Below are positions 1 to 64,000 of a stretch of 64,000 nt of DNA, in pieces. Both the position numbers and the translations under genes were made by a program. The notes under the pieces were generated by a model. That model made no database searches and was not told where the DNA came from. It saw only the letters and a list, made by a program, of their open reading frames with translations. Position 1 is the stretch's first letter, and every line of letters begins with the position of its first letter. The DNA is from an uncultured Serinicoccus sp. Its GTDB lineage: Bacteria; Actinomycetota; Actinomycetes; Actinomycetales; Dermatophilaceae. Where the stretch lies: positions 248,001-312,000 of the forward strand of contig NZ_CANMUA010000004.1 in the NCBI RefSeq assembly GCF_947500995.1. The letters run 5' to 3'.

Positions 1-1421
1 CCGTGCTCCCCCGACACCGACCCGCCCAGGGAGACCACCAGGTCGGTGGCCTGCTCCACGAAGGCGCGGTAGTCGCGCACCCCGGCATCCGTCACGAGGT
101 CGAAGTCGATGCGCATGTGCATGCAGCCCTCGCCGAAGTGGCCGTAGGACGCCCCCGAGTAGCCGTAGCGCGCCATGAGGTCGTCCAGCGCGGTGAGGTA
201 GTCACCGAGCCGCTGCGGCGGGACGGCCGCGTCCTCCCACCCCGCCCACGCCTCGGCGCCGTCGGCGCGCCGCGTCGCCAGCCCGGTGCCGTCGCGCCGG
301 CAGCGCCACAGCACCGCCTGCGCGCCGGGGTCGGTCACGACCGCCGCGGTGCTCCCCGGTATGCCGTCGCGCACCGCCTCGGCCACGTCACCCGCCCGGG
401 CACGCGCCTCGGCCTGGTCCGCGCCGCCGATCTCGACGAGCAGCCACATGCGCCCCTCCGGCAGGCCGGCGCGCCGGGCGGCCCGGCGGGTGTCGTCGGG
501 CAGCCGCTCGACGAGGGTGGCGTTGATCGACTCCATCGTCAGCGGGTCGTGCGGCAGGACGGTGGGCACGCTGCGCGCGGCCGAGACCGCGTCCGGGAAG
601 CCCAGCGTGAGCAGGACCACCGCCGGGGGTGGCTCGGCGAGTGCGACCGTCGCCTCCAGCGTGGTGGCCAGGGTGCCCTCGCTGCCGCACAGGAGCCGCG
701 CCAGGTCGACGCCGTGGTCGGGGTGCAGGTGCTGGAGGGCGTACCCCGAGATCTGCCGGGAGAAGGTCCCGAAGCGGCGCCCGATGAGCGTCGCGTGGTC
801 CTGCCCGAGGCGGACGAGCTCGGCGTGGGCACCGGCGAGGGCCGGGTCGGGCGGGCTGCCGGACCCGGCACCGCCCGGGCCGAGGGAGTCCACGCGGGCC
901 TGCTCCCCCGCCGCGGTGAGCACCCGCAGGCTCCGCACGTTGTCGGCCGTCGTGCCCCAGGCGACCGAGTGGGCACCGCAGGCGTTGTTGGCGATCATCC
1001 CGCCGAGCGTGCACCGGCTCGCCGACGACGGGTCGGCGCCGAAGGTCAGGCCGTGGCGCCTCGTCGCCGCGGTGAGGTGGCCGAGCACGACCCCGGGCTG
1101 GACGGTGGCCGTCCGGGCTCCGGGGTCGATGTCGAGCACGCGGTTCAGGTGGCGCGAGACGTCGACGACCACACCTCCGAGCGCGTTGCCGGCCATCGAC
1201 GTGCCGCCCCCGCGCAGCGCGCACGGCGCCCCCGCCTCCCGGGCCAGGGCCAGCGCCGTCACGAGGTCCTCCTCGTCCCGCGGCACGACCACGACGTCGG
1301 GCACGACGCGGTAGTTGGAGGCGTCGGTGGCGTAGAGCGCCCGGGAGAGCGCGTCCGCGCCGACCGACCCCCGCACCTGGGCGTCGAGGACCCGGGTGAG
1401 CCGGGCGACGTCATACTCCAT
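1..1421 (-). CDS. FAD-binding/Fe-S D-2-hydroxyacid dehydrogenase, partial
   Basis: The first 473 residues of a flavoprotein dehydrogenase of the YdiJ/GlcD-like family; the carboxy-terminal part lies outside the window. Relatives oxidise D-2-hydroxyacids (D-2-hydroxyglutarate, D-lactate, glycolate) and pass electrons to the respiratory chain. Seen: RGGGTSMAGNALGG at residues 70-83 (FAD-binding type 4 domain), MIANNACGAHS further on, GSEGTL, and near the cut GHFGEGCMHMRIDFDL and SGEHG. These last motifs fit the long form of about 950 residues whose second half carries Fe-S cysteines. The ATG at 1421 follows AGGAGG. It diverges from the racemase-like gene across the palindrome at 1439-1450. The exact substrate is not known; membership of the GntR regulon is inferred. 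Confidence 0.82.
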   Translation of the reverse strand, partial: MEYDVARLTRVLDAQVRGSVGADALSRALYATDASNYRVVPDVVVVPRDEEDLVTALALAREAGAPCALRGGGTSMAGNALGGVVVDVSRHLNRVLDIDPGARTATVQPGVVLGHLTAATRRHGLTFGADPSSASRCTLGGMIANNACGAHSVAWGTTADNVRSLRVLTAAGEQARVDSLGPGGAGSGSPPDPALAGAHAELVRLGQDHATLIGRRFGTFSRQISGYALQHLHPDHGVDLARLLCGSEGTLATTLEATVALAEPPPAVVLLTLGFPDAVSAARSVPTVLPHDPLTMESINATLVERLPDDTRRAARRAGLPEGRMWLLVEIGGADQAEARARAGDVAEAVRDGIPGSTAAVVTDPGAQAVLWRCRRDGTGLATRRADGAEAWAGWEDAAVPPQRLGDYLTALDDLMARYGYSGASYGHFGEGCMHMRIDFDLVTDAGVRDYRAFVEQATDLVVSLGGSVSGEH

Positions 1422-1438
1422 CTGTCCTCCTGGGGATG

Positions 1439-1450
1439 ATTGTCTACAAT
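1439..1450. promoter_or_regulatory. GntR-type palindrome, site 1
   Basis: The sequence ATTGTCTACAAT has half-sites ATTGT and ACAAT around a 2-base centre. It sits between two divergent start codons (1421 on the minus strand, 1499 on the plus strand), so it can control both. The same half-sites and spacing recur at 4518-4529 and, with one changed end base, at 7743-7754. The likely ligand is the GntR regulator at 2257-2979. This is inferred from pattern and position. Confidence 0.7.
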
Positions 1451-1498
1451 CTACGCACCAGCCGGCCGAGGACGACGGCCGCCGTCGAAGGGGTCAGC

Positions 1499-2260
1499 GT
1501 GAGCACGATCGGGATCCTCTACCCGGGGCACAGCGCCGAGGACGACTACCCGTGGGTGGAGGGGGTCCTGCACGAGGCGGGGTATGCCGTGCGCCTGCCG
1601 GTGGTGCACACCAGCGTGGGCGAGGACGCGCACCGCGTCGACGCGCTCCTCGACCTGGGCGGCGCGGCACGCCTGGCGGAGGGGGCCGACCGGGTGACGG
1701 CCGGCGCTCCCTGCGACGCGCTGGTGTGGGCGTGCACGTCGGGCAGCTTCGTCTTCGGGTGGGAGGGGGCGCACGAGCAGGTGGCGGGGCTGGCGGAGCG
1801 CACGGGCCTGCCGACCACCTCGACGTCGCTGGCGTTCGTCCGGGCCGCGCAGCGGCTGGGCCTGAGGCGGGTGGCGGTGGCGGCGTCCTACCCGCACGAC
1901 GTCGCCGCGGCCTTCGTGACCTTCCTCGGGCGGGCCGGCATCGAGGTGACCGCCCTGGGCAGCCACGACATCCTCACGGCCGCCGAGGTCGGCACCCTGG
2001 GCCGCGAGGAGGTGCTCGCCCTCGCCGGTGGGGTCGACCGCACCGGGGCGCAGGCGGTGCTCGTCCCCGACACCGCCCTGCACACCCTGCCCTGGCTGGA
2101 GGACCTGGAGGCCGGGCTGGGGACGGTGGTGCTCACCGCCAACCAGGTGAGCCTGCACGACGGGCTGGCCCTGCTGGGCGAGGTGCCGCCGGTGGCGGGC
2201 CTGGGACGGCTCTTCGCGACCGCCCACGAGGGCGCCCGCACGGCCGGGACGCCCCGATGA
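1499..2260 (+). CDS. Asp/Glu racemase superfamily protein (maleate isomerase/arylmalonate decarboxylase-like)
   Basis: A 253-residue protein of the aspartate/glutamate racemase superfamily, close in length to maleate cis-trans isomerases and arylmalonate decarboxylases. These enzymes use one or two cysteines for proton transfer next to a carboxylate. The first cysteine is present (Cys79, in ACTSGS). At the place of the second, where relatives usually have Cys-Thr-Asn, this protein has Asp191-Thr-Ala. One-base chemistry, as in arylmalonate decarboxylase, is therefore possible, but that enzyme keeps the other cysteine. The start chosen is GTG 1499, six bases after GAAGGGG; an ATG at 1436 would overlap the operator. 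Its stop overlaps the next ATG by four bases (ATGA), implying translational coupling to the GntR gene. The substrate is unknown. Confidence 0.75.
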   Translation: MSTIGILYPGHSAEDDYPWVEGVLHEAGYAVRLPVVHTSVGEDAHRVDALLDLGGAARLAEGADRVTAGAPCDALVWACTSGSFVFGWEGAHEQVAGLAERTGLPTTSTSLAFVRAAQRLGLRRVAVAASYPHDVAAAFVTFLGRAGIEVTALGSHDILTAAEVGTLGREEVLALAGGVDRTGAQAVLVPDTALHTLPWLEDLEAGLGTVVLTANQVSLHDGLALLGEVPPVAGLGRLFATAHEGARTAGTPR

Positions 2261-2979
2261 CCGGTCCTTGGCGCCCGGTCGCCGTGCCGCCCCTGCGGCC
2301 GGTCCCCCGGGAGTCGACCCCCAGCATCGTCGCGGCACGGATCCGCGAGGCCATCGCGAGCGGGGACATCCCCCCGGGCAGCCAGCTGGGCGAGGTGGAG
2401 TACGCCGCCCAGCTCGGCGTGAGCCGGGGCCCCCTGCGCGAGGGCCTGCAGCGGCTCACCCAGGAGGGGCTGCTGGTGGCGCACCGCAACCGCGGCCTGT
2501 TCGTCGTCGAGATGACCGACGAGCGGGTCCGCGACCTCTACCTCGCCCGGGCCGCGGTCGAACGGGCCGCGGGCGACCGCATCCATCAGACCGACCCCGA
2601 CCAGGCGAGCCAGGCCCTGCTCGAGGTCGTGGAGGACATGGCCGACGCCGCGGCCTCCGGCGACGTGCGGGACGTGAGCACGGCCGACATCCGCTTCCAC
2701 CAGGTGCTCGTCGACCAGGCGCACAGCCCGCAGCTGTCCCGCTTCCACGCCACCCTCCTCACCGAGACGCGGATGTGCATCCACCTCCTCGAGCCGACCT
2801 ACGCGGTGGACGAGGAGCGGGTCGGCGAGCACCGCGAGATCGCCCGGGCCTTCGCCCGGGGAGGCGGGCGGCGCACCGACGCGCTGCTCGTGCGGCACAT
2901 GCGCGACGCCATGCACCGGCTCACCGGCTCGCCCCGCGGCAGCCTGGGTCCCCCGGTGGCGGGGGCTCAGCCCTCCTGA
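2257..2979 (+). CDS. GntR/FadR-family transcriptional regulator
   Basis: A 240-residue regulator with an amino-terminal winged helix (residues about 18-85; VAARIREAIASGDIPPG, then LGVSRGPLREGLQRL) and a carboxy-terminal all-helical FCD ligand domain (IRFHQVLVDQAHS, GEHREIARAF, RHMRDAM). FCD-type GntR proteins are usually repressors released by a pathway acid. It is coupled to the racemase-like gene by an ATGA overlap. Three near-identical palindromes lie in the surrounding 8 kb, one before each transcription unit, which makes this the probable local regulator. Its last 13 bases overlap the 3' end of the convergent aldehyde dehydrogenase gene. The effector cannot be told from sequence. Confidence 0.88.
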   Translation: MTGPWRPVAVPPLRPVPRESTPSIVAARIREAIASGDIPPGSQLGEVEYAAQLGVSRGPLREGLQRLTQEGLLVAHRNRGLFVVEMTDERVRDLYLARAAVERAAGDRIHQTDPDQASQALLEVVEDMADAAASGDVRDVSTADIRFHQVLVDQAHSPQLSRFHATLLTETRMCIHLLEPTYAVDEERVGEHREIARAFARGGGRRTDALLVRHMRDAMHRLTGSPRGSLGPPVAGAQPS

Positions 2980-4487
2980 GCCGACCGCGGACCGGCGATG
3001 CCGACGTACTTGAGCTCGAGGAACTCCTCGATGCCGACCGCACCGCCCTCGCGGCCCAGCCCGGACTCCTTGATGCCCCCGAAGGGCGCAGCCGGGTTGG
3101 ACACGACGCCCTGGTTGAGTCCCACCATGCCGGACTCGAGGGACTCGGCCATGCGCAGCGCCCGGTCCAGGTCGCGGGTGTAGACGTAGGACACCAGCCC
3201 GAAGGGGGTGTCGTTGGCCAGCCGGACGACCTCGTCCTCGGTCGTGAACGGGGTGAGCGGTGCGACCGGGCCGAAGATCTCCTCGCTGCCCATCCGGGCC
3301 TCCGGGGAGACCCCGGTCAGCACGGTCGGCGGGTAGAACCAGCCGTCCCCGTCCGGGGCCTCGCCGCCGGTGAGCACCTGCGCGCCGCGCTCGACCGCGT
3401 CCTGCACCAGCTCGCGCACCTTGTCCAGGGCCGCCTGGTCGATGAGCGGCCCCACGGTCACGCCCTCCTGGGTGCCCGGGCCCATCGTGCGCCGCGACAT
3501 CTCCTCGGCGAGCCGCTCGCCGAAGGCCTCGGCCACCGACTCCTGGACGTAGATGCGGTTGGCGGCCGTGCAGGCCTCGCCCATGTTTCGCATCTTGGCC
3601 GCCATCGCGCCGGCGACGGCGTCGTCGAGGTCGGCGTCCTCGAACACGATGAACGGGGCGTTGCCGCCCAGCTCCATCGAGGTGCGCAGGACCCGCTCGG
3701 CGGACTGCTCGAGCAGGACCTTGCCGACCTTCGTCGACCCGGTGAAGGAGAGCTTGCGGGCGAGGCCGGAGCGGATCATCGGCTCCATGACCTCACCGGC
3801 GTGCGTGGTGGCGACGGCGTTGACGGCCCCGGAGGGCACCCTGACCTCGGCCAGGATGTCGACGAGGGCGAGCATCGACAGCGGGGTCTGCTGGGCCGGC
3901 TTGATGACGCTGGTGCACCCGGCGGCGATGGCCGGCGCGATCTTGCGGGTGCCCATCGCCATGGGGAAGTTCCACGGCGTGATGAGCAGCGAGGGCCCGA
4001 CCGGCTGACGCAGCAGCAGGAACCTCCCGTCCCCCGCGGGCGACCTCTGGTAGCCCCCCTCGATGCGCAGCGCCTCCCCGGCGAAGTGACGCAGGAACTC
4101 CGCGGCGTAGGTCACCTCGCCCTTCGCCTCGGCCAACGGCTTGCCCATCTCCAGCGTCATGACGAGGGCCAGCTCGTCGGCACGGTCCATGACGGCCTGG
4201 TATGCCGCGGTCAGCCAGTCCGCCCGCTGCCGCGGCGAGCTGGCGGCGAGCTCGGCCTGGGCCTGCGCGGCGGCCTCGAGCGCGCGCATACCGTCCTGCG
4301 GGCCGGCGTCGGCCACGCTGGTGAGGGTGCGACCGGTCGCCGGGTCGACCACGTCGAAACGCTCCCCCGACGCCGCCGGCTCCCACCGCCCCCCGATGAA
4401 GAGGTCGGTCGGCACGCGGTCCAGGGCGGGGTCGCGATCCTGCCTGTCCTGCGACGTCTGCTCGGCGGGTGATCCTTCGGCGCTCAC
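2967..4487 (-). CDS. gabD: NAD(P)-dependent aldehyde dehydrogenase, succinate-semialdehyde dehydrogenase-like
   Basis: A 506-residue aldehyde dehydrogenase of the succinate-semialdehyde dehydrogenase group, which oxidises a semialdehyde to its carboxylate in the cytoplasm. Seen in order: ITPWNFPMAM and KPAQQTPLS (cofactor binding), FTGSTKVGK (Rossmann loop), ELGGNAPFIVFEDAD (general-base Glu), GEACTAANR (catalytic Cys) and EEIFGPVAP. The Gln in KPAQQ sits where NAD-preferring enzymes often have Glu, so cofactor choice is open. The start is GTG 4487 after AGGAGG. It diverges from the aminotransferase across the palindrome at 4518-4529, a natural pairing of amine removal and semialdehyde oxidation. 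Glutarate or malonate semialdehyde are alternative substrates. Confidence 0.88.
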   Translation of the reverse strand: MSAEGSPAEQTSQDRQDRDPALDRVPTDLFIGGRWEPAASGERFDVVDPATGRTLTSVADAGPQDGMRALEAAAQAQAELAASSPRQRADWLTAAYQAVMDRADELALVMTLEMGKPLAEAKGEVTYAAEFLRHFAGEALRIEGGYQRSPAGDGRFLLLRQPVGPSLLITPWNFPMAMGTRKIAPAIAAGCTSVIKPAQQTPLSMLALVDILAEVRVPSGAVNAVATTHAGEVMEPMIRSGLARKLSFTGSTKVGKVLLEQSAERVLRTSMELGGNAPFIVFEDADLDDAVAGAMAAKMRNMGEACTAANRIYVQESVAEAFGERLAEEMSRRTMGPGTQEGVTVGPLIDQAALDKVRELVQDAVERGAQVLTGGEAPDGDGWFYPPTVLTGVSPEARMGSEEIFGPVAPLTPFTTEDEVVRLANDTPFGLVSYVYTRDLDRALRMAESLESGMVGLNQGVVSNPAAPFGGIKESGLGREGGAVGIEEFLELKYVGIAGPRSAQEG

Positions 4488-4517
4488 GACGACCTCCTGG
4501 TGATGCGGTACGTTCAG

Positions 4518-4529
4518 ATTGTCAACAAT
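4518..4529. promoter_or_regulatory. GntR-type palindrome, site 2
   Basis: ATTGTCAACAAT, with the same ATTGT and ACAAT half-sites and 2-base centre as site 1. It lies in the 65-base gap between the divergent aldehyde dehydrogenase (start 4487) and aminotransferase (start 4553), placed to control both. The regulator is inferred to be the GntR protein at 2257-2979. Confidence 0.7.
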
Positions 4530-4552
4530 CTACCAATCCGCAGGAGTCGACC

Positions 4553-5803
4553 GTGGCGCACCTCAGCCCGATGCTCAAGCAAGCCACTCCCGTCATCGCC
4601 GACCGCGGCGAGGGGGCCGTGATCTTCGACGAGCAGGACCGCCGGTACCTGGACTTCACCGCCGGCATCGGCGTGACCAGCACCGGTCACGCCCACCCCG
4701 ACGTGGTGGCTGCCGCGCAGGAGCAGGTCGCCAAGATCATCCACGCGCAGTACACCACGGTCATGCACCGCCCGCTGCTCGACCTGGTCGAGCGCATGTC
4801 CGAGGTCCTCCCCGAGGGTCTGGACTCCATGTTCTTCGCCAACAGCGGCTCCGAGGCGGTGGAGGCGGCGCTGCGCCTGGCCCGGCAGGCCACCGGCCGG
4901 CCGAACGTCGTGGCCTTCCACGGCGGCTTCCACGGGCGCACCGTGGCCGCCGCCTCGCTGACGACGTCGGGCACGAAGTTCCGCTCCGGCTTCGCCCCGC
5001 TCATGCCGGGCGTCGTCATCTCCCCGTTCCCCAACCCGACGCACTACGGCTGGAGCCAGGAGCAGGCCACCGACTTCGCGCTGCGCGAGCTGGACCACCT
5101 GCTGCAGACGGTCACCGCGCCGCAGGACACCGCGGCCTTCCTCGTCGAGCCGGTCCTCGGCGAGGGCGGCTACGTCCCCGCCTCGGCGGAGTTCCTCGCC
5201 GGGCTGCGCGAGCGGGCCGACCGGCACGGCATCCTGCTGGTCGTCGACGAGGTGCAGACCGGTTGGGGCCGCACCGGCCGCTTCTGGGGGCACGACCACT
5301 TCGGCGTCACGCCCGACGTGCTCGTCACCGCCAAGGGGATCGCCTCGGGCTTCCCGCTCTCCGGGATCGCCGCGTCGCAGGAGCTCATGAGCCGGGCCTG
5401 GCCCGGCTCCCAGGGCGGCACCTACGGCGCCAACGCGGTGGCCTGCGCCGCGGCGCTGGCGACCCTGGACGTCATGCAGCGCGAGGACCTCGTGGGCAAC
5501 GCCGCCGCGCGCGGTGAGCAGCTGCGCGGGCGGCTCACCGCCGCCGCGCAGGAGCACGCCGCGATCACCGACGTGCGCGGGCTCGGCCTCATGCTCGGCT
5601 CCGAGTTCCGCACCGCGGACGGCCAGCCCGACGGCGCCACGGCGACCCGGGCCCAGCAGGCCGCCGCCGAGCACGGCCTGCTGCTGCTCACCTGCGGCGC
5701 CTGGGGCCAGGTGGTGCGCTTCATCCCCGCCCTCGTGGTCACGCAGGAGCAGGTCGACGAGGCCGGCGACCTGTGGCAGAAGGCGCTGGCCACGGCCCTC
5801 TGA
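4553..5803 (+). CDS. class III pyridoxal-phosphate aminotransferase (4-aminobutyrate aminotransferase-like)
   Basis: A 416-residue fold-type I aminotransferase of class III, the group of GABA, ornithine and beta-alanine/taurine transaminases. Seen: ANSGSEAVEAALRLAR (phosphate-binding region), FHGGFHGRT, LLVVDEVQTGWGRTG (PLP-ring Asp) and VTAKGIASGFPLSG, whose Lys should form the Schiff base. The start is GTG 4553, six bases after CAGGAG, just downstream of the palindrome at 4518-4529. With the divergent semialdehyde dehydrogenase it makes a two-step route from an omega-amino acid to a dicarboxylate. GABA is the default guess because glutamate decarboxylase is encoded at 12473-13888, but the BCCT carrier next door leaves other amines possible. 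Confidence 0.86.
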   Translation: MAHLSPMLKQATPVIADRGEGAVIFDEQDRRYLDFTAGIGVTSTGHAHPDVVAAAQEQVAKIIHAQYTTVMHRPLLDLVERMSEVLPEGLDSMFFANSGSEAVEAALRLARQATGRPNVVAFHGGFHGRTVAAASLTTSGTKFRSGFAPLMPGVVISPFPNPTHYGWSQEQATDFALRELDHLLQTVTAPQDTAAFLVEPVLGEGGYVPASAEFLAGLRERADRHGILLVVDEVQTGWGRTGRFWGHDHFGVTPDVLVTAKGIASGFPLSGIAASQELMSRAWPGSQGGTYGANAVACAAALATLDVMQREDLVGNAAARGEQLRGRLTAAAQEHAAITDVRGLGLMLGSEFRTADGQPDGATATRAQQAAAEHGLLLLTCGAWGQVVRFIPALVVTQEQVDEAGDLWQKALATAL

Positions 5804-5837
5804 CCCCCTCCGTCCCCGGCCGGGGAGAGCGGAAGCA

Positions 5838-5899
5838 CGCGACTGCACCGGGTATGTCGTTCACCCGCCCCGCCGGGCGACCTAACCGGTGCAGTCGCG
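5838..5899. repeat. intergenic inverted repeat with 14-base arms
   Basis: The arm CGCGACTGCACCGG at 5838-5851 is repeated in perfect inverse at 5886-5899, with a 34-base GC-rich spacer. It follows the aminotransferase stop and precedes the strong hairpin at 5926-5961, so it may be a first terminator hairpin or an intergenic repeat. No T run follows. Confidence 0.6.
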
Positions 5900-5925
5900 C
5901 ACCGACAGGTCGGGTCGGGACGACC

Positions 5926-5961
5926 GGAGCCCGTGACCACCTCAGGGTGGTCACGGGCTCC
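5926..5961. terminator. bidirectional hairpin terminator
   Basis: A perfect 16-base-pair stem (GGAGCCCGTGACCACC and its complement) with loop TCAG lies between the convergent aminotransferase and BCCT genes. The stem is strong enough to stop transcription from both sides, although no clear U tract follows, as is usual in high-GC actinobacteria. Confidence 0.8.
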
Positions 5962-5969
5962 GCTCGTGG

Positions 5970-7691
5970 TCAGGACCCGGCCGTGAGCTGCTTGCTCTGG
6001 TCCTCGGCGTCGTCCTCCTGCGCCGCCGGGACGCCGTTCTCGGCCTCCTCGCGCTGCCGGGCGGCCTCCGCCCGCTGGCGCTCGTCCTCCTCCTCGACAA
6101 TCTCGATCTGTTCCTGCGGGGTGACCGTCGGGTCGCCGCGCTCGACCCGCTTCTTCTCGGCCCGCAGGCCGGCGAAGAGGGCCGGGATCATCGCGAAGAC
6201 GAGGATGAAGATCGGCAGCCCGACGACGGTGATGACCTCCTGCAGCGCCGGGATCGCCTCGTCCCCGCCCAGGACGATGAGCAGCGCCGCCAGGGCTCCG
6301 AGGCAGACCGCCCAGAAGACCCGCTGCCCGACCGGCCCCTCGTCGTTCTCCCCGCTGCACAGCATGTCGATGACCAGGGCGGCGGAGTCGGCGGACGTGG
6401 CGAAGAAGAGTGCGACGATGACGATGACCAGACCCTGCAGGAGCGTGGTCAGCGGGAAGTTCTCGAAGAAGGTGAACATCGCGAGCGGCACGCTCTCGGC
6501 GACCGCGGCCGAGATCGGCCCGCCGTCCCCGCCGATGCCGTCGATGTCCATGGCCGACCACCCGAAGATGACGAACCACACGATGGTGAACAGGGTGGGG
6601 GCCACGAGCACCCCGGCCACGAACTCCCGGACCGTGCGCCCGCGGGAGATGCGGGCCAGGAACACGCCCATGAAGGGCGCCCAGGTGACCGTCCAGGCCC
6701 AGTAGAACACCGTCCACCCGGCCTGCCAACCCCAGCCGTCGGCCTGGGTGGCGTTGGCCAGCGCGTCGTTCCAGAAGGCCAGCGAGGGCAGCGCGGCGAG
6801 GTAGTTGCCCGTGCTCTCGATGAGCGAGCGCAGCAGGAAGACGGTCGCGCCACCGGTGAAGAGGACGAAGAGCATCATGCCCACCGCCATACCGATGTTG
6901 AGGTTGGACAGCCGCTTGATGCCCTTGTCGAGCCCGACGGCCACCGACGCGGTCGCGACGGCGGTGAGCACCGTGATGACGAGGACCCGGACGAGGACGC
7001 TGTCCCCGACCCCGGTCAGCTCGGACAGTCCGGCGCTGATCTGCGAGGTGCCCAGGCCCAGGCTGACCGCGAGCCCGAAGAGGGTGCCGAGCACGGCGAA
7101 GACGTCGATGGTCTTGCCGATCGGGCCGTGGATCCGCTCCTTGAGGAAGGGGTAGAAGACCGAGCTCACCCGCATCGGGAGGTCGTAGCGGTAGATGAAG
7201 AAGCCGAAGGCCAGACCGGGCAGGGTGAAGATGGCCCACGTGTGCAGACCGAGGTGGTAGAGCGCGACGTTCATCGCGTCCTCCGCGGCCTGCGCGCTGT
7301 AGGGCTCCACCCCCGGGAAGGGCGGGGTGGTGAAGTGGGAGATGGGCTCGGCCACTCCCCAGAACATGAGGATGGTGCCGATGCCGCCGGCGAAGAGCAT
7401 GGTGAACCAGGAGACCCGGGTGTAGGCCGGGACCTCGTCGCCCTTGCCGAGCTTCAGGTCGCCGTACTTGCTGCTGGCGATCCAGATGAGGAAGATGAGC
7501 CAGACGGTGACCCCGAAGATGAAGAACCATCCGAGGTTGGTCGTCACCCACGTCCGGGCCGCGGCGAAGCCGTCACCGATACTGGCGGGGAAGATGAGCA
7601 GCAGGGCCAGGATGAGGACCATCAACCCGGCTGAGGTGAAGAAGATCTGAGGGTTGGTCTTCAGGCCCAACCGGCGTGCGAGGTCGTCCAC
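5970..7691 (-). CDS. BCCT-family betaine/carnitine/choline transporter 1
   Basis: A 573-residue secondary transporter of the betaine-choline-carnitine family with about 12 membrane helices and a charged cytoplasmic tail rich in Glu, Arg and Ala. Family marks are the FWGVAEPISHF segment and the signature YWAWTVTWAPFMG followed by VFLARISRGRTVREF. The preferred start is GTG 7691, which has AAGGAG six bases upstream; a GTG at 7715 lacks a ribosome site. It lies downstream of the palindrome at 7743-7754 and converges on the aminotransferase, so it is probably the uptake system of the GntR regulon. The substrate could be a betaine, carnitine or another quaternary amine. Confidence 0.9.
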   Translation of the reverse strand: MDDLARRLGLKTNPQIFFTSAGLMVLILALLLIFPASIGDGFAAARTWVTTNLGWFFIFGVTVWLIFLIWIASSKYGDLKLGKGDEVPAYTRVSWFTMLFAGGIGTILMFWGVAEPISHFTTPPFPGVEPYSAQAAEDAMNVALYHLGLHTWAIFTLPGLAFGFFIYRYDLPMRVSSVFYPFLKERIHGPIGKTIDVFAVLGTLFGLAVSLGLGTSQISAGLSELTGVGDSVLVRVLVITVLTAVATASVAVGLDKGIKRLSNLNIGMAVGMMLFVLFTGGATVFLLRSLIESTGNYLAALPSLAFWNDALANATQADGWGWQAGWTVFYWAWTVTWAPFMGVFLARISRGRTVREFVAGVLVAPTLFTIVWFVIFGWSAMDIDGIGGDGGPISAAVAESVPLAMFTFFENFPLTTLLQGLVIVIVALFFATSADSAALVIDMLCSGENDEGPVGQRVFWAVCLGALAALLIVLGGDEAIPALQEVITVVGLPIFILVFAMIPALFAGLRAEKKRVERGDPTVTPQEQIEIVEEEDERQRAEAARQREEAENGVPAAQEDDAEDQSKQLTAGS

Positions 7692-7742
7692 GGTCGTCTC
7701 CTTGGGGTCGCGCACGGGACAGCGCAGTATGCTGATTGTCTA

Positions 7743-7754
7743 GTTGTCGACAAT
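7743..7754. promoter_or_regulatory. GntR-type palindrome, site 3, with extra half-site
   Basis: GTTGTCGACAAT repeats the TTGT-N2-ACAAT pattern of sites 1 and 2. An additional ATTGTCTA half-site adjoins it at 7735-7742. It lies about 50 bases upstream of the BCCT start at 7691, in the promoter region of that gene. Control by the GntR protein at 2257-2979 is inferred. Confidence 0.66.
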
Positions 7755-7845
7755 GCGACCTTAGCGAGAAGGTCACGCCCTGGCTACCTGCTCGCCGGGC
7801 GTCACGGCAACGAATGCGCAACGATGTGCGCCCGCGGCCACCGGG

Positions 7846-9396
7846 TCAGGCGTCGTCGTCGGCCAGCTTGGCGTAGCGGAACGTCGCCCAGAAGTCACCG
7901 CGCACGTAGCGCTCCTCCTCCTGGACGACCAGGTCCCAGGGGCGGGTGCGGCCCTGGAGCAGGGCGTGGGCGACGAGGGTCCGCCGCCGCTGGCTGGCCA
8001 GGACCTCGGCCTCCAGGGCTGCGAGGTCGTAGCGGCTCTCCAGCTCGGTCCGCATCGCCTCCGCGTCGTCGGCATACCCCTGCTCGGCGACGACGTTGTG
8101 CAGCTCGTGCGGGTCGGCCTCGAGGTCGTAGAGCTGGTCCGGGTCGCCGGGGCAGCGCACCAGCTTGAGCGGTCCGCGGACCAGGGTGACCTGGGGGTGG
8201 TGCGTCCCCTCCGCGAGGTACTCGACGACGACGCCCCGGTCCCGCGGTGAGGCGCCGGCCACCTCCCGCCGGACGCTCTCCAGCAGGGAGACGCCGGCCC
8301 CGGCGCCGCCGGCCTGCGGGCCGTCCGCGCACGAGAGCTCGACCAGCGTGGGCAGCAGGTCGAGCAGGCTCACCGGGTTGGCGTAGCGCCCCGGTCGAAT
8401 GAGGTCGGCCGGACCGCGCAGGACGAGGGGCACCCGGCTCGAGCGCTCGTAGGGCGACATCTTGTACCAGAGGCCGCGCTCGCCCAGCATGTCACCGTGG
8501 TCGCTGGTGAGCACGACCACGGTGCTCTCGCTCAGCCCCAGGACGTCCAGCCGCTGGAGGAGACGCCCGACCATGTCGTCGACGTAGCTGACGGCGGCGT
8601 AGTAGGCGCGACGGGCCCGCGCCACCGACCCGCGGTCGGGGTCCTGACGGTCGAAGCCGCTCATCGTCCGCAGCCGGTGCGTGTGCGGGTCCTGGGCGAC
8701 GTCCGGCACCTGCGGGTGGGCCGGGTCGGGGAGGGACACCCCCGCGAAGCGCTCCCAGTGCTCCCGCGGCGGCTCGTAGGGGTCGTGCGGGTGGATGAAG
8801 GAGGTGACCATGAGGAACGGTTGGGGCCGGCGCCCGGCCCGTCGCTGCGCCTGGTCGGCCCGCGCCCGGTCGTCCAGGTGCCGCAGGCTGCGGAACAGCA
8901 CCTCGTCGTCGAAGTCCTGCTGCACGGTGGCCGTCGCGGCGCCGGCGGTGAAGACCGGGTCGGCGGCGTGGTACCACTGCAGCCGCTGGTCCAGCGGCCG
9001 CTCCCAGTCGGGGACCATGTCGAGGTCCGCCGGGTAGACGTCCGTGGTCAGTCGCTGCTCGAACCCGTGGTGCTGGTCCGGCCCGATGAAGTGCATGCGC
9101 CCCACGAGCGCCGTGTGGTAGCCGGCCGACCTCAGCAGGTGGGCGAAGGTCGGCACCGAGGCCGGGAAGTCGTCCCCGTTGTCGAAGCAGCCCAGCTCGG
9201 AGGGCAGGAGCCCGGTCATCATCGAGGCCCGGGAGGGCGCGCAGAGCGGGGTCGTACAGTAGGCCCGGTCGAAGACCGCGCCCTGCTTGGCCAGGGAGTC
9301 CATGTGCGGGGTCAGCGCGGCCTCGTCACCGTAGGCGCCCAGCGCCTGCGGCGCGAGCTGGTCGGCCTGGATGACGACGATGTTCGGTGCGGTCAT
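7846..9396 (-). CDS. betC: choline-sulfatase
   Basis: A 516-residue sulfatase that hydrolyses choline-O-sulfate to choline and sulfate. Seen: metal-binding VVIQADQLAP at the amino end, the modification motif LCAPSR with Cys52 to be turned into formylglycine, GRMHFIGPDQHHGFEQR (a choline-sulfatase hallmark), the SDHGDMLGERG metal site and a carboxy-terminal segment LASQRRRTLVAHALLQG typical of choline sulfatases. The ATG at 9396 diverges from the formylglycine-generating enzyme gene, so enzyme and maturase are adjacent. A second BCCT carrier gene follows beyond it. No betA or betB (choline oxidation) is present in the window. The cytoplasmic location is inferred from the lack of a signal peptide. 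Confidence 0.92.
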   Translation of the reverse strand: MTAPNIVVIQADQLAPQALGAYGDEAALTPHMDSLAKQGAVFDRAYCTTPLCAPSRASMMTGLLPSELGCFDNGDDFPASVPTFAHLLRSAGYHTALVGRMHFIGPDQHHGFEQRLTTDVYPADLDMVPDWERPLDQRLQWYHAADPVFTAGAATATVQQDFDDEVLFRSLRHLDDRARADQAQRRAGRRPQPFLMVTSFIHPHDPYEPPREHWERFAGVSLPDPAHPQVPDVAQDPHTHRLRTMSGFDRQDPDRGSVARARRAYYAAVSYVDDMVGRLLQRLDVLGLSESTVVVLTSDHGDMLGERGLWYKMSPYERSSRVPLVLRGPADLIRPGRYANPVSLLDLLPTLVELSCADGPQAGGAGAGVSLLESVRREVAGASPRDRGVVVEYLAEGTHHPQVTLVRGPLKLVRCPGDPDQLYDLEADPHELHNVVAEQGYADDAEAMRTELESRYDLAALEAEVLASQRRRTLVAHALLQGRTRPWDLVVQEEERYVRGDFWATFRYAKLADDDA

Positions 9397-9440
9397 CGGT
9401 GCGTCGTTCCTGTCGGTCGTCCGTCCTGGGAGGTGGTTCG

Positions 9441-10475
9441 GTGGGCGCCTGCTGCGGTCCCGCCCGCCCGGACCCGGGTATGCCGTCCCCCCGGCCGGCG
9501 ACGTCGTCGCCCGCGAGGGCGGACCCGACCGTGGTCGCCCGGCTGGCCCACCGGGCCCCGTCCCGGCTCACCCTCGTCGGGCTGCGCGGCGGGACCTTCC
9601 GGATGGGCAGCGAGGACGCCCTGGCCTATCCCGAGGACGGCGAGGGTCCGGTGCGGACGGTGCACGTCGACCCGTTCGCCCTCTCCCCCACCACCGTCAC
9701 CGTGGCGGCGTTCGCGGCCTTCGTGCAGGAGACGGGGCACCGCACGGACGCCGAGCGGCACGGCAGCTCCTTCGTGTTCGTCGGTCTGCTTGCCCCGGAG
9801 CACCGGGAGTCCGCCCCCGCCGTACGTGCCGCCCCGTGGTGGCGCCAGGTGGCCGGAGCGACGTGGTGGGCCCCCGAGGGGCCCGGGTCCAGTGCCGAGG
9901 ACCGTCCCGACCATCCCGTCACCCACGTCTCGCAGACGGATGCGCTGGCCTACGCCCGGTGGGTGGGCGCCCGGCTGCCGACCGAGGCGGAGTGGGAGCT
10001 CGCGGCGCGTGGCGGCCTGGACCAGCAGCCCTACCCCTGGGGCGCGGTCCGTGAGCCGGGCGGCCGGCCCCTGATGAACACCTTCTCCGGCACCTTCCCG
10101 GACAGCCCCGATGCACCGGTGGGCACGGTGGCCGTGGACGCCTACCCGGCGAACGGGTACGGCCTGCACCAGATGACCGGGAACGTGTGGGAGTGGACCT
10201 CCAGCGCCTTCGGCGCGGGCAGCTCCGACCCCGTCCTGCGGGGTGGCTCCTACCTCTGCCACGTGTCCTACTGCCGCCGCTACCGCACCTCCGCCCGCAC
10301 CGGCGCGACCGCGGACAGCTCGCTGGCTCACACCGGGTTCCGGTTGGCGGCGTCGTCGCGGCTGGAGCCCTCGGCAGCCGGGCCTTCCTCCGGCTCGGCT
10401 GCCTCCTCCGGCCCGGGGGCCCCCTCCCCCGTGCCCTCGGCGGTCCACCCGTCGCCCCACTCGCCGGTCTCGTAG
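9441..10475 (+). CDS. formylglycine-generating enzyme (sulfatase maturation factor)
   Basis: A 344-residue copper-dependent oxidase that converts the sulfatase cysteine to formylglycine. Seen: LRGGTFRMGSED, FAAFVQETGHRT, RLPTEAEWELAARGG, TGNVWEWT and, near the end, LRGGSYLCHVSYCRRYR with the two catalytic cysteines, then DSSLAHTGFRLA. These cysteines separate true maturases from other SUMF1-fold proteins. The start chosen is GTG 9441, seven bases after GGGAGG; ATG 9480 is an alternative. The last ~40 residues, rich in Ser, Pro and Gly, lie beyond the conserved domain and are encoded antisense to the end of the BCCT gene at 10328-12340. Its partner is the divergent choline sulfatase. Confidence 0.9.
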   Translation: MGACCGPARPDPGMPSPRPATSSPARADPTVVARLAHRAPSRLTLVGLRGGTFRMGSEDALAYPEDGEGPVRTVHVDPFALSPTTVTVAAFAAFVQETGHRTDAERHGSSFVFVGLLAPEHRESAPAVRAAPWWRQVAGATWWAPEGPGSSAEDRPDHPVTHVSQTDALAYARWVGARLPTEAEWELAARGGLDQQPYPWGAVREPGGRPLMNTFSGTFPDSPDAPVGTVAVDAYPANGYGLHQMTGNVWEWTSSAFGAGSSDPVLRGGSYLCHVSYCRRYRTSARTGATADSSLAHTGFRLAASSRLEPSAAGPSSGSAASSGPGAPSPVPSAVHPSPHSPVS

Positions 10476-12340
10476 TCGTAGTCGACCGGGTCGCCGTTCT
10501 CGTCGGTCCGGCGGTACCACTCGGTGTAGTTCTCGTGCTGGGAGTCGACCTCCGCGCCGGCACCACCGCCGGGCCGGGCGTGCACCACCTCGAGCGCGAA
10601 GTCGTCGCCGTACTGGTCCACGCCCTCGACCACGGCATTGCGCACGGCGTTCTCGGCATACAGGTGGCGCAGCGTCAGCGGGTCGGTGCGCAGGTCCCCG
10701 AACCAGGCGACGATGATGAGCAGCATCACCAGGGCGAACGGCACCGCGGTGACGATCACCAGCTGCTGCAGGCCCTCGAGCGCGGTCGCGTCACCGAGCG
10801 AGAGCATCACCACGGCGATCCCGGACATGACCAGGCCCCAGAACACCACCACCCACCGCCGCGGGTTCTGGTCGCCGTTGCTGGCGAGCATCCCCATGAC
10901 CACCGAGGCGGAGTCGGCCGAGGTGATGAAGAAGATCGAGAGCACCACGATGACGACGAAGGGCAGCCACCCGACGTAGGGCAGGTTGTCCAGCACCGCG
11001 AAGAACACCTCGGCGGGCGCGAGGTCGGCGCTCATGCCGGGCAGCCCTTCGCGGTACATCCAGATCGAGGTCCCGCCCATGACGCCGTAGGCGACGAAGA
11101 GCAGGGAGGACGGGATGAGGATGGTCCCGAGGAGGAACTGGCGGATGGTCCGCCCCCGCGAGATCCGGGCGATGAAGATCCCGACGAAGGGCGACCACGA
11201 GATCCACCAGGCCCAGTAGTAGACGGTCCAGGCGGACTGGTAGGCCGCGGTCTCCTCGCCCCACGACAACGACCGACCCATCATGTCGAACATGGAGCCG
11301 AGGTACTCCATCATCGCCGAGGGCAGCAGGTTCATGAGGAAGAGGGTCGGGCCCAGGAAGAGCACGATCCCCACGATGCCCACGGTCAGCACGATGTTGA
11401 TGCTGGACAGGTAGCGGATGCCTCGGGCGACGCCGGACACCGCGGAGAAGATGAACCCGACCGTGAGCACGAGGATGATGACGACGAGCACCGTGTTGGT
11501 CAGCTCGTCCACGCCGGAGACGATGCTCACCCCGGCCCCGATCTGCATGGCCGCGATGCCGAGCGCGGCGGCGGTGCCGAAGAGGGTGGCGATGATCGCG
11601 AAGATGTCGACCAGCTTGCCGGCGAAGCCGTCGGTGTGCCGGGCGCCGAACAGGCTGCGGAAGATCGAGGACATGAGCAGGCTGCGCCCGCGCCGGTATG
11701 CCGCGTACGCCACCGCTCCGCCGACCAGGGCGTACATCGCCCAGGCGTGGAAGCCCCAGTGGAAGTAGGTCTGCGCCATCGCCCGGTGCAGTGCCTCGGT
11801 CGACTCCGCCTGGTTGGTCAGCGGCGGCGGCGTGACGAAGTAGGTGAGCGGCTCGGAGGGCCCGAAGAACAGCACGCCGATGCCGATGCCGGCGGCGAAG
11901 AGCATCGCCACCCACGCGAAGGTGCTGAACTCCGGTGTCTCGCCGTCCTTGCCCAGCGGGATCCTGCCGTAGGGCGAGAAGGCGATGATGAGCAGCGCCA
12001 CGAGGATGACGATGGCCACGCTGTTGAAGAGCCACCCCAGGTTGGTCGTCGCCCAGGCGAAGGCCGCCGCGGAGACCCGCGCGACCCCCTCGGAGTCCGC
12101 CACGCCCCAGATGACGAAGGCGACGGTGAGCACGCCGGCCAACGCGAAGACGGTCTTGCTCAGGCTGTAGCGGCGACGCTGCTCGTCCACCGAGATCCCC
12201 GGCACGAGGGCGGGGTGGATGTCGTGCGGGTACGTCGGGCGCTGGTAGTCCAGCTTGCCGAGGGAGGCACCGGCGCGGCGTCCCGCGCGGCGGGCGTCGT
12301 CGGCGAGCTTCGTGCGGGGCGGGCGGCGGTCCTCGGACAT
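10328..12340 (-). CDS. BCCT-family betaine/choline transporter 2
   Basis: A 670-residue transporter of the betaine-choline-carnitine family, longer than carrier 1 because of a soluble carboxy-terminal tail of about 130 residues rich in Asp, Glu and Gly, which in this family can sense osmotic stress. Seen: FFGPSEPLTYF and the YYWAWWISWSPFVG signature with the tryptophan box, then IFIARISRGRTIRQF. The start chosen is ATG 12340; an upstream GTG at 12382 has no ribosome site. Its last 148 bases overlap the convergent maturase gene. Its location beside the sulfatase suggests choline-O-sulfate, choline or glycine betaine as substrate. Confidence 0.9.
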   Translation of the reverse strand: MSEDRRPPRTKLADDARRAGRRAGASLGKLDYQRPTYPHDIHPALVPGISVDEQRRRYSLSKTVFALAGVLTVAFVIWGVADSEGVARVSAAAFAWATTNLGWLFNSVAIVILVALLIIAFSPYGRIPLGKDGETPEFSTFAWVAMLFAAGIGIGVLFFGPSEPLTYFVTPPPLTNQAESTEALHRAMAQTYFHWGFHAWAMYALVGGAVAYAAYRRGRSLLMSSIFRSLFGARHTDGFAGKLVDIFAIIATLFGTAAALGIAAMQIGAGVSIVSGVDELTNTVLVVIILVLTVGFIFSAVSGVARGIRYLSSINIVLTVGIVGIVLFLGPTLFLMNLLPSAMMEYLGSMFDMMGRSLSWGEETAAYQSAWTVYYWAWWISWSPFVGIFIARISRGRTIRQFLLGTILIPSSLLFVAYGVMGGTSIWMYREGLPGMSADLAPAEVFFAVLDNLPYVGWLPFVVIVVLSIFFITSADSASVVMGMLASNGDQNPRRWVVVFWGLVMSGIAVVMLSLGDATALEGLQQLVIVTAVPFALVMLLIIVAWFGDLRTDPLTLRHLYAENAVRNAVVEGVDQYGDDFALEVVHARPGGGAGAEVDSQHENYTEWYRRTDENGDPVDYDYETGEWGDGWTAEGTGEGAPGPEEAAEPEEGPAAEGSSRDDAANRNPV

Positions 12341-12472
12341 GGTGGCCTGACCTTCTCTGGGCTCGGGTGCTGTGGCGGTCACGCCGAGGAGCAGGCGGGG
12401 CCGGGTCGCGCGAGGTGTGGCGAACCATAACAGCGGTCCACGGGGCTGTCACCCGTCGACGGACGCGGTCGG

Positions 12473-13888
12473 TCAGTGGTGGAAGTGCGATCCCCCGGCC
12501 TCGCGCGGCAGCGGCGTCGTCAGCGACTCGAGGAACTGCACCTCGCCACGGATGTCGGCGAGCAGGGAGGAGGCCAGGTCCCGGCTCAGGCCCACCTTGA
12601 CCACGATGCGCTGCAGGACGACGTCGGACAGGTCGTCCGCCATCGGGTAGGCCGGCACCAGCCACCCCTTCATCCGCAGCCGGTCGGCGAGGTCGTAGAG
12701 GCTCCACATCCGGGTCTCGGCGTCCTTGAGGACCCAGGCGAACACCGGGATGGTGTCGCCGCGGCTGACCAGGTCGAAGGGGCCCATCTCCGCGATGCCG
12801 TCTGACAGGTACTGCGCGACGTCCAGCGAGTTCTGCTGCACCTGGCGGTACCCCTCACGCCCCAGGCGGAGGAACTGGTAGTACTGCAGCAGCACCTGGG
12901 CGCCGGGACGGGAGAAGTTCAGCGCGAGCGTCGGCATGTCGCCACCGAGGTAGCTGACGTGGAAGACCAGGCTCTCCGGCAGCACCGAGGTGCTGCGCCA
13001 GACGACCCATCCCACCCCGGGGTAGACCAGACCGTACTTGTGCCCCGAGGTGCTGATGGAGTTCACCCGCTCGACCTGGAAGTCCCAGACGAGGTCCGGC
13101 TGGCAGAACGGCGCCACCATGGCACCGGACGCACCGTCGACGTGGATCCGCACGTCCAGGCCCGTCGACGCCTGGATCTCGTCGAGCGCCCGGGCGATGT
13201 CCTCGACGGGGTCGTACAGACCGGTGAAGGTCTGGCCGAGGATCGCGACCACCCCGATCGTGTTCTCGTCGACGTACTGCGCCAGGTCGTGCCCGTCCAG
13301 GACGAGGTGGTCCTCGTTGACGGGGATGTAGCGCGCCTCGACGTCCCAGTAGTTGCAGAACTTCTCCCAGACGACCTGCACCGCCGAGGACATCACCAGG
13401 TTGGGCGACTCGGTCGACGTCCCCTCGGCCCGGCGGCGCTGCTGCCAGAGCCGCTTGAGGGCGAGCCCGCCGAGCATGCACGCCTCCGAGGAACCGATCG
13501 CCGAGGTGCCGATCGTGTCGGACGGGTCGGGCGCGTTCCACAGGTCCGCGAGGATGCGCCAGCACCGGTCCTCGATCGCGGCCGTCGCCGGGTACTCGTC
13601 CTTGTCGACCATGTTCTTGTCGGCGGCCTCGGCGTAGAGCGTCCTCGCCTCGTCGTCCATCCAGGTCGTGACGAAGGTCGCGAGGTTGAGCCGGGAGTTC
13701 CCGTCGAGCATCGCCTCGTCGTGCACGATCTGGTAGGCCGTCTCCGGCAGGGACGGACCGTCCGGGAGGCGGAACTTCGGCAGCTCGGTCGCCTCGCCCG
13801 GGCGGACGAACACCGGGTTCAGGGAGAGCGTGTCGTCGACGTTGGTCGACTGGCGGGCGTGGGTCCTGTTGGTGTGCTTCGCGTCCAT
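12473..13888 (-). CDS. gad: glutamate decarboxylase
   Basis: A 471-residue PLP enzyme converting glutamate to GABA and CO2 while consuming a proton. Its length matches bacterial GadA/GadB (about 466). Seen: SSEACMLGGLALKRLW, VHVDGASGAM-type segment (here IHVDGASGAMVAPF), SISTSGHKYGLVYPG with the Schiff-base Lys, and LNFSRPGAQVLLQYY. The ATG at 13888 follows AGGAG. No glutamate/GABA antiporter gene is adjacent, so an acid-resistance role is not shown. GABA made here could feed the aminotransferase and semialdehyde dehydrogenase 8-11 kb away. It is probably transcribed alone. Confidence 0.93.
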   Translation of the reverse strand: MDAKHTNRTHARQSTNVDDTLSLNPVFVRPGEATELPKFRLPDGPSLPETAYQIVHDEAMLDGNSRLNLATFVTTWMDDEARTLYAEAADKNMVDKDEYPATAAIEDRCWRILADLWNAPDPSDTIGTSAIGSSEACMLGGLALKRLWQQRRRAEGTSTESPNLVMSSAVQVVWEKFCNYWDVEARYIPVNEDHLVLDGHDLAQYVDENTIGVVAILGQTFTGLYDPVEDIARALDEIQASTGLDVRIHVDGASGAMVAPFCQPDLVWDFQVERVNSISTSGHKYGLVYPGVGWVVWRSTSVLPESLVFHVSYLGGDMPTLALNFSRPGAQVLLQYYQFLRLGREGYRQVQQNSLDVAQYLSDGIAEMGPFDLVSRGDTIPVFAWVLKDAETRMWSLYDLADRLRMKGWLVPAYPMADDLSDVVLQRIVVKVGLSRDLASSLLADIRGEVQFLESLTTPLPREAGGSHFHH

Positions 13889-14033
13889 GGCGCTCCTGGT
13901 CTCGAGGTCGGGCGTCGGCGGGAGGACGCCTCCAGGCCTCTTCCTACCCCGAGTCCCCGACGTCGACCACCCGACGTCGGCCGGCAGCCCGGTCAGCCGT
14001 GGCGCGCGCGTCGCACGGCCCCCGGACACGACG

Positions 14034-14068
14034 AAGCCCTGGCGAGAGGAAACCTCTCACCAGGGCTT
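14034..14068. terminator. hairpin terminator after tRNA-Pro
   Basis: Arms AAGCCCTGGCGAGAGG (14034-14049) and CCTCTCACCAGGGCTT (14053-14068) pair along 16 bases with one mismatch and an AAA loop. TTTT follows on the plus side. It is placed to end the minus-strand tRNA transcript. Confidence 0.78.
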
Positions 14069-14072
14069 TTCG

Positions 14073-14146
<74 letters not shown>

Positions 14147-14222
14147 TTGTTCTGTTGTCCGCCCGGCTGGGCGAGGATCAGGTTAGCCCATCGGTGCCCG
14201 GCTGACCCAATCCCCGGGTGGG

Positions 14223-15752
14223 TCAGCGGCGGCGCTTCTCCCGCACCCGCACCGAGATCTCGATCGGGGTGCCGGCGAAGCCGAACTGCTCGCGCAGCCG
14301 ACGCTCCAGGAACCGTCGGTAGCCCGCCTCGACGAAGCCCGAGGCGAAGATGACGAACTTCGGCGGGCGGGTGTCGGCCTGCGTCGCGAAGAGCACCCTC
14401 GGCTGCTTGCCGCTGCGCACCGGGTGCGGGTGGCCGGCCACGACCTCCCCGAGGAAGGCGTTGAGCCGGGCCGTGGGGATCCGGCGGTCCCAGGAGGCCA
14501 GCGCGGTGTCCAGAGCGGGCACCAGCTTGGCGACGTTGCGCCCGGTGGCCGCGGAGATGTTGACCCGCGGGGCCCAGGTGATCTGGACCAGCTCGCGCTC
14601 GATCTCGCGCTCGAGGTAGTAGCGCCGCTCCTCGTCGAGGGTGTCCCACTTGTTGTAGGCCACGACCAGCGCCCGCCCGGCATCCACGACCTGCTGGATC
14701 ACCCGGATGTCCTGCTCGGCGATGGGCTCGGAGACGTCCACCAGGACGACGGCGACCTCGGCCTTCTCCAGCGCGGCCTGCGTGCGCAGCGAGGCGTAGA
14801 AGTCGGCTCCCCGCGTCTGGTGCACCCGCCGGCGGATGCCCGCGGTGTCGACGAACCGCCATACCCTCCCGTCGTCGCCGAGCTCGATGAGCTCGTCGAC
14901 CGGGTCGCGGGTGGTCCCGGCCACGTCGTCGACGACGACCCGGTCGGTCCCGGCGAGCTTGTTGAGCAGGGAGGACTTGCCGACGTTGGGGCGCCCGACG
15001 AGGGCGACCCGCCGCGGTCCCCCGCGCTCGCCGACCCCGGCGACCGCCGAGGTGTCCGGCAGCACGTCGAGCAGCGCGTCGAGGACGTCGCCCGAGCCGC
15101 GTCCGTGCAGGGCGGACACCGGCCACGGCTGACCCAGGCCCAGGCTCCACAGCATCGCCGCGTCGGCCTCGAAGCGCTGGTCGTCGACCTTGTTGGCGAC
15201 CAGGACGACCGGCTTGCCCGAGCGCCGCAGCAGCCGGACCACCTGCTCGTCGGTGTCGGTGGCCCCGACCGTCGCGTCGACGACGAACATCACCGCGTCG
15301 GCCAGCTCCACGGCCACCTCGGCCTGCTCGGCGACCCGCAGGTGGATGCCCCGGGCGTCGACCTCCCAGCCGCCGGTGTCCACGACGGTGAACCGGCGAC
15401 CGGACCACTCGGCGTCGTAGGCGACCCGGTCACGGGTGACGCCGGGCACGTCCTCGACGACCGCCTCGCGGCGTCCCAGGATCCGGTTGACCAGGCTGGA
15501 CTTGCCGACGTTGGGGCGGCCGACGATCGCGACGACCGGGCGGCCGCCCGCGGCGCCCTCCTCGTCCTCCGGGAGCTCGCCGCGCTCGACCAGCGCCTGG
15601 TCCTCCTCGGAGAGCTCGAAGTCGACGAGCCCCGCCCGCAGGGCCTGCTCCAGCGCCTCGTCCTGCTCGCTGGGCTCGAGGTCGGGGAGCGCGTCGGGGT
15701 CACCGCCGGTCCACTCGACCTCGACGTCCCCGTCGTCCTGGGGCCCGCTCAT
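14223..15752 (-). CDS. der: ribosome-assembly GTPase Der (EngA)
   Basis: A 509-residue double GTPase needed for 50S ribosomal subunit maturation. Seen: an acidic amino-terminal extension of about 70 residues, common in actinobacterial Der; a first G domain with [14 protein letters not shown] and NKVD; a second with [14 protein letters not shown] and NKWD; then the KH-like RNA-binding domain ending in basic residues. The ATG at 15752 overlaps the sufE stop by four bases (ATGA). The block der, sufE, sseA, cmk, rluB, scpB, scpA, parA, xerD resembles the mycobacterial arrangement of der, cmk and scpAB. Confidence 0.96.
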
Positions 15753-16237
15753 GCGCTCTCCTGCCCGGCCTCGGCGGTGCGGGCGTCGTCGCGCAGCCGC
15801 ACCTGTCGCTTGATCCGGCTCAGCATGCCGACCATGCCCCGCATCCGCAGCGGGGAGACCGCCTCGGCCAGGCCGAACCGGTAGGGGGCGTCGTCGGGGA
15901 CGTCCAGCACCGTCCGGGCCGGCAGCCCGTCCAGGCTCTCGTGGAGGATCCCCGCGAAGCCGCGGGTGGTGGGCGCCTCGGGCGGGGCGTCGAAGAACAG
16001 CCGGACGGTGTGCTCCGGATCGTCCTCGACCTCGACCGCGAGGAAGAGGGGAGACTGGCACTCGTCGACCCGCTCCATCGTGTCCAGGCTGCCGTCGAAG
16101 CGCGCGGGCAGGGCCGGCAGCTCGCGCGAGAGCTCCAGCAGCAGCTGCAGCCGCTCGGGCTGGCTCACCGCGTGGAAGTCCTCGGCGAGCTCGGCCATCG
16201 CCTCGGGCAGATCGGTCCGCTCGCTGTCCTCAGGCAT
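15749..16237 (-). CDS. sufE: SufE-family cysteine desulfuration protein
   Basis: A 162-residue SufE-fold protein that accepts persulfide sulfur from a cysteine desulfurase for Fe-S cluster assembly. The catalytic loop [17 protein letters not shown] contains the acceptor Cys, and [13 protein letters not shown] is the usual second block. It sits three bases downstream of a sulfurtransferase gene and overlaps der by four bases, so it is probably co-transcribed with both. No sufS lies in the window, so the partner desulfurase must be elsewhere. Confidence 0.9.
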
Positions 16238-16240
16238 ACC

Positions 16241-17104
16241 TCACCGCTCCACGGGCACGCCGACGGAGTTGCCCCACTCGGTCCAGCTGCCGTCGTAGTT
16301 GCGCACCTTCTCGAAGCCCAGCAGGTGGGTGAGGACGAACCACGTGTGGCTGGAGCGCTCGCCGATCCGGCAGTAGGCGACCACGTCGTCGGACGTGGAC
16401 AGACCCTGCTCCTCGAGGTAGAGGGCCTCGAGCTCCTCGCGGGAGCGGAAGGTGCCGTCCTCGTTGGCCGCGCGGGCCCACGGCACGGACTTCGCGCCCG
16501 GGATGTGCCCACCCCGCATGGCGCCCTCCTGCGGGTAGTCCGGCATGTGCAGCAGCTCGCCGGAGTACTCACCCGGTGAGCGCACGTCGACCAGCGGCCG
16601 GCCGAGGTGGTCGAGCACGTCGGCCTTGAACGCCCGCACGGCGCTGTCGTCGCGGTCCACGACCGGGTAGTCGGCGGGGGTCACCTCGGGCACGTCGGTG
16701 GTGAGCTCGCGGCCCTCCTCGACCCACTTCGCCCGGCCGCCGTCCAGCAGCCGCACGTCGTCGTGGCCGAAGAGGGTCATCACCCAGAGCGCGTACGCGG
16801 CCCACCAGTTGGACTTGTCGCCGTAGATGACGACCGTGGTGTCGCGGGCGACGCCACGCTCGGACATCACCTGGGCGAAGCGCTCGCCGTCGACGTAGTC
16901 CCGGGTGAGGGGGTCGTTGAGGTCGGTGTGCCAGTCCAGCTTGCGCGCGCCGGGGACGTGCCCGGTGTCGTAGAGCAGGACGTCCTCGTCGGACTCGAGG
17001 ACGACCACGCCCTCGTCGTCGAGGTGCTCGGCCAGCCACGCGGTGGTGACCAGGCGCTCGGGGTGGGCGTAGGCCTGGATCTTCTCGCTCGTGCTCGTGC
17101 TCAT
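16241..17104 (-). CDS. sseA: thiosulfate/3-mercaptopyruvate sulfurtransferase
   Basis: A 287-residue two-domain rhodanese. The amino-terminal domain is inactive (no Cys in its loop); the carboxy-terminal domain has the active loop [15 protein letters not shown] with the persulfide Cys. CRIGERSS-type loops are common in actinobacterial thiosulfate sulfurtransferases (SseA/CysA2). The product transfers sulfane sulfur to cyanide or thiols in the cytoplasm. Pairing with the adjacent sufE suggests a sulfur-trafficking pair, inferred from context. The start ATG 17104 lies nine bases after the cmk stop. Confidence 0.9.
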
Positions 17105-17113
17105 GGGTGCTCC

Positions 17114-17848
17114 TCAGGCGTCGGGGTCGGTGGTGTGCGGTGCCTGCGGCTCGGTCTGCGGCGTGACCTCGCCCCGGACCAGGGCGAGCACCGCCGCGAC
17201 GACCTCGTCGAAGGTCAGGTCTGAGGTGTCCAACGTCACGACCCCGTCCGCGGCTTCCATGAAGGCGCTCACGGTGGAGTCCTGCTCGTCGCGACGGACG
17301 ATCTGGTCACGGGTGGCCGCCACCTGGTCGGCGTCCGCGCCGCCGTGCAGCTCGGTGGACCGCCGCGCCAGCCGGGCCTCCTCCGAGGCCGTCAGCAGCA
17401 CGCGGTGCTCGGCGTCCGGGGCGACGACGGTGGTGATGTCCCGACCCTCGGCGACGATGCCGCCGCGCGCCTCGCGCTGGGCTCCGATGACCTCCCGCTG
17501 CCGGCGGCGCAGCTCGGCGCGCACGTCGAGGTTGGTCGCGACGGCGGACACCTGCTCGGTGACCCGCTGCTCGCGGATGGCGCCGGTGACGTCGGTGCCG
17601 GCCACGGTGACGCTCTGGCGGTCGGGGTCGGTCGGCACCTCGAGCGGCAGGTCGCGCGCGGCCTGGGCCACGGCCTCACGATCCTCCAGGTCCAGGCCCT
17701 GCTCGAGGCAGTGCCACGCCAACGCGCGGTACATCGCCCCGGTGTCCAGGTAGGCCAGGCCCAGCTCGCGGGCGACCGCCCGGGAGACGGAGGACTTGCC
17801 GGACCCGGAGGGCCCGTCGATGGCGACGGTGAGAGGCGGTGCGGACAC
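17114..17848 (-). CDS. cmk: cytidylate kinase
   Basis: A 244-residue CMP/dCMP kinase of nucleotide metabolism. Seen: P loop DGPSGSGKSSVSRAVA at residues about 11-26, YLDTGAMYRALAW, and GRDITTVVAPDAE, the usual GRD-I-T-V-V-P-A block. The amino end is short and the carboxy end has a Thr/Pro tail. TAGGGT ends six bases before the GTG at 17848, so the message is probably leaderless. A hairpin separates it from rluB. Confidence 0.95.
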   Translation of the reverse strand: MSAPPLTVAIDGPSGSGKSSVSRAVARELGLAYLDTGAMYRALAWHCLEQGLDLEDREAVAQAARDLPLEVPTDPDRQSVTVAGTDVTGAIREQRVTEQVSAVATNLDVRAELRRRQREVIGAQREARGGIVAEGRDITTVVAPDAEHRVLLTASEEARLARRSTELHGGADADQVAATRDQIVRRDEQDSTVSAFMEAADGVVTLDTSDLTFDEVVAAVLALVRGEVTPQTEPQAPHTTDPDA

Positions 17849-17903
17849 GCCGCCACCCTACCCGCCGGGGGACCCCCGGCCCGCCTGCTCCCCCGCCGAC
17901 GAC

Positions 17904-17945
17904 GGTCCCGTGGAGATCGGGGGTATGACCGAGTCCCACGGGACC
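17904..17945. other. hairpin between rluB and cmk
   Basis: GGTCCCGTGG at 17904-17913 pairs perfectly with CCACGGGACC at 17936-17945, and TCGG/CCGA can pair inside. It lies after the rluB stop and before the leaderless cmk promoter, so it may end or attenuate the upstream transcript. Confidence 0.45.
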
Positions 17946-17953
17946 CTCGCGCC

Positions 17954-18919
17954 TTACTCCCCCGCCGAGCGGTAGAGCTGGGCGACCTCCTCGGCGGAGA
18001 GCGCGCGGTACTTGCCCGGACGCAGCTCCGCGAGCCGGATCGGCCCGATCTGGACCCGGGAGAGCGCCTCGACGGGGTAGCCGACCTCTTCCATCATCCG
18101 CCGCACGATGTGCTTGCGGCCCTCGTGCAGCACGACCTCGATGATGGAGTGGCCCGGGATGTCGTCGACGAGGCGGAAGCTGTCGGCCTTCGCCAGCCCG
18201 TCCTCGAGCTGGACACCGTCCCGCAGCTGCTTGCCGACGCCGGGTCCGACGACGCCGTGCACCTGCGCGACGTAGGTCTTGGGGACACCGTAGGCCGGGT
18301 GCTGCAGCTTGTGCGCGAGGTCCCCGTCGTTGGTGAGCAGCAGGAGTCCCTCGGTGTCGACGTCCAGGCGGCCGACGTGGAAGAGCCGCTGGGACAGGTG
18401 GCCGACGTAGTCGGTCAGGCAGGGGCGGCCCTCGTCGTCCTCCATGGTGGAGACGACCCCGGCCGGCTTGTTGAAGGCGAGATAGACCTTGTCGGTGTCC
18501 ACGACGACGCGGTCGCCGTCGACGTGCACGGTCTGCCTGGACGGGTCGACGCGCACCCCCAGCTCGACCACGACCTGCCCGTCGACCTCGACGCGGCCCT
18601 CCTCGATGAGCTTCTCGCAGGCCCGTCGGCTGCCGAAGCCGGCGCCTGCCAGCAGCTTCTGCAGGCGCACGCCCTCCGGGCTGTGGACGTCGCGGGACGC
18701 CGGGTCCGGCGGGGTGCTGGGCCGGCGGCGGCGCGGAGGGCGGCTGCCCCCGGCACGGCGGGGGCCGGCGCCGCCCCCCTGGGCGGGCACGCCGGGGCCA
18801 CCGCCGCGGCCGCCTCCGGAGCGCCCACCGCCGGAGCGGCCACCCCCTCGGGATCCGCCCGCGCCGTGGCTCTTGCCACCACCGCGGGATCCGGGTCGCT
18901 GCTGCTTGCCGTTGCTCAT
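17954..18919 (-). CDS. rluB: 23S rRNA pseudouridine synthase (RluB-like)
   Basis: A 321-residue pseudouridine synthase of the RsuA/RluB/RluE/RluF group. Residues 1-80 are a disordered Gly/Arg/Ser-rich tail (SRGGG and RSGGG repeats), followed by an S4 RNA-binding domain (VRLQKLLAGAGFGSRRACE) and the catalytic domain with FHVGRLDVDTEGLLLLTNDG, whose Asp is the nucleophile. RluB specificity follows from its location beside scpB, the usual actinobacterial neighbour, and is otherwise an inference. The ATG at 18919 overlaps the scpB stop (ATGA). Confidence 0.9.
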   Translation of the reverse strand: MSNGKQQRPGSRGGGKSHGAGGSRGGGRSGGGRSGGGRGGGPGVPAQGGGAGPRRAGGSRPPRRRRPSTPPDPASRDVHSPEGVRLQKLLAGAGFGSRRACEKLIEEGRVEVDGQVVVELGVRVDPSRQTVHVDGDRVVVDTDKVYLAFNKPAGVVSTMEDDEGRPCLTDYVGHLSQRLFHVGRLDVDTEGLLLLTNDGDLAHKLQHPAYGVPKTYVAQVHGVVGPGVGKQLRDGVQLEDGLAKADSFRLVDDIPGHSIIEVVLHEGRKHIVRRMMEEVGYPVEALSRVQIGPIRLAELRPGKYRALSAEEVAQLYRSAGE

Positions 18920-19518
18920 GCGAGTCCTTCCGATGCGAGCTCCTCGAGCACCTCGGCCGAGGGGAGATAGGGGGCCAGGGCCGGCAGGTCGTCCAGGCTG
19001 TCCAGGCCCATCCGCTGCAGGAACAGGTCCGTCGTGCCGTAGAGCACCGCGCCAGCGGTCGGGTCCTGCCCGGCCTCGGTCACCATGCCCCGGGCCAGCA
19101 GGGTCCGCACGACGCCGTCCACGTTGACCCCGCGGATGGCACCGATCCGGGCCCGGCTGATGGGTTGCCGGTAGGCGATGACCGCCAGGGTCTCCAGGGC
19201 GGCCTGGGTCAGCCGCGCCTGCTGGCCTCCCAGGAGGAACTGCTCCACCACCGGTGCGTATTCCGGGCGGCTGTAGATCCGCCAGCCCCTACCGAGCCGG
19301 CGCAGCATGAACCCACGCTGACCCTCGGCATACTCCTGGGCGAGCGCGTCGAGCGCCGCACCGACCTCCTCCAGCGGCAGCTCGAGGGCGCCGGCCAGGG
19401 CCTCCTCGGTGACCGGCTCGTCGACGACCATGAGGACGGCCTCGATGGCCGACCGGGCGCCGCCGGGGAGGCTACGCACGTCGATGCCGGGCTGCTCCTG
19501 CTCATCGGGTCGGCTCAT
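18916..19518 (-). CDS. scpB: segregation and condensation protein B
   Basis: A 200-residue kite subunit of the SMC condensin with two winged-helix domains. The block ALETLAVIAYRQPISRARIGAIRG is the ScpB hallmark and sits in the second domain; GARSAIEAVLMVVDEPV opens the first. It overlaps scpA by 17 bases upstream and rluB by 4 bases downstream, so the three are translated from one message. The protein binds ScpA and bridges the SMC ring during chromosome compaction. Confidence 0.94.
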   Translation of the reverse strand: MSRPDEQEQPGIDVRSLPGGARSAIEAVLMVVDEPVTEEALAGALELPLEEVGAALDALAQEYAEGQRGFMLRRLGRGWRIYSRPEYAPVVEQFLLGGQQARLTQAALETLAVIAYRQPISRARIGAIRGVNVDGVVRTLLARGMVTEAGQDPTAGAVLYGTTDLFLQRMGLDSLDDLPALAPYLPSAEVLEELASEGLA

Positions 19519-20374
19519 CGGCCACCTCCTCGTCGAACTCCGCCCCCACCGGGGCGACGTCGCCGCCCTCCGGACCGGTCCAGCGCACGGTCAGCTCCCC
19601 CAGCGCCTCGTCCTGCTCCAGCGCCACCACGGTGTCGCGGAAGAGCTCCAGGAGGGAGAGGAAGCGGGCCACGATCACCAGCGTCGAGTCGGCGTCGGCG
19701 ACCAGCTCGCGGAAGCTCGCGCTGCCGCGTGCGCGCAGCCGGGACACGACGATGGAGGCCTGCTCGCGCACCGAGACCTGGGCGGCGTGCAGGTGCTCCA
19801 CACCGACGGTGGGCGGTGGCTTCGGGATCATGGCGCGGCCCGCGATCATCGCCAGCTGCTCCGGGGTGATCGTCAGCACGAGCTCGGGCAGCAGCGAGGC
19901 GAAGCGCTCCTCGACCCCGACGTCCCGGGCGAAGATGCGGCCCTTGCCCTCCATCTGGAGCCGCAGCTCGTCAGCGACCTGTTTGAAGGCGCGGTACTGC
20001 AGCAGCCGGGCGAAGAGCAGGTCGCGGGCCTCGATGAGGGCGAGGTCCTCCTCGTCGTCCTCGCGGGCGCTGGGCAGCAGCCGGGACGCCTTGAGGTCGA
20101 GCAGGGTCGCGGCGATGAGCACGAACTCGCTCGCCTGCGACAGGTCCCACTCCCCCTCCCCCTCCTGCGCCGCCCGGAGGTAGGCGACGAACTCGTCGGT
20201 GACCCGGGCCAGGGCGATCTCGGTGACGTCCAGCTTGTGCTTGGCGATGAGGCCCAGGAGCAGCTCGAACGGCCCGGAGAAGACGTCGAGGTGCACCTCG
20301 AACCCGGCCCTCCCCGACACCAGGACCCCGCCCGGCGTCTCGGGCCTCGTGCTGGCGGCGGAGGGCGTACCCAC
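19502..20374 (-). CDS. scpA: segregation and condensation protein A (kleisin)
   Basis: A 290-residue kleisin that closes the SMC ring. Seen: FEVHLDVFSGPFELLLGLI near the amino end, ASEFVLIAATLLDLKASRLL, and a carboxy-terminal winged helix with VARFLSLLELFRDTVVAL. The start is uncertain: GTG 20374 lies five bases after the parA stop; GTG 20320 would remove an 18-residue unconserved leader. The tight spacing to parA and the overlap with scpB indicate one operon for chromosome segregation. Confidence 0.9.
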   Translation of the reverse strand: MGTPSAASTRPETPGGVLVSGRAGFEVHLDVFSGPFELLLGLIAKHKLDVTEIALARVTDEFVAYLRAAQEGEGEWDLSQASEFVLIAATLLDLKASRLLPSAREDDEEDLALIEARDLLFARLLQYRAFKQVADELRLQMEGKGRIFARDVGVEERFASLLPELVLTITPEQLAMIAGRAMIPKPPPTVGVEHLHAAQVSVREQASIVVSRLRARGSASFRELVADADSTLVIVARFLSLLELFRDTVVALEQDEALGELTVRWTGPEGGDVAPVGAEFDEEVADEPTR

Positions 20375-20379
20375 CTCGC

Positions 20380-21264
20380 TCAGGGTGCGCCGCCGCGGGA
20401 GACGAGCTCGCGCGCGAGCTGGCGGTAGGCCTCCGCGCCCGCGTGCGTGCTGGCGTAGGTCGTGATCGGCTCCGCGGCGAGCGTGGCGTCCGGGAACTTC
20501 ACCGTGCGGCTGATGACGGTGTGGAAGACGGTGTCGCCGAAGTGGTCGACCACGCTGCGGACGACCTCGCGCGAGTGGAGGGTGCGCCCGTCGTACATCG
20601 TCGCGAGGATGCCGTCGATCTCCAGGCGCGGGTTGAGCCGGTCGGTGATCTTCTCGATCGTCTCGATGAGCAGGGCCACGCCGCGCATGGCGAAGAACTC
20701 GGTCTCCAGCGGGATGACGACACCGTGCGCGGCGGTGAGGGCGTTGACGGTCAGCAGCCCCAACGAGGGCTGGCAGTCGATGAACACGACGTCGTAGTCG
20801 TCGAGCACCGGGCGCAGGACGCGGGCCAGGACCTGCTCGCGGGCCACCTCGCCGACGAGCTGGACCTCGGCGGCCGACAGGTCGATGTTGGTCGGCAGGA
20901 TGTCGATGCCGGGGAAACGGGTGGGCTGGATGACGTCCCGGACGTCGTGGCCACGCTCGACGAGCAGGTTGTAGATGGTGACGTCGAGGTCGTGGGCGCG
21001 GACCCCGAAGCCGACCGAGAGCGCGCCCTGAGGGTCGAAGTCGACCATGAGCACCTTGCGGCCGTACTCCGCCAGCGCGGCCCCCAGGTTGATGGTCGTG
21101 GTCGTCTTGCCGACGCCGCCCTTCTGGTTGCACATCGCGATGACGCGGGCCGGGCCGTGGCTGGCCAGCGGCGGGGGTGCGGCGAAGTCGGGCAACGGGC
21201 GGCCGGTGGGGCCTTCCTGCCCCACGCCCGAGGTCTCGGTACCGGGCAGCCGGTCGTGGGTCAC
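20380..21264 (-). CDS. ParA-family chromosome partitioning ATPase
   Basis: A 294-residue Walker-type ATPase of the ParA/Soj family. Seen: deviant Walker A CNQKGGVGKTTTTINLG, VDFDPQGALSVGFG (A' motif) and FIDCQPSLGLLTVNAL (Walker B). No parB follows; this is the second, ScpAB-linked ParA paralogue found in actinobacteria next to scpA, not the origin-proximal parAB pair. Its role with condensin is not established. The promoter is probably in the 134-base gap before it, which holds a 17-base near-palindrome at 21358-21374. Confidence 0.9.
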   Translation of the reverse strand: MTHDRLPGTETSGVGQEGPTGRPLPDFAAPPPLASHGPARVIAMCNQKGGVGKTTTTINLGAALAEYGRKVLMVDFDPQGALSVGFGVRAHDLDVTIYNLLVERGHDVRDVIQPTRFPGIDILPTNIDLSAAEVQLVGEVAREQVLARVLRPVLDDYDVVFIDCQPSLGLLTVNALTAAHGVVIPLETEFFAMRGVALLIETIEKITDRLNPRLEIDGILATMYDGRTLHSREVVRSVVDHFGDTVFHTVISRTVKFPDATLAAEPITTYASTHAGAEAYRQLARELVSRGGAP

Positions 21265-21357
21265 GTGGTGTCTCCAGTGCGTGGTGGTCGTGGTCGGCGT
21301 CCCGCCGATCGCTCCGACCCTAATCCACGGCTCCAGGTGAGGGCCATCTGCCTACAC

Positions 21358-21374
21358 CTCGACCTGAGGTTGAG
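21358..21374. promoter_or_regulatory. near-palindrome resembling a MerR-family operator
   Basis: CTCGACCTGAGGTTGAG is a 17-base palindrome apart from the centre and one base per arm (CTC-N-ACCT-N-AGGT-N-GAG). Reading toward parA, GTAAAG precedes it and TAGGCA follows within a few bases, as when a MerR-type operator fills an overlong promoter spacer. The assignment rests on form and position only. Confidence 0.4.
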
Positions 21375-21398
21375 ACTTTACCGGAGCAGAGGCGTCGC

Positions 21399-22382
21399 TC
21401 AGCCCGGACCGGCACCCCGGGCGCGGGGGTGGGACTGGGCATACACCTCGCGCAGGTGCTGCGTCGAGACGTGCGTGTAGATCTGGGTCGTCGCGACCGA
21501 GGCGTGGCCGAGGAGCTCCTGCACGACGCGCACGTCCGCGCCACCGTCCAGCAGGTGGGTGGCGAAGGAGTGACGCAGGGTGTGCGGCGAGATCTCGGCG
21601 CGCAGGTCCGCCCGCTCGGCGGCGGCCTTGATCGCGGTCCACGCCGACTGCCGGGAGAGCCGCCCGCCACGGGCGTTGACGAAGACCGCCGGCGTGCCCC
21701 CGCCCCGCCCGGCCAGCGCGGGCCTGCCCCGGACCAGCCAGGCGTCGAGGGCGTCCCGCGCGTAGCGGCCCATCGGCACGACCCGCTCCTTGCGGCCCTT
21801 GCCGAACAGCCGCACCACCCCGCCGCTGCCCTCGTCCCCCCGGCCGAGCTCCAGGTCGTCCACGTCGAGGGCGATCGCCTCGCTCACCCGTGCGCCGCAC
21901 CCGTAGAGCACCTCCAGCAGCGCCCGGTCCCGCAGCGCGGCGGGGGTGTCCCCCACAGCGGCCGCGTGCAGCAGCCGCTCGACGTCGTCCACGGTCAGTG
22001 CCGTGGGCAGCCGGCGTGGTGGCGTCGGCGGGGTGACCTCGCGGGCGGGGTCGGCGATGGCCTCCCCCTCCACGGCGAGGAAGGTGTGCAGGCCGCGCAC
22101 CGCCACGACGGCCCGCGCCGCAGACGTCGCCGCGAGGGGCTGGTGCTCGTCGTCACCGGCACGCAGGTGGGCCAGGAAGCCGGTCACGTGCTGCTCGCTC
22201 ACCTCGCTCGGCGTCCGCACGCCCAGCCCGTCCAGGTAGTGCAGGTAGCGGTCCAGGTCACGCCGGTAGGCGCGCAGCGTGTGCTCGGACCGGCCGCGCT
22301 CCACCCTGAGGTGGTCCAGCCAGTCCCCGGCCGCACGCGTCAGCGGGGTGCGCTGGGTGCTCTCGGCCGCGGACGTGGTCAT
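21399..22382 (-). CDS. xerD: site-specific tyrosine recombinase XerD
   Basis: A 327-residue tyrosine recombinase that resolves chromosome dimers at dif with XerC and FtsK. It has an amino-terminal core-binding domain ([23 protein letters not shown]) and a catalytic domain with the full set Arg ([12 protein letters not shown]), Lys ([12 protein letters not shown]), His-x-x-Arg ([12 protein letters not shown]), His ([10 protein letters not shown]) and nucleophile Tyr (IYTHVS). The ATG at 22382 is preceded by GAGAGGA. A 22-base tandem repeat lies in the gap upstream. Confidence 0.94.
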
Positions 22383-22424
22383 GGACGCGATCCTCTCAGG
22401 TGCGGCATACCGAGGCCCCCGGGC

Positions 22425-22500
22425 GCGCGTCCGGTGGGTCGCGACCGCGCGTCCGGTGGGTCGCGACCGCGCGTCCGGTGGGTCACGACCGCGCGTCCGG
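22425..22500. repeat. 22-base tandem repeat, about 3.5 copies
   Basis: Copies start at 22425, 22447, 22469 and 22491 (the last partial), each beginning GCGCGTCCGGTGGGTC; copy 3 differs at one base. The array fills the gap between the divergent xerD and membrane-protein genes. Its reverse complement resembles the 22-base repeats at 31661-31740 (about 16 of 22 positions), so the two arrays look related. Confidence 0.85.
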
Positions 22501-22546
22501 TGCGGATCTGCCGCACGTCCGGCGCGGGTGGGTGGAGACTGCCCTC

Positions 22547-23161
22547 ATGCGCTGGTATGCCGATGCTCCCGCCCGCCGCTCCCGTCAGGTCGTCGCCGAC
22601 CTGCTCGTCCTCGGCTGGGTGGTCGCCTGGGTGCTCGTCGGCCGCCTCGTCTTCGACCTCGTCATGACCCTGGCCGCGCCGGCGGTCCCGCTGCGCGCGG
22701 CGGGGACCGGGCTCGAGACCCGGATGGAGGAGGTGGCGGGTCGGGTGACCGAGATCCCCCTGGTCGGCGACGAGCTGGACACGCCCTTCATCGGAGCCGC
22801 CGGGGTGGGGACCGACCTGGTCAGCGCCGCCGAGCGGCTGGAGTCGGGAGTGCGCACGGTCGCGTGGCTGGTCAGCGTGCTCTCGACCGTGACGCCCGTC
22901 CTCATCGTGCTGCTGCTCTGGCTGGTGCTCCGCCTCTCCTGGGTGCGCCGCGCCAGGTCCCTCGGCCGGGACCTCCTCGACCCGCGGTCCCAGGAGCTGC
23001 TCGCCCTGCGGGCCCTCGTGCACCAGCGCCCGCGCCGCCTGCAGGAGGTCCTGGACGACCCGGTCGCCGCGTGGCGATCGGGCGACCCCGTGGCACTGCG
23101 CACCCTGGCCGACCTCGAGCTCGCCGAGGTCGGGCTGCGGGGCGACCCCCGCCCGGAGTAG
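22547..23161 (+). CDS. conserved hypothetical membrane protein
   Basis: A 204-residue protein not assigned to a named family. Two hydrophobic helices are visible, at residues about 17-45 (VVADLLVLGWVVAWVLVG region) and 105-128 (LVSVLSTVTPVLIVLLLWLV region), separated by a periplasmic-side segment of about 60 residues containing VGDELDTPFIGAAGVGT. A basic cytoplasmic tail of about 75 residues follows. The start ATG 22547 has GGAG eleven bases upstream; longer readings into the tandem repeats have no ribosome site. The function is unknown. It converges on hisIE. Confidence 0.75.
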   Translation: MRWYADAPARRSRQVVADLLVLGWVVAWVLVGRLVFDLVMTLAAPAVPLRAAGTGLETRMEEVAGRVTEIPLVGDELDTPFIGAAGVGTDLVSAAERLESGVRTVAWLVSVLSTVTPVLIVLLLWLVLRLSWVRRARSLGRDLLDPRSQELLALRALVHQRPRRLQEVLDDPVAAWRSGDPVALRTLADLELAEVGLRGDPRPE

Positions 23162-23226
23162 CGGCCCGGACGACGCGCACCGGGCGTGCCGACGAGCCGG
23201 CCCGGGAGCGACGGGACGCCGCAGCC

Positions 23227-23898
23227 TCAGCCGTGCCGGCGCCGCAGCACCCGCTCGACGTCGGCCAGCCCCAGGTCCCGCGAGCGCAGCAGCACCAGCA
23301 GGTGGTAGACGAGGTCGGCCGACTCACCGAGCAGCGCCTCGTCGTCCTGGGCGACCGCGGCGAGCGCCGTCTCGACCCCCTCCTCACCCACCTTCTGCGC
23401 GATCCGGCGCACGCCGCCGGTGAACAGCGTGGTGGTGTAGGACCCCTCGGGCAGCTCCAGCTGCCGCCCCCGCACGACCTCGTCGAGCTCGTGCACGAAC
23501 GACCCCGGGCGCGCGCCCGGGTCGAAGCACGTCCGCTCCCCCGTGTGACACGTCGGACCGGAGGGTATGGCGTGCAGCAGCAGGGTGTCCCGGTCGCAGT
23601 CGAGCTCGACCGCCTCGACGTGCAGCACGTTGCCGCTGGACTCCCCCTTCGTCCAGAGCGCCCCCCGGCTACGGCTGTGGAAGGTCGCGAGGCCGGTGTC
23701 GAGGGTCACCCTGAGCGCCTCCTCGTCGAGGAAGCCGACCATGAGCACCTGACCGGTGCGGGCGTGCTGGACCACGCCGGGCACCAGGCCGTCGGCCTTG
23801 GCGAAGTCCACGTCCGTGACCTGGAAGCCCACCATGTGCGGCGCCCGGTCGGTCTCGGAGGCCCCGGCATCCCCGGGGGTGCGTGGGGAGTCGGTCAT
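23227..23898 (-). CDS. hisIE: bifunctional phosphoribosyl-AMP cyclohydrolase/phosphoribosyl-ATP pyrophosphatase
   Basis: A 223-residue fusion that carries out the second and third steps of histidine synthesis. The HisI half (residues about 28-128) has [10 protein letters not shown] and metal ligands in [11 protein letters not shown] and [14 protein letters not shown]. The HisE half (about 135-222) has [20 protein letters not shown] and [16 protein letters not shown]. Most actinobacteria encode separate hisI and hisE, so the fusion is unusual and fits the gammaproteobacterial look of the operon. It is the last gene; its ATG overlaps the hisF stop (ATGA). Confidence 0.94.
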
Positions 23899-24704
23899 GA
23901 GGCCTCCCGTGTGGGGGTGGTGGGGGACGCCTCCAGGCGCACCTCGACGCCCGCCTGCGCCAGGGTCTGCTTGAGGGCGGGGATGGGGATGGACCCGTCG
24001 TGGAAGACGGTAGCCGCCAGGGCGCCGTCCACGTCGGCCTCGCGGAAGACGTCGACGAAGTGCTGGGGCGCCCCCGCACCGCCGCTGGCGACGAGGGGCA
24101 CCGGGCACACCTCGCGCACGGCCGCCAGCTGCTCGAGGTCGTAGCCGTCCCGGACGCCGTCGGAGCCCATGCAGTTGAGGACCACCTCGCCCGCCCCCAG
24201 GTCCACGACGCGGCGCACCCAGTCCAGGGTCGTCACCTCCAGCGCCCGCGTGGCGTCCGGGCTGCCGGTGAGCTGGCGGATCCGCCAGTGCCCGTCCTCG
24301 TCCCGCAGGCTGTCGACGCCGACGACGACGCACTGCACCCCGAAGGCCTCGGCGAGCTCACCGACCAGCTCGGGGCGCTGCGTGGCGGGGGTGTTGACGG
24401 ACACCTTGTCGGCCCCGGCGTGCAGGACGGCCCGGGCCGTGCCCACCGAGCGGATCCCGCCCGCGACGCAGAAGGGGATGTCGATGCTGCGGGCGACCCG
24501 CTCCACCCAGGCGACGTCCACGCCCCGCCCCTCGGGGCTGGCGGTGATGTCGTAGAACACGAGCTCGTCGGCGCCCGAGGCGGCGTACCGCTGCGCGAGC
24601 TCGACGATGTCGCCCATGTCCCGGTGGTCGCGGAAGCGGGTGCCCTTGACCACCCGGCCCTCGCGGACGTCCAGGCAGGGGATGATGCGGCGGGCCAGCG
24701 TCAT
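23895..24704 (-). CDS. hisF: imidazole glycerol phosphate synthase, cyclase subunit
   Basis: A 269-residue TIM barrel that, with HisH, closes the imidazole ring and releases AICAR. Seen: [17 protein letters not shown] at the amino end with the catalytic Asp, [27 protein letters not shown] and [11 protein letters not shown] with the phosphate site. The FYDITAS wording is that of enterobacterial and xanthomonad HisF; actinobacterial HisF usually reads FLDVTAS (from memory). It overlaps hisA and hisIE by four bases each. Confidence 0.94.
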
Positions 24705-25501
24705 ACCTGCTCCTCCTGGACCGCGTCGCCGACGGTGAGCCGGCCCTCGAGCAGCGCCTTGCCGAGGATGATGCCCGAGCACCCGTGCTTCTTGGCCGCG
24801 CGGACGTCGTCCACGGACCGCGCCCCGCCCGAGGCCTGGACCTCCAGCGCCGGGTTGGACCGCGTGAGCATCGTGTAGAGGTGGAAGTTGGGCCCCGAGA
24901 GGGTGCCGTCGCGGCCGATGTCGGTGCACAGCACGTGCCGCAGACCCGACCCCTGGTAGTGGTGCAGGGTGGTCGTGAGGTCCTGCTCGCCGACCGAGGT
25001 CCAGCCGGAGGTGGGCAGCACCCAGCGCCCGTCCTCGCCGATCCTCGTGTCGAGGGCGACGGTGATGCGGTCCGGGCCGACGCGGTCCAGCCAGCCCGCG
25101 ACCGTCTCCGGCTCGCGGACGGCCAGCGAGCCGACGACGACCCGCTCGGCGCCGGCGTCCAGGAGCTGCTGCACGTCGTCCAGGCTGCGCACCCCTCCCC
25201 CGGTCTGCACCCGCAGCCCGGTGGTCTCCACGATGGTGGTCAGCGTCTCGCCGAGGGTGTAGCCCCCGGCCCGCGCGGCGTCGAGGTCGACGAGGTGCAG
25301 CCAGGCGGCGCCGGAGCGGGCGTAGTTCTCGGCGACCGCCACCGGGTTGTCGGTGTAGCGGGTCTCCTGGTCGTAGTCGCCCCGCAGGAGGCGGACCACG
25401 GCCCCGCCGCGCACGTCGATCGCGGGGTAGACGGTGAACGGTCCGGTGTGGGTCACGTGGATCTCTCCGGTGTCGGCTTCGGGGGCCATGCGTGGTGTCA
25501 T
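24701..25501 (-). CDS. hisA: ProFAR isomerase (HisA)
   Basis: A 266-residue TIM barrel isomerising ProFAR to PRFAR. Seen: [22 protein letters not shown] with catalytic Asp, [37 protein letters not shown] with the second Asp, and [10 protein letters not shown]. Actinobacteria normally carry PriA, which also does the TrpF reaction and has a different amino end (LLPAVDVADG-type). This protein instead resembles dedicated xanthomonad HisA, so a separate trpF may be needed. The start ATG 25501 overlaps the hisH stop; an internal ATG at 25489 is possible. Confidence 0.93.
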
Positions 25502-26100
25502 CGTTCGACCTCGTGGAGGAAGTTTCGCAGAAACCTCGCCCCGAGCGCGGAGGAACGCTCCGGGTGGAACTGCGCGCCCCACCTCAGGCCCGAGCGCACG
25601 ACCGCGCTCCAGCGGCCCCCGTGCTCGGTCGCGGCCAGCGTGTGCGCCCCCGACGGGGCGGCGTAGGAGTGGACGAAGTAGGCCCGGTCCCCCTCCTCGA
25701 TGCCGGTCAGCAGCGGGTCCTCGACGAGGTCGACGAGGGAGTTCCAGCCCATGTGCGGCACGCGGACGCCAGGACGCGGTGGTATGCCGCGCACCTCGCC
25801 CGGGACGAGGCCGAGGGTCTCGACCCCGCCGTCCTCGGCGGAGCGCTCGAAGAGCAGCTGCATCCCCAGGCACACGCCGAGCAGCGGCGCCTGCACCTGG
25901 TGGAGCACGTCGACGAGCCCGAGCTCGCGCAGCCGGCGCATGCCCGCCCCGGCGGCGCCCACGCCAGGGAGGATGACCCGGTCCGCGGCCAGGATGTCGC
26001 CGGGGTCGGCGGTGAGCCGGCTCGTGGCACCGAGCCGTTCGAGGGCGTAGCTCACCGAGCCGATGTTGGTGCCGCCGCCGTCGACGAGCGCGACCCTCAC
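25498..26100 (-). CDS. hisH: imidazole glycerol phosphate synthase, glutaminase subunit
   Basis: A 200-residue class I glutamine amidotransferase that feeds ammonia to HisF. Seen: [25 protein letters not shown] (oxyanion region), [11 protein letters not shown] with the nucleophile Cys, YFVHSYAA and [10 protein letters not shown] with the His-x-Glu dyad. The GTG start at 26100 overlaps the hisB stop (GTGA), and its own stop overlaps the hisA start. Confidence 0.94.
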
Positions 26101-27167
26101 AGGACGCCCTTGGTCGAGGGCAGCTCGGCCGAGTCCCCCTGCCGGGCGATGCCCATCCGCAGCGCGCGGGCGACCGCCTTGAAGCCGACCTCGATCTTGT
26201 GGTGGGTGTTGCCGCCGGTGACCGACAGGTGCAGGGTGCAGCGCATGGCGTCGGCGAAGGAGCGCCAGAAGTGCTCGACCATCTCGGTGGAGAAGTCGCC
26301 GACGCTCTCGCGGTCGAAGCTGCCCTCGTAGGCGAAGTAGGGCCGCCCGGACAGGTCGATCGCCGCGGTGGCCTGCGCCTCGTCCATCGGCAGGGTGAAG
26401 CCGTAGCGGCCGATGCCCCGCTTGTCCCCGAGGGCCGTCCGGATCGCCTCGCCGACCGCGAGCGCGACGTCCTCCACCGTGTGGTGGTCGTCGATGTGCA
26501 GGTCACCCGCGCAGGCGACCCGCATCCGGAAGCCGCCGTGCTTGGCCAGCTGGTCGAGCATGTGGTCGTAGAAGCCGATCCCGGTGGAGATCTCGCTGCC
26601 ACCGGTGGCGTCGAGGTCGACCTCGACCGTGATGCTGGTCTCGGAGGTGGCCCGCTCGACCCGGGCGGTGCGCGGGGCGTCGGCGAGCTCGTGCGCGATC
26701 TGCGCCCAGTCGACCTCGGGCAGCAGGTAGGTGCGGATGCCGAGGTGGTCGCCGAACTCGCGGTCGGTCGTCCGGTCGCCCACCATGACCGAGCGGTCCC
26801 AGTCGACACCGCGGTCCTTGAGCAGGTGCACGACCATGCCGATGCCGGGCTTGCGGGTCCACGGCGCGTCCGGCCCCGCGTGGTGGGGGTCGATGTGGAC
26901 GTCCCTGAAGGTCACGCCCTGGCTGGTGAGGACCTGCATGACCAGGCCGTGCGCGGGGTCGAAGTCGGCCTGCGGGAAGGACTCGGTGCCCAGGCCGTCC
27001 TGGTTGCTCACCATGACGAGGTCGAAGCCGGCAGCCTGGATCCGCAGCAGCGCGGGGATGACCCCGTCGACGAAGGCCACCTTCTCGAGCGCGTCCACCT
27101 GCTGGTCGTGCGGCTCGGTGATGATCGTGCCGTCGCGGTCGACGAAGCAGATCGGGCGGGGGCTCAT
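26097..27167 (-). CDS. hisB: bifunctional histidinol-phosphatase/imidazoleglycerol-phosphate dehydratase
   Basis: A 356-residue fusion, nearly the length of E. coli HisB (355). The amino half is an HAD phosphatase (FVDRDGTII with the nucleophile Asp; [26 protein letters not shown]). The carboxy half is the dehydratase ([51 protein letters not shown], ending STKGVL as E. coli does). Actinobacteria usually have a single-domain dehydratase plus HisN. The zinc loop of E. coli HisB (three Cys and a His) reads [15 protein letters not shown] here, lacking the cysteines. Overlaps with hisC and hisH are four bases. Confidence 0.95.
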
Positions 27168-28309
27168 GCGGGGGTCTCCTCGGTCGGGGTCGGGGTCGGG
27201 GTAGGGGTGGTGGGGTGGGCCAGGGCGCTGCGCAGGGCGGTCATCTCCGGGCCGGTGCCGATGGTGATGCGCAGCGCGTCGTCCAGGCCGGGGAGGTGGC
27301 GCATGTCGCGGACGACGATGCCGGCGGCCTCCAGGGTATGCAGCAGCGCGTCCGGGTCGTCGCACCGCACCAGGAAGAAGTTGGCCTCGCTGGCGTAGAC
27401 GGTGCGGACCTCGTCCAGGTCGCGCAGCCACCGCCCGACCTCGTCCCGCAGGCGCAGGACGTCACCGACGTGCTCCCCGGTCGCCTGCCGGGCCTCGGGG
27501 GCCAGGGCCCGCAGGGCGAGCGCGGTCACCGGCTCCGGCAGCGGGTAGGGCGCCTGCACCCGGCGCAGCACGGCCGTGAGGTCGGGGTGGGCCAGCGCGA
27601 TGCCGACCCGGGCGCCGGCCAGGGCGTGCGCCTTGGAGAGGGTGCGCAGCACGACCAGGGTGGGGTGCTCCTCCAGGAGCGTCACGGCCGAGCGCTGGGC
27701 CGCGAACTCGCCGTAGGCCTCGTCGACGACGACGACGGCCTGGTCGGCGAGCTCCTCGGCGAGCCGGGCCACGTCGCGCAGCGGGACGACCGACCCGGTG
27801 GGGTTGCCCGGCGAGGCGAGGAAGACCACGCGGGCGCCGTGCTCCCGGGCGGCCCGGGCGACGGCGGCGATGTCGACGTGCCAGCGCAGCCCGTCGTCCA
27901 CCTGCGGCACGTCGACCACGGGCACGCCGTGCAGGCGGGCGGACACGGCATACATCCCGAAGGTCGGGGAGGTGACCACGACACCGTCCCCGCCCGGGCG
28001 GCACAGGCTGCGCACGAGCAGCTCGATGGCCTCGTCGCTGCCGCGGCCGACGACGACCCGGTCGGGCGTCGTCGCCCACAGGTCGGCGAACGCCTCGACG
28101 AGCTCGGCGGGCTGCGGGTCCGGGTAGCGACGGGAGGCGCCCGAGGCGTCGGCGGGGTTGGCCACCCCGGACTCGTTGGCGTTGAGCCAGATGCGGTCCG
28201 TCGTGCCGGTGGGCGTGCTGGTGCGGGCCGAGGAGTAGCCGGCGAAGCCCCGCAGGTCGGGCCGCAGGAGGTCGACGGGGAAGGCGAGCTCCTCGCGCGC
28301 CGGGCTCAC
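27164..28309 (-). CDS. hisC: histidinol-phosphate aminotransferase
   Basis: A 381-residue fold-type I aminotransferase that converts imidazole acetol phosphate to histidinol phosphate using glutamate. Seen: [54 protein letters not shown] and [15 protein letters not shown] with the PLP Lys. The WLNANE and [12 protein letters not shown] wording matches enterobacterial and xanthomonad HisC; actinobacterial forms usually read LNTNENP (from memory). A Thr-Pro repeat forms the carboxy tail. The GTG at 28309 overlaps the hisD stop. Confidence 0.93.
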
Positions 28310-29619
28310 GTCGCCGCTCCCGCGCGCAGGCGGTCGAGACGACGGGTCACCGCGCGCTGGTGGGCGTGCAGCGCCTCGGCCTCGGAGAGGGTCACCGCGC
28401 ACGGTCCCACGGCCGCCAGCCCCTGCGGCGTGGCCTGCTGGACGGTCATGGCGATCTGGAAGGCCGAGACGTTGACCCCACCGGTGAAGCGCGCGGCGCC
28501 GGCCGTCGGGAGCACGTGGTTGGTGCCCGAGCAGTAGTCGCCCAGCGTCTCCGGCGTGTGGTCCCCGAGGAAGACCGACCCGGCCCGGTCGATGCGGTCC
28601 ACCCAGTCCTCGGCGTCGCGCAGGGCCAGGATGAGGTGCTCGGGGGCGTAGTCGTTGGAGACCTCCACCGCCTGGTCGAGGTCGGCGGTGACGACGAGCC
28701 GGGAGGACGCCAGCGCCTTGCGGGCGATCTCGGCCCGCGGCAGCGACTCGACCTGCTCGGCGACCTGGGCGGCGACGGCGGACGCGAGCTGCGGGCTGTC
28801 GGTGAGGAGGACGACCTGGCTGTCCGGGCCGTGCTCGGCCTGCGAGAGCAGGTCGGCCGCGACGAACTCGGGGTCGGCCCCCGCGTCGGCGATGACCAGG
28901 ACCTCCGAGGGACCGGCCGGCATGTCGATGCCGGGGCCCCCCTCGGCGGTGCTCACCTGCCGCTTGGCCTCGGTCACCCAGGCGTTGCCCGGCCCGAAAA
29001 GCTTGTCGCAGGCCGGGACCGACTCGGTGCCGTAGGCCATCGCGGCGACCGCCTGGGCTCCCCCGACGACGAAGACGTCCTCGATGCCGCACTCGGCCGC
29101 GGCCGCCAGCACGGCCGGGTCGGCGGTGCCGTCCGGCCGCGGCGGCGTGCAGAGCACGACCTCGGGGCAGCCGGCGAGCTGGGCCGGCACGCCCAGCATG
29201 AGCGCGGTGCTGGGCAGCGGGGCCGACCCCGCCGGGACGTAGAGGCCGACCCGCCGGATCGGGCGGACCACCCGCCGGCAGACGACGCCGGGAGCCGTCT
29301 CCACGGCATACCCCTGCTGCACGCCGGCCTCGTGGAAGGCGCGGATGCGTCCGGCGGCCTCGGCGATCGCGGCGCGCAGCTCCGGCTCCAGGGAGGCGAC
29401 CGCGGCGTCCCGGTCGGCCACCGGGACCCGGATGGCGGACGGCCGGGCGCCGTCGAACCGCGCCGTGAGCTCCACCAGCGCCTCGTCGCCGCCCTCGCGC
29501 ACCTGCTGCAGGATCTGCGCGACGCCGGCGGTGACCTCCGGCCCGGCGGCCGCGGTCCCGCGCCGCAGCGCCTCGCGCCGCTCGGTCTCGTCGAGCTCGG
29601 TCCAGGTGAGGATGTTCAT
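28306..29619 (-). CDS. hisD: histidinol dehydrogenase
   Basis: A 437-residue zinc enzyme that oxidises histidinol to histidine in two NAD-dependent steps. Seen: [83 protein letters not shown] with the Gln-x-x-His metal site, DYAPEHLIL with the catalytic Glu-His, and [12 protein letters not shown] with further ligands. The ATG at 29619 overlaps the hisG stop (ATGA). Confidence 0.95.
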
Positions 29620-30524
29620 GCCAGCATCCCCTCCACCGGCAGCACCATGAGGTTGTGCGCACCGGAGCGCTTGAGGTCCTCCAGCCGCGCCCACGAGACC
29701 GGGCCGTGCACGAGCATCTGCAGCGCCACCTCGTCGCGCCCCTCGACGGCCATGACCGTCGGCTCGTGGCCCTCGGGCAGCAGCCCGAGGACGGTGTCGA
29801 GACCGCTGCGCGCGGTGCGCAGCATGAGCAGCCGGGACTCCTTGAGCTGCACGGCCCCGTCGAGCCGGCGCAGCAGCAGGTCGGCGATCTCCTGGCGCCC
29901 GTCGTCCAGGGTCCGCCCCGGCCCGGCGATGACGGCCTCGCTGTGCAGGATCGTCGTCACCGGGGTGAGCTGGTTGGCCCGGAGGGTGCCGCCGGTGGAG
30001 ACGAGGTCGCACACGACGTCGGCCTGGCCCAGCCGCGGGGCGATCTCGACCGAGCCGTTGAGCACGACCGGGTCGGCCTGCACGCCCTGCTCGGCCAGCC
30101 AGCGGCCGAGGGTGTGCGGGTAGGACGTGGCGATCCGCAGGCCGGCCAGCTGCTCGGGCCCGGTCCACTCCTGCTCCTCGTCGATGGCGATGTCGAGGCG
30201 GCAGGTGCCCCACCCCAGCTGGCGCCACTCGGTGAGCTCCACCCCGCGCCCCTGGGCCTCCCGGGCCAGGCCGTGCTCGACGAGCACGTTGCGCCCGACG
30301 ATCCCGAGGTCGCACACGCCGTCGGCGATGAGCCCGGGGATGTCGTCGTCACGGACCAGCAGCAGGTCGACCGGCAGGCTCTCGCCGTAGCAGAACAGCC
30401 GGTCCCGGCTCTCCCGCCAGGTCAGCCCGCAGGAGGCGAGCAGCTCGCGGGCCGGGTCGCCCAGGCGGCCGGACTTCTGGATCGCCACGCGCAGGCGCTC
30501 GCGGGGCTGGGCAGGCGGGGTCAT
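29616..30524 (-). CDS. hisG: ATP phosphoribosyltransferase, long form
   Basis: A 302-residue enzyme catalysing the committed step, ATP plus PRPP to PR-ATP. It is the long form with a carboxy-terminal regulatory domain that binds histidine, so it does not need HisZ. Seen: [84 protein letters not shown]-type block and [14 protein letters not shown] at the end. The IQKSGRL start matches gammaproteobacterial HisG. AAAGG precedes ATG 30524. It is the first enzyme gene, 89 bases after the TrpR-like regulator. Confidence 0.94.
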
Positions 30525-30613
30525 CGGGGCCTTTCCGGAGGATCAGGGTTCTCGCACCGTCACGGTGCTCGGGGGTGGGGCTGGGGGTGGGGCGGCGCAC
30601 GCCGTCGGGCGCC

Positions 30614-30949
30614 TCAGGCGGGAGGGGCGGACGCCGGCTGCGCGCGACGATGCTCCAGGGCGGCACGGTAGCCCCCGGCGCCGCCCTCCACGCAGCGGGC
30701 GATGCGCCCGACCGTCGTCACGCTCACGCCGGTGACCTCGTGGATCTGGCGGTACGACATACCCTCGGCGAGCAGGGGGACGACCGACCAGCGGTCGGCC
30801 AGGGCCTCGATCTCGGCCGGGGTGCACAGGTCGTCCAGGAAGGCGTCCACGGACGCGGGGTCGCGCAGAGCGGCGAGGACGTCGGCGAGGTCCGCCCGCA
30901 CCCGGGCGCGGGTGGCGACGGCGGAGCCGTGGGTGTCCCGCTGCTTCAT
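30614..30949 (-). CDS. TrpR-like (YerC/YecD-type) regulator, probable his repressor
   Basis: A 111-residue protein of the TrpR superfamily, YerC/YecD group. The core LDDLCTPAEIEALADRWSVVPLLAEGMSYRQIHEVTGVS region includes the helix-turn-helix at residues about 58-82 (MSYRQIHEVTGVSVTTVGR). Xanthomonadales and Bacillales have relatives linked to histidine genes and called HisR in regulon reconstructions (from memory). It precedes hisG in the same direction and is read from a promoter containing two TGATA-CAC elements (30995-31014), so autoregulation is likely. AAAGGA precedes ATG 30949. Confidence 0.85.
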   Translation of the reverse strand: MKQRDTHGSAVATRARVRADLADVLAALRDPASVDAFLDDLCTPAEIEALADRWSVVPLLAEGMSYRQIHEVTGVSVTTVGRIARCVEGGAGGYRAALEHRRAQPASAPPA

Positions 30950-30994
30950 GCACGTCCTTTCCGAGTTCGACCTGACGGGTCCGACCCGCCTCTG

Positions 30995-31014
30995 GTGTAT
31001 CAACGTGTTATCAC
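30995..31014. promoter_or_regulatory. candidate operator of the his regulator
   Basis: GTGTATCA at 30995-31002 is followed by GTGTTATCA at 31005-31013, two near-identical elements about one helical turn apart. They lie between the divergent hisR (start 30949) and cyclophilin (start 31029) genes, about 46 bases upstream of hisR. They are inferred to bind the TrpR-like protein; AT-rich elements stand out here in a 72% GC genome. Confidence 0.5.
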
Positions 31015-31028
31015 GCTAGCACGCACCG

Positions 31029-31616
31029 ATGGGCTGTCCCAAAGCGTCGTGCGAGGAGGCTCCGGAGCCTCCTTCGGACGTCACGACCTACGGCCCGCAG
31101 GACCTCCCCGCCCCGCTGAGCGGGACGGAGCCGGTCACCGCGACCGTGGAGACCACGTGCGGTGACGTGCAGCTGGAGCTGTACGCCGAGCAGGCGCCGC
31201 AGACGGTCGCGTCCTTCGCCTTCCTCGCGGAGGAGGGCTACTGGCAGGACAGCCCGTGCCACCGGCTCACGACGGAGGGCATCTACGTGCTGCAGTGCGG
31301 CGACCCGACGGGCAGCGGCCAGGGCAACCCCGGCTACGGCTACGGCATCGAGAACGCCCCGGAGACCGGGATGTACCCGCCCGGCACCCGGGCGATGGCC
31401 CGCACCCAGGACCCGAACAGCAACGGCGGCCAGTTCTTCGTCGTCTACGAGGAGACACAGCTGCCGGTCGAGGGCGGCGGCTACAGCATCTTCGGGCAGG
31501 TCACCGAGGGACTGGACATCGTCGAGGCGATCGCCGCCGAGGGCACCGACACCGGTGGCGGCGACGGTGCCCCCGCCCAGCCGATCAGCATCCTGTCCGT
31601 CACCGTCAACGGCTGA
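31029..31616 (+). CDS. cyclophilin-type peptidyl-prolyl isomerase
   Basis: A 195-residue cyclophilin catalysing cis-trans isomerisation of prolyl bonds. Seen: VETTCGDVQLELYAEQAPQTVASF-type start, DSPCHRLTTEGIYVLQCGDPTGSGQG, MARTQDPNSNGGQFFVVYE and YSIFGQVTEGLDIVEAI. Actinobacterial relatives beside relA and hisS normally have a membrane or lipoprotein leader before the CEEAPEPPS segment; here an in-frame stop at 31017-31019 limits the start to ATG 31029, leaving only MGCPKAS ahead of it. The export signal therefore looks lost. No ribosome site is visible. Confidence 0.85.
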   Translation: MGCPKASCEEAPEPPSDVTTYGPQDLPAPLSGTEPVTATVETTCGDVQLELYAEQAPQTVASFAFLAEEGYWQDSPCHRLTTEGIYVLQCGDPTGSGQGNPGYGYGIENAPETGMYPPGTRAMARTQDPNSNGGQFFVVYEETQLPVEGGGYSIFGQVTEGLDIVEAIAAEGTDTGGGDGAPAQPISILSVTVNG

Positions 31617-31660
31617 CCGCCCACGGCTGACCCCCGACGGCTGACCGCCCCCTCCCCCGC

Positions 31661-31740
31661 ACAGGACGCGTGGTCCGCACACACAGAACACTTAGTCCGC
31701 GCGCACAGGACGCGTCGTCCGTACGCACCGGACGCGCGCC
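31661..31740. repeat. 22-base degenerate tandem repeats, about 3.6 copies
   Basis: Repeats start at 31661, 31683, 31705 and 31727 with an exact 22-base period: ACAGGACGCGTGGTCCGC, ACAGAACACTTAGTCCGC, ACAGGACGCGTCGTCCGT, ACCGGACGCGCG. They fill the gap between the convergent cyclophilin and hisS genes. The unit matches the reverse complement of the repeat at 22425-22500 at about 16 of 22 positions. Confidence 0.8.
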
Positions 31741-31749
31741 CAGCGCGCC

Positions 31750-33147
31750 TCAGACCAGCGGTTGGGCCAGCTCGACCCGCAGCGCGCTGACCACCTCGTC
31801 CCGGGGCACGGTGAACTGGTCCTGGCGGCGCAGGTCCTTGAGGGTCACCGTGCCGTCGGCGACCTCCTGCGCCCCCAGCAGGGCGACGAAGCGGATCCCG
31901 GCGCGGTCGGCATACCGCAGCTGCTTGCCGAGCTTGCCGCCGTCGAGGACCGCCTCGGTGTTGATGCCGCCGTGCCGCAGCTGGGAGGCGAGCGCGAGCT
32001 GGTCGTCGAGGAGCTCGGGGTCGACCTGCGGCACGAGGACCTGCACGGTCGACTCCCCCGCCGAGGCGTCGATGAGGCCCGCCTCGCGCAGCTGCCAGAA
32101 CAGCCGGGACAGCCCGATGGAGATGCCGACCCCGGGCAGCCGGGACCTGGTGTACTGCCCGGCCAGGTCGTCGTAGCGCCCGCCGGAGCAGATCGACCCC
32201 AGCTCGGGGTGCTCGTCGAGCGTCGTCTCGTAGACGGTCCCGGTGTAGTAGTCGAGCCCGCGCGCGATGGAGAAGTTGAGGCAGTAGTTGCTCTCCGGCA
32301 CGCCGAGCGCGCGGACCAGCGCGAGCACCTCACGCAGCTCGGCGACCCCCTCGGCCAGCGCGCTGCTGCCGGCGGACCCCGCCTCGACCTCCGCCAGCCG
32401 GGCCAGGGCGTCCTCGTGCCCCGTCGAGCGGGTCTGCACGAAGGACAGGATCCGCTCCACGACCGGCTCGGCGAGCCCGAAGCCCTCGCCCGTGAGGGTG
32501 GTCCTCAGGTAGTCGGCGCCGCGCTTGTCGAGCTTGTCGACCTCGCGCAGGACCGCCGCCTGGACGTCGCCGTCGGTGATGCCGAGGTCCTCGTAGAACC
32601 CGCGCAGCAGGCGGCGGTTGTTGACCTGGATGGTGAAGGTGCCGATCGCCAGGTCGGTGAAGATCGCGTTGATGATCGCGGGTGCCTCGGCGTCGTGGCG
32701 GACCGACAGCTCGCCGGAGCCGATGATGTCGACGTCGCACTGGTAGAACTCGCGGAACCGCCCCCGCTGCGGCCGCTCACCACGGTAGACGCGCTGCATC
32801 TGGTAGCGCCGGAACGGGAAGGTCAGCTGGTGCTCGTGCTCGGCGACGTAACGCGCGAGCGGCACGGTGAGGTCGAAGCGCAGCGCCAGGTCCGGCAGCC
32901 CCTCCTCGCCGTCCTCGGCCCGCGCCTTCTCCAGCGCCCCGGTGGACTGCACGAAGTAGACCTGCCGCTCGGTCTCCCCGCCGGTCTTGGTGAGCAGCAC
33001 GTCGGAGCGTTCGAAGACCGGTGTCTCGATGGGCAGGAAGCCGAACCGCTCGTAGCCGGAGCGGATCGCGTCCAGCATCCTCTGGAAGGCGACCTGCTCG
33101 GGTGGCAGCAGCTCGAGGACACCGGAGGGCGTGCGCGGGGAGATCAC
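31750..33147 (-). CDS. hisS: histidyl-tRNA synthetase
   Basis: A 465-residue class II synthetase. Seen: [39 protein letters not shown] and [20 protein letters not shown] (motif 2), [19 protein letters not shown] (histidine A) and [28 protein letters not shown] (motif 3), then the anticodon-binding domain. The wording, for example [23 protein letters not shown], is strikingly like xanthomonad HisS (from memory). TAGACT lies six bases before GTG 33147 with no ribosome site, so the message is probably leaderless. It stands where actinobacteria place hisS, after an MBL hydrolase and relA. Confidence 0.93.
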
Positions 33148-33241
33148 CGCAGGAGTCTATCGAGCGGTATGCCGTGCCCCGCCGCCCCGGGCACGGCACG
33201 GGCACGGGCGCATCGGGCCGACCCGAGGCATAGTGGAGGAC

Positions 33242-33940
33242 ATGAGCACCGCTGCCGCCGCCGAGCCACCCTCCCTCGCCCTGGCCACGGAGGGTGGCAT
33301 CACCCCCGCCCAGCTGCGGGAGGTGGGCGGCCAGCTCCAGCGCTTCCTGCTGGAGTACGAGTTCGGGCTGCGCGAGGTCGAGACCAAGATCGAGATCCTG
33401 CGCGACGAGTTCGCGCACATGCACGACTACAACCCCATCGAGCACGTCTCCAGCCGGGTGAAGTCACCGGACAGCCTGCGCGAGAAGGTGCTGCGGCGCG
33501 GGTTGAACCTCGACCTCGAGACCATCCGGCGCGAGATCACCGACATCGCGGGCATCCGGGTGTCGTGCAGCTTCGTCACCGACGCCTACCGCATCTTCGA
33601 CCTGCTGACCCAGCAGGACGACCTGACGATCCGGCGGGTGTCGGACTACATCGCCGAGCCGAAGGAGAACGGCTACGCGAGCCTGCACGCGATCGTCGAG
33701 ATCCCGGTCTTCCTGTCCACCGGCCGGGTCGACGTGCCCGTGGAGGTGCAGCTGCGCACGATCGCCATGGACTTCTGGGCCAGCACCGAGCACAAGATCC
33801 ACTACAAGTACGACGGCAATGTGCCGGAGGGGCTGCTGACCGAGCTCAAGGACGCCGCGACCAGCGCCGCCGAGCTGGACGCCCGGATGCAACGGCTGCA
33901 CCGCGAGCTGCACGGGGGCAGCCCGCACACGCGCGCCTAG
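33242..33940 (+). CDS. small alarmone synthetase (RelA/SpoT-domain protein)
   Basis: A 232-residue protein consisting of a RelA/SpoT synthetase domain without HD hydrolase, TGS or ACT domains, as in YjbM/YwaC-type small alarmone synthetases that make (p)ppGpp or pGpp. Seen: HVSSRVKSPDSLREKVLRRG, ITDIAGIRVSCSFVTDAYRI with the Mg-binding Asp, YIAEPKENGYASLHAIVE, VPVEVQLRTIAMDFWASTEHKIHYK. The start ATG 33242 follows GGAGG. It diverges from hisS and its stop overlaps that of the MBL gene by four bases. Full-length RelA lies 4 kb away. Confidence 0.9.
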   Translation: MSTAAAAEPPSLALATEGGITPAQLREVGGQLQRFLLEYEFGLREVETKIEILRDEFAHMHDYNPIEHVSSRVKSPDSLREKVLRRGLNLDLETIRREITDIAGIRVSCSFVTDAYRIFDLLTQQDDLTIRRVSDYIAEPKENGYASLHAIVEIPVFLSTGRVDVPVEVQLRTIAMDFWASTEHKIHYKYDGNVPEGLLTELKDAATSAAELDARMQRLHRELHGGSPHTRA

Positions 33941-34653
33941 GCGCCAGCCGTGGGCGAGAGCCCGCTGAGGTAGGGGTTGGTGGCCCGCTCCCGCGCGATC
34001 GTCGTCGCCGGCCCGTGGCCGGGGAGGACGAGCGAGGAGTCGGCCAGCGGCAGCACGACGTCGCGCAGGCTGCGCCGCATCGCCGCCCCGTCCCCGCCCG
34101 GCAGGTCGGTCCGACCGATCGAGCCGGCGAAGAGGACGTCCCCCGAGATCACCGTCCGGTCCAGCTCCTGCGCCGGTATGCCGTCGGGCACCCCCGCGGT
34201 GGTGAACAGCACCGAGCCCTCGGTGTGCCCCGGCGCGTGGACCACCCCGATGCGCAGACCGGCGATCTCGAGGTCCTGCGCGTCGGCCAGCTCGACCACC
34301 TCCTCGGGCTCGGTCCACGTCGCGCGGCGCCCGAACTGCTGCTCCATGGCCAGGACCAGCTCCGGACCAAGGGAGGACAGCGGGTCCCGGAGGCGGTAGC
34401 GGTCGTCCGCGTGGATGTAGGGGCTGACGGCGGTGGTGCCCGCGCAGACCGGGGTCACGGCATACACGTGGTCGAGGTGCCCGTGCGTGAGCAGGACGGC
34501 GGCCGGACGCAGCCGGTGCTCGGCGAGGAGGTCCTGCACCCGTCGCTCGACCCCGATCCCGGGGTCGACGACGACGCACTCCTCCCCCTCGGCGGGGGCC
34601 ACGACGTAGCAGTTGGTGCCGAAGGCGTCGGCGACGATGCTGCGGACGAACAT
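33937..34653 (-). CDS. MBL-fold metallo-hydrolase (glyoxalase II-like)
   Basis: A 238-residue metallo-beta-lactamase-fold protein of the group annotated as hydroxyacylglutathione hydrolase-like. Seen: NCYVVAP, VVVDPGIG, the metal motif LTHGHLDHVYAVTPV, HAPGHTEGSVLF with the third His, ISGDVLFAGSIGRTDLPGG with the bridging Asp, and VLPGHGPATTIARE. TAGGGT ends seven bases before ATG 34653, which points to a leaderless message. It occupies the conserved place between relA/cyclophilin and hisS. The substrate is unknown; actinobacteria lack glutathione, so a mycothiol-linked or other thioester is possible. Confidence 0.88.
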   Translation of the reverse strand: MFVRSIVADAFGTNCYVVAPAEGEECVVVDPGIGVERRVQDLLAEHRLRPAAVLLTHGHLDHVYAVTPVCAGTTAVSPYIHADDRYRLRDPLSSLGPELVLAMEQQFGRRATWTEPEEVVELADAQDLEIAGLRIGVVHAPGHTEGSVLFTTAGVPDGIPAQELDRTVISGDVLFAGSIGRTDLPGGDGAAMRRSLRDVVLPLADSSLVLPGHGPATTIARERATNPYLSGLSPTAGA

Positions 34654-34792
34654 GGGACCGACCCTACGCACCGTCACCACCCGACCTCGTCCCGGTCGCC
34701 GACCGAGGCGTTGGGTAGGGTCGAGGGGTCAACGCCATGTCGAGGCGGCCCCGATGGCCGTGCTCGCGGTCCCTATCCGAGAGGCCACCACC

Positions 34793-36505
34793 GTGTCCGA
34801 GCAGACGCCCTCCCCCACCGAGCCCGACGACCAGGGCGCCGAGCCCGAGGTGGCGGCGACCCAGGACGTCGAGCCGACCGGCGCGCCGGACACCGAGCAG
34901 CCTGAGACGGCGGTCGAGCCCGAGGTACCCGCCGAGCCGGTCACCCCGGCCGAGCCCGAGCCTGAGGCAGCCGCCGAGCCCGCCGAGCCCGAGGCACCCG
35001 CCGAGCCCGAGGCACCCGCCGAGCCCGCAGAGCCCGAGGCACCCGCCGAGCCGGCCGAGCCCGCCGAGCCCGAGGCACCCGCCGAGCCCGCCGAGCCGGC
35101 CGAGCCCGAGGTACCCGAGGCACCCGCCGAGCCCGCTGCTGCGCCGCCGCGGCCGGCGGCGCCCTCGCCCGCCATGTTCGCCGCGCGGAGGCCGGCCGCC
35201 CCGCGCCCGGCCGGCAGCGCTGCAGCCGCGTCGCCGGAGCCCCACCCGGACCCCACCGAGTCCATGAAGCACGGCCGGGTGGCCGAGGACGGCACGGTCT
35301 TCGTCACCCTCGCCGACGGCACGGAGCGCGAGGTCGGCTCCTACCCCGGTGCCAGCGCGCAGGAGGCGTTGGCCTACTTCGCCCGGAAGTACGACGAGAT
35401 GCTCGCCTCCGCGGACCTGCTCAAGGCCCGGCTCGCGGGCACCGAGGTGTCGGCGCACGACGCGCGCCAGTCCCTGGCCCACCTCAAGGAGCAGATCGGC
35501 GAGGCGCACGTCGTCGGGGACCTCGCCGCCCTCGAGGCCGTCGTCAAGGAGCTCGAGGCGGAGGTGAAGACCCGCTCGCGCACCGAGCAGGAGGAGCGGC
35601 TGAAGGCCAAGGCCCAGGCCGCGCAGGAGCGGGAGGAGCTCGTGGCCGAGGCCGAGCAGCTCGCGGCGACCGACCCCGGCCGCATCCAGTGGAAGCAGAG
35701 CAGTGCCCGCATCCGGGAGCTGCTGGACGAGTGGAAGGCCCACCAGCGCTCCGGCCCCCGCCTGGACAAGGAGGCCGAGAACGCCCTCTGGCAGCGGTTC
35801 AGCCACGCCCGGTCGGCCTTCGACAAGATGCGCAAGACCTGGTTCGCCCAGCTGGACGAGGAGCACGGTCAGGCCAAGGCCACCAAGGAGCGGCTGGTCC
35901 GCGAGGCCGAGGCGCTGTCGACCAGCAAGGACTGGGGGGCGACCGCCGGAGCCTTCAAGCGGCTCATGCAGGACTGGAAGCGGGCCGGCCGGGCCTCCCG
36001 CGCCGACGACGACGCGCTGTGGGTGCGGTTCAAGGCCGCCCAGGACGCCTTCTTCGACGCCAAGGACGAGGTGGTGGCCGCCGAGGAGGCGGAGTTCTCA
36101 GAGAACCTCAAGGTCAAGGAGGCCCTGCTGGTCGAGGCCGAGGCCATCACCGTCGACGAGGCCCACCTCGACCAGGCCAAGGCCGAGCTGCGCCGGGTCC
36201 AGGACCGCTGGGACGCGGCAGGCAAGGTGCCGCGCGGCGACATCAAGCGGGTGGAGAACAGGCTGCGCGCGGTCGAGCAGAAGGTCCGTGACATCGAGGA
36301 CTCGCAGTGGCGGCGCAGCGACCCCGAGCTCGACGCCCGGGCCAGGTCGATGGTGGACCAGCTCGAGCGGGCCGTGCAGGGTCTGGAGTCCGACCTCGAG
36401 GCCGCCCGGGCGGCCGGGGACGACCGCAGGGTCACGGCCCTGGAGTCCGAGCTGGCGACCAAGCAGCTCTGGCTGGACTCGGCCCGTGGGGGTCTGAGCC
36501 GGTGA
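34793..36505 (+). CDS. DUF349 protein with Pro/Ala/Glu-rich amino-terminal region
   Basis: A 570-residue protein of unknown function. Residues about 1-140 are low-complexity Pro, Ala and Glu, with AEPEAPAEP-type repeats mirrored as DNA tandem repeats at 34960-35150. A predicted coiled-coil carboxy part follows with several DUF349 units, each with an aromatic core (WKQSSARIRELLDEWKAHQ; DWGATAGAFKRLMQDWKRAG; VQDRWDAAGKVPRGDIKRVE). DUF349 proteins near relA and apt are common in actinobacteria. The start chosen is GTG 34793 after GAGAGG; ATG 34754 in frame is an alternative. Its stop overlaps the aminopeptidase GTG. Confidence 0.85.
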   Translation: MSEQTPSPTEPDDQGAEPEVAATQDVEPTGAPDTEQPETAVEPEVPAEPVTPAEPEPEAAAEPAEPEAPAEPEAPAEPAEPEAPAEPAEPAEPEAPAEPAEPAEPEVPEAPAEPAAAPPRPAAPSPAMFAARRPAAPRPAGSAAAASPEPHPDPTESMKHGRVAEDGTVFVTLADGTEREVGSYPGASAQEALAYFARKYDEMLASADLLKARLAGTEVSAHDARQSLAHLKEQIGEAHVVGDLAALEAVVKELEAEVKTRSRTEQEERLKAKAQAAQEREELVAEAEQLAATDPGRIQWKQSSARIRELLDEWKAHQRSGPRLDKEAENALWQRFSHARSAFDKMRKTWFAQLDEEHGQAKATKERLVREAEALSTSKDWGATAGAFKRLMQDWKRAGRASRADDDALWVRFKAAQDAFFDAKDEVVAAEEAEFSENLKVKEALLVEAEAITVDEAHLDQAKAELRRVQDRWDAAGKVPRGDIKRVENRLRAVEQKVRDIEDSQWRRSDPELDARARSMVDQLERAVQGLESDLEAARAAGDDRRVTALESELATKQLWLDSARGGLSR

Positions 36506-37842
36506 GCTCCCTCACCCGCCTGGCGACAGAGGTCGCCGAGGTCGCCGACGGCCTGTGCGCCTACCTCGACGCCTCGCCCTCACCGTTCCACGCCGTGCAG
36601 ACCGCAGCCGGGCTGCTGACCGCCGCCGGGTTCACCGAGGTCGACGAGGTCGACCAGACCCCCACGGCGCCGGGGCACTACGTGGTCCGCCGCGGCGGGT
36701 CGCTCATCGCCTGGTCGACGGCCCACCTGCCGGCCGACCGGCCGGCGCACACGGCATACCGGGTCGTGGGCGCCCACACCGACTCCCCGAACCTGCGCGT
36801 CAAGCCGCACCCGGACTGGACCCGGGCCGGGTGGCGGATGCTGGGCGTCGAGGTCTACGGCGGGGCGCTGACCAACTCCTGGCTGGACCGCGACCTCGGG
36901 CTCTCCGGGCGGGTCGCCGTGCGGGACGCCGCCGCCCCCGGTGGCGTCCGCCAGCACCTCTGGCGCTGCGACGACCCGCTGCTGCGCGTCTCCCAGCTGG
37001 CCATCCACCTGGACCGGACGGTGCGCACCGAGGGGCTGAGGCTCAACGACCAGCAGCACCTGGCGCCGCACTGGAGCCCCGGGGGCGACAGCACGGGAGC
37101 GTTCCGCGACTGGCTGGCCGCGCAGGTCGGGGTCGGCCCCGAGGACCTGCTGGGCTTCGACGCGATGACCCACGACCTCACCGCGGCACGGCGCATCGGC
37201 GGCGACGGGGAGCTCATCGCCTCGGCGCGCCTGGACAACCTGGCCACGTCCTACGCGGCCGTCCGGGCGCTGCTGCAGGCGGTCGCCGAGCCGGCCGAGG
37301 CGGCGACGCCCACCGTGCCGGTCGTCGTGCTCTTCGATCACGAGGAGGTCGGCAGCACCTCCGAGCGGGGCGCCCAGTCCACCTTCCTGCCCTCCTGGCT
37401 CGAGCGGATCGTCCTGGCCGCCGGCGGCACCCGGGAGGACTACTGGCGCGCGCTCGCGGGCACGGTCGTGGCCTCCGGCGACATGGCGCACGCCACGCAC
37501 CCCAACTACCCCGAGCGGCACGAGCCCGAGCACCCGATCCTCATGAACGGCGGGCCGGTGCTCAAGGTCAACACCAACCTGCGCTACGCCACCGACTCCC
37601 CCGGCGCCGCCGCCTTCGCCCTCGCCTGCGAGCGGGCGGGGGTGCCGATGCAGACCTTCGTCACCCGCTCGGACCTGCCGTGCGGCTCCACGGTCGGGCC
37701 GACGACGTCGGCGCTGACCGGCGCCACCACGGTCGACTTCGGGGCCCCGGTCCTATCGATGCACTCCACCCGCGAGATCTGCGGCACCCTCGACCAGGCC
37801 GGGTACGCCGCGGGCCTGGCCGCCTTCCTCACCCCCGCCTGA
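36502..37842 (+). CDS. apeB: M18-family aminopeptidase
   Basis: A 446-residue dinuclear-zinc aminopeptidase of family M18 (aspartyl aminopeptidase/ApeB type). Metal and catalytic sites are in order: VGAHTDSPNLRVKP (His, Asp), LDNLATSYA (bridging Asp), FDHEEVGSTSERGAQS (Glu-Glu), SGDMAHATHPNYPERHEP and LSMHSTREICG (final His). The GTG start at 36502 overlaps the DUF349 stop (GTGA), implying coupling. It acts in the cytoplasm on peptides with acidic or neutral amino-terminal residues, by family knowledge. It converges on relA across an inverted repeat. Confidence 0.92.
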   Translation: MSSLTRLATEVAEVADGLCAYLDASPSPFHAVQTAAGLLTAAGFTEVDEVDQTPTAPGHYVVRRGGSLIAWSTAHLPADRPAHTAYRVVGAHTDSPNLRVKPHPDWTRAGWRMLGVEVYGGALTNSWLDRDLGLSGRVAVRDAAAPGGVRQHLWRCDDPLLRVSQLAIHLDRTVRTEGLRLNDQQHLAPHWSPGGDSTGAFRDWLAAQVGVGPEDLLGFDAMTHDLTAARRIGGDGELIASARLDNLATSYAAVRALLQAVAEPAEAATPTVPVVVLFDHEEVGSTSERGAQSTFLPSWLERIVLAAGGTREDYWRALAGTVVASGDMAHATHPNYPERHEPEHPILMNGGPVLKVNTNLRYATDSPGAAAFALACERAGVPMQTFVTRSDLPCGSTVGPTTSALTGATTVDFGAPVLSMHSTREICGTLDQAGYAAGLAAFLTPA

Positions 37843-37874
37843 GCGCAGTCGGCAGGCCGTGAGGCCGTGGGGGG

Positions 37875-37966
37875 CGCCCGTTCTGGACATAGGAAACTGG
37901 GACCCGTCCCCCAGGAACGTATGTCCAGAACGGGCGGGTGCGAGGCTCAGGAACGTAGGTCCAGAA
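37875..37966. repeat. intergenic inverted repeat with a third, directly repeated arm
   Basis: CGCCCGTTCTGGACATA at 37875-37891 is perfectly inverted at 37920-37936 (17-base arms, 28-base spacer; inner CTGGG/CCCAG can extend the hairpin). CAGGAACGTATGTCCAGAA at 37912-37930 recurs with one change at 37948-37966. The element separates the convergent aminopeptidase and relA genes and may end transcription from both sides, or be a mobile or REP-like repeat. Confidence 0.8.
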
Positions 37967-37982
37967 GTGGTGCGGGCGGGGC

Positions 37983-40301
37983 TCAGGCGTGGCTGCGGCG
38001 GTGCGGGTCGGTGCTGGTGGTGCCCGTGACCCGGTAGGCGTCGAGCACGGCGGGGATGCGGCGCACCGCCCGCAGGACGGACTCGAGGTGGGACGGGTCG
38101 GCCATCTCGAAGGTGAACTTCGACAGGGCGACCCGGTCCCGGCTCGTCTGCACCGAGGCGGACAGGATGTTGACGTGCTGCTCGGAGAGCACCCGGGTGA
38201 TGTCCGAGAGCAGCGCCGAGCGGTCCAGGGCCTCCACCTGCATGTTGACGAGGAACAGGCTGCTGGCGGTCGGGGCCCAGGCGACGCGGATGATGCGCTC
38301 GGCCGACTTCTCCTGCAGGTCGGCGGCGTTGGTGCAGTCGGTCCGGTGGACCGAGACCCCCTTGCCGTGGGTGACGAAGCCGAGGATCGGGTCGCCCGGC
38401 ACCGGCGTGCAGCACTTGGCGATCTTGACCCAGACGTCGTCCGCCCCCACGACGGTGACCCCGGGGTCGGCGTGGGCCACCCGACCGCGCCGCGGGCGGG
38501 TCGCCTCGGCGAGGTCCTCCTCGGTGCCGTCCTCGCCGCCCAGGGTGGAGGTCAGCTGCTTGACGACGTGCTGGGCCGACACGTGGCCCTCGCCCACCGC
38601 CGCGAAGAGCCCGTCGATGTCCTTGTAGTTGAGCCCCTGCGCCACCGCGGTGAGCGTGTCGTGGCTCATGAGCCGCTGCAGCGGGGCGTTCTGCTTGCGC
38701 AGCACCTTGGCGATCTCGTCCCTGCCGGAGTCGACCATCTCCTCGCGCCGCTCGCGGGTGAACCACTGCCGGATCTTGTTGCGGGCGCGGGCGCTCTTGA
38801 CGAAGCTGAGCCAGTCCCGGCTCGGCCCCGCGTCCTGCGCCTTGCTGGTGATGATCTCGCAGACATCACCGTTGTTGAGCTCGGAGTCCAGCGACACCAG
38901 CTTGCCGTTGACCCGGCCGCCCACGCAGCGGTGCCCCACCTCGGTGTGGACGGCGTAGGCGAAGTCGACCGGGGTCGCGCCCGCCGGCAGCGCCATGACG
39001 TCCCCGTCCGGGGTGAAGACGTAGACCTCGGCCGCACCCATCTCGAAGCGCAGCGAGTCCAGGAACTCGCCGGGGTCGGAGGTCTCCTGCTGCCAGTCGA
39101 TGAGCTGGCGCAGCCACTGCATACCCTCCAGGGCGCCCGGTCCGCCGTCCGCGCCGGCGGTCGCGCGGGAGCCGTCCGGACCCTGCTCCTTGTACTTCCA
39201 GTGCGCCGCCACGCCGTACTCCGCGCGCCGGTGCATCTGGAAGGTGCGGATCTGGATCTCGACCGGCTTGCCGCCGGGGCCGATGACCGTCGTGTGCAGC
39301 GACTGGTACATGTTGAACTTCGGCATCGCGATGTAGTCCTTGAACCGCCCCGCCACCGGGTTCCAGCGGTTGTGCAGCGCGCCGAGCACCGCGTAGCAGT
39401 CCTGGATCGACTCGACGAGCACGCGCACACCGACGAGGTCGTAGATCTTCTCGAAGTCGTGACCCCGGACGATCATCTTCTGGTAGACGGAGTAGTAGTG
39501 CTTGGGCCGGCCGGTGACCGTGGCCCGGATCTTGGCGGTGCGCAGCTCCTCGGAGATCTCCCCGCGGATCCGCGAGAGCATCTCCTCGCGGGCGGGGGCC
39601 CGGTCCGCGACCATCCGCACGATCTCGTCGTAGACCTTGGGGTAGAGCTGGGCGAAGGACAGGTCCTCCAGCTCCCACTTGATGGTGTTCATCCCCAGCC
39701 GGTGCGCCAGCGGTGCGTAGATCTCCAGCGTCTCGGAGGCCTTGCGGGCCGCGCTCTCGGCCGAGACGTAGCGCCAGGTGCGGGCGTTGTGCAGCCGGTC
39801 GGCGAGCTTGATGACGAGGACCCGGATGTCGCGCGCCATCGCGACGACCATCTTGCGGACGGTCTCCGCCTGCGCCGCGTCGCCGTAGGTCACCTTGTCT
39901 AGCTTGGTGACCCCGTCCACCATCATGGCGATCTCGTCACCGAAGTCGCGGCGCAACTGCGGCAGGGAGTATGGCGTGTCCTCCACCGTGTCGTGGAGCA
40001 GCGCCGCAGCGATGGTCGAGGGCGTCATCCCCAGCTCGGCGAGGATCGTCGCCACCGCCAGGGGGTGGGTGATGTAGGCGTCGCCGCTCTTGCGCAGCTG
40101 GCCCTTGTGCATCTCCTCGGCGACCGCGTAGGCCCGCTCGATGAGGGCGAGGTCGGCCTTGGGGTGGGTGGCCCGCACCGAGCGCAGCAGCGGCTCCAGC
40201 GCGGGGTTGGCCGTGGTGCGGGTCCCGCCCAGCCTGGCCCACCGGGGCCGCAGGCCACCACCCACCCTGGCGGGAGGTGTGGTCGCGGCGGGCTCGCTCA
40301 T
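37983..40301 (-). CDS. relA: bifunctional (p)ppGpp synthetase/hydrolase
   Basis: A 772-residue Rel protein that makes and degrades (p)ppGpp in the stringent response. Domains in order: HD hydrolase ([24 protein letters not shown]; residues about 75-200), synthetase ([40 protein letters not shown]-type block; about 260-370), TGS ([27 protein letters not shown]; about 430-490), and an ACT domain at the end ([17 protein letters not shown]). TATGAT ends six bases before ATG 40301, so the message is probably leaderless. The order apt-relA is conserved in actinobacteria. Confidence 0.96.
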
Positions 40302-40364
40302 GCACAGATCATAGGCGCTGGCCGGAGCGCACCAGCATCCCGGTGAGGCGCGTGCGTCGCGTGC

Positions 40365-40928
40365 TCAGACGCTGGTGAGGCAGTGCAGGTCGTAACCACC
40401 CAGGCGACCCCGGCCGCCCAGCGCCTCGATCTCCAGCACCAGCTCGATGGCCGCCACGCTGGCCCCGCACCGCTCGATGAGCTCGCAGGTCGCGGCCAGG
40501 GTGCCGCCCGTGGCGAGCACGTCGTCGACGACCAGCACGCGCTCGTGGTGGGACACGGCGTCCTGGTGGATCTCGAGGGTAGCCGTGCCGTACTCCAGCG
40601 TGTAGGACTGGCTGTGCACCGCCGCCGGGAGCTTGCCGCCCTTGCGCACCGGCACGAAGCCCACGCCGAGGGCGTGGGCCACCATCGAGCCGAGGATGAA
40701 CCCGCGGGCCTCGATGCCGGCGACGACGTCGACCTGGCCCCGTCGCCGGTCCACCGTGTCGGTGACGATGCGGTCGCGCAGCGCGCGGTCGAGCAGCACC
40801 GGCGTGAAGTCCTTGAAGACCACGCCTTCCTCCGGGAAGTCGGGGATGTCCCGCATCCCGGCGAGGACGTCCCTCGCCAGCTGCGTGTCCGGGGGCACCA
40901 CCTGACCGGCCACGGTCTCAGCGTCCAC
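40365..40928 (-). CDS. apt: adenine phosphoribosyltransferase
   Basis: A 187-residue purine-salvage enzyme making AMP from adenine and PRPP. Seen: IPDFPEEGVVFKDFTPVL, GIEARGFILGSMVAHALGVGFVPVRKGGKLP and the PRPP loop VLVVDDVLATGGTLAA. The start is uncertain: GTG 40928 overlaps secF by 11 bases; an internal GTG at 40913 is also possible and gives a length nearer the family norm. It lies between secF and relA in one direction. Confidence 0.9.
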   Translation of the reverse strand: MDAETVAGQVVPPDTQLARDVLAGMRDIPDFPEEGVVFKDFTPVLLDRALRDRIVTDTVDRRRGQVDVVAGIEARGFILGSMVAHALGVGFVPVRKGGKLPAAVHSQSYTLEYGTATLEIHQDAVSHHERVLVVDDVLATGGTLAATCELIERCGASVAAIELVLEIEALGGRGRLGGYDLHCLTSV

Positions 40929-42126
40929 GGCGCTTGCGCTTCGGCTGGTTGCGCGGCCCGCGCTGGGCGTAGGGGTGCAGCTGGCGCCCCTGCGCCTGCT
41001 CCCCTCGCGCGGCCGTCGGCGTGGTTGCGCCGGAGGGCGTCGCGTCCTCCTGCGCACCCGCGGGGGCGCCGACCAGGGCACCCTCCGCGTCCTCGCCGTC
41101 CAGCAGCTCGTCGTCGGCGTGCGCCGACGCGCGCTCCTCGCGACGCTCGCGCCGGCGGGTCACCTGCGCGTCGTGCCGGCGCACGACCAGCTCGCCCTCA
41201 CGCAGCTGCACGAGCAGCGGGGTGGCGATGAAGATCGAGGAGAAGGTGCCGACCGCGATGCCGATGAACAGCGCCCACGACAGGTCCACCAGCGTTCCGG
41301 GCCCGATGAGGGTGACGCCGACGACGAGGATGACGGCCACCGGCAGCAGCGCGACGACCGAGGTGTTGATGGAGCGGACGAGCGTCTGGTTCACCGCCTG
41401 GTTGGCGGCCTCGGCATACGTCTGCCGCTTGGTGTCGAAGGCGTGGTCGGTGTTCTCCCGGACCTTGTCGAAGACGACGATGGTGTCGTAGATCGAGTAA
41501 CCGAGGATGGTGAGGAACCCGATGACCGAGGCCGGGGAGACCTCGATGCCCACGAGGGCGTAGATCCCCACCGTGAAGAGCACGTCGTGGACCAGCGCGA
41601 CGAGGGCGGCGACGGCCATCTTCCAGGTGTGGAAGTAGAACGTCAGGACCAGCGTGACGAGGGCGAGGAAGACCGCCAGGGCGATGGCCGCCCGCTGGGT
41701 GACCGTCTCCCCCCACGACGGGCCGACGAACGAGCTCGTCACGGCGGACGTGTCGACGCCGAAGGCCTCGGCGAGGTCGGCCCGGGCCGTCTCGGCCTCG
41801 GTGTTGTCCAGCTCGCCGGTCTGCACCCGGACGGTGTCGTCGCCGATGCGGGTGATCGTGGTGGTGCCGCCGGGGTCGACGGCCTCGAGGGCGTCGTCGG
41901 CGGTCTGCTCGTAGTCCTCCATCTGGGTGCTGCTGACCCCGCTCACCCGCAGCTCGGAGCCGCCGCTGAACTCGATGCCGAAGTTCAGCCCGCGGCCGAC
42001 CAGGCCGACGAGCGAGATGATCATGAGCACGGCCGACAGGGAGTACCAGAAGCGGCGACGACCGACGATGTCGAAGGACCGGGCGCCCGAGTAGAGGTCG
42101 TTGCCCATCCGGGAGAAGCGCGACAT
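40918..42126 (-). CDS. secF: protein-export membrane protein SecF
   Basis: A 402-residue membrane subunit of the SecDF complex, which uses the proton gradient to complete protein translocation. Six membrane helices are visible, with NFGIEFSGGSELRV in the first extracytoplasmic loop and GYSIYDTIVVFDKVREN and NTSVVALLPVAVI in the core. A basic, Glu- and Ala-rich cytoplasmic tail of about 90 residues ends in KRKRRGR. The ATG overlaps the secD stop by one base (TGATG). Confidence 0.95.
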   Translation of the reverse strand: MSRFSRMGNDLYSGARSFDIVGRRRFWYSLSAVLMIISLVGLVGRGLNFGIEFSGGSELRVSGVSSTQMEDYEQTADDALEAVDPGGTTTITRIGDDTVRVQTGELDNTEAETARADLAEAFGVDTSAVTSSFVGPSWGETVTQRAAIALAVFLALVTLVLTFYFHTWKMAVAALVALVHDVLFTVGIYALVGIEVSPASVIGFLTILGYSIYDTIVVFDKVRENTDHAFDTKRQTYAEAANQAVNQTLVRSINTSVVALLPVAVILVVGVTLIGPGTLVDLSWALFIGIAVGTFSSIFIATPLLVQLREGELVVRRHDAQVTRRRERREERASAHADDELLDGEDAEGALVGAPAGAQEDATPSGATTPTAARGEQAQGRQLHPYAQRGPRNQPKRKRRGR

Positions 42127-44174
42127 CAGACCACACCACCTTCCAGCTCTTCGCGGGTATGCCGTCTGCGCCCGGGGGCGATGACGTCCGGCTCACGCAC
42201 CCGGCCGCGGCCGAGGTAGGCCGAGCGCTTGGCGCCGAGGCGCTCGGGCTCCATGCCGGACCACTTGCGGCCCTCTCCGAAGAAGCGGGTGTTGGCCAGG
42301 ATGCTCACGAGCGGGTGGGTGAACATGAACACGACCAGCAGGTCGATGACGGTGGTCAGCCCCAGCGCGAAGGCGAACGCCCGCACGCCGGACTCGGACA
42401 GCAGGTAGAGCACCGCCGCGGCCAGCAGGTTGACGACGTCGGAGATGATGAGCGTCCGGCGGGCGCGCTCCCACCCGGTGTCCACGGCATACCGCAGCGG
42501 ACGGCCGGCCCGGACCTCGTCGCGGATGCGTTCGAAGTAGACGATGAAGCTGTCCGCCGTGATGCCGATGGCGACGATGAGGCCGGTGACCCCAGCCATG
42601 GTCAGCCGGAAGTTGTTGGCCCACCCGAGCAGGGTGACCGAGCCGTAGGCGAGCAGCGCCGCGATGATCAGCGAGCCGATGGCCACCAGGCCCAGCGCGT
42701 GGTACTGCACCAGCATGTAGGCGAAGACCAGCAGCAGGCCGATGATCCCGGCGACCACGCCCCAGCGCAGCTGCTCGCCACCCAGGGTGGGGCTGATCTG
42801 CTCGGAGGTCTGGACCTCGAAGCTCAGCGGCAGGGCGCCGAACTCGAGCTGGTTGGCCAGCGCCTGCGACTCCTCGGGGGTGAAGTCCCCCGAGATCGTC
42901 GCGGTGCCGCCGGAGATGACGCCGTTGACCGTCGGGGCGGTGATGACCTCGCCGTCGAGGATCGTCGCGAAGCGGTTCTGCGCCTGGCCCTGCGGGTAGC
43001 CGTAGAGCCGGGAGGTGATCTCGGCGAAGGTCTGGCCGCCCTCCCCGTCGAAGGTGAGGTTGACCTGCCAGCGGCCGGTCACCGCCCCGCCCTGGACGGT
43101 CTCGGGGCCGGCGTTGGCGTCGGTGACGCTGCTGCCGGTGAGCTCGACCGGGCCGAGGATGAACTTCTCGTCCCCCTCGGCGGAGCAGGCGACCGTCGGC
43201 TCGTCGGCCGGGGCCGCCGCGACCTCGCCGGCGACGCCGGGGGCGGAGCAGTCGAGCGCGGTGAACTCCTCGGACAGCTCAGGCGTGATCTGCTCCAGGC
43301 TGGAGGGGTCGGCGGGCGGGGCGGTCTCGTCCGCGGGCGGCGCCGTGCTGTCGGCGTCGTCACCGGCCGGCACCCCGGGCGCCTGCGTGGCCGCGCCCTC
43401 GAAGTCCCCGGCGGCGACCGGCTGGCCCGCGAGGGGGTCGTCCGCCGCGCTGTCACGGTTCGCACCGTCGAGCCGGGTGCCGCCACGGTTGCCCTCGGTC
43501 TGCTCGGCCTCGTCGCCCGAGCCGCCCTCGGACCCCTCGTCGACGCTGTCCTCGCCGCCCTCGAGCTGCTCGGCCTCCTGCTCGGCCTCCTCGAGCTGCT
43601 CCTGGAGCAGGCTCGGCGGGAGCGGGAGGGTGCGCTGCGGGGGCACCTCGGCCTGCGGGCCGGTCGGCTGCGCGACCAGCACCGGGCGGAACTGCAGCTG
43701 GGAGGACCGGCTGAGCGCCTCGACCTGGTCGGCCGAGGGGTTGCCGGGGATGGCCACGGAGACGTTCTGACCGCTGCGGGTCACCTCCGCCTCCGCCACG
43801 CCTCCACCGTCGATGCGGCGGCGGATGATGTCGATGGCCTGCTCGAGCTGGTCGGCCGAGACCGACGCGCCCTCCTCGGTCAGCGGCTCCATGACGATCT
43901 GGCGGCCACCGGCGAGGTCCAGACCCAGCTGCGGGGTGAGCGAGGCGGCCGGTTCGGCCCACAGGCGGGCGCCGCCGATGCTGGCGAAGAGCAGCAGCGT
44001 GATGAGCAGCAGGCTCATGAGGGTCCGGAACGGACCGCGCAACCGGGCGTTGCGGCGGCGGGGGGTGCGCCCGCGACCGGAGCCGCCCGAGCCGCCCCGC
44101 TGCCGACGTCCGCGGCCGTCCGCGTCGCCGGCGAGGTCCTCGTCCCGGCGCGGGGCCGGGGTGGACGTCGTCAT
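42126..44174 (-). CDS. secD: protein-export membrane protein SecD
   Basis: A 682-residue SecD. Seen: a basic Gly/Arg-rich cytoplasmic start, one helix, the P1 region (LGLDLAGGRQIVMEP, RRRIDGGGVAEAEV), and five carboxy-terminal helices with LGWANNFRLTMAGVTGLIVAIGI-type core and DSFIVYFERIRDEVR. Between residues about 185 and 330 is an acidic, Gln/Gly/Ala-rich insertion with two cysteines (ALDCSAPG, VACSAEG) that short SecD proteins lack. It overlaps yajC by four bases upstream and secF by one base downstream. Confidence 0.95.
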   Translation of the reverse strand: MTTSTPAPRRDEDLAGDADGRGRRQRGGSGGSGRGRTPRRRNARLRGPFRTLMSLLLITLLLFASIGGARLWAEPAASLTPQLGLDLAGGRQIVMEPLTEEGASVSADQLEQAIDIIRRRIDGGGVAEAEVTRSGQNVSVAIPGNPSADQVEALSRSSQLQFRPVLVAQPTGPQAEVPPQRTLPLPPSLLQEQLEEAEQEAEQLEGGEDSVDEGSEGGSGDEAEQTEGNRGGTRLDGANRDSAADDPLAGQPVAAGDFEGAATQAPGVPAGDDADSTAPPADETAPPADPSSLEQITPELSEEFTALDCSAPGVAGEVAAAPADEPTVACSAEGDEKFILGPVELTGSSVTDANAGPETVQGGAVTGRWQVNLTFDGEGGQTFAEITSRLYGYPQGQAQNRFATILDGEVITAPTVNGVISGGTATISGDFTPEESQALANQLEFGALPLSFEVQTSEQISPTLGGEQLRWGVVAGIIGLLLVFAYMLVQYHALGLVAIGSLIIAALLAYGSVTLLGWANNFRLTMAGVTGLIVAIGITADSFIVYFERIRDEVRAGRPLRYAVDTGWERARRTLIISDVVNLLAAAVLYLLSESGVRAFAFALGLTTVIDLLVVFMFTHPLVSILANTRFFGEGRKWSGMEPERLGAKRSAYLGRGRVREPDVIAPGRRRHTREELEGGVV

Positions 44175-44548
44175 CGGCGCGGCTCCTCGTCGCCGTCGCC
44201 GTCGCGGGGCGCCGGCTCGGGAGCCGACTCGGGCGCGGCACCCCGGGCCGGGCCACCGCCACCCACCATGGAGATCGGCAGGATCGCCCGGCGCTGGAAG
44301 CGGAACACCGTGCCGCCGGCCTCGAGGTGGACCACGTCATCCTCGATGGCGCGCACGACGCCATACATCCCGGAGGTCGTCATGACCTCCTGGCCCGGCT
44401 GCAGCTGCCCCTGCGCGTCGGTGACGGCCCTGGCCCGCCGACGCTGGCTGAACATGAGGAACAGCAGGAAGAGGATCGGCAGTGCCAGGATGAGCAGCGT
44501 GAGGCCGGAGCCTCCCGTGCCCGCAGCGGCGCCGGTCGCCAGTGTCAT
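44171..44548 (-). CDS. yajC: preprotein translocase subunit YajC
   Basis: A 125-residue single-pass membrane protein that joins SecDF. One helix (LTLLILALPILFLLFLMF) is followed by a YajC domain (QLQPGQEVMTTSGMYGVVRAIEDD) and an Ala/Pro/Asp tail. The ATG follows GAAGGGT. It opens the yajC-secD-secF-apt transcription unit; TAGACT on its strand near 44644 is a possible -10 box. The 210 bases upstream to ruvB hold this promoter and a GGTATGCC word. Confidence 0.93.
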   Translation of the reverse strand: MTLATGAAAGTGGSGLTLLILALPILFLLFLMFSQRRRARAVTDAQGQLQPGQEVMTTSGMYGVVRAIEDDVVHLEAGGTVFRFQRRAILPISMVGGGGPARGAAPESAPEPAPRDGDGDEEPRR

Positions 44549-44758
44549 GGAGTGACCCTTCAGAAAGCGTGTCTCGTGGGGCGCCGGTGCGACGCCGTCG
44601 TCCCGCTGCGCACGCTGACGCGCGCGGCAGGCACCCGGGGCAGTCTAGGTGAGTCTTCTGGGGCGGCCAAAGAGGCCGGTATGCCGTGTCCGCCTCCCGG
44701 TGCCTCGCGCCGCCGTCCGCCCGACCGGGAGAGCATCGCCCCGGCAGCAGAACCACGG

Positions 44759-45910
44759 TCACCCCCCGAACGGGAGCGTGCCGGCGTCGGGGTCCTCACC
44801 GCCGAAGCGGCCCGGCGCGCCGTGCCCCGGCACCGGCCCTCCCGCCTCCGGCGGCGCGGTGAGGCCGAGGTGCTGCCACGCGGCGGGGCTGGCGGCGCGG
44901 CCGCGGGGGGTGCGGACCATGAAGCCCTCGCGGACGAGGTAGGGCTCGGCGACGGTCTCCACGGTGTCGGGCTCCTCCCCCACGGCCACCGCGAGCGTCG
45001 ACAACCCCACCGGGCCGCCGCGGAAGCGGGTGCACAGCGCCTCCAGCACCGCCCGGTCGAGCCGGTCCAGCCCCAGCTCGTCGACGTCGAAGAGCGCCAG
45101 CGCCTCGTGGGCGGCCGCCTCGTCCACGACGTGCTGCCCGTGGACCTGCGCCCAGTCACGCACCCGGCGCAGCAGCCGGTTGGCGATGCGGGGGGTGCCC
45201 CGCGACCGGGAGGCGATCTGGGTGATGCCCGGCTCGTCGGCCTCGATCTCCAGCAGCGCGGCGTTGCGGTGCAGGATCGTCACGAGGTCCTCGGTGGCGT
45301 AGTAGTCGAGGTGCCCGGTGAAGCCGAAGCGGTCGCGCAGCGGTGCGGGCAGCAGCCCCGCGCGGGTCGTGGCCCCGACGACGGTGAACGGCGGCAGCTC
45401 CAGCGGGATGGCGGTGGCGCCCGGGCCCTTCCCGACGATGACGTCGACCCGGAAGTCCTCCATCGCGAGGTAGAGCATCTCCTCGGCCGGCCGGGACATG
45501 CGGTGGATCTCGTCGAGGAAGAGCACCTCGCCCTCCACCAGCGAGGACAGCACGGCGGCCAGGTCGCCGGCGTGCTGGATGGCGGGACCGCTGGTGATGC
45601 GGATGGGCTGCTCCAGCTCACCGGCGATGATCATCGCCAGCGTGGTCTTGCCCAGCCCGGGCGGGCCGGAGAGCAGGACGTGGTCGGGCGGGCTGCCCCG
45701 CCGCCGGGCCGCCTCGAGGACGAGACCGAGCTGGTCGCGCACCCGCCGCTGGCCGGGGAACTCGGCGAGTCGTCGCGGGCGCAGGGCCGCCTCGATGCGG
45801 CGTTCCTCGTCGGTGCCGGAGGGGTCGACGACACGACCGCCGTCGGGGTATGCCTCCGGCACGTCGACCTCGTAGGACCCGTCGGTCGTGCCCTCCTCGG
45901 CGGCGGTCAC
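44759..45910 (-). CDS. ruvB: Holliday junction branch-migration ATPase RuvB
   Basis: A 383-residue AAA+ motor that drives branch migration with RuvA. Seen: [19 protein letters not shown], Walker [16 protein letters not shown], Walker [12 protein letters not shown], sensor 1 [18 protein letters not shown] and the arginine-finger region, then a winged helix ([12 protein letters not shown]). Unusual extra residues extend both ends. The GTG start at 45910 overlaps the ruvA stop (GTGA). Confidence 0.95.
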
Positions 45911-46524
45911 CGGCCGAGCTCCCGCAGGGTCGCGCGCAGCAGGGCGGCCACGTCGGTGGGCGCGTCGTCACCCTTCGTCACGGCGGTGAGGGCACCGTCC
46001 GCCTGCCGGGCGGTCCACCCCAGCCCCTGCAGGGCCTCCCGCACCTGGGCGTGCACCGCGTCCTCGCCGGCCCCACCGCCCGGTGCCGCGCCCGCCCCGG
46101 CGGCCAGCCCGGGCTCGACGCCCGTCGCCAGGATCTTGTCCTTGAGCTCCAGGACCAGCCGCTCGGCCGACTTGCGGCCGATGCCCGGCACCTTGGTGAG
46201 GGCCACGAGGTCCCCCTGGGCCAGCGCGGCCCGGACGTCCCCGGGCGAGTGCACGGAGAGCATGGCCAGCGCCAGCCGGGGACCGACGCCGCTCACCGTC
46301 TGCACCTGCTCGAAGAGGGCCTTGGCGTCGGCACCGGCGAAGCCGTAGAGCGTGAGCGACTCTTCCCGGACCACGAGGGTGGTCTCCAGGGTCAGCTCCT
46401 GCCCGGTCCGGCAGCCCGCGGCGGTCTCCGGGGTCGTGTGCACGAGCAGGCCGACCCCCCCGACCTCGACGACGAGGTGGTCGAGGCCGACGTGGCGGAC
46501 GGGTCCGCGGACCGAGGCGATCAC
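45907..46524 (-). CDS. ruvA: Holliday junction-binding protein RuvA
   Basis: A 205-residue junction-binding subunit. Seen: OB-fold start [24 protein letters not shown], helix-hairpin-helix pairs [16 protein letters not shown] and [19 protein letters not shown], a Gly/Ala linker and the RuvB-contact domain ([16 protein letters not shown]). The GTG 46524 overlaps the ruvC stop and its stop overlaps ruvB, so ruvC-ruvA-ruvB is one coupled operon. Confidence 0.95.
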
Positions 46525-47189
46525 CGGGGGTTCCTCCTGCTGACGGTGGTGGCACGACCGCCCGCGCGCGCCGAGGCGCGGGCGCTGGCCGAGCGGGCGG
46601 CGGTGCGGTGCTCGACGTGCAGCTGGGCGAGCCGGTTGGGAGCCGCCCGGGAGGCCTGCTCCTCGGCGTCCTGGAGGCGGTTGCGGTCCCCGGCGGCGCC
46701 CTCGGCCCGGGCATGTGCCGCCCCCCGCCACAGGTGGCAGATCGCCAGCGCCAGCGCGTCGGCGGCGTCGGCGGGCCGGGGGGCCTGCTCGAGGGTGAGG
46801 ATGCGCGTCACCATGTGGGTGACCTGGGCCTTGTCCGCGCGACCGTTGCCGGTGACGGCGGCCTTGACCTCCGAGGGCGTGTGCAGCACCAGGGGCAGAC
46901 CGAGCCGGGCCGCGGCCAGCATCGGCACGGCCGACGCCTGCGCCACGCCCATGATGCTGCTGTTGCGGGTGCTGGCGAAGACCCGCTCCACCGCCACCGC
47001 GTCGGGACGCGTGCGCGCCAGCCACTCGTCGATCTCGGTCTGCAGGGTGAGCAGGCGCTCGGCCGGCTCGTCCCCCGGCGGGGTCCGGACCACGCCCACC
47101 TCCACGAGCCGCAGCGAGCGTCCCGGGAGCCCCTCGACGACCCCGAGACCGCAGCGGGTGAGGCCGGGGTCGACGCCGAGCACGCGCAT
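46521..47189 (-). CDS. ruvC: Holliday junction endonuclease RuvC
   Basis: A 222-residue resolvase. Catalytic acids are in order: [16 protein letters not shown] (first Asp), [20 protein letters not shown] (Glu) and [12 protein letters not shown] (two Asp near the end of the core). The last 50 residues, rich in Ala and Arg, extend beyond the usual 165-180. ATG 47189 follows GGGAG by five bases. It is the first gene of ruvCAB. Confidence 0.95.
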
Positions 47190-47286
47190 ACCGCTCCCGT
47201 TCGCTGGTGTGGACAGATGTTCGGACACCACGCTACAAGTCCGGGGCGACCGAGCCCGCGCACGACACACCCACCGGAGGGAGGGG

Positions 47287-48057
47287 TCAGTCCTCGGCGT
47301 CGAGCTCGGCGAGGACCTCGTCGGGGATGTCGGCGTTGGAGTAGACGTTCTGGACGTCGTCGCAGTCCTCCAGGGCGTCGATGACCCGGATGACCTTCTT
47401 GGCGCCGTCGGCGTCCAGGGGCACCTGCATGCTGGGGACGAAGGTCACCTCGGCCGAGTCGTAGTCCATGCCGGCCTCCTGCAGCGCCGTCCGCACGGCC
47501 ACGACGTCGCCGGCCTCGGAGATGACCTCGAAGGACTCGCCCACGTCCTCGACCTCCTCGGCTCCCGACTCGAGCACGATCTCGAGCAGCGAGTCCTCGC
47601 TGGCCTCCCCGCTCTCCTGCTCCTTGGGCACGACGACCTGGCCCTTGCGCTCGAAGAGGTAGGCCACCGAGCCGCTGTCGGCCATCGACCCGCCGTTGCG
47701 GGTGAGGGCGGTGCGCACCTCCATCACCGCGCGGTTCTTGTTGTCGGTGAGGCACTCGATGTAGAGCGCGACGCCCCCCGGGGCATACCCCTCGTAGACC
47801 AGGGCCTCGTAGCTCGCGCCGCCAGCCTCCGCGCCCGAGCCGCGCTTGACGGCGCGGTCGATGTTGTCGTTGGGCACCGAGCTCTTCTTGGCCTTCTGGA
47901 TGGCGTCGTAGAGGGTCGGGTTGCCGGTCGGGTCTCCCCCGCCCATCCGGGCCGCGACCTCGATGTTCTTGATGAGCTTGGCGAAGAGGTTGGCCCGCTT
48001 GGCGTCGATCGCGGCCTTCTTGTGCTTGGTCGTCGCCCACTTGGAGTGGCCACTCAT
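47287..48057 (-). CDS. yebC: YebC/TACO1-family translation/transcription regulator
   Basis: A 256-residue YebC-family protein. Seen: [21 protein letters not shown] at residues 1-21 (slightly shorter in conserved core), [45 protein letters not shown], and [12 protein letters not shown]. Family members bind DNA or help ribosomes pass proline-rich stretches. It lies directly upstream of ruvC, the usual actinobacterial place, but pdxT/pdxS, normally just before it, are 3 kb away here. Confidence 0.94.
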
Positions 48058-48230
48058 CGTTGCTCCTCGATCTGTCGACGTGCGGGTCGGGTATGCCGTG
48101 CCCGCCCCGGTGGGCGCGGCACCAGCTCCTCAGGTTACCTGCCGGGCGGGGCCGGGCCGACGGACCCGACCGACCCGGCGGGAGCGCCCGGCAGCCGGCG
48201 GGAGGCCGGTGACGGGATCACCCGCCACTC

Positions 48231-48260
48231 TTGCCCCAGGCACATCGCGTACCGCATAGT
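48231..48260 (+). promoter_or_regulatory. candidate promoter of the SpoIID/CWB2 gene
   Basis: TTGCCC at 48231-48236 and CATAGT at 48255-48260 are 18 bases apart, 60 bases before the GTG at 48320. This is close to the vegetative consensus in an AT-poor region. The call is inferred from sequence only. Confidence 0.4.
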
Positions 48261-48319
48261 AATGAACGCCGGAGCAACGTCCCTGCTCAGGCACCCCTCC
48301 CATCCCTCCTGGAGTCATC

Positions 48320-50650
48320 GTGCGACGACCGTCCCTCGTCGGCCTCACCCTCGCTCTCGTCCTCTCCCTCACCGGTGCGCCGGCCACGGCCGCCCCGGAG
48401 GAGCAGGACGCGGCGCGGGACGCCCTCCCCTACGCCCAGCAGGCCGAGTCGGCCGAGCCCGTGCAGACCCCCGAGGAGCTCGGGGAGACCACGGTGGTCA
48501 CGGACAGCTCGGTGCTTCCGGCCCCCGTGCCCGGCTCGGAGGTCTACCCGGTGCCGGCCGACGGCAGCTACGACATCACCGGCGGCGGCTTCGGGCACCG
48601 GATCGGCATGTCCCAGTGGGGGGCGCACGGCGCCGGCCTGCAGGGCCTGTCGCACGAGCGGATCCTCTCCTTCTACTACCCCGGCACCCGCCTGGAGACC
48701 TGGGCGCCCTCGGACATCTCCGTGGGCATCACCATCGACCACGACGGGGTGACCCAGGTGGCGCACCGCAGCGGGCTGCGGGTCGGCGCGGCGGCGGGCG
48801 GCACGACCTACGCCCTGCCCTCCGGGCGCAGCCAGTGGCGGGTCCGCGCCACCGGCGGCTCGGCGACGTCCTGCGTCCTGCAGGGGTATGACGGTTCCTC
48901 CTGGTCGGCCTGGTGGCCCTCGGGCATGTCCCGCCGCTGCCCGGTGACCTTCAGCTCCCCCTCCGAGAAGACGGTCGACCTCGTCCTGCCGGACGGCTCC
49001 CGGCGCATCTACCGCGGCGCCGTCACGGCCACCCACCGGGGCAGCACCGCCCTGGCCACCGTCAACCACCTGCCCCTGGAGCACTACCTGCGCTCGGTGG
49101 TCGCCGCCGAGATGGGCCCGTCCTTCCACCCCGAGGCGCTGCAGGCCCAGTCGGTCGCCGCCCGGACCTACGCCGAGCGCAGCGCCAGCACCAGCTACTA
49201 CGACATCTGCGACACCACCGCGTGCCAGGCATACCGGGGCCGGGGGGTGCGCCGCGGCGACGGCAGCATCAGCTCCTACGAGTACTCCGCCAACACCAGC
49301 GCCGTGGACGCCACGGCCGGGCAGGTGCTCACCTTCGCCTTCCCCAACGGGCGGCGGCTGGCGACGACGATGTACTCCGCCTCCACGGGCGGTCAGACGA
49401 TCGCCTCGGGCAACGGCCACGACTACCTCACCGCCCAGCGCGACCCCTACGACGCGGTGGCGGCCAACCCGCGGCACCGCTGGAGCGCTTCGCTGCCCCG
49501 CACCGCGCTGCAGCAGCGCTACGGCATCCACCGGGTGGAGCGCATCCAGGTGCTCACCCGCGACGGGGTGGGCGCGTGGGGCGGCCGGGTCCTCACCGCC
49601 CGGGTCGAGGGCTTCACGTCCGGCGGGCAGTACACCTGGGCGCACGCCACGGGCACCGGCCTCATGCTCGCCCGCTACTGGCCGACGTGGTCCGACGGCC
49701 TGTCCTCGGACTACTTCACCTTCGCCTCGCCCGCCCCGGCACCGACCGGGCCGGTCCGGCTCGGGGGCACCGACCGCTACGGCACCGCCGCGACCGTGGC
49801 CGAGCAGTGGTCGCCGGGCCTCGAGGTCGTCTACGTCGTGTCCGGCCAGGACTACCCCGACGCCCTGGCCGCCTCGGCCCGGGCCGGGGTCTACGACGCC
49901 CCGATCCTGCTGAGCCGGGCGGACGACCTGCCCGGCGCCACGCGGCGCGCCCTCACCCGGCTGCGCCCGGACCGGCTCGTCGTGCTCGGGGGCACCGAGG
50001 CGGTGAGCGGCACGGTCCTCACCCAGCTGCGCTCCTACGCCCGCACCGGCCGGGTGGACCGCGTGGCCGGCACCGACCGCTACGCCACCGCGGCCGCGCT
50101 CTCGGACTACTACCCCTCCCGCGTCGACCGGGTGCTGCTCGCCAGCGGGCAGGCCTTCCCCGACGCGCTGGCCGGGGCCGCGGTCGCGAACGGCCAGCAG
50201 GTCCCGCTGCTCCTGACCCGGGCGGACGAGCTGCACCCCAGCACCCGCCGCGCCCTGGAACGGCTGCGCCCCCGCGAGGTGGTCGTCCTGGGCGGCGACG
50301 GCGCGGTCTCGGCGTCGGTCATGCGCGAGGCTGGCCGGTACGCCTCGGCCGGTGCCCAGCGCTGGGCCGGGACGGACCGCTACCGCACGGCTGCCAAGAT
50401 CGCGGCGACCTTCCCCCGGAGCACCGACCCCTCCTTCGTCGCGCTCGGCACCGACTTCCCGGACGCCCTCGTCGCGGCCGCTCTGGCAGGGCGGCACGAC
50501 GCCCCGCTCGTGCTGACCCGCGGCGACCGGGTGGTGCGCGGCGCCGACCTGGCGCTCACCCACCTGCGGCCGGGCTCGATGGCCGTCCTCGGCGGCGACT
50601 CGGGGATCACCGACACCACGATGACCGCCCTGGGGCGCTACCTGCGCTGA
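48320..50650 (+). CDS. secreted SpoIID/LytB-domain protein with three cell-wall-binding repeats
   Basis: A 776-residue exported protein. A signal peptide covers residues 1-25 (VGLTLALVLSLTGAPATAA). A SpoIID-like domain follows (about 80-460), with the start ITGGGFGHRIGMSQWGAHGAGLQGLSHERILSFYYPG-type block, LPLEHYLRSVVAAEMGPSFHPEALQAQSVAARTYA-type block and TAGQVL. SpoIID relatives are lytic transglycosylases; the usual catalytic Glu is in VAAEMG. The carboxy end carries three CWB2 repeats, each opening RxxGTDRYxTA and containing VVLGG, which anchor proteins to wall polymers. The start is GTG 48320, five bases after GGAG. Its role is probably cell-wall turnover. Confidence 0.9.
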   Translation: MRRPSLVGLTLALVLSLTGAPATAAPEEQDAARDALPYAQQAESAEPVQTPEELGETTVVTDSSVLPAPVPGSEVYPVPADGSYDITGGGFGHRIGMSQWGAHGAGLQGLSHERILSFYYPGTRLETWAPSDISVGITIDHDGVTQVAHRSGLRVGAAAGGTTYALPSGRSQWRVRATGGSATSCVLQGYDGSSWSAWWPSGMSRRCPVTFSSPSEKTVDLVLPDGSRRIYRGAVTATHRGSTALATVNHLPLEHYLRSVVAAEMGPSFHPEALQAQSVAARTYAERSASTSYYDICDTTACQAYRGRGVRRGDGSISSYEYSANTSAVDATAGQVLTFAFPNGRRLATTMYSASTGGQTIASGNGHDYLTAQRDPYDAVAANPRHRWSASLPRTALQQRYGIHRVERIQVLTRDGVGAWGGRVLTARVEGFTSGGQYTWAHATGTGLMLARYWPTWSDGLSSDYFTFASPAPAPTGPVRLGGTDRYGTAATVAEQWSPGLEVVYVVSGQDYPDALAASARAGVYDAPILLSRADDLPGATRRALTRLRPDRLVVLGGTEAVSGTVLTQLRSYARTGRVDRVAGTDRYATAAALSDYYPSRVDRVLLASGQAFPDALAGAAVANGQQVPLLLTRADELHPSTRRALERLRPREVVVLGGDGAVSASVMREAGRYASAGAQRWAGTDRYRTAAKIAATFPRSTDPSFVALGTDFPDALVAAALAGRHDAPLVLTRGDRVVRGADLALTHLRPGSMAVLGGDSGITDTTMTALGRYLR

Positions 50651-50700
50651 CGTCGCCGGCCGGCGCCACGGCATACCCTCGGCACCACGCCTAGGCTCGG

Positions 50701-51237
50701 GTGGTGCCCTCCTCCCCCGACGGCGTCCTGCTCCGCCCGCGAGCGGACGAGGACGTCCCCGAGCTCGCCCGGCTGCTCCTCGCCCAGCAGCCGACGACCG
50801 GCTACCCCATGCGCAACCCGCTGCCGGTGCCGGGCGAGCAGTTCGTCGCCCGTCCCCGCGACCTGGCGGCCTGGGTGGTGGAGGTCGACGGGGTGCTCGC
50901 CGGGCACGTCGCGGTCGACCGGGTCGAGGACGGTGAGATCGGCCGGGCCTTCGCCGCCGCCACGGGTATGCCGCTCGCCCGCCTCGGGTCGGTCTCCACG
51001 CTCTTCGTCGGGCCGGGTCGGGCGGGGCTCGGCCTGGGCGGCCGGCTGCTCGGGACCGCCGTGGGCTGGGCCCGGCTGCACGGGTTGCTGCCGGTGCTCG
51101 ACGTCTTCCCCGGCCACGCGGCCGCGCGGGCGCTCTACCTGCGCCGGGGCTGGCGGGACGTCGCCACGCTGCGGCCGGGCTGGGTGCCCGACCACGCGGA
51201 CGACCTGGTCCTCATGGTCCTCCCGGACTCAGCCTGA
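50701..51237 (+). CDS. GNAT-family acetyltransferase
   Basis: A 178-residue protein with the GNAT fold. The acetyl-CoA loop is visible as [23 protein letters not shown] (pattern R/Q-x-x-G-x-G/A) preceded by the strand LGSVSTLFV, and the last core motif is [19 protein letters not shown]. The substrate is unknown. TAGGCT at 50692-50697 lies six bases before GTG 50704, so a leaderless start there is as likely as 50701. Its 3' end overlaps pdxT by nine bases (convergent). Confidence 0.82.
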
Positions 51238-51888
51238 GCAGAGCTGCACGAAGAGCGCGTGCACCCGGTGGTCGCCGGTGACCTCGGGGTGGAAGCTCGT
51301 GGCCAGCAGGTGGCCCTGCCGGACGGCGACGGGGTGGCCCTCCACCGCGGCGAGGACCTCGACCGTCTCGCCGAGCCGCTCCACCCACGGCGCGCGGATG
51401 AACACGGCGGGGAACGGCCGGTCGGGGTCGGGCAGCCCGGCAATCTGTAGGTCGGTCTCGAAGCTGTCGACCTGGCGCCCGAAGGCGTTGCGCCGCACGG
51501 TCATGTCGATGCCGCCGAAGGTCTGCTGCTCGGGGTGCCCGTCGAGGATCTCGTCGGCGAGCTGGATCATCCCGGCGCACGAGCCGTAGACCGGCAGCCC
51601 CTTGGCGACGAGGCGCCGGATGGGCTCGTGCAGCCCGAAGATGCGGCACAGCCGGTCGATGGTCGTGGACTCCCCGCCAGGGATGACGAGGCCGTCCAGG
51701 CCCGCCAGCTCGCGCGGGCGGCGGACCAGCCGGGGGTCGGCCCCGCAGGCGTCCAGCGCGGCGACGTGCTCGCGCACGTCCCCCTGGACCGCGAGGACGC
51801 CGACGACGGGGCGCCGGGTGCTGGTCTGCTCGCCGCTGGTCCGCTGGCCGGGCGCTCCGCCCGCCTGCTCCTGGCCGGCCTCGCTCAC
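51229..51888 (-). CDS. pdxT: pyridoxal 5'-phosphate synthase, glutaminase subunit
   Basis: A 219-residue glutaminase that supplies ammonia to PdxS for pyridoxal phosphate synthesis. Seen: [43 protein letters not shown] with the catalytic Cys, VFIRAPWVE and [13 protein letters not shown] with the His-Glu dyad. An unconserved leader of about 25 residues precedes the domain. The GTG 51888 overlaps the pdxS stop (GTGA). Confidence 0.94.
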
Positions 51889-52784
51889 CAGCCGCGCTCG
51901 GCGAGCCGGTGCGGCTGCGGGATGTCGTCGACGTTGATGCCGACCATGGCCTCACCGAGGCCGCGGGAGACCTCGGCGAGGGTGTCGGGGTCGTCGTGGA
52001 AGGTGGTGGCCTTGACGATGGCCGCGGCCCGCTGCGCGGGGTTGCCCGCCTTGAAGATGCCCGAGCCGACGAAGACGCCCTCGGCCCCCAGCTGCATCAT
52101 CATCGCGGCGTCGGCCGGGGTGGCGATGCCGCCCGCGGTGAAGAGCACCACCGGCAGCTTCCCGGCCCGCGCGACCTCCTTGACGAGCTCGTAGGGCGCC
52201 TGGAGCTCCTTGGCCGCGACGTAGAGCTCGTCGTCGGCCAGCGAGGACAACCGGTTGATCTCGCCGCGGATCGAGCGCATGTGGGTCGTGGCGTTGGAGA
52301 CGTCGCCGGTGCCGGCCTCGCCCTTGGAGCGGATCATCGCCGCACCCTCGGTGATCCGGCGGAGGGCCTCTCCGAGGTTGGTCGCGCCGCAGACGAAGGG
52401 CACGGTGAAGGCCCACTTGTCGATGTGGTGGGCGTAGTCCGCCGGGGTGAGCACCTCGGACTCGTCGACGTAGTCGACCCCGAGGCTCTGCAGCACCTGC
52501 GCCTCGACGAAGTGGCCGATCCGGGCCTTGGCCATGACCGGGATCGAGACGGCCTCGATGATGCCGTCGATCATGTCGGGGTCGCTCATCCGGGAGACCC
52601 CGCCCTGCGCCCGGATGTCGGCCGGCACCCGCTCCAGCGCCATGACGGCGACGGCTCCCGCGTCCTCGGCGATCTTGGCCTGCTCGGGGGTAACGACGTC
52701 CATGATGACGCCGCCCTTGAGCATGTCGGCCATGCCGCGCTTGACGCGGGTGGTGCCGGTGGTGGGCTGGGTGGGCTCGGACAT
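51885..52784 (-). CDS. pdxS: pyridoxal 5'-phosphate synthase, synthase subunit
   Basis: A 299-residue TIM barrel that builds pyridoxal phosphate from ribose 5-phosphate, glyceraldehyde 3-phosphate and PdxT-derived ammonia. Seen: [35 protein letters not shown]-type start, [16 protein letters not shown] with the first active Lys, [27 protein letters not shown] and [15 protein letters not shown]. This is the most conserved protein of the pathway. It is coupled to pdxT. Confidence 0.95.
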
Positions 52785-52902
52785 GCCTGGGGGGCCTCTC
52801 GTGCTCGGTCGGGTGGGTGGATGCGGAGTGCGGTGCAGTGGCGTCGGCGTGCGGTGCGGTGGGGCGCCGCACCCGCCTAGTCTACGGACCGCCGGCGGGC
52901 GC

Positions 52903-53451
52903 TCAGGCCGGCCAGGCGGCGGCGAGCTGCTCCCGGACGTCGGCGAGGAGCTGCGGCAGCGCCTTGGTCTGCCCGACGATCGGCAGGAAGTTGGCGTCGC
53001 CCATCCAGCGCGGGACGACGTGCTGGTGCAGGTGGGCCGCGACGCCGGCCCCGGCGACCTCTCCCTGGTTCATCCCCAGGTTGAAGCCCGCCGGGTTGCT
53101 CGCCGCCTGGATCGCGCGCAGGGCCGCCTTGGTCAGCGCGGTGAACTCGGCCGTCTCCTCGTCGGTGAGGTCGAGGTAGAGCGGGACGTGCCGGTAGGGG
53201 CAGATCAGCAGGTGGCCGGGGTTGTAGGGGAAGAGGTTGAGGATGACGTAGCAGTGCTCCCCGCGGTGCACGACGAGGTCGTCCCCGCCCGCACCCGAGG
53301 TCGCCGCGCAGAACGGGCACCCGTCCCCCGCGTCGGCGCTCGGGCGCTCGCCGCGGACGTAGGCCATCCGGTGCGGCGTCCAGAGCCGCTCGAACCCGTC
53401 CTGCGACCCGGCGAAAGAGGTCGCGTCCTCCGGCTGCGGCTGGCCCGTCAT
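52903..53451 (-). CDS. HIT-family hydrolase/Ap4A phosphorylase-like protein
   Basis: A 182-residue histidine-triad protein. Seen: zinc pair [53 protein letters not shown] with the His-x-His-x-His catalytic triad region. The mycobacterial orthologue beside thrS (Rv2613c, from memory) is a diadenosine tetraphosphate phosphorylase, and the adjacency to thrS is kept here apart from three small genes. TAGACT lies seven bases before ATG 53451, suggesting a leaderless message. Confidence 0.9.
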
Positions 53452-53532
53452 GGCACGCAGTCTAGGGCCGCTCTCATCGCGCCCTCACGTGCGTCCGCGA
53501 GGCTGGACCCGACCGTCGCCCGAGGAGGACGT

Positions 53533-54157
53533 ATGGCCCACGCCCGCACCGACCACGGGCCGCTCGTCCTCTTCGTGCTGGGCAAGCCGCCGTCGTCCTC
53601 GAGCATGTTCCCGGAGGTGTTCGCCCTGCTGGAGCACCGCGGGGTGCGGGTGGAGGTATGCCTGCCGCACGACGCGCAGGCACCCCCACCTCCCGAGCAG
53701 GTGTCCCTCGTGGTCCACCGGGGTCTGCGGCCGGCCGCCCTGGGGGTCGTCGAGGACCTGGTGGCCGCCGGCGTGCCCGCCGTCGACCCGGTGCCCGCCG
53801 TCCGGCTGCTGCGGCGGCACCAGCGGCTGGAGGAGCGACTGGCCCGCGCCGGGCTCCCGGTGCCACCCTCGCGCCCCCTGCCGACCTGGGCCGAGGTCCT
53901 ACGTCACCCAGTCGTTCGTCCCGAACGACGGCCTGGACCGCAAGCTTCCCGTCGTCGCGGACCGCGTTCCCGGCCTCCTCAAGCCGTCCCCGCTGACGAA
54001 CGGGCACGTGGGGACCGGCCGGCCCTTCGACGTGGTGCTCGGGCCGGACGGGCCGGTGCTCGTCGACGTCAACGCCTTCCCCGGCTACCGCGGGGTGCCC
54101 GGGGCTCCGCAGGCCCTGGCCGACCTCGTCGCTGACCGGGTGGGAACAAGCCGGTGA
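53533..54157 (+). pseudogene. ATP-grasp family gene, frameshifted and internally deleted
   Basis: Two reading frames together give pieces of one ATP-grasp protein. From ATG 53533 (after GAGGAGG) the frame reads LVLFVLGKPPSSSSMFPEV up to PTWAEVL near 53900. The other frame then continues YVTQSFVPNDGLDRKLPVVAD, LLKPSPL and VVLGPDGPVLVDVNAFPGYRGVPGA to the stop at 54157. Relatives (RimK-like or inositol-phosphate kinase-like) have about 60-80 more residues between these blocks, holding the ATP-binding lid. The gene has therefore lost central sequence and its frame and cannot make the full enzyme. Confidence 0.8.
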
Positions 54158-54660
54158 CCACTGCGAGTTGCCCCAGCATGGACGACACCCAGCCCCAGCA
54201 CGACCTGCGCGACGCCGCGATCGGTGACCCCACGGCATACCTGCCGGAGAAGAGCGAGTGGGTGGCCAGCCAGCTGCGCGACATCGACGCGGCGGGCGAC
54301 ACCGCGGCCGCCACCATCCAGGGCCGGCCGGTCATGGTCATCACCATGCGCGGCGCCCGCAGCGGCCTGCTGCGCCGCGTGCCGCTGATGCGCGTGGAGC
54401 ACGACGGGGCCTACCTCGCGGTGGCCAGCAAGGGCGGGGCGCCGGAGCACCCGGCGTGGTACCACAACCTCGCCAAGAACCCGGACGTCCTGGTCCAGGA
54501 CGGCACGAGCCAGCGGGCGCTGCGGGCGCGCGAGCTGGCGGACGGCCCCGAGCGGGACGCGTGGTGGGAGCGGGCCGTGGCGGCGTTCCCGAGCTACGCC
54601 GACTACCAGGAGAAGGCGGACCGGCTCATCCCGGTCTTCGTCCTCGAGCAGCTCTCCTAG
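54154..54660 (+). CDS. deazaflavin (F420)-dependent nitroreductase-family protein
   Basis: A 168-residue split-barrel protein of the Ddn-like family, which use coenzyme F420 to reduce quinones or nitro compounds. Seen: VMVITMRGARSGLLRRVPLMRVEHDGAYLAVASKGGAPEHPAWYHNL-type core with the RGARSG phosphate contact, NPDVLVQDG and AAFPSYADYQEKADRLIPVFVLE. GTG 54154 overlaps the stop of the broken ATP-grasp gene (GTGA); ATG 54178 would remove eight residues. The substrate is unknown. Confidence 0.86.
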   Translation: MTTASCPSMDDTQPQHDLRDAAIGDPTAYLPEKSEWVASQLRDIDAAGDTAAATIQGRPVMVITMRGARSGLLRRVPLMRVEHDGAYLAVASKGGAPEHPAWYHNLAKNPDVLVQDGTSQRALRARELADGPERDAWWERAVAAFPSYADYQEKADRLIPVFVLEQLS

Positions 54661-55145
54661 GGCTGCGTCGGCAGCGAGACCGAGCGCAGCTGCCGCACGC
54701 TCGCCCGCGCCGCGTCCAGGACCGGGGCGGGCAGCGTGACGTCGTCGGCGACCTCGACCCGGTCCGCGTCCCGCTGCCGGGCCCAGCCGACGACCTGGCG
54801 GACGAGCGCGAGGCACACCGCCTCCTCGCTCGCGCCGGTGGCCGGACCCAGGGCGGAGAGCACCAGCAGCCGCGGGGCGGCGCTGGGCAGGTGCGGCAGC
54901 ATGGTGCGGCGCACGAGCGCCATCCCCACGTGCTGGCCGTCGTGCTCGGCGACCCAGGCCGGCAGGTCCGCCGCACGCGGGTGCCAGGCGGTGGCGAAGG
55001 CGCGCACGTGCTGCGGCCGGTCGGGGTCGGGGTCGGTCCCGGCGCGCAGCAGGACCTGCTTGTGCAGCGCGCCCAGGAGCAGTGCCTCGTCGTCGTTGAC
55101 GACGCGCACCCGGACGGCGTCGGCCAGCTCGCCCAGCGTCGGCAT
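54657..55145 (-). CDS. GNAT-like acetyltransferase, uncertain
   Basis: A 162-residue protein with the general outline of a GNAT acetyltransferase: WVAEHDGQHVGMALVRR (central strands), RLLVLSALGPATGASEEAVCLALVRQVVGWARQRDADRVEV (strand and acetyl-CoA helix, with a degenerate pyrophosphate loop). The R-x-x-G-x-G signature is not intact, so the assignment is weak. ATG 55145 follows AGGAG. Its stop overlaps the convergent oxidoreductase stop by four bases. Confidence 0.6.
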   Translation of the reverse strand: MPTLGELADAVRVRVVNDDEALLLGALHKQVLLRAGTDPDPDRPQHVRAFATAWHPRAADLPAWVAEHDGQHVGMALVRRTMLPHLPSAAPRLLVLSALGPATGASEEAVCLALVRQVVGWARQRDADRVEVADDVTLPAPVLDAARASVRQLRSVSLPTQP

Positions 55146-55256
55146 ACCGCTCTCCTGATCCCTCGGGTATGCGTGATCCTAGCCATCCCTGACGGCGCAG
55201 GTCGGCGTCCGCCCCAGGTCAGGCGGGGTGGGGTCAGGAGAAGGGGCGCCGGGGGG

Positions 55257-57242
55257 TCAGACCTGGACGCGGTCCCGGACGGCGGCGGCGATCCGCTCCA
55301 CCGCCTGGTCCACCGGGACGGCGTTCTCCTGCGAGCCGTCGCGGAAGCGGAAGCTCACCGCGCCGGCGTCGCGGTCCTCGCCGCCGGCGATGAGGATGAA
55401 CGGTGCCTTGGACCGGCTGGCGTTGCGGATCTTCTTGGGGAAGCGGTCGTCGCCGCGGTCCACCTCGACCCGGATGCCGTGCTCGCGCAGCCGCCCGGCC
55501 ACCTCGTCGAGGTAGCCCTCGAACTCCTCGGCCACCGGCACGCCGACGACCTGGACCGGCGCCAGCCACGGGGGCAGCTGTCCGGCGTAGTGCTCGATGA
55601 GCACCCCCATGAAGCGCTCGACCGAGCCGAGCTTGGCCGAGTGGATCATCACCGGCTGCTGCCGGGTCCCGTCCGGGGCGGAGTACTCCAGCCCGAAGCG
55701 CTCCGGCTGGTTGAAGTCGTACTGCACGGTCGACATCTGCCAGGTCCGGCCGATGGCGTCCCGGGCTTGTACCGAGATCTTCGGACCGTAGAAGGCGGCA
55801 CCACCGGGGTCGGGCACGAGCTCGAGGCCGGAGTCGCGGGCGACCTCCTCCAGCACGGCCGTCGCCTCGGCCCACTGCTCGTCGGTCCCGATGAACTTGT
55901 CCCTCTTCTCCCCCACCTCGTCACGGGTGGACAGCTCGAGGTAGAAGTCGTCCAGGCCGAAGTCGCGCAGGACCCCCAGGACGAAGGTCAGCAGGTGCCG
56001 GATCTCGCCCGGCGCCTGCTCACGGGTGACGTAGGAGTGCGAGTCGTCCATCTCCAGGCCGCGCACCCGGGTCAGGCCGTGGACGACGCCGGACTTCTCG
56101 TAGCGGTAGACGTGCCCGAACTCGAACAGCCGCAGCGGCAGGTCGCGGTAGGACCGCTGCTGGCTCCGGTAGATGAGGTTGTGCATGGGGCAGTTCATCG
56201 CCTTGAGGAAGTAGCGCTGCCCGTCCTCCTCCATCGGCGGGAACATGGTGTCCTCGTAGTACGGTAGGTGGCCGGAGGTGTGGAACAGCCCCTCCTTGGC
56301 CACGTGCGGGGTCCCGACGTACTCGAAGCCCTCCTCGATGTGCCGCTGGCGCAGGTAGTCCTCCATGACCCGCTTGAGCACGCCGCCCTTGGGGTGGAAC
56401 ACCGGAAGCCCTGCGCCCAGCTCCTCGGGGAAGGAGTAGAGGTCCATCTCGGCGCCCAGGCGGCGGTGGTCGCGCTTCTCGGCCTCGGCGAGACGGTCGA
56501 GGTAGGCCTTGAGCTCGTCCTTGGACGGCCAGGCGGTGCCGTAGATCCGCTGCAGCTGCGGGTTCTTCTCGCTGCCCCGCCAGTAGGCCGCGGCGCTGCG
56601 CATGAGCTTGAAGGCGTTGCCGATGATCTTCGTGCTCGGCAGGTGCGGGCCGCGGCACAGGTCGCCCCAGACCTTCTCGCCGGTGCGGTCGAGGTTGTCG
56701 TAGATGGTGAGCTGGGAGCCGCCGACCTCGACACTCGCGCCCTCCGCGGCGTCCTCGGAGGCGCCGCCCTTGAGCCCGATGAGCTCGAGCTTGTAGGGCT
56801 CGGCCGCCAGCTCCTCGCGGGCGGCCTCGTCGTCGACCTCGCGGCGGGCGAAGGTCTGCCCGGTGTTGATGATGCGCTGCATCGTCTTCTCGAGGCGCTT
56901 GAGGTCGTCGGGGGTGAACGGCTCGGCGACGTCGAAGTCGTAGTAGAAGCCGTCGCGCACCGGCGGCCCGATGCCGAGACGGGCCTCGGGCCAGGTCTGC
57001 TGGACGGCCTGCGCGAGCACGTGCGCGCAGGAGTGGCGCAGCACGTCCAGCCCGTCCGGCTCGGTGACGAGCACCGGCTCGACGACGTCGCCGTCGGCCA
57101 GCTCGTGGCGCAGGTCGCGCAGCTCGCCGCCGATGCGCGCGACCACCACCTGCCGGTCGTCAGCGAAGAGGTCGCCCGCGGTCGTGCCCTGGTCGACCGC
57201 TCGCTCGCTGCCTGCGACACTGACGGTGATCTGGGTGGACAC
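55257..57242 (-). CDS. thrS: threonyl-tRNA synthetase
   Basis: A 661-residue class II synthetase. Domains: TGS (residues 1-65), editing domain with [10 protein letters not shown] (His-x-x-x-His) and [12 protein letters not shown], the catalytic core with [16 protein letters not shown] (zinc Cys), [16 protein letters not shown] (motif 2), [25 protein letters not shown] and [20 protein letters not shown] (motif 3, zinc His), and the anticodon domain. It stands beside the HIT gene as in other actinobacteria. The ATG 57242 has GGAGG further upstream. Confidence 0.96.
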
Positions 57243-57367
57243 GCTGGTGCTCCTCGGAGGTGGGGGGTATGACGTGCGCCGCGCGCGCCCGTCGGTCGCC
57301 CAACCCTACCCGCCGGGCCGGGGGTGCAGGCACCGGATATCGGGTCGCGCACGGCGCGCCGACGGGC

Positions 57368-58742
57368 TCAGCCCTGGGCGCTGGACAGGTAGGGCAGCCA
57401 GGTGACGATCTCGGGGACCGCGATGAGCACCGCGACGACGACGAGGTCCGCGACGATGAACGGCACGATCCCGCGGAACACCCGGCCGAGCCCGGCCTGG
57501 GGCACCGCCCCGCTGTAGACGAAGGCGTTCATGCCGACCGGCGGGGTGATGAGCGCCATCTCGGCGACCTTGACGACGAGGACGCCGATCCAGATCCCGT
57601 CGAAGCCGTACTCCGTGAGGATGGGGTGCAGCAACGGCGCCGCGATGAGGATCATCGAGATGCCGTCGAGGAACATCCCGAGCGGCAGCAGCAGGAGCAG
57701 GCACAGGACGAGCACCAGGTAGGGGGACAGCTCCGCGCCGACGACCGCACCGACGAGGGCCGAGCTGGCTCCCGAGAGGGCGAGGAAGTAGGTGAACACG
57801 CCGGCCCCGGTGATGAGCAGGAACGTCATCGCCGTGAGGCCGACGGCCTCGCCCAGCGCGTCGCGGAGGGCCCGCAGCCAGCGCGGGGGTCGCACGCGCA
57901 GCCGCAGCACGACGAGCGCCGTGAGCGCGCCGAACGACGCGGCCTCCGTGGGCGTGGCGATGCCCAGGTAGATGGTGCCGATGGAGACGGCGAAGATGAC
58001 GACGAGGTAGGCGAAGCCGACCGGGTCGAGCTGCCCGGGTCGGACGCGCAGCCCGTCGGCCGACGCGCCGTCCTGGTCGTCGTCGCCGAGCAGGGCGGTC
58101 TCGTCGGTCTCCGCCGGACGCCCTGACCGCCGGCTCCACACGACGAGGAGCACCACGGTCACCGCGTAGGCCAGGATCGTGAGCAGGCCGGGCCCGATGC
58201 CGGCGAGCAGCAGGTGCCCGATGCTCTCCTCGGTGACGACGCCGTAGAGCACCAGCACGATCGAGGGTGGGATGAGCACCCCGAGCGTGCCGCCGGCGCA
58301 CACCACGCCCGCAGCGAGGCGGATGCTGAGGCCGGCGCGCACGATCGCCTGGGTGGAGACCCGGGCCATCGTCGCCACGGTCGCGACCGAGGAGCCGGTG
58401 ACCGCGGCGAACATGCCGGAGCCGGCGAGCGAGGCGAGCGCCGGGCCTCCGGGAAGGCGGCGCAGCACCCGGGAGGCGAGGTCGAAGCCGGCCTGCGCCA
58501 GTCCGGCCCGGACCGCGAGCACCCCCATGAGGATGAACAGGGGCACGATCGTCAGGGAGTAGTCGGCGGCCGACGAGTACGGCTGGTTGGAGACGGTGCT
58601 CACGGCGGCGTCGGTGCTGCGGAGCAGGACCACGCCGGTGAAGCCCGCGGCCACGAGCGCCAGCCCGATGCAGGCGCAGCGCCAGCAGCGCGCCGAAGAC
58701 CAGCAGGACGACGAGCAGGGCCAGGAGGGCGGTGGTGCTCAT
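57368..58742 (-). pseudogene. dctM: TRAP transporter large permease DctM, amino-terminal frameshift
   Basis: The large membrane subunit of a tripartite TRAP transporter for organic acids. From ATG 58742, coupled to dctQ by an ATGA overlap, the frame reads TTALLALLVVLLVFGALLALRL; the expected continuation IGLALVAAGFTGVVLL is in another frame from about 58670 on. The second frame then runs intact for 428 residues to 57368, with AGSGMFAAVTGSSVATVATMAR, LIPPSIVLVLYGVV and ITPPVGMNAFVYSG. One base added or two lost would explain it. Translation from GTG 58654 could still make a protein lacking its first helix. Sequencing error is the main alternative. Confidence 0.78.
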
Positions 58743-59230
58743 CGGGTCACCTTCCACTCGGCGACCGACCGGCCGATCGCCACGACGAAGAACAGGGCGA
58801 AGGACAGCAGCAGGGTCGTCTTGGCGGGCCAGGTCGCGAGCCGCAGGATGCCGTTCGTGGTCTCGCCACGGTCGACGCTGCTGATCAGGACCTGCACCAG
58901 GCCCCACAGGAGGACGGCCCCGACGAGCACCAGCACGACGGTGCGGATGCCGGCGGCGACGGCCGACCCCTTCGGCCCGAGGCGGTCGGTCAGCAGTCCG
59001 ACCGTGACGTGGCGGCCGTGCAGCTCGGCCGAGGCGAGCCCGAGGAAGGCGACGGCCACGAGCAGCTGCGCCGAGATCTCGGCGGTGCCGAGGATCGAGG
59101 TGTCCCGCAGCGTGCGGCTGAGGACGTCGGCGACGGTGAGCACGGCGATGACGAGCAGCAGCACTCCGGCGACGACGTGCATACCGCCGGCGAGCACCCG
59201 CAGGGGGCGGGGCACCCCGGGGACGCTCAC
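58739..59230 (-). CDS. dctQ: TRAP transporter small permease DctQ
   Basis: A 163-residue four-helix membrane subunit. Seen: VVAGVLLLVIAVLTVADVLSR (helix 1, with the typical DV-x-x-R end), GTAEISAQLLVAVAFLGLASAELHGRHVTV and LLSFALFFVVAIGRS. GTG 59230 overlaps the dctP stop (GTGA) and the gene's stop overlaps the dctM ATG. Because of the dctP frameshift, this frame is continuous with the upstream dctP frame, so a caller could report one DctP-DctQ fusion. Confidence 0.8.
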   Translation of the reverse strand: MSVPGVPRPLRVLAGGMHVVAGVLLLVIAVLTVADVLSRTLRDTSILGTAEISAQLLVAVAFLGLASAELHGRHVTVGLLTDRLGPKGSAVAAGIRTVVLVLVGAVLLWGLVQVLISSVDRGETTNGILRLATWPAKTTLLLSFALFFVVAIGRSVAEWKVTR

Positions 59231-60310
59231 GACGCCTGCTCCATGCAGGCCACCAGCGGGTCGGCGTAGGTCGACACGGGGCTCTCCTCGGTGATGATGC
59301 GGCGGTAGTCGTCGAGCACGCCCTGGGCGTCGTAGCCGCGCTCGCCGTTGCGGGCCACCCAGGCCTCGGCGAGACCGCTGCGCTGCTTCCAGTCCTGCAC
59401 CTGCTCGTCGGGTGAAGCTGGAGAACTCGGTGCCGGCGGCGGTGACCTCCTGGCAGGCCTCGCGCCCGAGGGCGTCCATCTCCTCCAGGCCGGTCTCGAT
59501 GGCCGATCCGGAGGCCTCCAGCAGAGCGTCCTGGTAGTCCGGGGGCATGGAGTCGAAGAGGTCCTCGTTGATGACGACGATCGAGGAGGCGTAGACGCCG
59601 ATGCCCGGCTCCAGCAGGTAGGGGGTGGAGTCGGAGAGCCCGAAGGTGGGCAGGTTCGCCAGGGCGAGCGAGGTGTAGCCGTCGATGACCCCGCGCTCCA
59701 TGGACTCGTAGACGTCCGTCGCGGTCATGGCGACCGGGTTGGCACCGACGGTGAGCAGGGCCTCGGAGGTGAGACCGCCGGAGCGGATGCTCAGCCCCGC
59801 GAGGTCGTCCGGGCGCTCGACCGGGTCGTTGAGACCGACCAGCGCGCTGCCCAGGGGCAGCGGGTAGAGCAGCCGGATCCCCTGACGGTCGAAGTCCTCG
59901 CGGTAGGTGTCGTTCTCCTCGTAGAGCCGCTCGATCGCCCTCATCTGGACCTCGGGGTTGGTCGTCTCGAAGGGCAGCTCGATGACGGTGTACATCGCGA
60001 GGTCGGAGGCGGCGTAGAGCGAGCCCACCTGGGCCAGGTCGGTGCGTCCGTCCAGCGAGGCCTGGATGGCCTCGTCGGCGCCGACGAGGCTCTGGGAGTA
60101 GTGGAAGCGCACGGTGACGCCTCCGTCGGTGAGCTGCTCGACCTCCTGCGCCCAGGCCTGCACGGTGCGGGACTGGTCGGACGTGGCCGTCGAGTAGGTC
60201 GAGTACTCCAGCACGTAGGACTCCTGCCCCGGACCCGAGCACGCGGCCGCGCCCAGGCACGTCGCCCCCAGGCCCGCGGCCAGCAGGACCCGTCGACCGG
60301 TGACGCTCAC
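59227..60310 (-). pseudogene. dctP: TRAP transporter solute-binding protein DctP, frameshifted
   Basis: An exported lipoprotein that captures an organic acid for the TRAP permease. The signal and lipobox are LLAAGLGATCLGAAACSG; the binding domain reads VRFHYSQSLVGADEAIQASLDGRTDLAQV and ELPFETTNPEVQMRAIERLY. After EFSSFT at about 59411 the frame is wrong; the next frame gives DEQVQDWKQRSGLAEAWVARNG and a proper end ACMEQAS with stop at 59227, overlapping dctQ by four bases. One extra or two missing bases would explain it. The start is GTG 60310, overlapping the nitrilase stop. The protein would lose its last helices unless the shift is a sequencing error. Confidence 0.8.
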
Positions 60311-61110
60311 CGGGGTGCTCCCGGGAGGACGTGGTAGCGGCGCAGCGACAGCGCCGGGTTGGTCAGGCGCACCTGCGCGGTGCGCTGCGGGTCGACCTGC
60401 GCGAGGGCGGTGCCCGGCGCCTCGCCGAGGCTCGCGAGCACGACGCCCATGGGGTCGACCACCATGGTGTTGCCGGCACCGGTCGGGGCGCACTGGCCGG
60501 CGGCGACGACGTGCACGGTGTTCTCGATGGCCCGGGCGCGCACCAGGGTGCGCCAGTGGTCCTCCTTGAGCGGGCCCGGGACCCACTCGGCCGGGAGCGC
60601 CACGACGTCGACGCCGGCGTCCATGAGCATGCGCGTGGTCTCCGGGAAGCGCAGGTCGTAGCAGGTCTGCATCCCGATCCGCAGGCCGTCGACCTCGAAG
60701 GTCTCGGGCAGGTCCGGCTCCGCGGCCTCCACCCGGTCGGACTCGGTGTAGCCGAAGGCGTCGTAGAGGTGGACCTTGCGGTAGGTGGCCCGCACCTGCC
60801 CGCCGTCGAGGGCCAGAAGGGTGTTGTGGATGCGTCCCTCCCCCGCGCTCTCGTTGACGCCGACGACCATGGCGACACCCAGGCGTTCGGACAGCGCGAC
60901 CAGGCGGGTGACCGTGGGGCCGTCCAGGGGCTGGGCGGAGTCGACGAAGCGGTCGTCCATCGCCGGGGCCGTGAAGACGGCGTACTCGGGGAGCACGACC
61001 AGGCGCGCTCCCTGGTCGACGGCGCCACGGACCATCTGCTCGATGAGGTCGAGGTTGGCCTCCGTGTCCTCGGTGGGGGCCAGCTGCAGGGCGGCCACGG
61101 TGATGCTCAT
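60307..61110 (-). CDS. nitrilase/carbon-nitrogen hydrolase
   Basis: A 267-residue nitrilase-superfamily amidase. The catalytic Glu-Lys-Cys set is in VVLPEYAVF, TYRKVHLYDAFGY and MQTCYDLRFPE. The Nit1/Nit2-like wording (YRKVHLYDAFGYTESD) suggests an omega-amidase acting on 2-oxo-dicarboxylic acid amides, or a related amidase. It overlaps the aldolase stop (ATGA) and the dctP start (GTGA), so it belongs to the operon. The actual substrate is inferred only from this context. Confidence 0.88.
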   Translation of the reverse strand: MSITVAALQLAPTEDTEANLDLIEQMVRGAVDQGARLVVLPEYAVFTAPAMDDRFVDSAQPLDGPTVTRLVALSERLGVAMVVGVNESAGEGRIHNTLLALDGGQVRATYRKVHLYDAFGYTESDRVEAAEPDLPETFEVDGLRIGMQTCYDLRFPETTRMLMDAGVDVVALPAEWVPGPLKEDHWRTLVRARAIENTVHVVAAGQCAPTGAGNTMVVDPMGVVLASLGEAPGTALAQVDPQRTAQVRLTNPALSLRRYHVLPGAPR

Positions 61111-61868
61111 GCGGACCTCCTCAGGTCGTCGCGGATGTCGGTGAGAGCGCTCAGGGCGGCGGTGAAGCCGCCCAGCAGGGCGCCGTACTGCATGGTCGTG
61201 ACGATGACGTCGGCATCCTCCTCCAGGGCCAGCCGCTGCTCGGCCGGGCTCCAGGCGGGGAGGACCCACTCCTTGCCCGCCGCACGGGCCGCACGGGCGA
61301 GGAGGCGGATGTCCGCGAGGTCCTCCTCCCCGGCGCTGTAGGCACCCCGCTCGCGGCGCAGCGAGAGGTCGGAGGGGCCGACGAAGATCCCGTCGACGAC
61401 GGGCAGCGCCAGGATGCGCTCGATGTCGGCAAAGGCCGAGGCGTCCTCGATCATCGGGTAGCAGCGGGTGCGGGCGTCCTGCTCGGCGACCCACGCGTCG
61501 CTGAAGCCGCGGTAGGACGAGGTGCGCCCGCCGGCGAAGGACCGGTCGCCGAGCGGCGGGAACTTGGCGAAGCCGCAGACCACGCGGGCGTGCTCGGCGG
61601 ACTCGATGTGCGGCACGGCGACCGCGTCCGCGCCGAAGTCGAGGGCCTGCTGGATCGGGCCGCGCTCGGGGCCGAGGACCTTGACGACCGCCTGCATGCC
61701 GTTGGCGCGGATGAGGGGGACGACCCAGTCGAGTGCTGCGAGGTCGAACAGGCCGTGCTCGACGTCCAGCACCACGGTGTCGTAGCCGGCCAGGGAGGCC
61801 ATCTCGATGGCGGCGCTGGACGGCTCGGTCAGCCAGACCGCGTGGCGGGTGGGGTGGTCCGGGGTCAC
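61107..61868 (-). CDS. HpcH/HpaI-family aldolase
   Basis: A 253-residue metal-dependent class II aldolase, similar to HpaI (4-hydroxy-2-oxoheptanedioate aldolase). Seen: GYDTVVLDVEHGLFDL with the catalytic His, RGPIQQALDFGADAVAVPHIES, SYPGF-type SYRGFSDAW, CYPMIEDASAF with the metal Glu and GIFVGPSDLSLRRE with Asp. Such enzymes cleave a 4-hydroxy-2-oxo acid to pyruvate and an aldehyde. The start GTG 61868 follows GGAGGA. It heads the aldolase-nitrilase-dctPQM operon and diverges from its likely regulator. Confidence 0.88.
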   Translation of the reverse strand: MTPDHPTRHAVWLTEPSSAAIEMASLAGYDTVVLDVEHGLFDLAALDWVVPLIRANGMQAVVKVLGPERGPIQQALDFGADAVAVPHIESAEHARVVCGFAKFPPLGDRSFAGGRTSSYRGFSDAWVAEQDARTRCYPMIEDASAFADIERILALPVVDGIFVGPSDLSLRRERGAYSAGEEDLADIRLLARAARAAGKEWVLPAWSPAEQRLALEEDADVIVTTMQYGALLGGFTAALSALTDIRDDLRRSA

Positions 61869-61909
61869 TGTTCCTCCGATGGTGCGGCGGTGCACGGGCT
61901 TGTGTACGT

Positions 61910-61921
61910 CTTGTATACAAG
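61910..61921. promoter_or_regulatory. perfect palindrome, operator of the second GntR regulator
   Basis: CTTGTATACAAG is a perfect 12-base palindrome, preceded by a related CTTGTGTAC half at 61899-61907. It lies between the divergent aldolase (start 61868) and GntR (start 61957) genes. FadR-type GntR proteins favour such TTGT-ACAA sites, so control of both genes is inferred. Confidence 0.68.
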
Positions 61922-61956
61922 AGGTGTGCAGTCCTGGCAAGGGCTAGGCTGAGGTC

Positions 61957-62631
61957 ATGGCCGAGCCGACGGAGACCGTCCCTCCCGCAGCAGGTGGTGC
62001 TGCCTCGGCCAGCGACCGCGCGTATGCCTGGATCCGGTCGGCCATCCTCGAGGGGTCCTTCGCCGAGGGGGACTTCCTCGACGAGGTGGCCCTCTCTGCG
62101 GCCGTGGGCACGTCCCGCACCCCCGTCCGGGAGGCGCTGCGCCGGCTGCACGCCGAGCGCTTCATCGACATCGCCCCCCGCCGGGGCGCGCAGGTGCGGA
62201 CCATCACCGCGGACGAGATGCGGGAGGTCTACGAGGCCCGCCTGCTCATCGAGACCCATGCGGTGCAGGGCATCTGCGACCGGCGGGCGGGCGCCCCGCC
62301 GGAGGCCTTGGAGCTGCTGGACCAGATGGAGCAGGCCGGCCGGGAGCGGGCCTGGAACCGGTCGGCGCAGCTCGACCAGGCCTTCCACCTCGCCCTCGTG
62401 CGTCAGCACGGCAACACCGTGCTGACGCACATGTACGACGCCCTGCGCTCCCGGCAGGTCCACGTCGGTGCCCGGACGATCTCGACGGCACCGGAGCGCT
62501 TCCCGCTGATCCAGTCCGAGCACCGCAACATCGTGCGCGCGCTCGACGAGCACGACGCCGAGACGGCCATCACCACGTTGCGCGCCCACCTGCGCGCCGT
62601 GCCGGAGCTGGTCCGCGCCTTCTCGCACTGA
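61957..62631 (+). CDS. GntR/FadR-family transcriptional regulator
   Basis: A 224-residue FCD-type GntR protein. The winged helix (residues about 20-90) has AYAWIRSAILEGSFAEGDFL and VGTSRTPVREALRRLHAERF. The FCD domain has VYEARLLIETHAVQGI, LDQAFHLALVRQHGN and IQSEHRNIVRALDEHD with the usual metal-ligand His residues. TAGGCT ends six bases before ATG 61957, so the message may be leaderless. It diverges from the aldolase operon across the palindrome at 61910. Confidence 0.88.
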   Translation: MAEPTETVPPAAGGAASASDRAYAWIRSAILEGSFAEGDFLDEVALSAAVGTSRTPVREALRRLHAERFIDIAPRRGAQVRTITADEMREVYEARLLIETHAVQGICDRRAGAPPEALELLDQMEQAGRERAWNRSAQLDQAFHLALVRQHGNTVLTHMYDALRSRQVHVGARTISTAPERFPLIQSEHRNIVRALDEHDAETAITTLRAHLRAVPELVRAFSH

Positions 62632-62684
62632 GGCGTGCCGGCCCCTCCCCGGGGTCCCGGGCCGGAGCACCTAGGGTGCTGGTC

Positions 62685-63185
62685 GTGGGCGCAGTCGAGG
62701 ACCGGGAGCCACCGGACGGCATCACCAAGCACTTCACCGTGGCCGTCTTCGTCGTCCACGCCGGGCACGTCCTGCTGCACCCGCACCCCAAGGTCGGTCT
62801 GTGGCTGCCGCCGGGCGGGCACATCGAGCCGCACGAGCTGCCGGACGACGCGGCGCGGCGCGAGACCCTCGAGGAGACGGGCCTGACCGTGGACCTCGTC
62901 GGCTCCCCCGGCATACCTCACGACGCGCCGGGCTCGCCCCGGCAGCTGGTGCGTCCGGAGGGCATCCAGGTGGAGGACATCTCGCAGGACCCGCCGCACC
63001 AGCACATCGACCTCATCTACTTCGCCGTCCCGCGGCCCGGCTGGGAGCCTGGCGCGGGCGGCCTGCCGCGGGTGTCCGACACCTACGGGATGACGTGGCT
63101 GGACGCCCCGGGGATGGCCGGCACACCCCTGACCGCCGAGGTGTCGGCGTGGGCAGCCAAGGCACTACACGCCGTCATAGTGTGA
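62685..63185 (+). CDS. NUDIX hydrolase
   Basis: A 166-residue NUDIX-fold pyrophosphohydrolase. The NUDIX box is complete: GGHIEPHELPDDAARRETLEETGL (residues about 46-69; Gly-x5-Glu-x7-Arg-Glu-x2-Glu-Glu-x-Gly). LWLPPGGH opens it and IDLIYFAVPRPGWE follows. TAGGGT at 62672-62677 ends seven bases before GTG 62685, the likely leaderless start; GTG 62676 in frame overlaps that box. The substrate is not known. It stands apart from the operon. Confidence 0.88.
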   Translation: MGAVEDREPPDGITKHFTVAVFVVHAGHVLLHPHPKVGLWLPPGGHIEPHELPDDAARRETLEETGLTVDLVGSPGIPHDAPGSPRQLVRPEGIQVEDISQDPPHQHIDLIYFAVPRPGWEPGAGGLPRVSDTYGMTWLDAPGMAGTPLTAEVSAWAAKALHAVIV

Positions 63186-63201
63186 CTGCTACACTTTGTA
63201 G
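63179..63201. promoter_or_regulatory. overlapping palindromes before the DoxX gene
   Basis: AGTGT-GACTGCT-ACACT (63179-63195) overlaps CTACA-CTT-TGTAG (63189-63201) in the 47 bases between the NUDIX stop and the DoxX start. The CTACA/TGTAG halves resemble BlaI/CopY-type operators. AT-rich elements are rare here, so this is probably promoter and operator; the factor is unknown. Confidence 0.45.
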
Positions 63202-63232
63202 TACCAAGTCGGACACGTCGAAAGTAGGCATC

Positions 63233-63775
63233 ATGAGCTCCGCCACAGCTTCGGCCAGCACCACGGCCACCCGCCTCACGGCACAGGACCACGCGGTCCT
63301 GCCCGTGGCCGGTGCCTGGATGCTGGCCATCACCCGCATCGCCTTCGGCTTCTACTTCCTGTGGGCGTTCCTGGACAAGACCTTCGGCCTGGGGTACGCG
63401 ACCCCCGGCGAGCGCGCCTGGGTCAACGGCGGCAGCCCCACCACCGGCTACCTCAGCGGTGTCGAGGGTCCGCTGGCCGGCTTCTACAACAGCATGGCCG
63501 GCATGGTCGTCATCGACTGGCTCTTCATGCTCGGTCTGCTGGGCATCGGCGTCACGCTCATCACCGGCGCCGGAGCCCGCGTGGGAGCCCTGGCAGGAGC
63601 GCTGATGTACCTCTTCATGTACGGCGCGGCCATCCCGACCGTCAACAACCCGTTCCTCGACGACCACCTCACCGGCGCCCTGGTGCTGCTCACCGTCGCC
63701 GCCATCCCGGCCGCGTGGAGCACCCTGGGTCTCGGCGACTGGTGGGCGCGGACCGCTCCCCCGGCTCTGCGCTGA
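63233..63775 (+). CDS. DoxX-family membrane protein
   Basis: A 180-residue protein with four membrane helices (IAFGFYFLWAFLDKTFGLGY, GMVVIDWLFMLGLLGIGVTLI, GALAGALMYLFMYG and a last helix before DWW). It fits the DoxX/thiosulfate-quinone oxidoreductase large-subunit family, which act in membrane redox and thiol-stress systems. A Ser/Thr/Ala-rich start of about 20 residues precedes helix 1. ATG 63233 has a weak AAAGTAGG ahead. A strong terminator follows, so it is a single-gene unit with its own palindromic promoter. Confidence 0.82.
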   Translation: MSSATASASTTATRLTAQDHAVLPVAGAWMLAITRIAFGFYFLWAFLDKTFGLGYATPGERAWVNGGSPTTGYLSGVEGPLAGFYNSMAGMVVIDWLFMLGLLGIGVTLITGAGARVGALAGALMYLFMYGAAIPTVNNPFLDDHLTGALVLLTVAAIPAAWSTLGLGDWWARTAPPALR

Positions 63776-63793
63776 CCAGCGCCGCAGCCATCC

Positions 63794-63824
63794 CGACAGC
63801 CCCGGTCCCCCACCGGGGCTGTCG
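63794..63824 (+). terminator. hairpin terminator after DoxX gene
   Basis: A perfect 13-base-pair stem, CGACAGCCCCGGT with its complement, and a CCCCC loop, 18 bases after the DoxX stop. No T run follows. Confidence 0.78.
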
Positions 63825-63895
63825 CGCGTGGTCGGGTCCGGTCCGTCCACCGGGGCGTCGGCGCCCGTCCAGACTCGATGTGTAGCGTGCACGCC

Positions 63896-64000
63896 ATGGA
63901 GGGCACGCGGGGAGCCACGGTCTCGGGGCGCGGTATGCGCTGGGCCCGCGCCGTCCTCGTCTCCCTCCTCACCGTCCTCGTCGCGGTCGTCGCGCACGTG
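63896..64000 (+). CDS. hypothetical membrane or exported protein, partial
   Basis: The first 35 residues of a gene cut by the window edge. A basic start (EGTRGATVSGRGMRWARA) is followed by a hydrophobic stretch VLVSLLTVLVAVVAHV, an amino-terminal membrane helix or signal. TAGCGT ends seven bases before ATG 63896, matching the leaderless pattern seen elsewhere. The function cannot be told. Confidence 0.6.
   Translation, partial: MEGTRGATVSGRGMRWARAVLVSLLTVLVAVVAHV

What the first reader, a model, noticed from the sequence alone, without database searches (positions are those of the whole stretch)
23227..33147. Whole histidine operon looks transferred from a gammaproteobacterium
The order hisR-G-D-C-B-H-A-F-IE, a bifunctional HisB, fused HisIE, long HisG, a HisA unlike PriA, and a YerC-type regulator are the xanthomonad pattern (from memory), not the actinobacterial one. 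Several blocks are close to xanthomonad sequences: in His[14 protein letters not shown]; in His[15 protein letters not shown]; in HisF, FYDITAS. hisS, 0.8 kb away, looks similar. Codon use is now like the host, which suggests an old transfer.
Basis: partly seen in the sequence, partly recalled or inferred. Interest (0 to 1): 0.8.

Follow-up and report, generated by a model that had tools for sequence, protein, structure and literature searches.

The report
Histidine operon borrowed from a xanthomonad
An actinobacterium has swapped its own histidine-making genes, their control switch and the enzyme that loads histidine onto tRNA for a set from a distant group of bacteria, and the one old gene it kept appears to have been left with only its other job, making tryptophan.

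Summary
Window 23227-33147 carries hisS, hisR (yerC), a HisR-type operator and hisG-D-C-B-H-A-F-IE, all of Xanthomonadales (Lysobacterales) type. In a careful ten-protein tree the block nests inside Xanthomonadales at 100/100. Bifunctional HisB was found only in this genus and Kytococcus: 6 of 119 family genomes, 1 of 396 across the phylum.

Two points go further. In this genus the block stands where 8 of 8 same-family relatives keep native hisS, and native hisS is gone from the recipients checked. The old his cluster survives as a scar: hisD, C, B and H are missing while an interleaved unknown gene and priA remain, in 12 of 12 loci. No trpF was found in 31 genus genomes. PriA keeps its catalytic aspartates but has lost ProFAR-binding residues.

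A 2026 paper (PMC13055916) showed that the PriA of a relative ("SubTrpF2") has only TrpF activity and explained it by hisA duplication and recruitment to a new locus. The evidence here contradicts that origin: PriA is the native orthologue in its ancestral place, and HisA came with the block. One acquisition shared with Kytococcus is likely, not proven.

The parts
23227..23898 (-). hisIE, fused phosphoribosyl-AMP cyclohydrolase / phosphoribosyl-ATP diphosphatase, xanthomonad type
23895..24704 (-). hisF
   Evidence: 59-76% id to 26 Xanthomonadales rows, 25-48% to 16 rows of the native set
24701..25501 (-). hisA (ProFAR isomerase, not PriA)
25498..26100 (-). hisH
26097..27167 (-). hisB, bifunctional histidinol-phosphatase / IGP dehydratase
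27164..28309 (-). hisC
28306..29619 (-). hisD
29616..30524 (-). hisG (long form)
30614..30949 (-). hisR (yerC), TrpR-family repressor
   Evidence: role from PMC9413887
30993..31018 (.). predicted HisR operator of proteobacterial type, about 45 bases upstream of hisR
   Evidence: best site of the 64 kb window for a matrix trained on 25 Xanthomonadales sites only
31750..33147 (-). hisS, xanthomonad-type histidyl-tRNA synthetase, in the place of native hisS
31029..31616 (+). ppiB, native gene displaced into the block in this subclade
33937..34680 (-). MBL-fold gene: native left flank of hisS in relatives
22400..23161 (+). unknown gene ('Hyp22k'): native right flank of hisS in relatives
21399..22382 (-). 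xerD: native right flank

Best explanation
A block hisS-hisR-operator-hisGDCBHAF-IE was acquired from a lineage near the base of Xanthomonadaceae in the broad sense, most likely once, in a common ancestor of Ornithinimicrobium/Serinicoccus (the window's genus) and Kytococcus. It took over histidine synthesis, its regulation and tRNA(His) charging. Native hisS was lost; in the window's genus the foreign block stands in its place. Native hisD, hisC, hisB and hisH were removed, while priA was kept because these genomes have no trpF. PriA, relieved of its HisA duty, diverged into a TrpF-only enzyme. HisR is predicted to repress the operon at its co-transferred operator when histidine is plentiful. 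Shown here by sequence: origin, replacement, scar, absence of trpF, residue loss, operator match. Shown by others for a relative: TrpF-only PriA and HisA-only HisA. Inferred: single event, order of events, donor vehicle, HisR function in this host.
For: Distribution: full-length HisB in 6 of 119 family genomes, dehydratase part only in 109, no match in 4; 1 of 396 phylum genomes at E<=1e-70. Phylogeny: recipients inside Xanthomonadales 100/100, p = 8e-7 against excluding them; same picture; HisS with xanthomonads, 99*. Location: MBL-hisS-Hyp22k-xerD-parA in 8 of 8 same-family relatives; the foreign block lies between these flanks in the window and nine genus loci; the place is empty in 2 of 2 Kytococcus. 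Scar: glnA-glnE-unknown gene-priA-SseB without hisD/C/B/H in 12 of 12 loci, against hisD-C-B...hisH...priA in 13 of 13 same-family native loci. One HisG in 28 genus and 2 Kytococcus genomes; one HisS in G000 and 2 Kytococcus. TrpF in 0 of 31 and 0 of 2. PriA tree and residues. Operator. Experiments on a relative: PMC13055916.
Against: Single-gene trees are weaker: excluding recipients from Xanthomonadales is not rejected at 0.05 for HisC (p 0.07), HisH (0.27), HisA (0.14) or HisIE (0.82), and the recipients are not one group in the HisH and HisA trees. In HisS the position within xanthomonads is unresolved. Holding recipients and native actinobacteria on one side is not rejected (p 0.285 concatenated; 0.29, 0.55, 0.43 for HisG, HisD, HisC); I ascribe this to the very long native branch, which attaches almost anywhere. 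Housekeeping genes do not resolve Kytococcus as sister of the genus (57/35, alternative p 0.50; 81/80 against it), and the block lies elsewhere in Kytococcus. No near-identical donor was seen (best HisB 63-64%). The operator scores of two recipient loci (15.5 and 16.8 bits) only just exceed the best shuffle of the window (12.9).
Confidence: 0.92

Rival explanations
1. HisA and PriA arose by a lineage-specific duplication inside Ornithinimicrobiaceae, and PriA was then recruited to a new genomic neighbourhood (the explanation in PMC13055916).
For: Both are PF00977 proteins and occur together in 31 of 31 genus genomes. The paper read its own tree that way.
Against: HisA sits with xanthomonad HisA and PriA with native PriA across a 100/100 split. 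The seven other enzymes, HisR and HisS are xanthomonad-like too. PriA's neighbourhood is the ancestral one minus hisD, C, B and H. The paper's main text has no word beginning Xanthomon or Kytococcus (its supplement was not seen).
Confidence: 0.03
2. A variant of the best explanation: two acquisitions, or one acquisition passed on sideways between Kytococcus and the Ornithinimicrobium lineage.
For: The block lies at different places in the two. Housekeeping trees do not unite them firmly. The best xanthomonad is closer to the window than Kytococcus is for HisG, HisD, HisC, HisH, HisA, HisIE and HisS. In the HisH and HisA trees the recipients are not one group.
Against: Recipients form one clade at 100/100 in the concatenated tree. 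Both carry the same scar with the same genes removed and the same unknown gene left. Their diverged PriA form one clade at 100/100.
Confidence: 0.22
3. The donor was not a xanthomonad; xanthomonads and these actinobacteria both took the block from an unsampled third lineage.
For: Xanthomonad HisS is itself unlike that of eight other gammaproteobacteria tested.
Against: Recipients branch inside Xanthomonadales, between lineages of that order, not beside them. The gene order and the operator match Xanthomonadales.
Confidence: 0.05
4. Assembly contamination or binning artefact.
For: None beyond its foreign look.
Against: Native flanks, and the same block in nine more genus loci, several of them from single-contig genomes; host-like codon use.
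Confidence: 0.01

Closest known systems
SubTrpF2, the PriA of Ornithinimicrobium/Serinicoccus (PMC13055916, 2026)
   Same: Same kind of organism, same co-occurrence of HisA and a diverged PriA, no TrpF, the same neighbours (glutamine synthetase, S8-type protease, catalase), the same changed substrate-binding positions 85, 105, 145 and 170.
   Different: Their stated origin is a hisA duplication and recruitment to a new context. Here the origin is a whole foreign block, with PriA at its ancestral locus. Their main text has no word beginning Kytococcus or Xanthomon. Gln at position 19, which they list as a SubTrpF2 change, is present in 5 of 5 native same-family PriA sampled here.
SubHisA of Corynebacterium and SubTrpF of Actinomycetaceae (introduction of PMC13055916; details recalled)
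   Same: PriA loses one of two activities after genome change (transfer, gene loss, or a co-occurring trpF).
   Different: Corynebacterium is the mirror case: a trpF arrived and PriA became HisA-only (recalled). In Actinomycetaceae genes were lost (start of the abstract of PMC5404923). Here a whole his block arrived and PriA became TrpF-only.
HisR regulon of Xanthomonadales (PMC9413887)
   Same: hisR as first gene of the his operon, a 20-bp palindrome TGTAnTArnnnnyTnTTACA just upstream (passages).
   Different: That survey's HisR-bearing Actinobacteria are Coriobacteriales and Eggerthellales with another motif; a member of the window's order with the proteobacterial motif is not mentioned in the passages seen.
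Plasmid-borne his operon of Deinococcus radiophilus (NZ_CP086381.1)
   Same: Operon with bifunctional HisB and fused HisIE outside Proteobacteria.
   Different: Groups with other gammaproteobacteria, not Xanthomonadales, and lies on a plasmid.

Membership tests
Whole-operon xenologous replacement (transfer from Xanthomonadales) | Every gene of the block has the foreign affinity | tested here: met
   10 of 10 proteins closest to Xanthomonadales outside the recipients by median identity; the concatenated tree agrees, but 4 of 8 single-gene AU tests are not significant at 0.05
Whole-operon xenologous replacement (transfer from Xanthomonadales) | Close relatives carry a different, native set | tested here: met
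   109 of 119 family genomes match only over the dehydratase part of HisB, 4 have no match; native clusters in 13 same-family loci
Whole-operon xenologous replacement (transfer from Xanthomonadales) | Native set lost | tested here: met
   12 of 12 scar loci without hisD/C/B/H; single HisG in 28 + 2 genomes; single HisS in 3 genomes; native hisI, hisE and hisN not searched
SubTrpF2 (TrpF-only PriA) | PriA co-occurs with HisA and no trpF | tested here: met
   31 of 31 genus genomes, 2 of 2 Kytococcus
SubTrpF2 (TrpF-only PriA) | Catalytic Asp11, 130, 175 kept; positions 85, 105, 145, 170 changed | tested here: met
   12 of 12 recipients changed at all four, 8 of 8 natives unchanged
SubTrpF2 (TrpF-only PriA) | Arg19 replaced by Gln as a specific change | tested here: not met
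   Gln in 12 of 12 recipients but also in 5 of 5 native same-family PriA; Arg in 3 of 3 from other families
SubTrpF2 (TrpF-only PriA) | Complements a trpF mutant but not a hisA mutant | not testable with these tools
   Shown for O. murale in PMC13055916; not for the window species or Kytococcus
HisR (proteobacterial type) | TrpR-family protein, first gene of the his operon | tested here: met
   PF01371 82 bits, TIGR02531 58 bits against cut-off 42; order
HisR (proteobacterial type) | Palindromic operator of the proteobacterial type upstream | tested here: met
   24.6 bits, next unrelated site -5.9, maximum 12.9 in 100 shuffles of the window
HisR (proteobacterial type) | Histidine-dependent binding and repression | not testable with these tools
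   histidine-dependent binding shown for Ruminococcus gnavus HisR (passage)

The most novel reading that the evidence does not exclude
A self-contained foreign histidine module (synthetase, repressor with its operator, eight enzymes) crossed phyla in one step, replaced the resident hisS in its own place, made the resident his genes dispensable, and so turned a bifunctional resident enzyme into a specialist. The published duplication origin of SubTrpF2 is wrong, and Kytococcus shares the event.
Probability: 0.75. Interest if true: 0.78.

Novelty: new variant of a known kind. Interest (0 to 1): 0.7.

Why it matters
It is a nearly complete natural experiment: donor type, recipient, replaced genes, scar and functional outcome are all visible, and one outcome (TrpF-only PriA) has already been measured in a relative. 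It is the mirror of the Corynebacterium case (recalled) and makes the question 'does gain of a complete pathway force a promiscuous enzyme to specialise?' testable in living relatives on both sides of the event. It replaces a published duplication explanation, offers a reason why Kytococcus lacks the usual actinobacterial HisN phosphatase (PMC5516325), and is a case of an essential tRNA synthetase replaced together with the biosynthetic pathway of its amino acid and the pathway's regulator.

Tried and rejected
Rejected: duplication of hisA (tree, synteny); assembly contamination; an RNA leader or T-box at the block (nothing of the kind at gathering thresholds in window, L024, L188 or the native loci L195 and L201; the two matches were a tRNA and a cobalamin riboswitch); a chimeric HisS with a native end (mean identity to xanthomonads above that to natives in every 40-residue stretch of the four recipients examined); a sigma-70 promoter or terminator near hisR by consensus (none found, uninformative at this G+C).

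Led nowhere or weak: AU tests holding recipients with native actinobacteria do not discriminate. A test of Xanthomonadales as one clade gave p = 1.6e-66 but includes two rows (L225, L228) of unsteady place, so I rely. One further test and one returned no result. Housekeeping markers do not settle whether Kytococcus and the genus are sisters; they cover unequal gene sets, and three of 26 rows (G047, G289, G297) were left out as too empty; one of 20 (G043) did not enter the tree. In one search, 14 of the 51 rows were dropped, among them three deep Xanthomonadales rows (L225, L227, L228). Per-gene trees used 7 of 11 recipient rows and 16 of 27 Xanthomonadales rows. In one search the column used for position 145 was wrong; one search corrects it. 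In one search my priA query began two codons after its GTG start; this does not affect the results. HisS and HisF of L039 (G008) and several his genes of L037 (G025) are split by frameshifts and were used as the best piece, or left out. Match lists were cut; the per-genome best E-values were complete. No structure was predicted.

Literature searches on the origin. No title or abstract start in those listings reports a xanthomonad origin for these genes; only open-licence full texts are held and most listed papers were not opened, so this is not proof of absence. Papers seen: PMC13055916 (abstract, sections 4 and 17, part 1 of section 28, passages), PMC9413887, PMC5516325, PMC3035214 and PMC10138114 (passages only); others only as search listings.
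Full report
WHAT IS THERE. The window is part of contig 4 of a 3.8 Mb genome with about 73% G+C. On the minus strand lie hisS (31750-33147), yerC/hisR (30614-30949) and eight genes hisG-D-C-B-H-A-F-IE (30524 down to 23227), each overlapping the next by 4 bases; ppiB (31029-31616) lies between hisS and hisR on the plus strand. NCBIfam names all ten block proteins above curated cut-offs. One of its arguments does not discriminate: 15 of 15 native HisG examined are long too, 290-301 aa.

WHO HAS IT. In 31 of 31 genomes of the genus a HisA-HisF pair lies side by side (in two, G008 and G025, broken into pieces), and a third, weaker PF00977 protein (128-166 bits) lies elsewhere. Full-length bifunctional HisB was found in 6 of 119 family genomes: all 4 drawn from the genus and both drawn from one other genus; 109 matched only over the dehydratase part and 4 not at all. 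In the order 1 of 248 genomes had it (235 with any match; best E-value of the others 7e-61) and in the phylum 1 of 396 at E<=1e-70, each time the window's own genome. The other genus is Kytococcus: the single contig of G323 is 2,785,024 bases, exactly the published length of K. sedentarius 541T (PMC3035214, passages). The window's genus is very probably Ornithinimicrobium/Serinicoccus: the neighbours, changed residues and co-occurrence described in PMC13055916 match; the name itself comes from no call.

WHERE IT CAME FROM. Median tblastn identities of the window proteins to Xanthomonadales and to the native actinobacterial set are: HisG 59 and 31, HisD 62 and 42, HisC 50 and 35, HisB 59 and 48 (dehydratase part only), HisH 57 and 39, HisA 56 and 33 (native set: PriA and HisF rows), HisF 70 and 46, HisS 67 and 42 (native set includes 3 Bacteroidota rows); HisIE (58) and HisR (60) have no usable native counterpart. 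The Xanthomonadales rows were chosen partly by HisB similarity. Among 151 genomes of the order of Stenotrophomonas the best HisB was 63-64% identical. In a careful tree of ten concatenated proteins (37 rows, 2993 columns) the seven recipient rows (5 genus, 2 Kytococcus) form one clade (100/100). It sits with 9 Xanthomonadales rows (100/100), with eight further Xanthomonadales rows outside. Excluding the recipients from Xanthomonadales is rejected (log-likelihood loss 156, p = 8e-7). Two quick trees with all 11 recipient rows agree. Single genes are weaker: p = 0.0009 HisG, 0.029 HisD, 0.07 HisC, 0.002 HisB, 0.27 HisH, 0.14 HisA, 0.027 HisF, 0.82 HisIE; the recipients form one group in 6 of 8 of these trees, not in HisH and HisA. 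Tests that hold the recipients together with native actinobacteria do not reject (p 0.285 concatenated; 0.29, 0.55, 0.43). I read this as the free attachment of a very long native branch, and it is a result against a stronger claim. HisS of the recipients falls with xanthomonads against native and Bacteroidota HisS (99*), unresolved inside xanthomonads, and is closer to xanthomonads along its whole length.

THE PLACE OF INSERTION. In 8 of 8 same-family relatives examined the order is DUF349-ppiB-MBL-hisS-Hyp22k-xerD-parA-scpB; a ninth, from another family, lacks the right-hand part. In the window and nine genus loci the foreign block is followed by Hyp22k-xerD-parA, and MBL precedes it in the window and 7 of the nine (not detected in L033; L036 is too short on that side). 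In L034 and L042 the matches at both ends lie 12-42 bases from the native flanks; in four loci (L031, L032, L033, L036) 2-3 kb of other sequence lies between hisIE and Hyp22k, as it also does after hisS in some natives. One HisS was found per genome in the three recipient genomes searched whole, so native hisS is gone there. In 2 of 2 Kytococcus the same neighbourhood is kept with MBL beside Hyp22k and no hisS; the foreign block lies about 0.57 Mb away in G323 and on another contig in G284, with a catalase gene between hisS and hisR.

THE SCAR. In 13 of 13 same-family native loci hisD, hisC, hisB, hisH, priA and an SseB gene follow in this order (2-4 kb of other sequence before priA in L193, L198 and L202). 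An unknown gene lies between hisB and hisH in 10 of 13; glnE is seen before hisD in 7 of 13 stretches fetched. In 12 of 12 recipient loci (10 genus genomes, 2 Kytococcus) the order is glnA-glnE-unknown gene-priA-SseB, with no match to hisD, hisC, hisB or hisH (two of the ten genus loci, L028 and L038, are 90.5% identical DNA). In the window's genome the stop codon of the unknown gene overlaps a GTG start of priA (L003:1483-1486). So priA has not moved; the genes around it were removed. In the protein tree these PriA (10 rows) join native PriA across a 100/100 split from all HisA, on a long stem (1.04 changes per column), while the block's HisA joins xanthomonad HisA.

WHAT PRIA DOES NOW. TrpF (PF00697) was found in 0 of 31 genus genomes, 0 of 2 Kytococcus, 0 of 13 other family genomes and 1 of 7 from other families; the same searches found it in 14 of 14 control genomes. 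PriA of 12 of 12 recipients keeps Asp11, Asp130 and Asp175 but has lost Arg85, Thr105, Trp145 and Thr170, which 8 of 8 native PriA sampled keep (numbering from PMC13055916). PMC13055916 reports that the Ornithinimicrobium murale PriA rescues a trpF but not a hisA mutant of E. coli, and HisA only the hisA mutant. That work calls it SubTrpF2 and derives it from a hisA duplication and recruitment to a context not reported before; its main text has no word beginning Xanthomon or Kytococcus. The scar and the trees contradict that derivation. One of its five key changes, Arg19 to Gln, is present in 5 of 5 native same-family PriA sampled here, from genomes without trpF, and so is not by itself a mark of the specialised form. 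Presence of the other trp genes was not tested here.

REGULATION. A matrix built from 25 Xanthomonadales sites upstream of hisR (consensus TAATGTAaTAACGCGTTAtTACATTA) has its best site in the whole window at 30993-31018, just upstream of hisR: 24.6 bits, next unrelated site -5.9, maximum of 100 block-shuffled windows 12.9. In 11 of 11 other block loci scanned (9 genus, 2 Kytococcus) the best site also lies upstream of hisR, at 15.5-33.0 bits; in the seven loci without the block that were scanned (L024, L025, L190, L257, L231, L195, L201) the best score is -5.1 or less. PMC9413887 (passages) gives TGTAnTArnnnnyTnTTACA for proteobacterial HisR and a different motif for its actinobacterial HisR, and shows histidine-dependent DNA binding for Ruminococcus gnavus HisR. 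The regulator and its site were therefore kept together through the transfer.

HOW IT MOST LIKELY HAPPENED. A block with both the synthetase and a self-regulated pathway entered next to or in place of hisS; two HisS and two pathways may have coexisted, and the native copies were lost, sparing the two genes of the cluster with other uses (priA for tryptophan; the unknown gene). Order and vehicle are inference; a his operon on a Deinococcus plasmid shows that such blocks can lie on mobile DNA. Whether it was one event is likely but open: shared scar, shared PriA clade and shared block clade speak for it; the housekeeping trees do not resolve it. Host-like codon use and 63-64% best identity suggest that it is old.

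Noticed in passing
L024:9078-9719 and native loci such as L195:7881-8507: An unknown gene without Pfam match lies between hisB and hisH in 10 of 13 same-family native clusters and was kept in 12 of 12 recipients after the his genes around it were lost; its function is probably not tied to histidine.
   Followed up: partly
L188:5477-7099 and L024:11348-12826: A catalase gene lies between hisS and hisR in both Kytococcus loci, and a related one (58% identity) lies near the priA scar in the window's genome.
   Followed up: partly
window 33131-33940: A RelA/SpoT-domain gene on the plus strand overlaps the start of hisS and the end of the MBL gene. In five of nine other genus loci (L031, L032, L034, L035, L042) MBL and hisS are within 65 bases, so it is absent from that spot there; the other four could not be judged.
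   Followed up: partly
window 31029-31616: ppiB lies before the MBL gene in the eight same-family natives and before hisS in L032, L033, L034, L037 and L042, but between hisS and hisR in the window, L031, L035, L036 and L039: a local rearrangement.
   Followed up: partly
L188, L189 (Kytococcus): PMC5516325 (passage) found no HisN phosphatase in Kytococcus and suggested Cg0911 instead; the bifunctional HisB seen here would supply that step.
   Followed up: partly
Genomes G375-G379 versus G380-G387: HisS of five xanthomonads is unlike that of eight other gammaproteobacteria tested (those match the window HisS at 31-35% over pieces), so the donor lineage may itself have an imported HisS.
   Followed up: no
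window 30993-31026 and homologous sites: In the recipient loci the two best operator matches are shifted by 8 bases and overlap, reminiscent of tandem TrpR binding (recalled).
   Followed up: no
G008 and G025 (L039, L037): Several block genes are split by frameshifts in these two genomes; sequencing error or decay was not distinguished.
   Followed up: no
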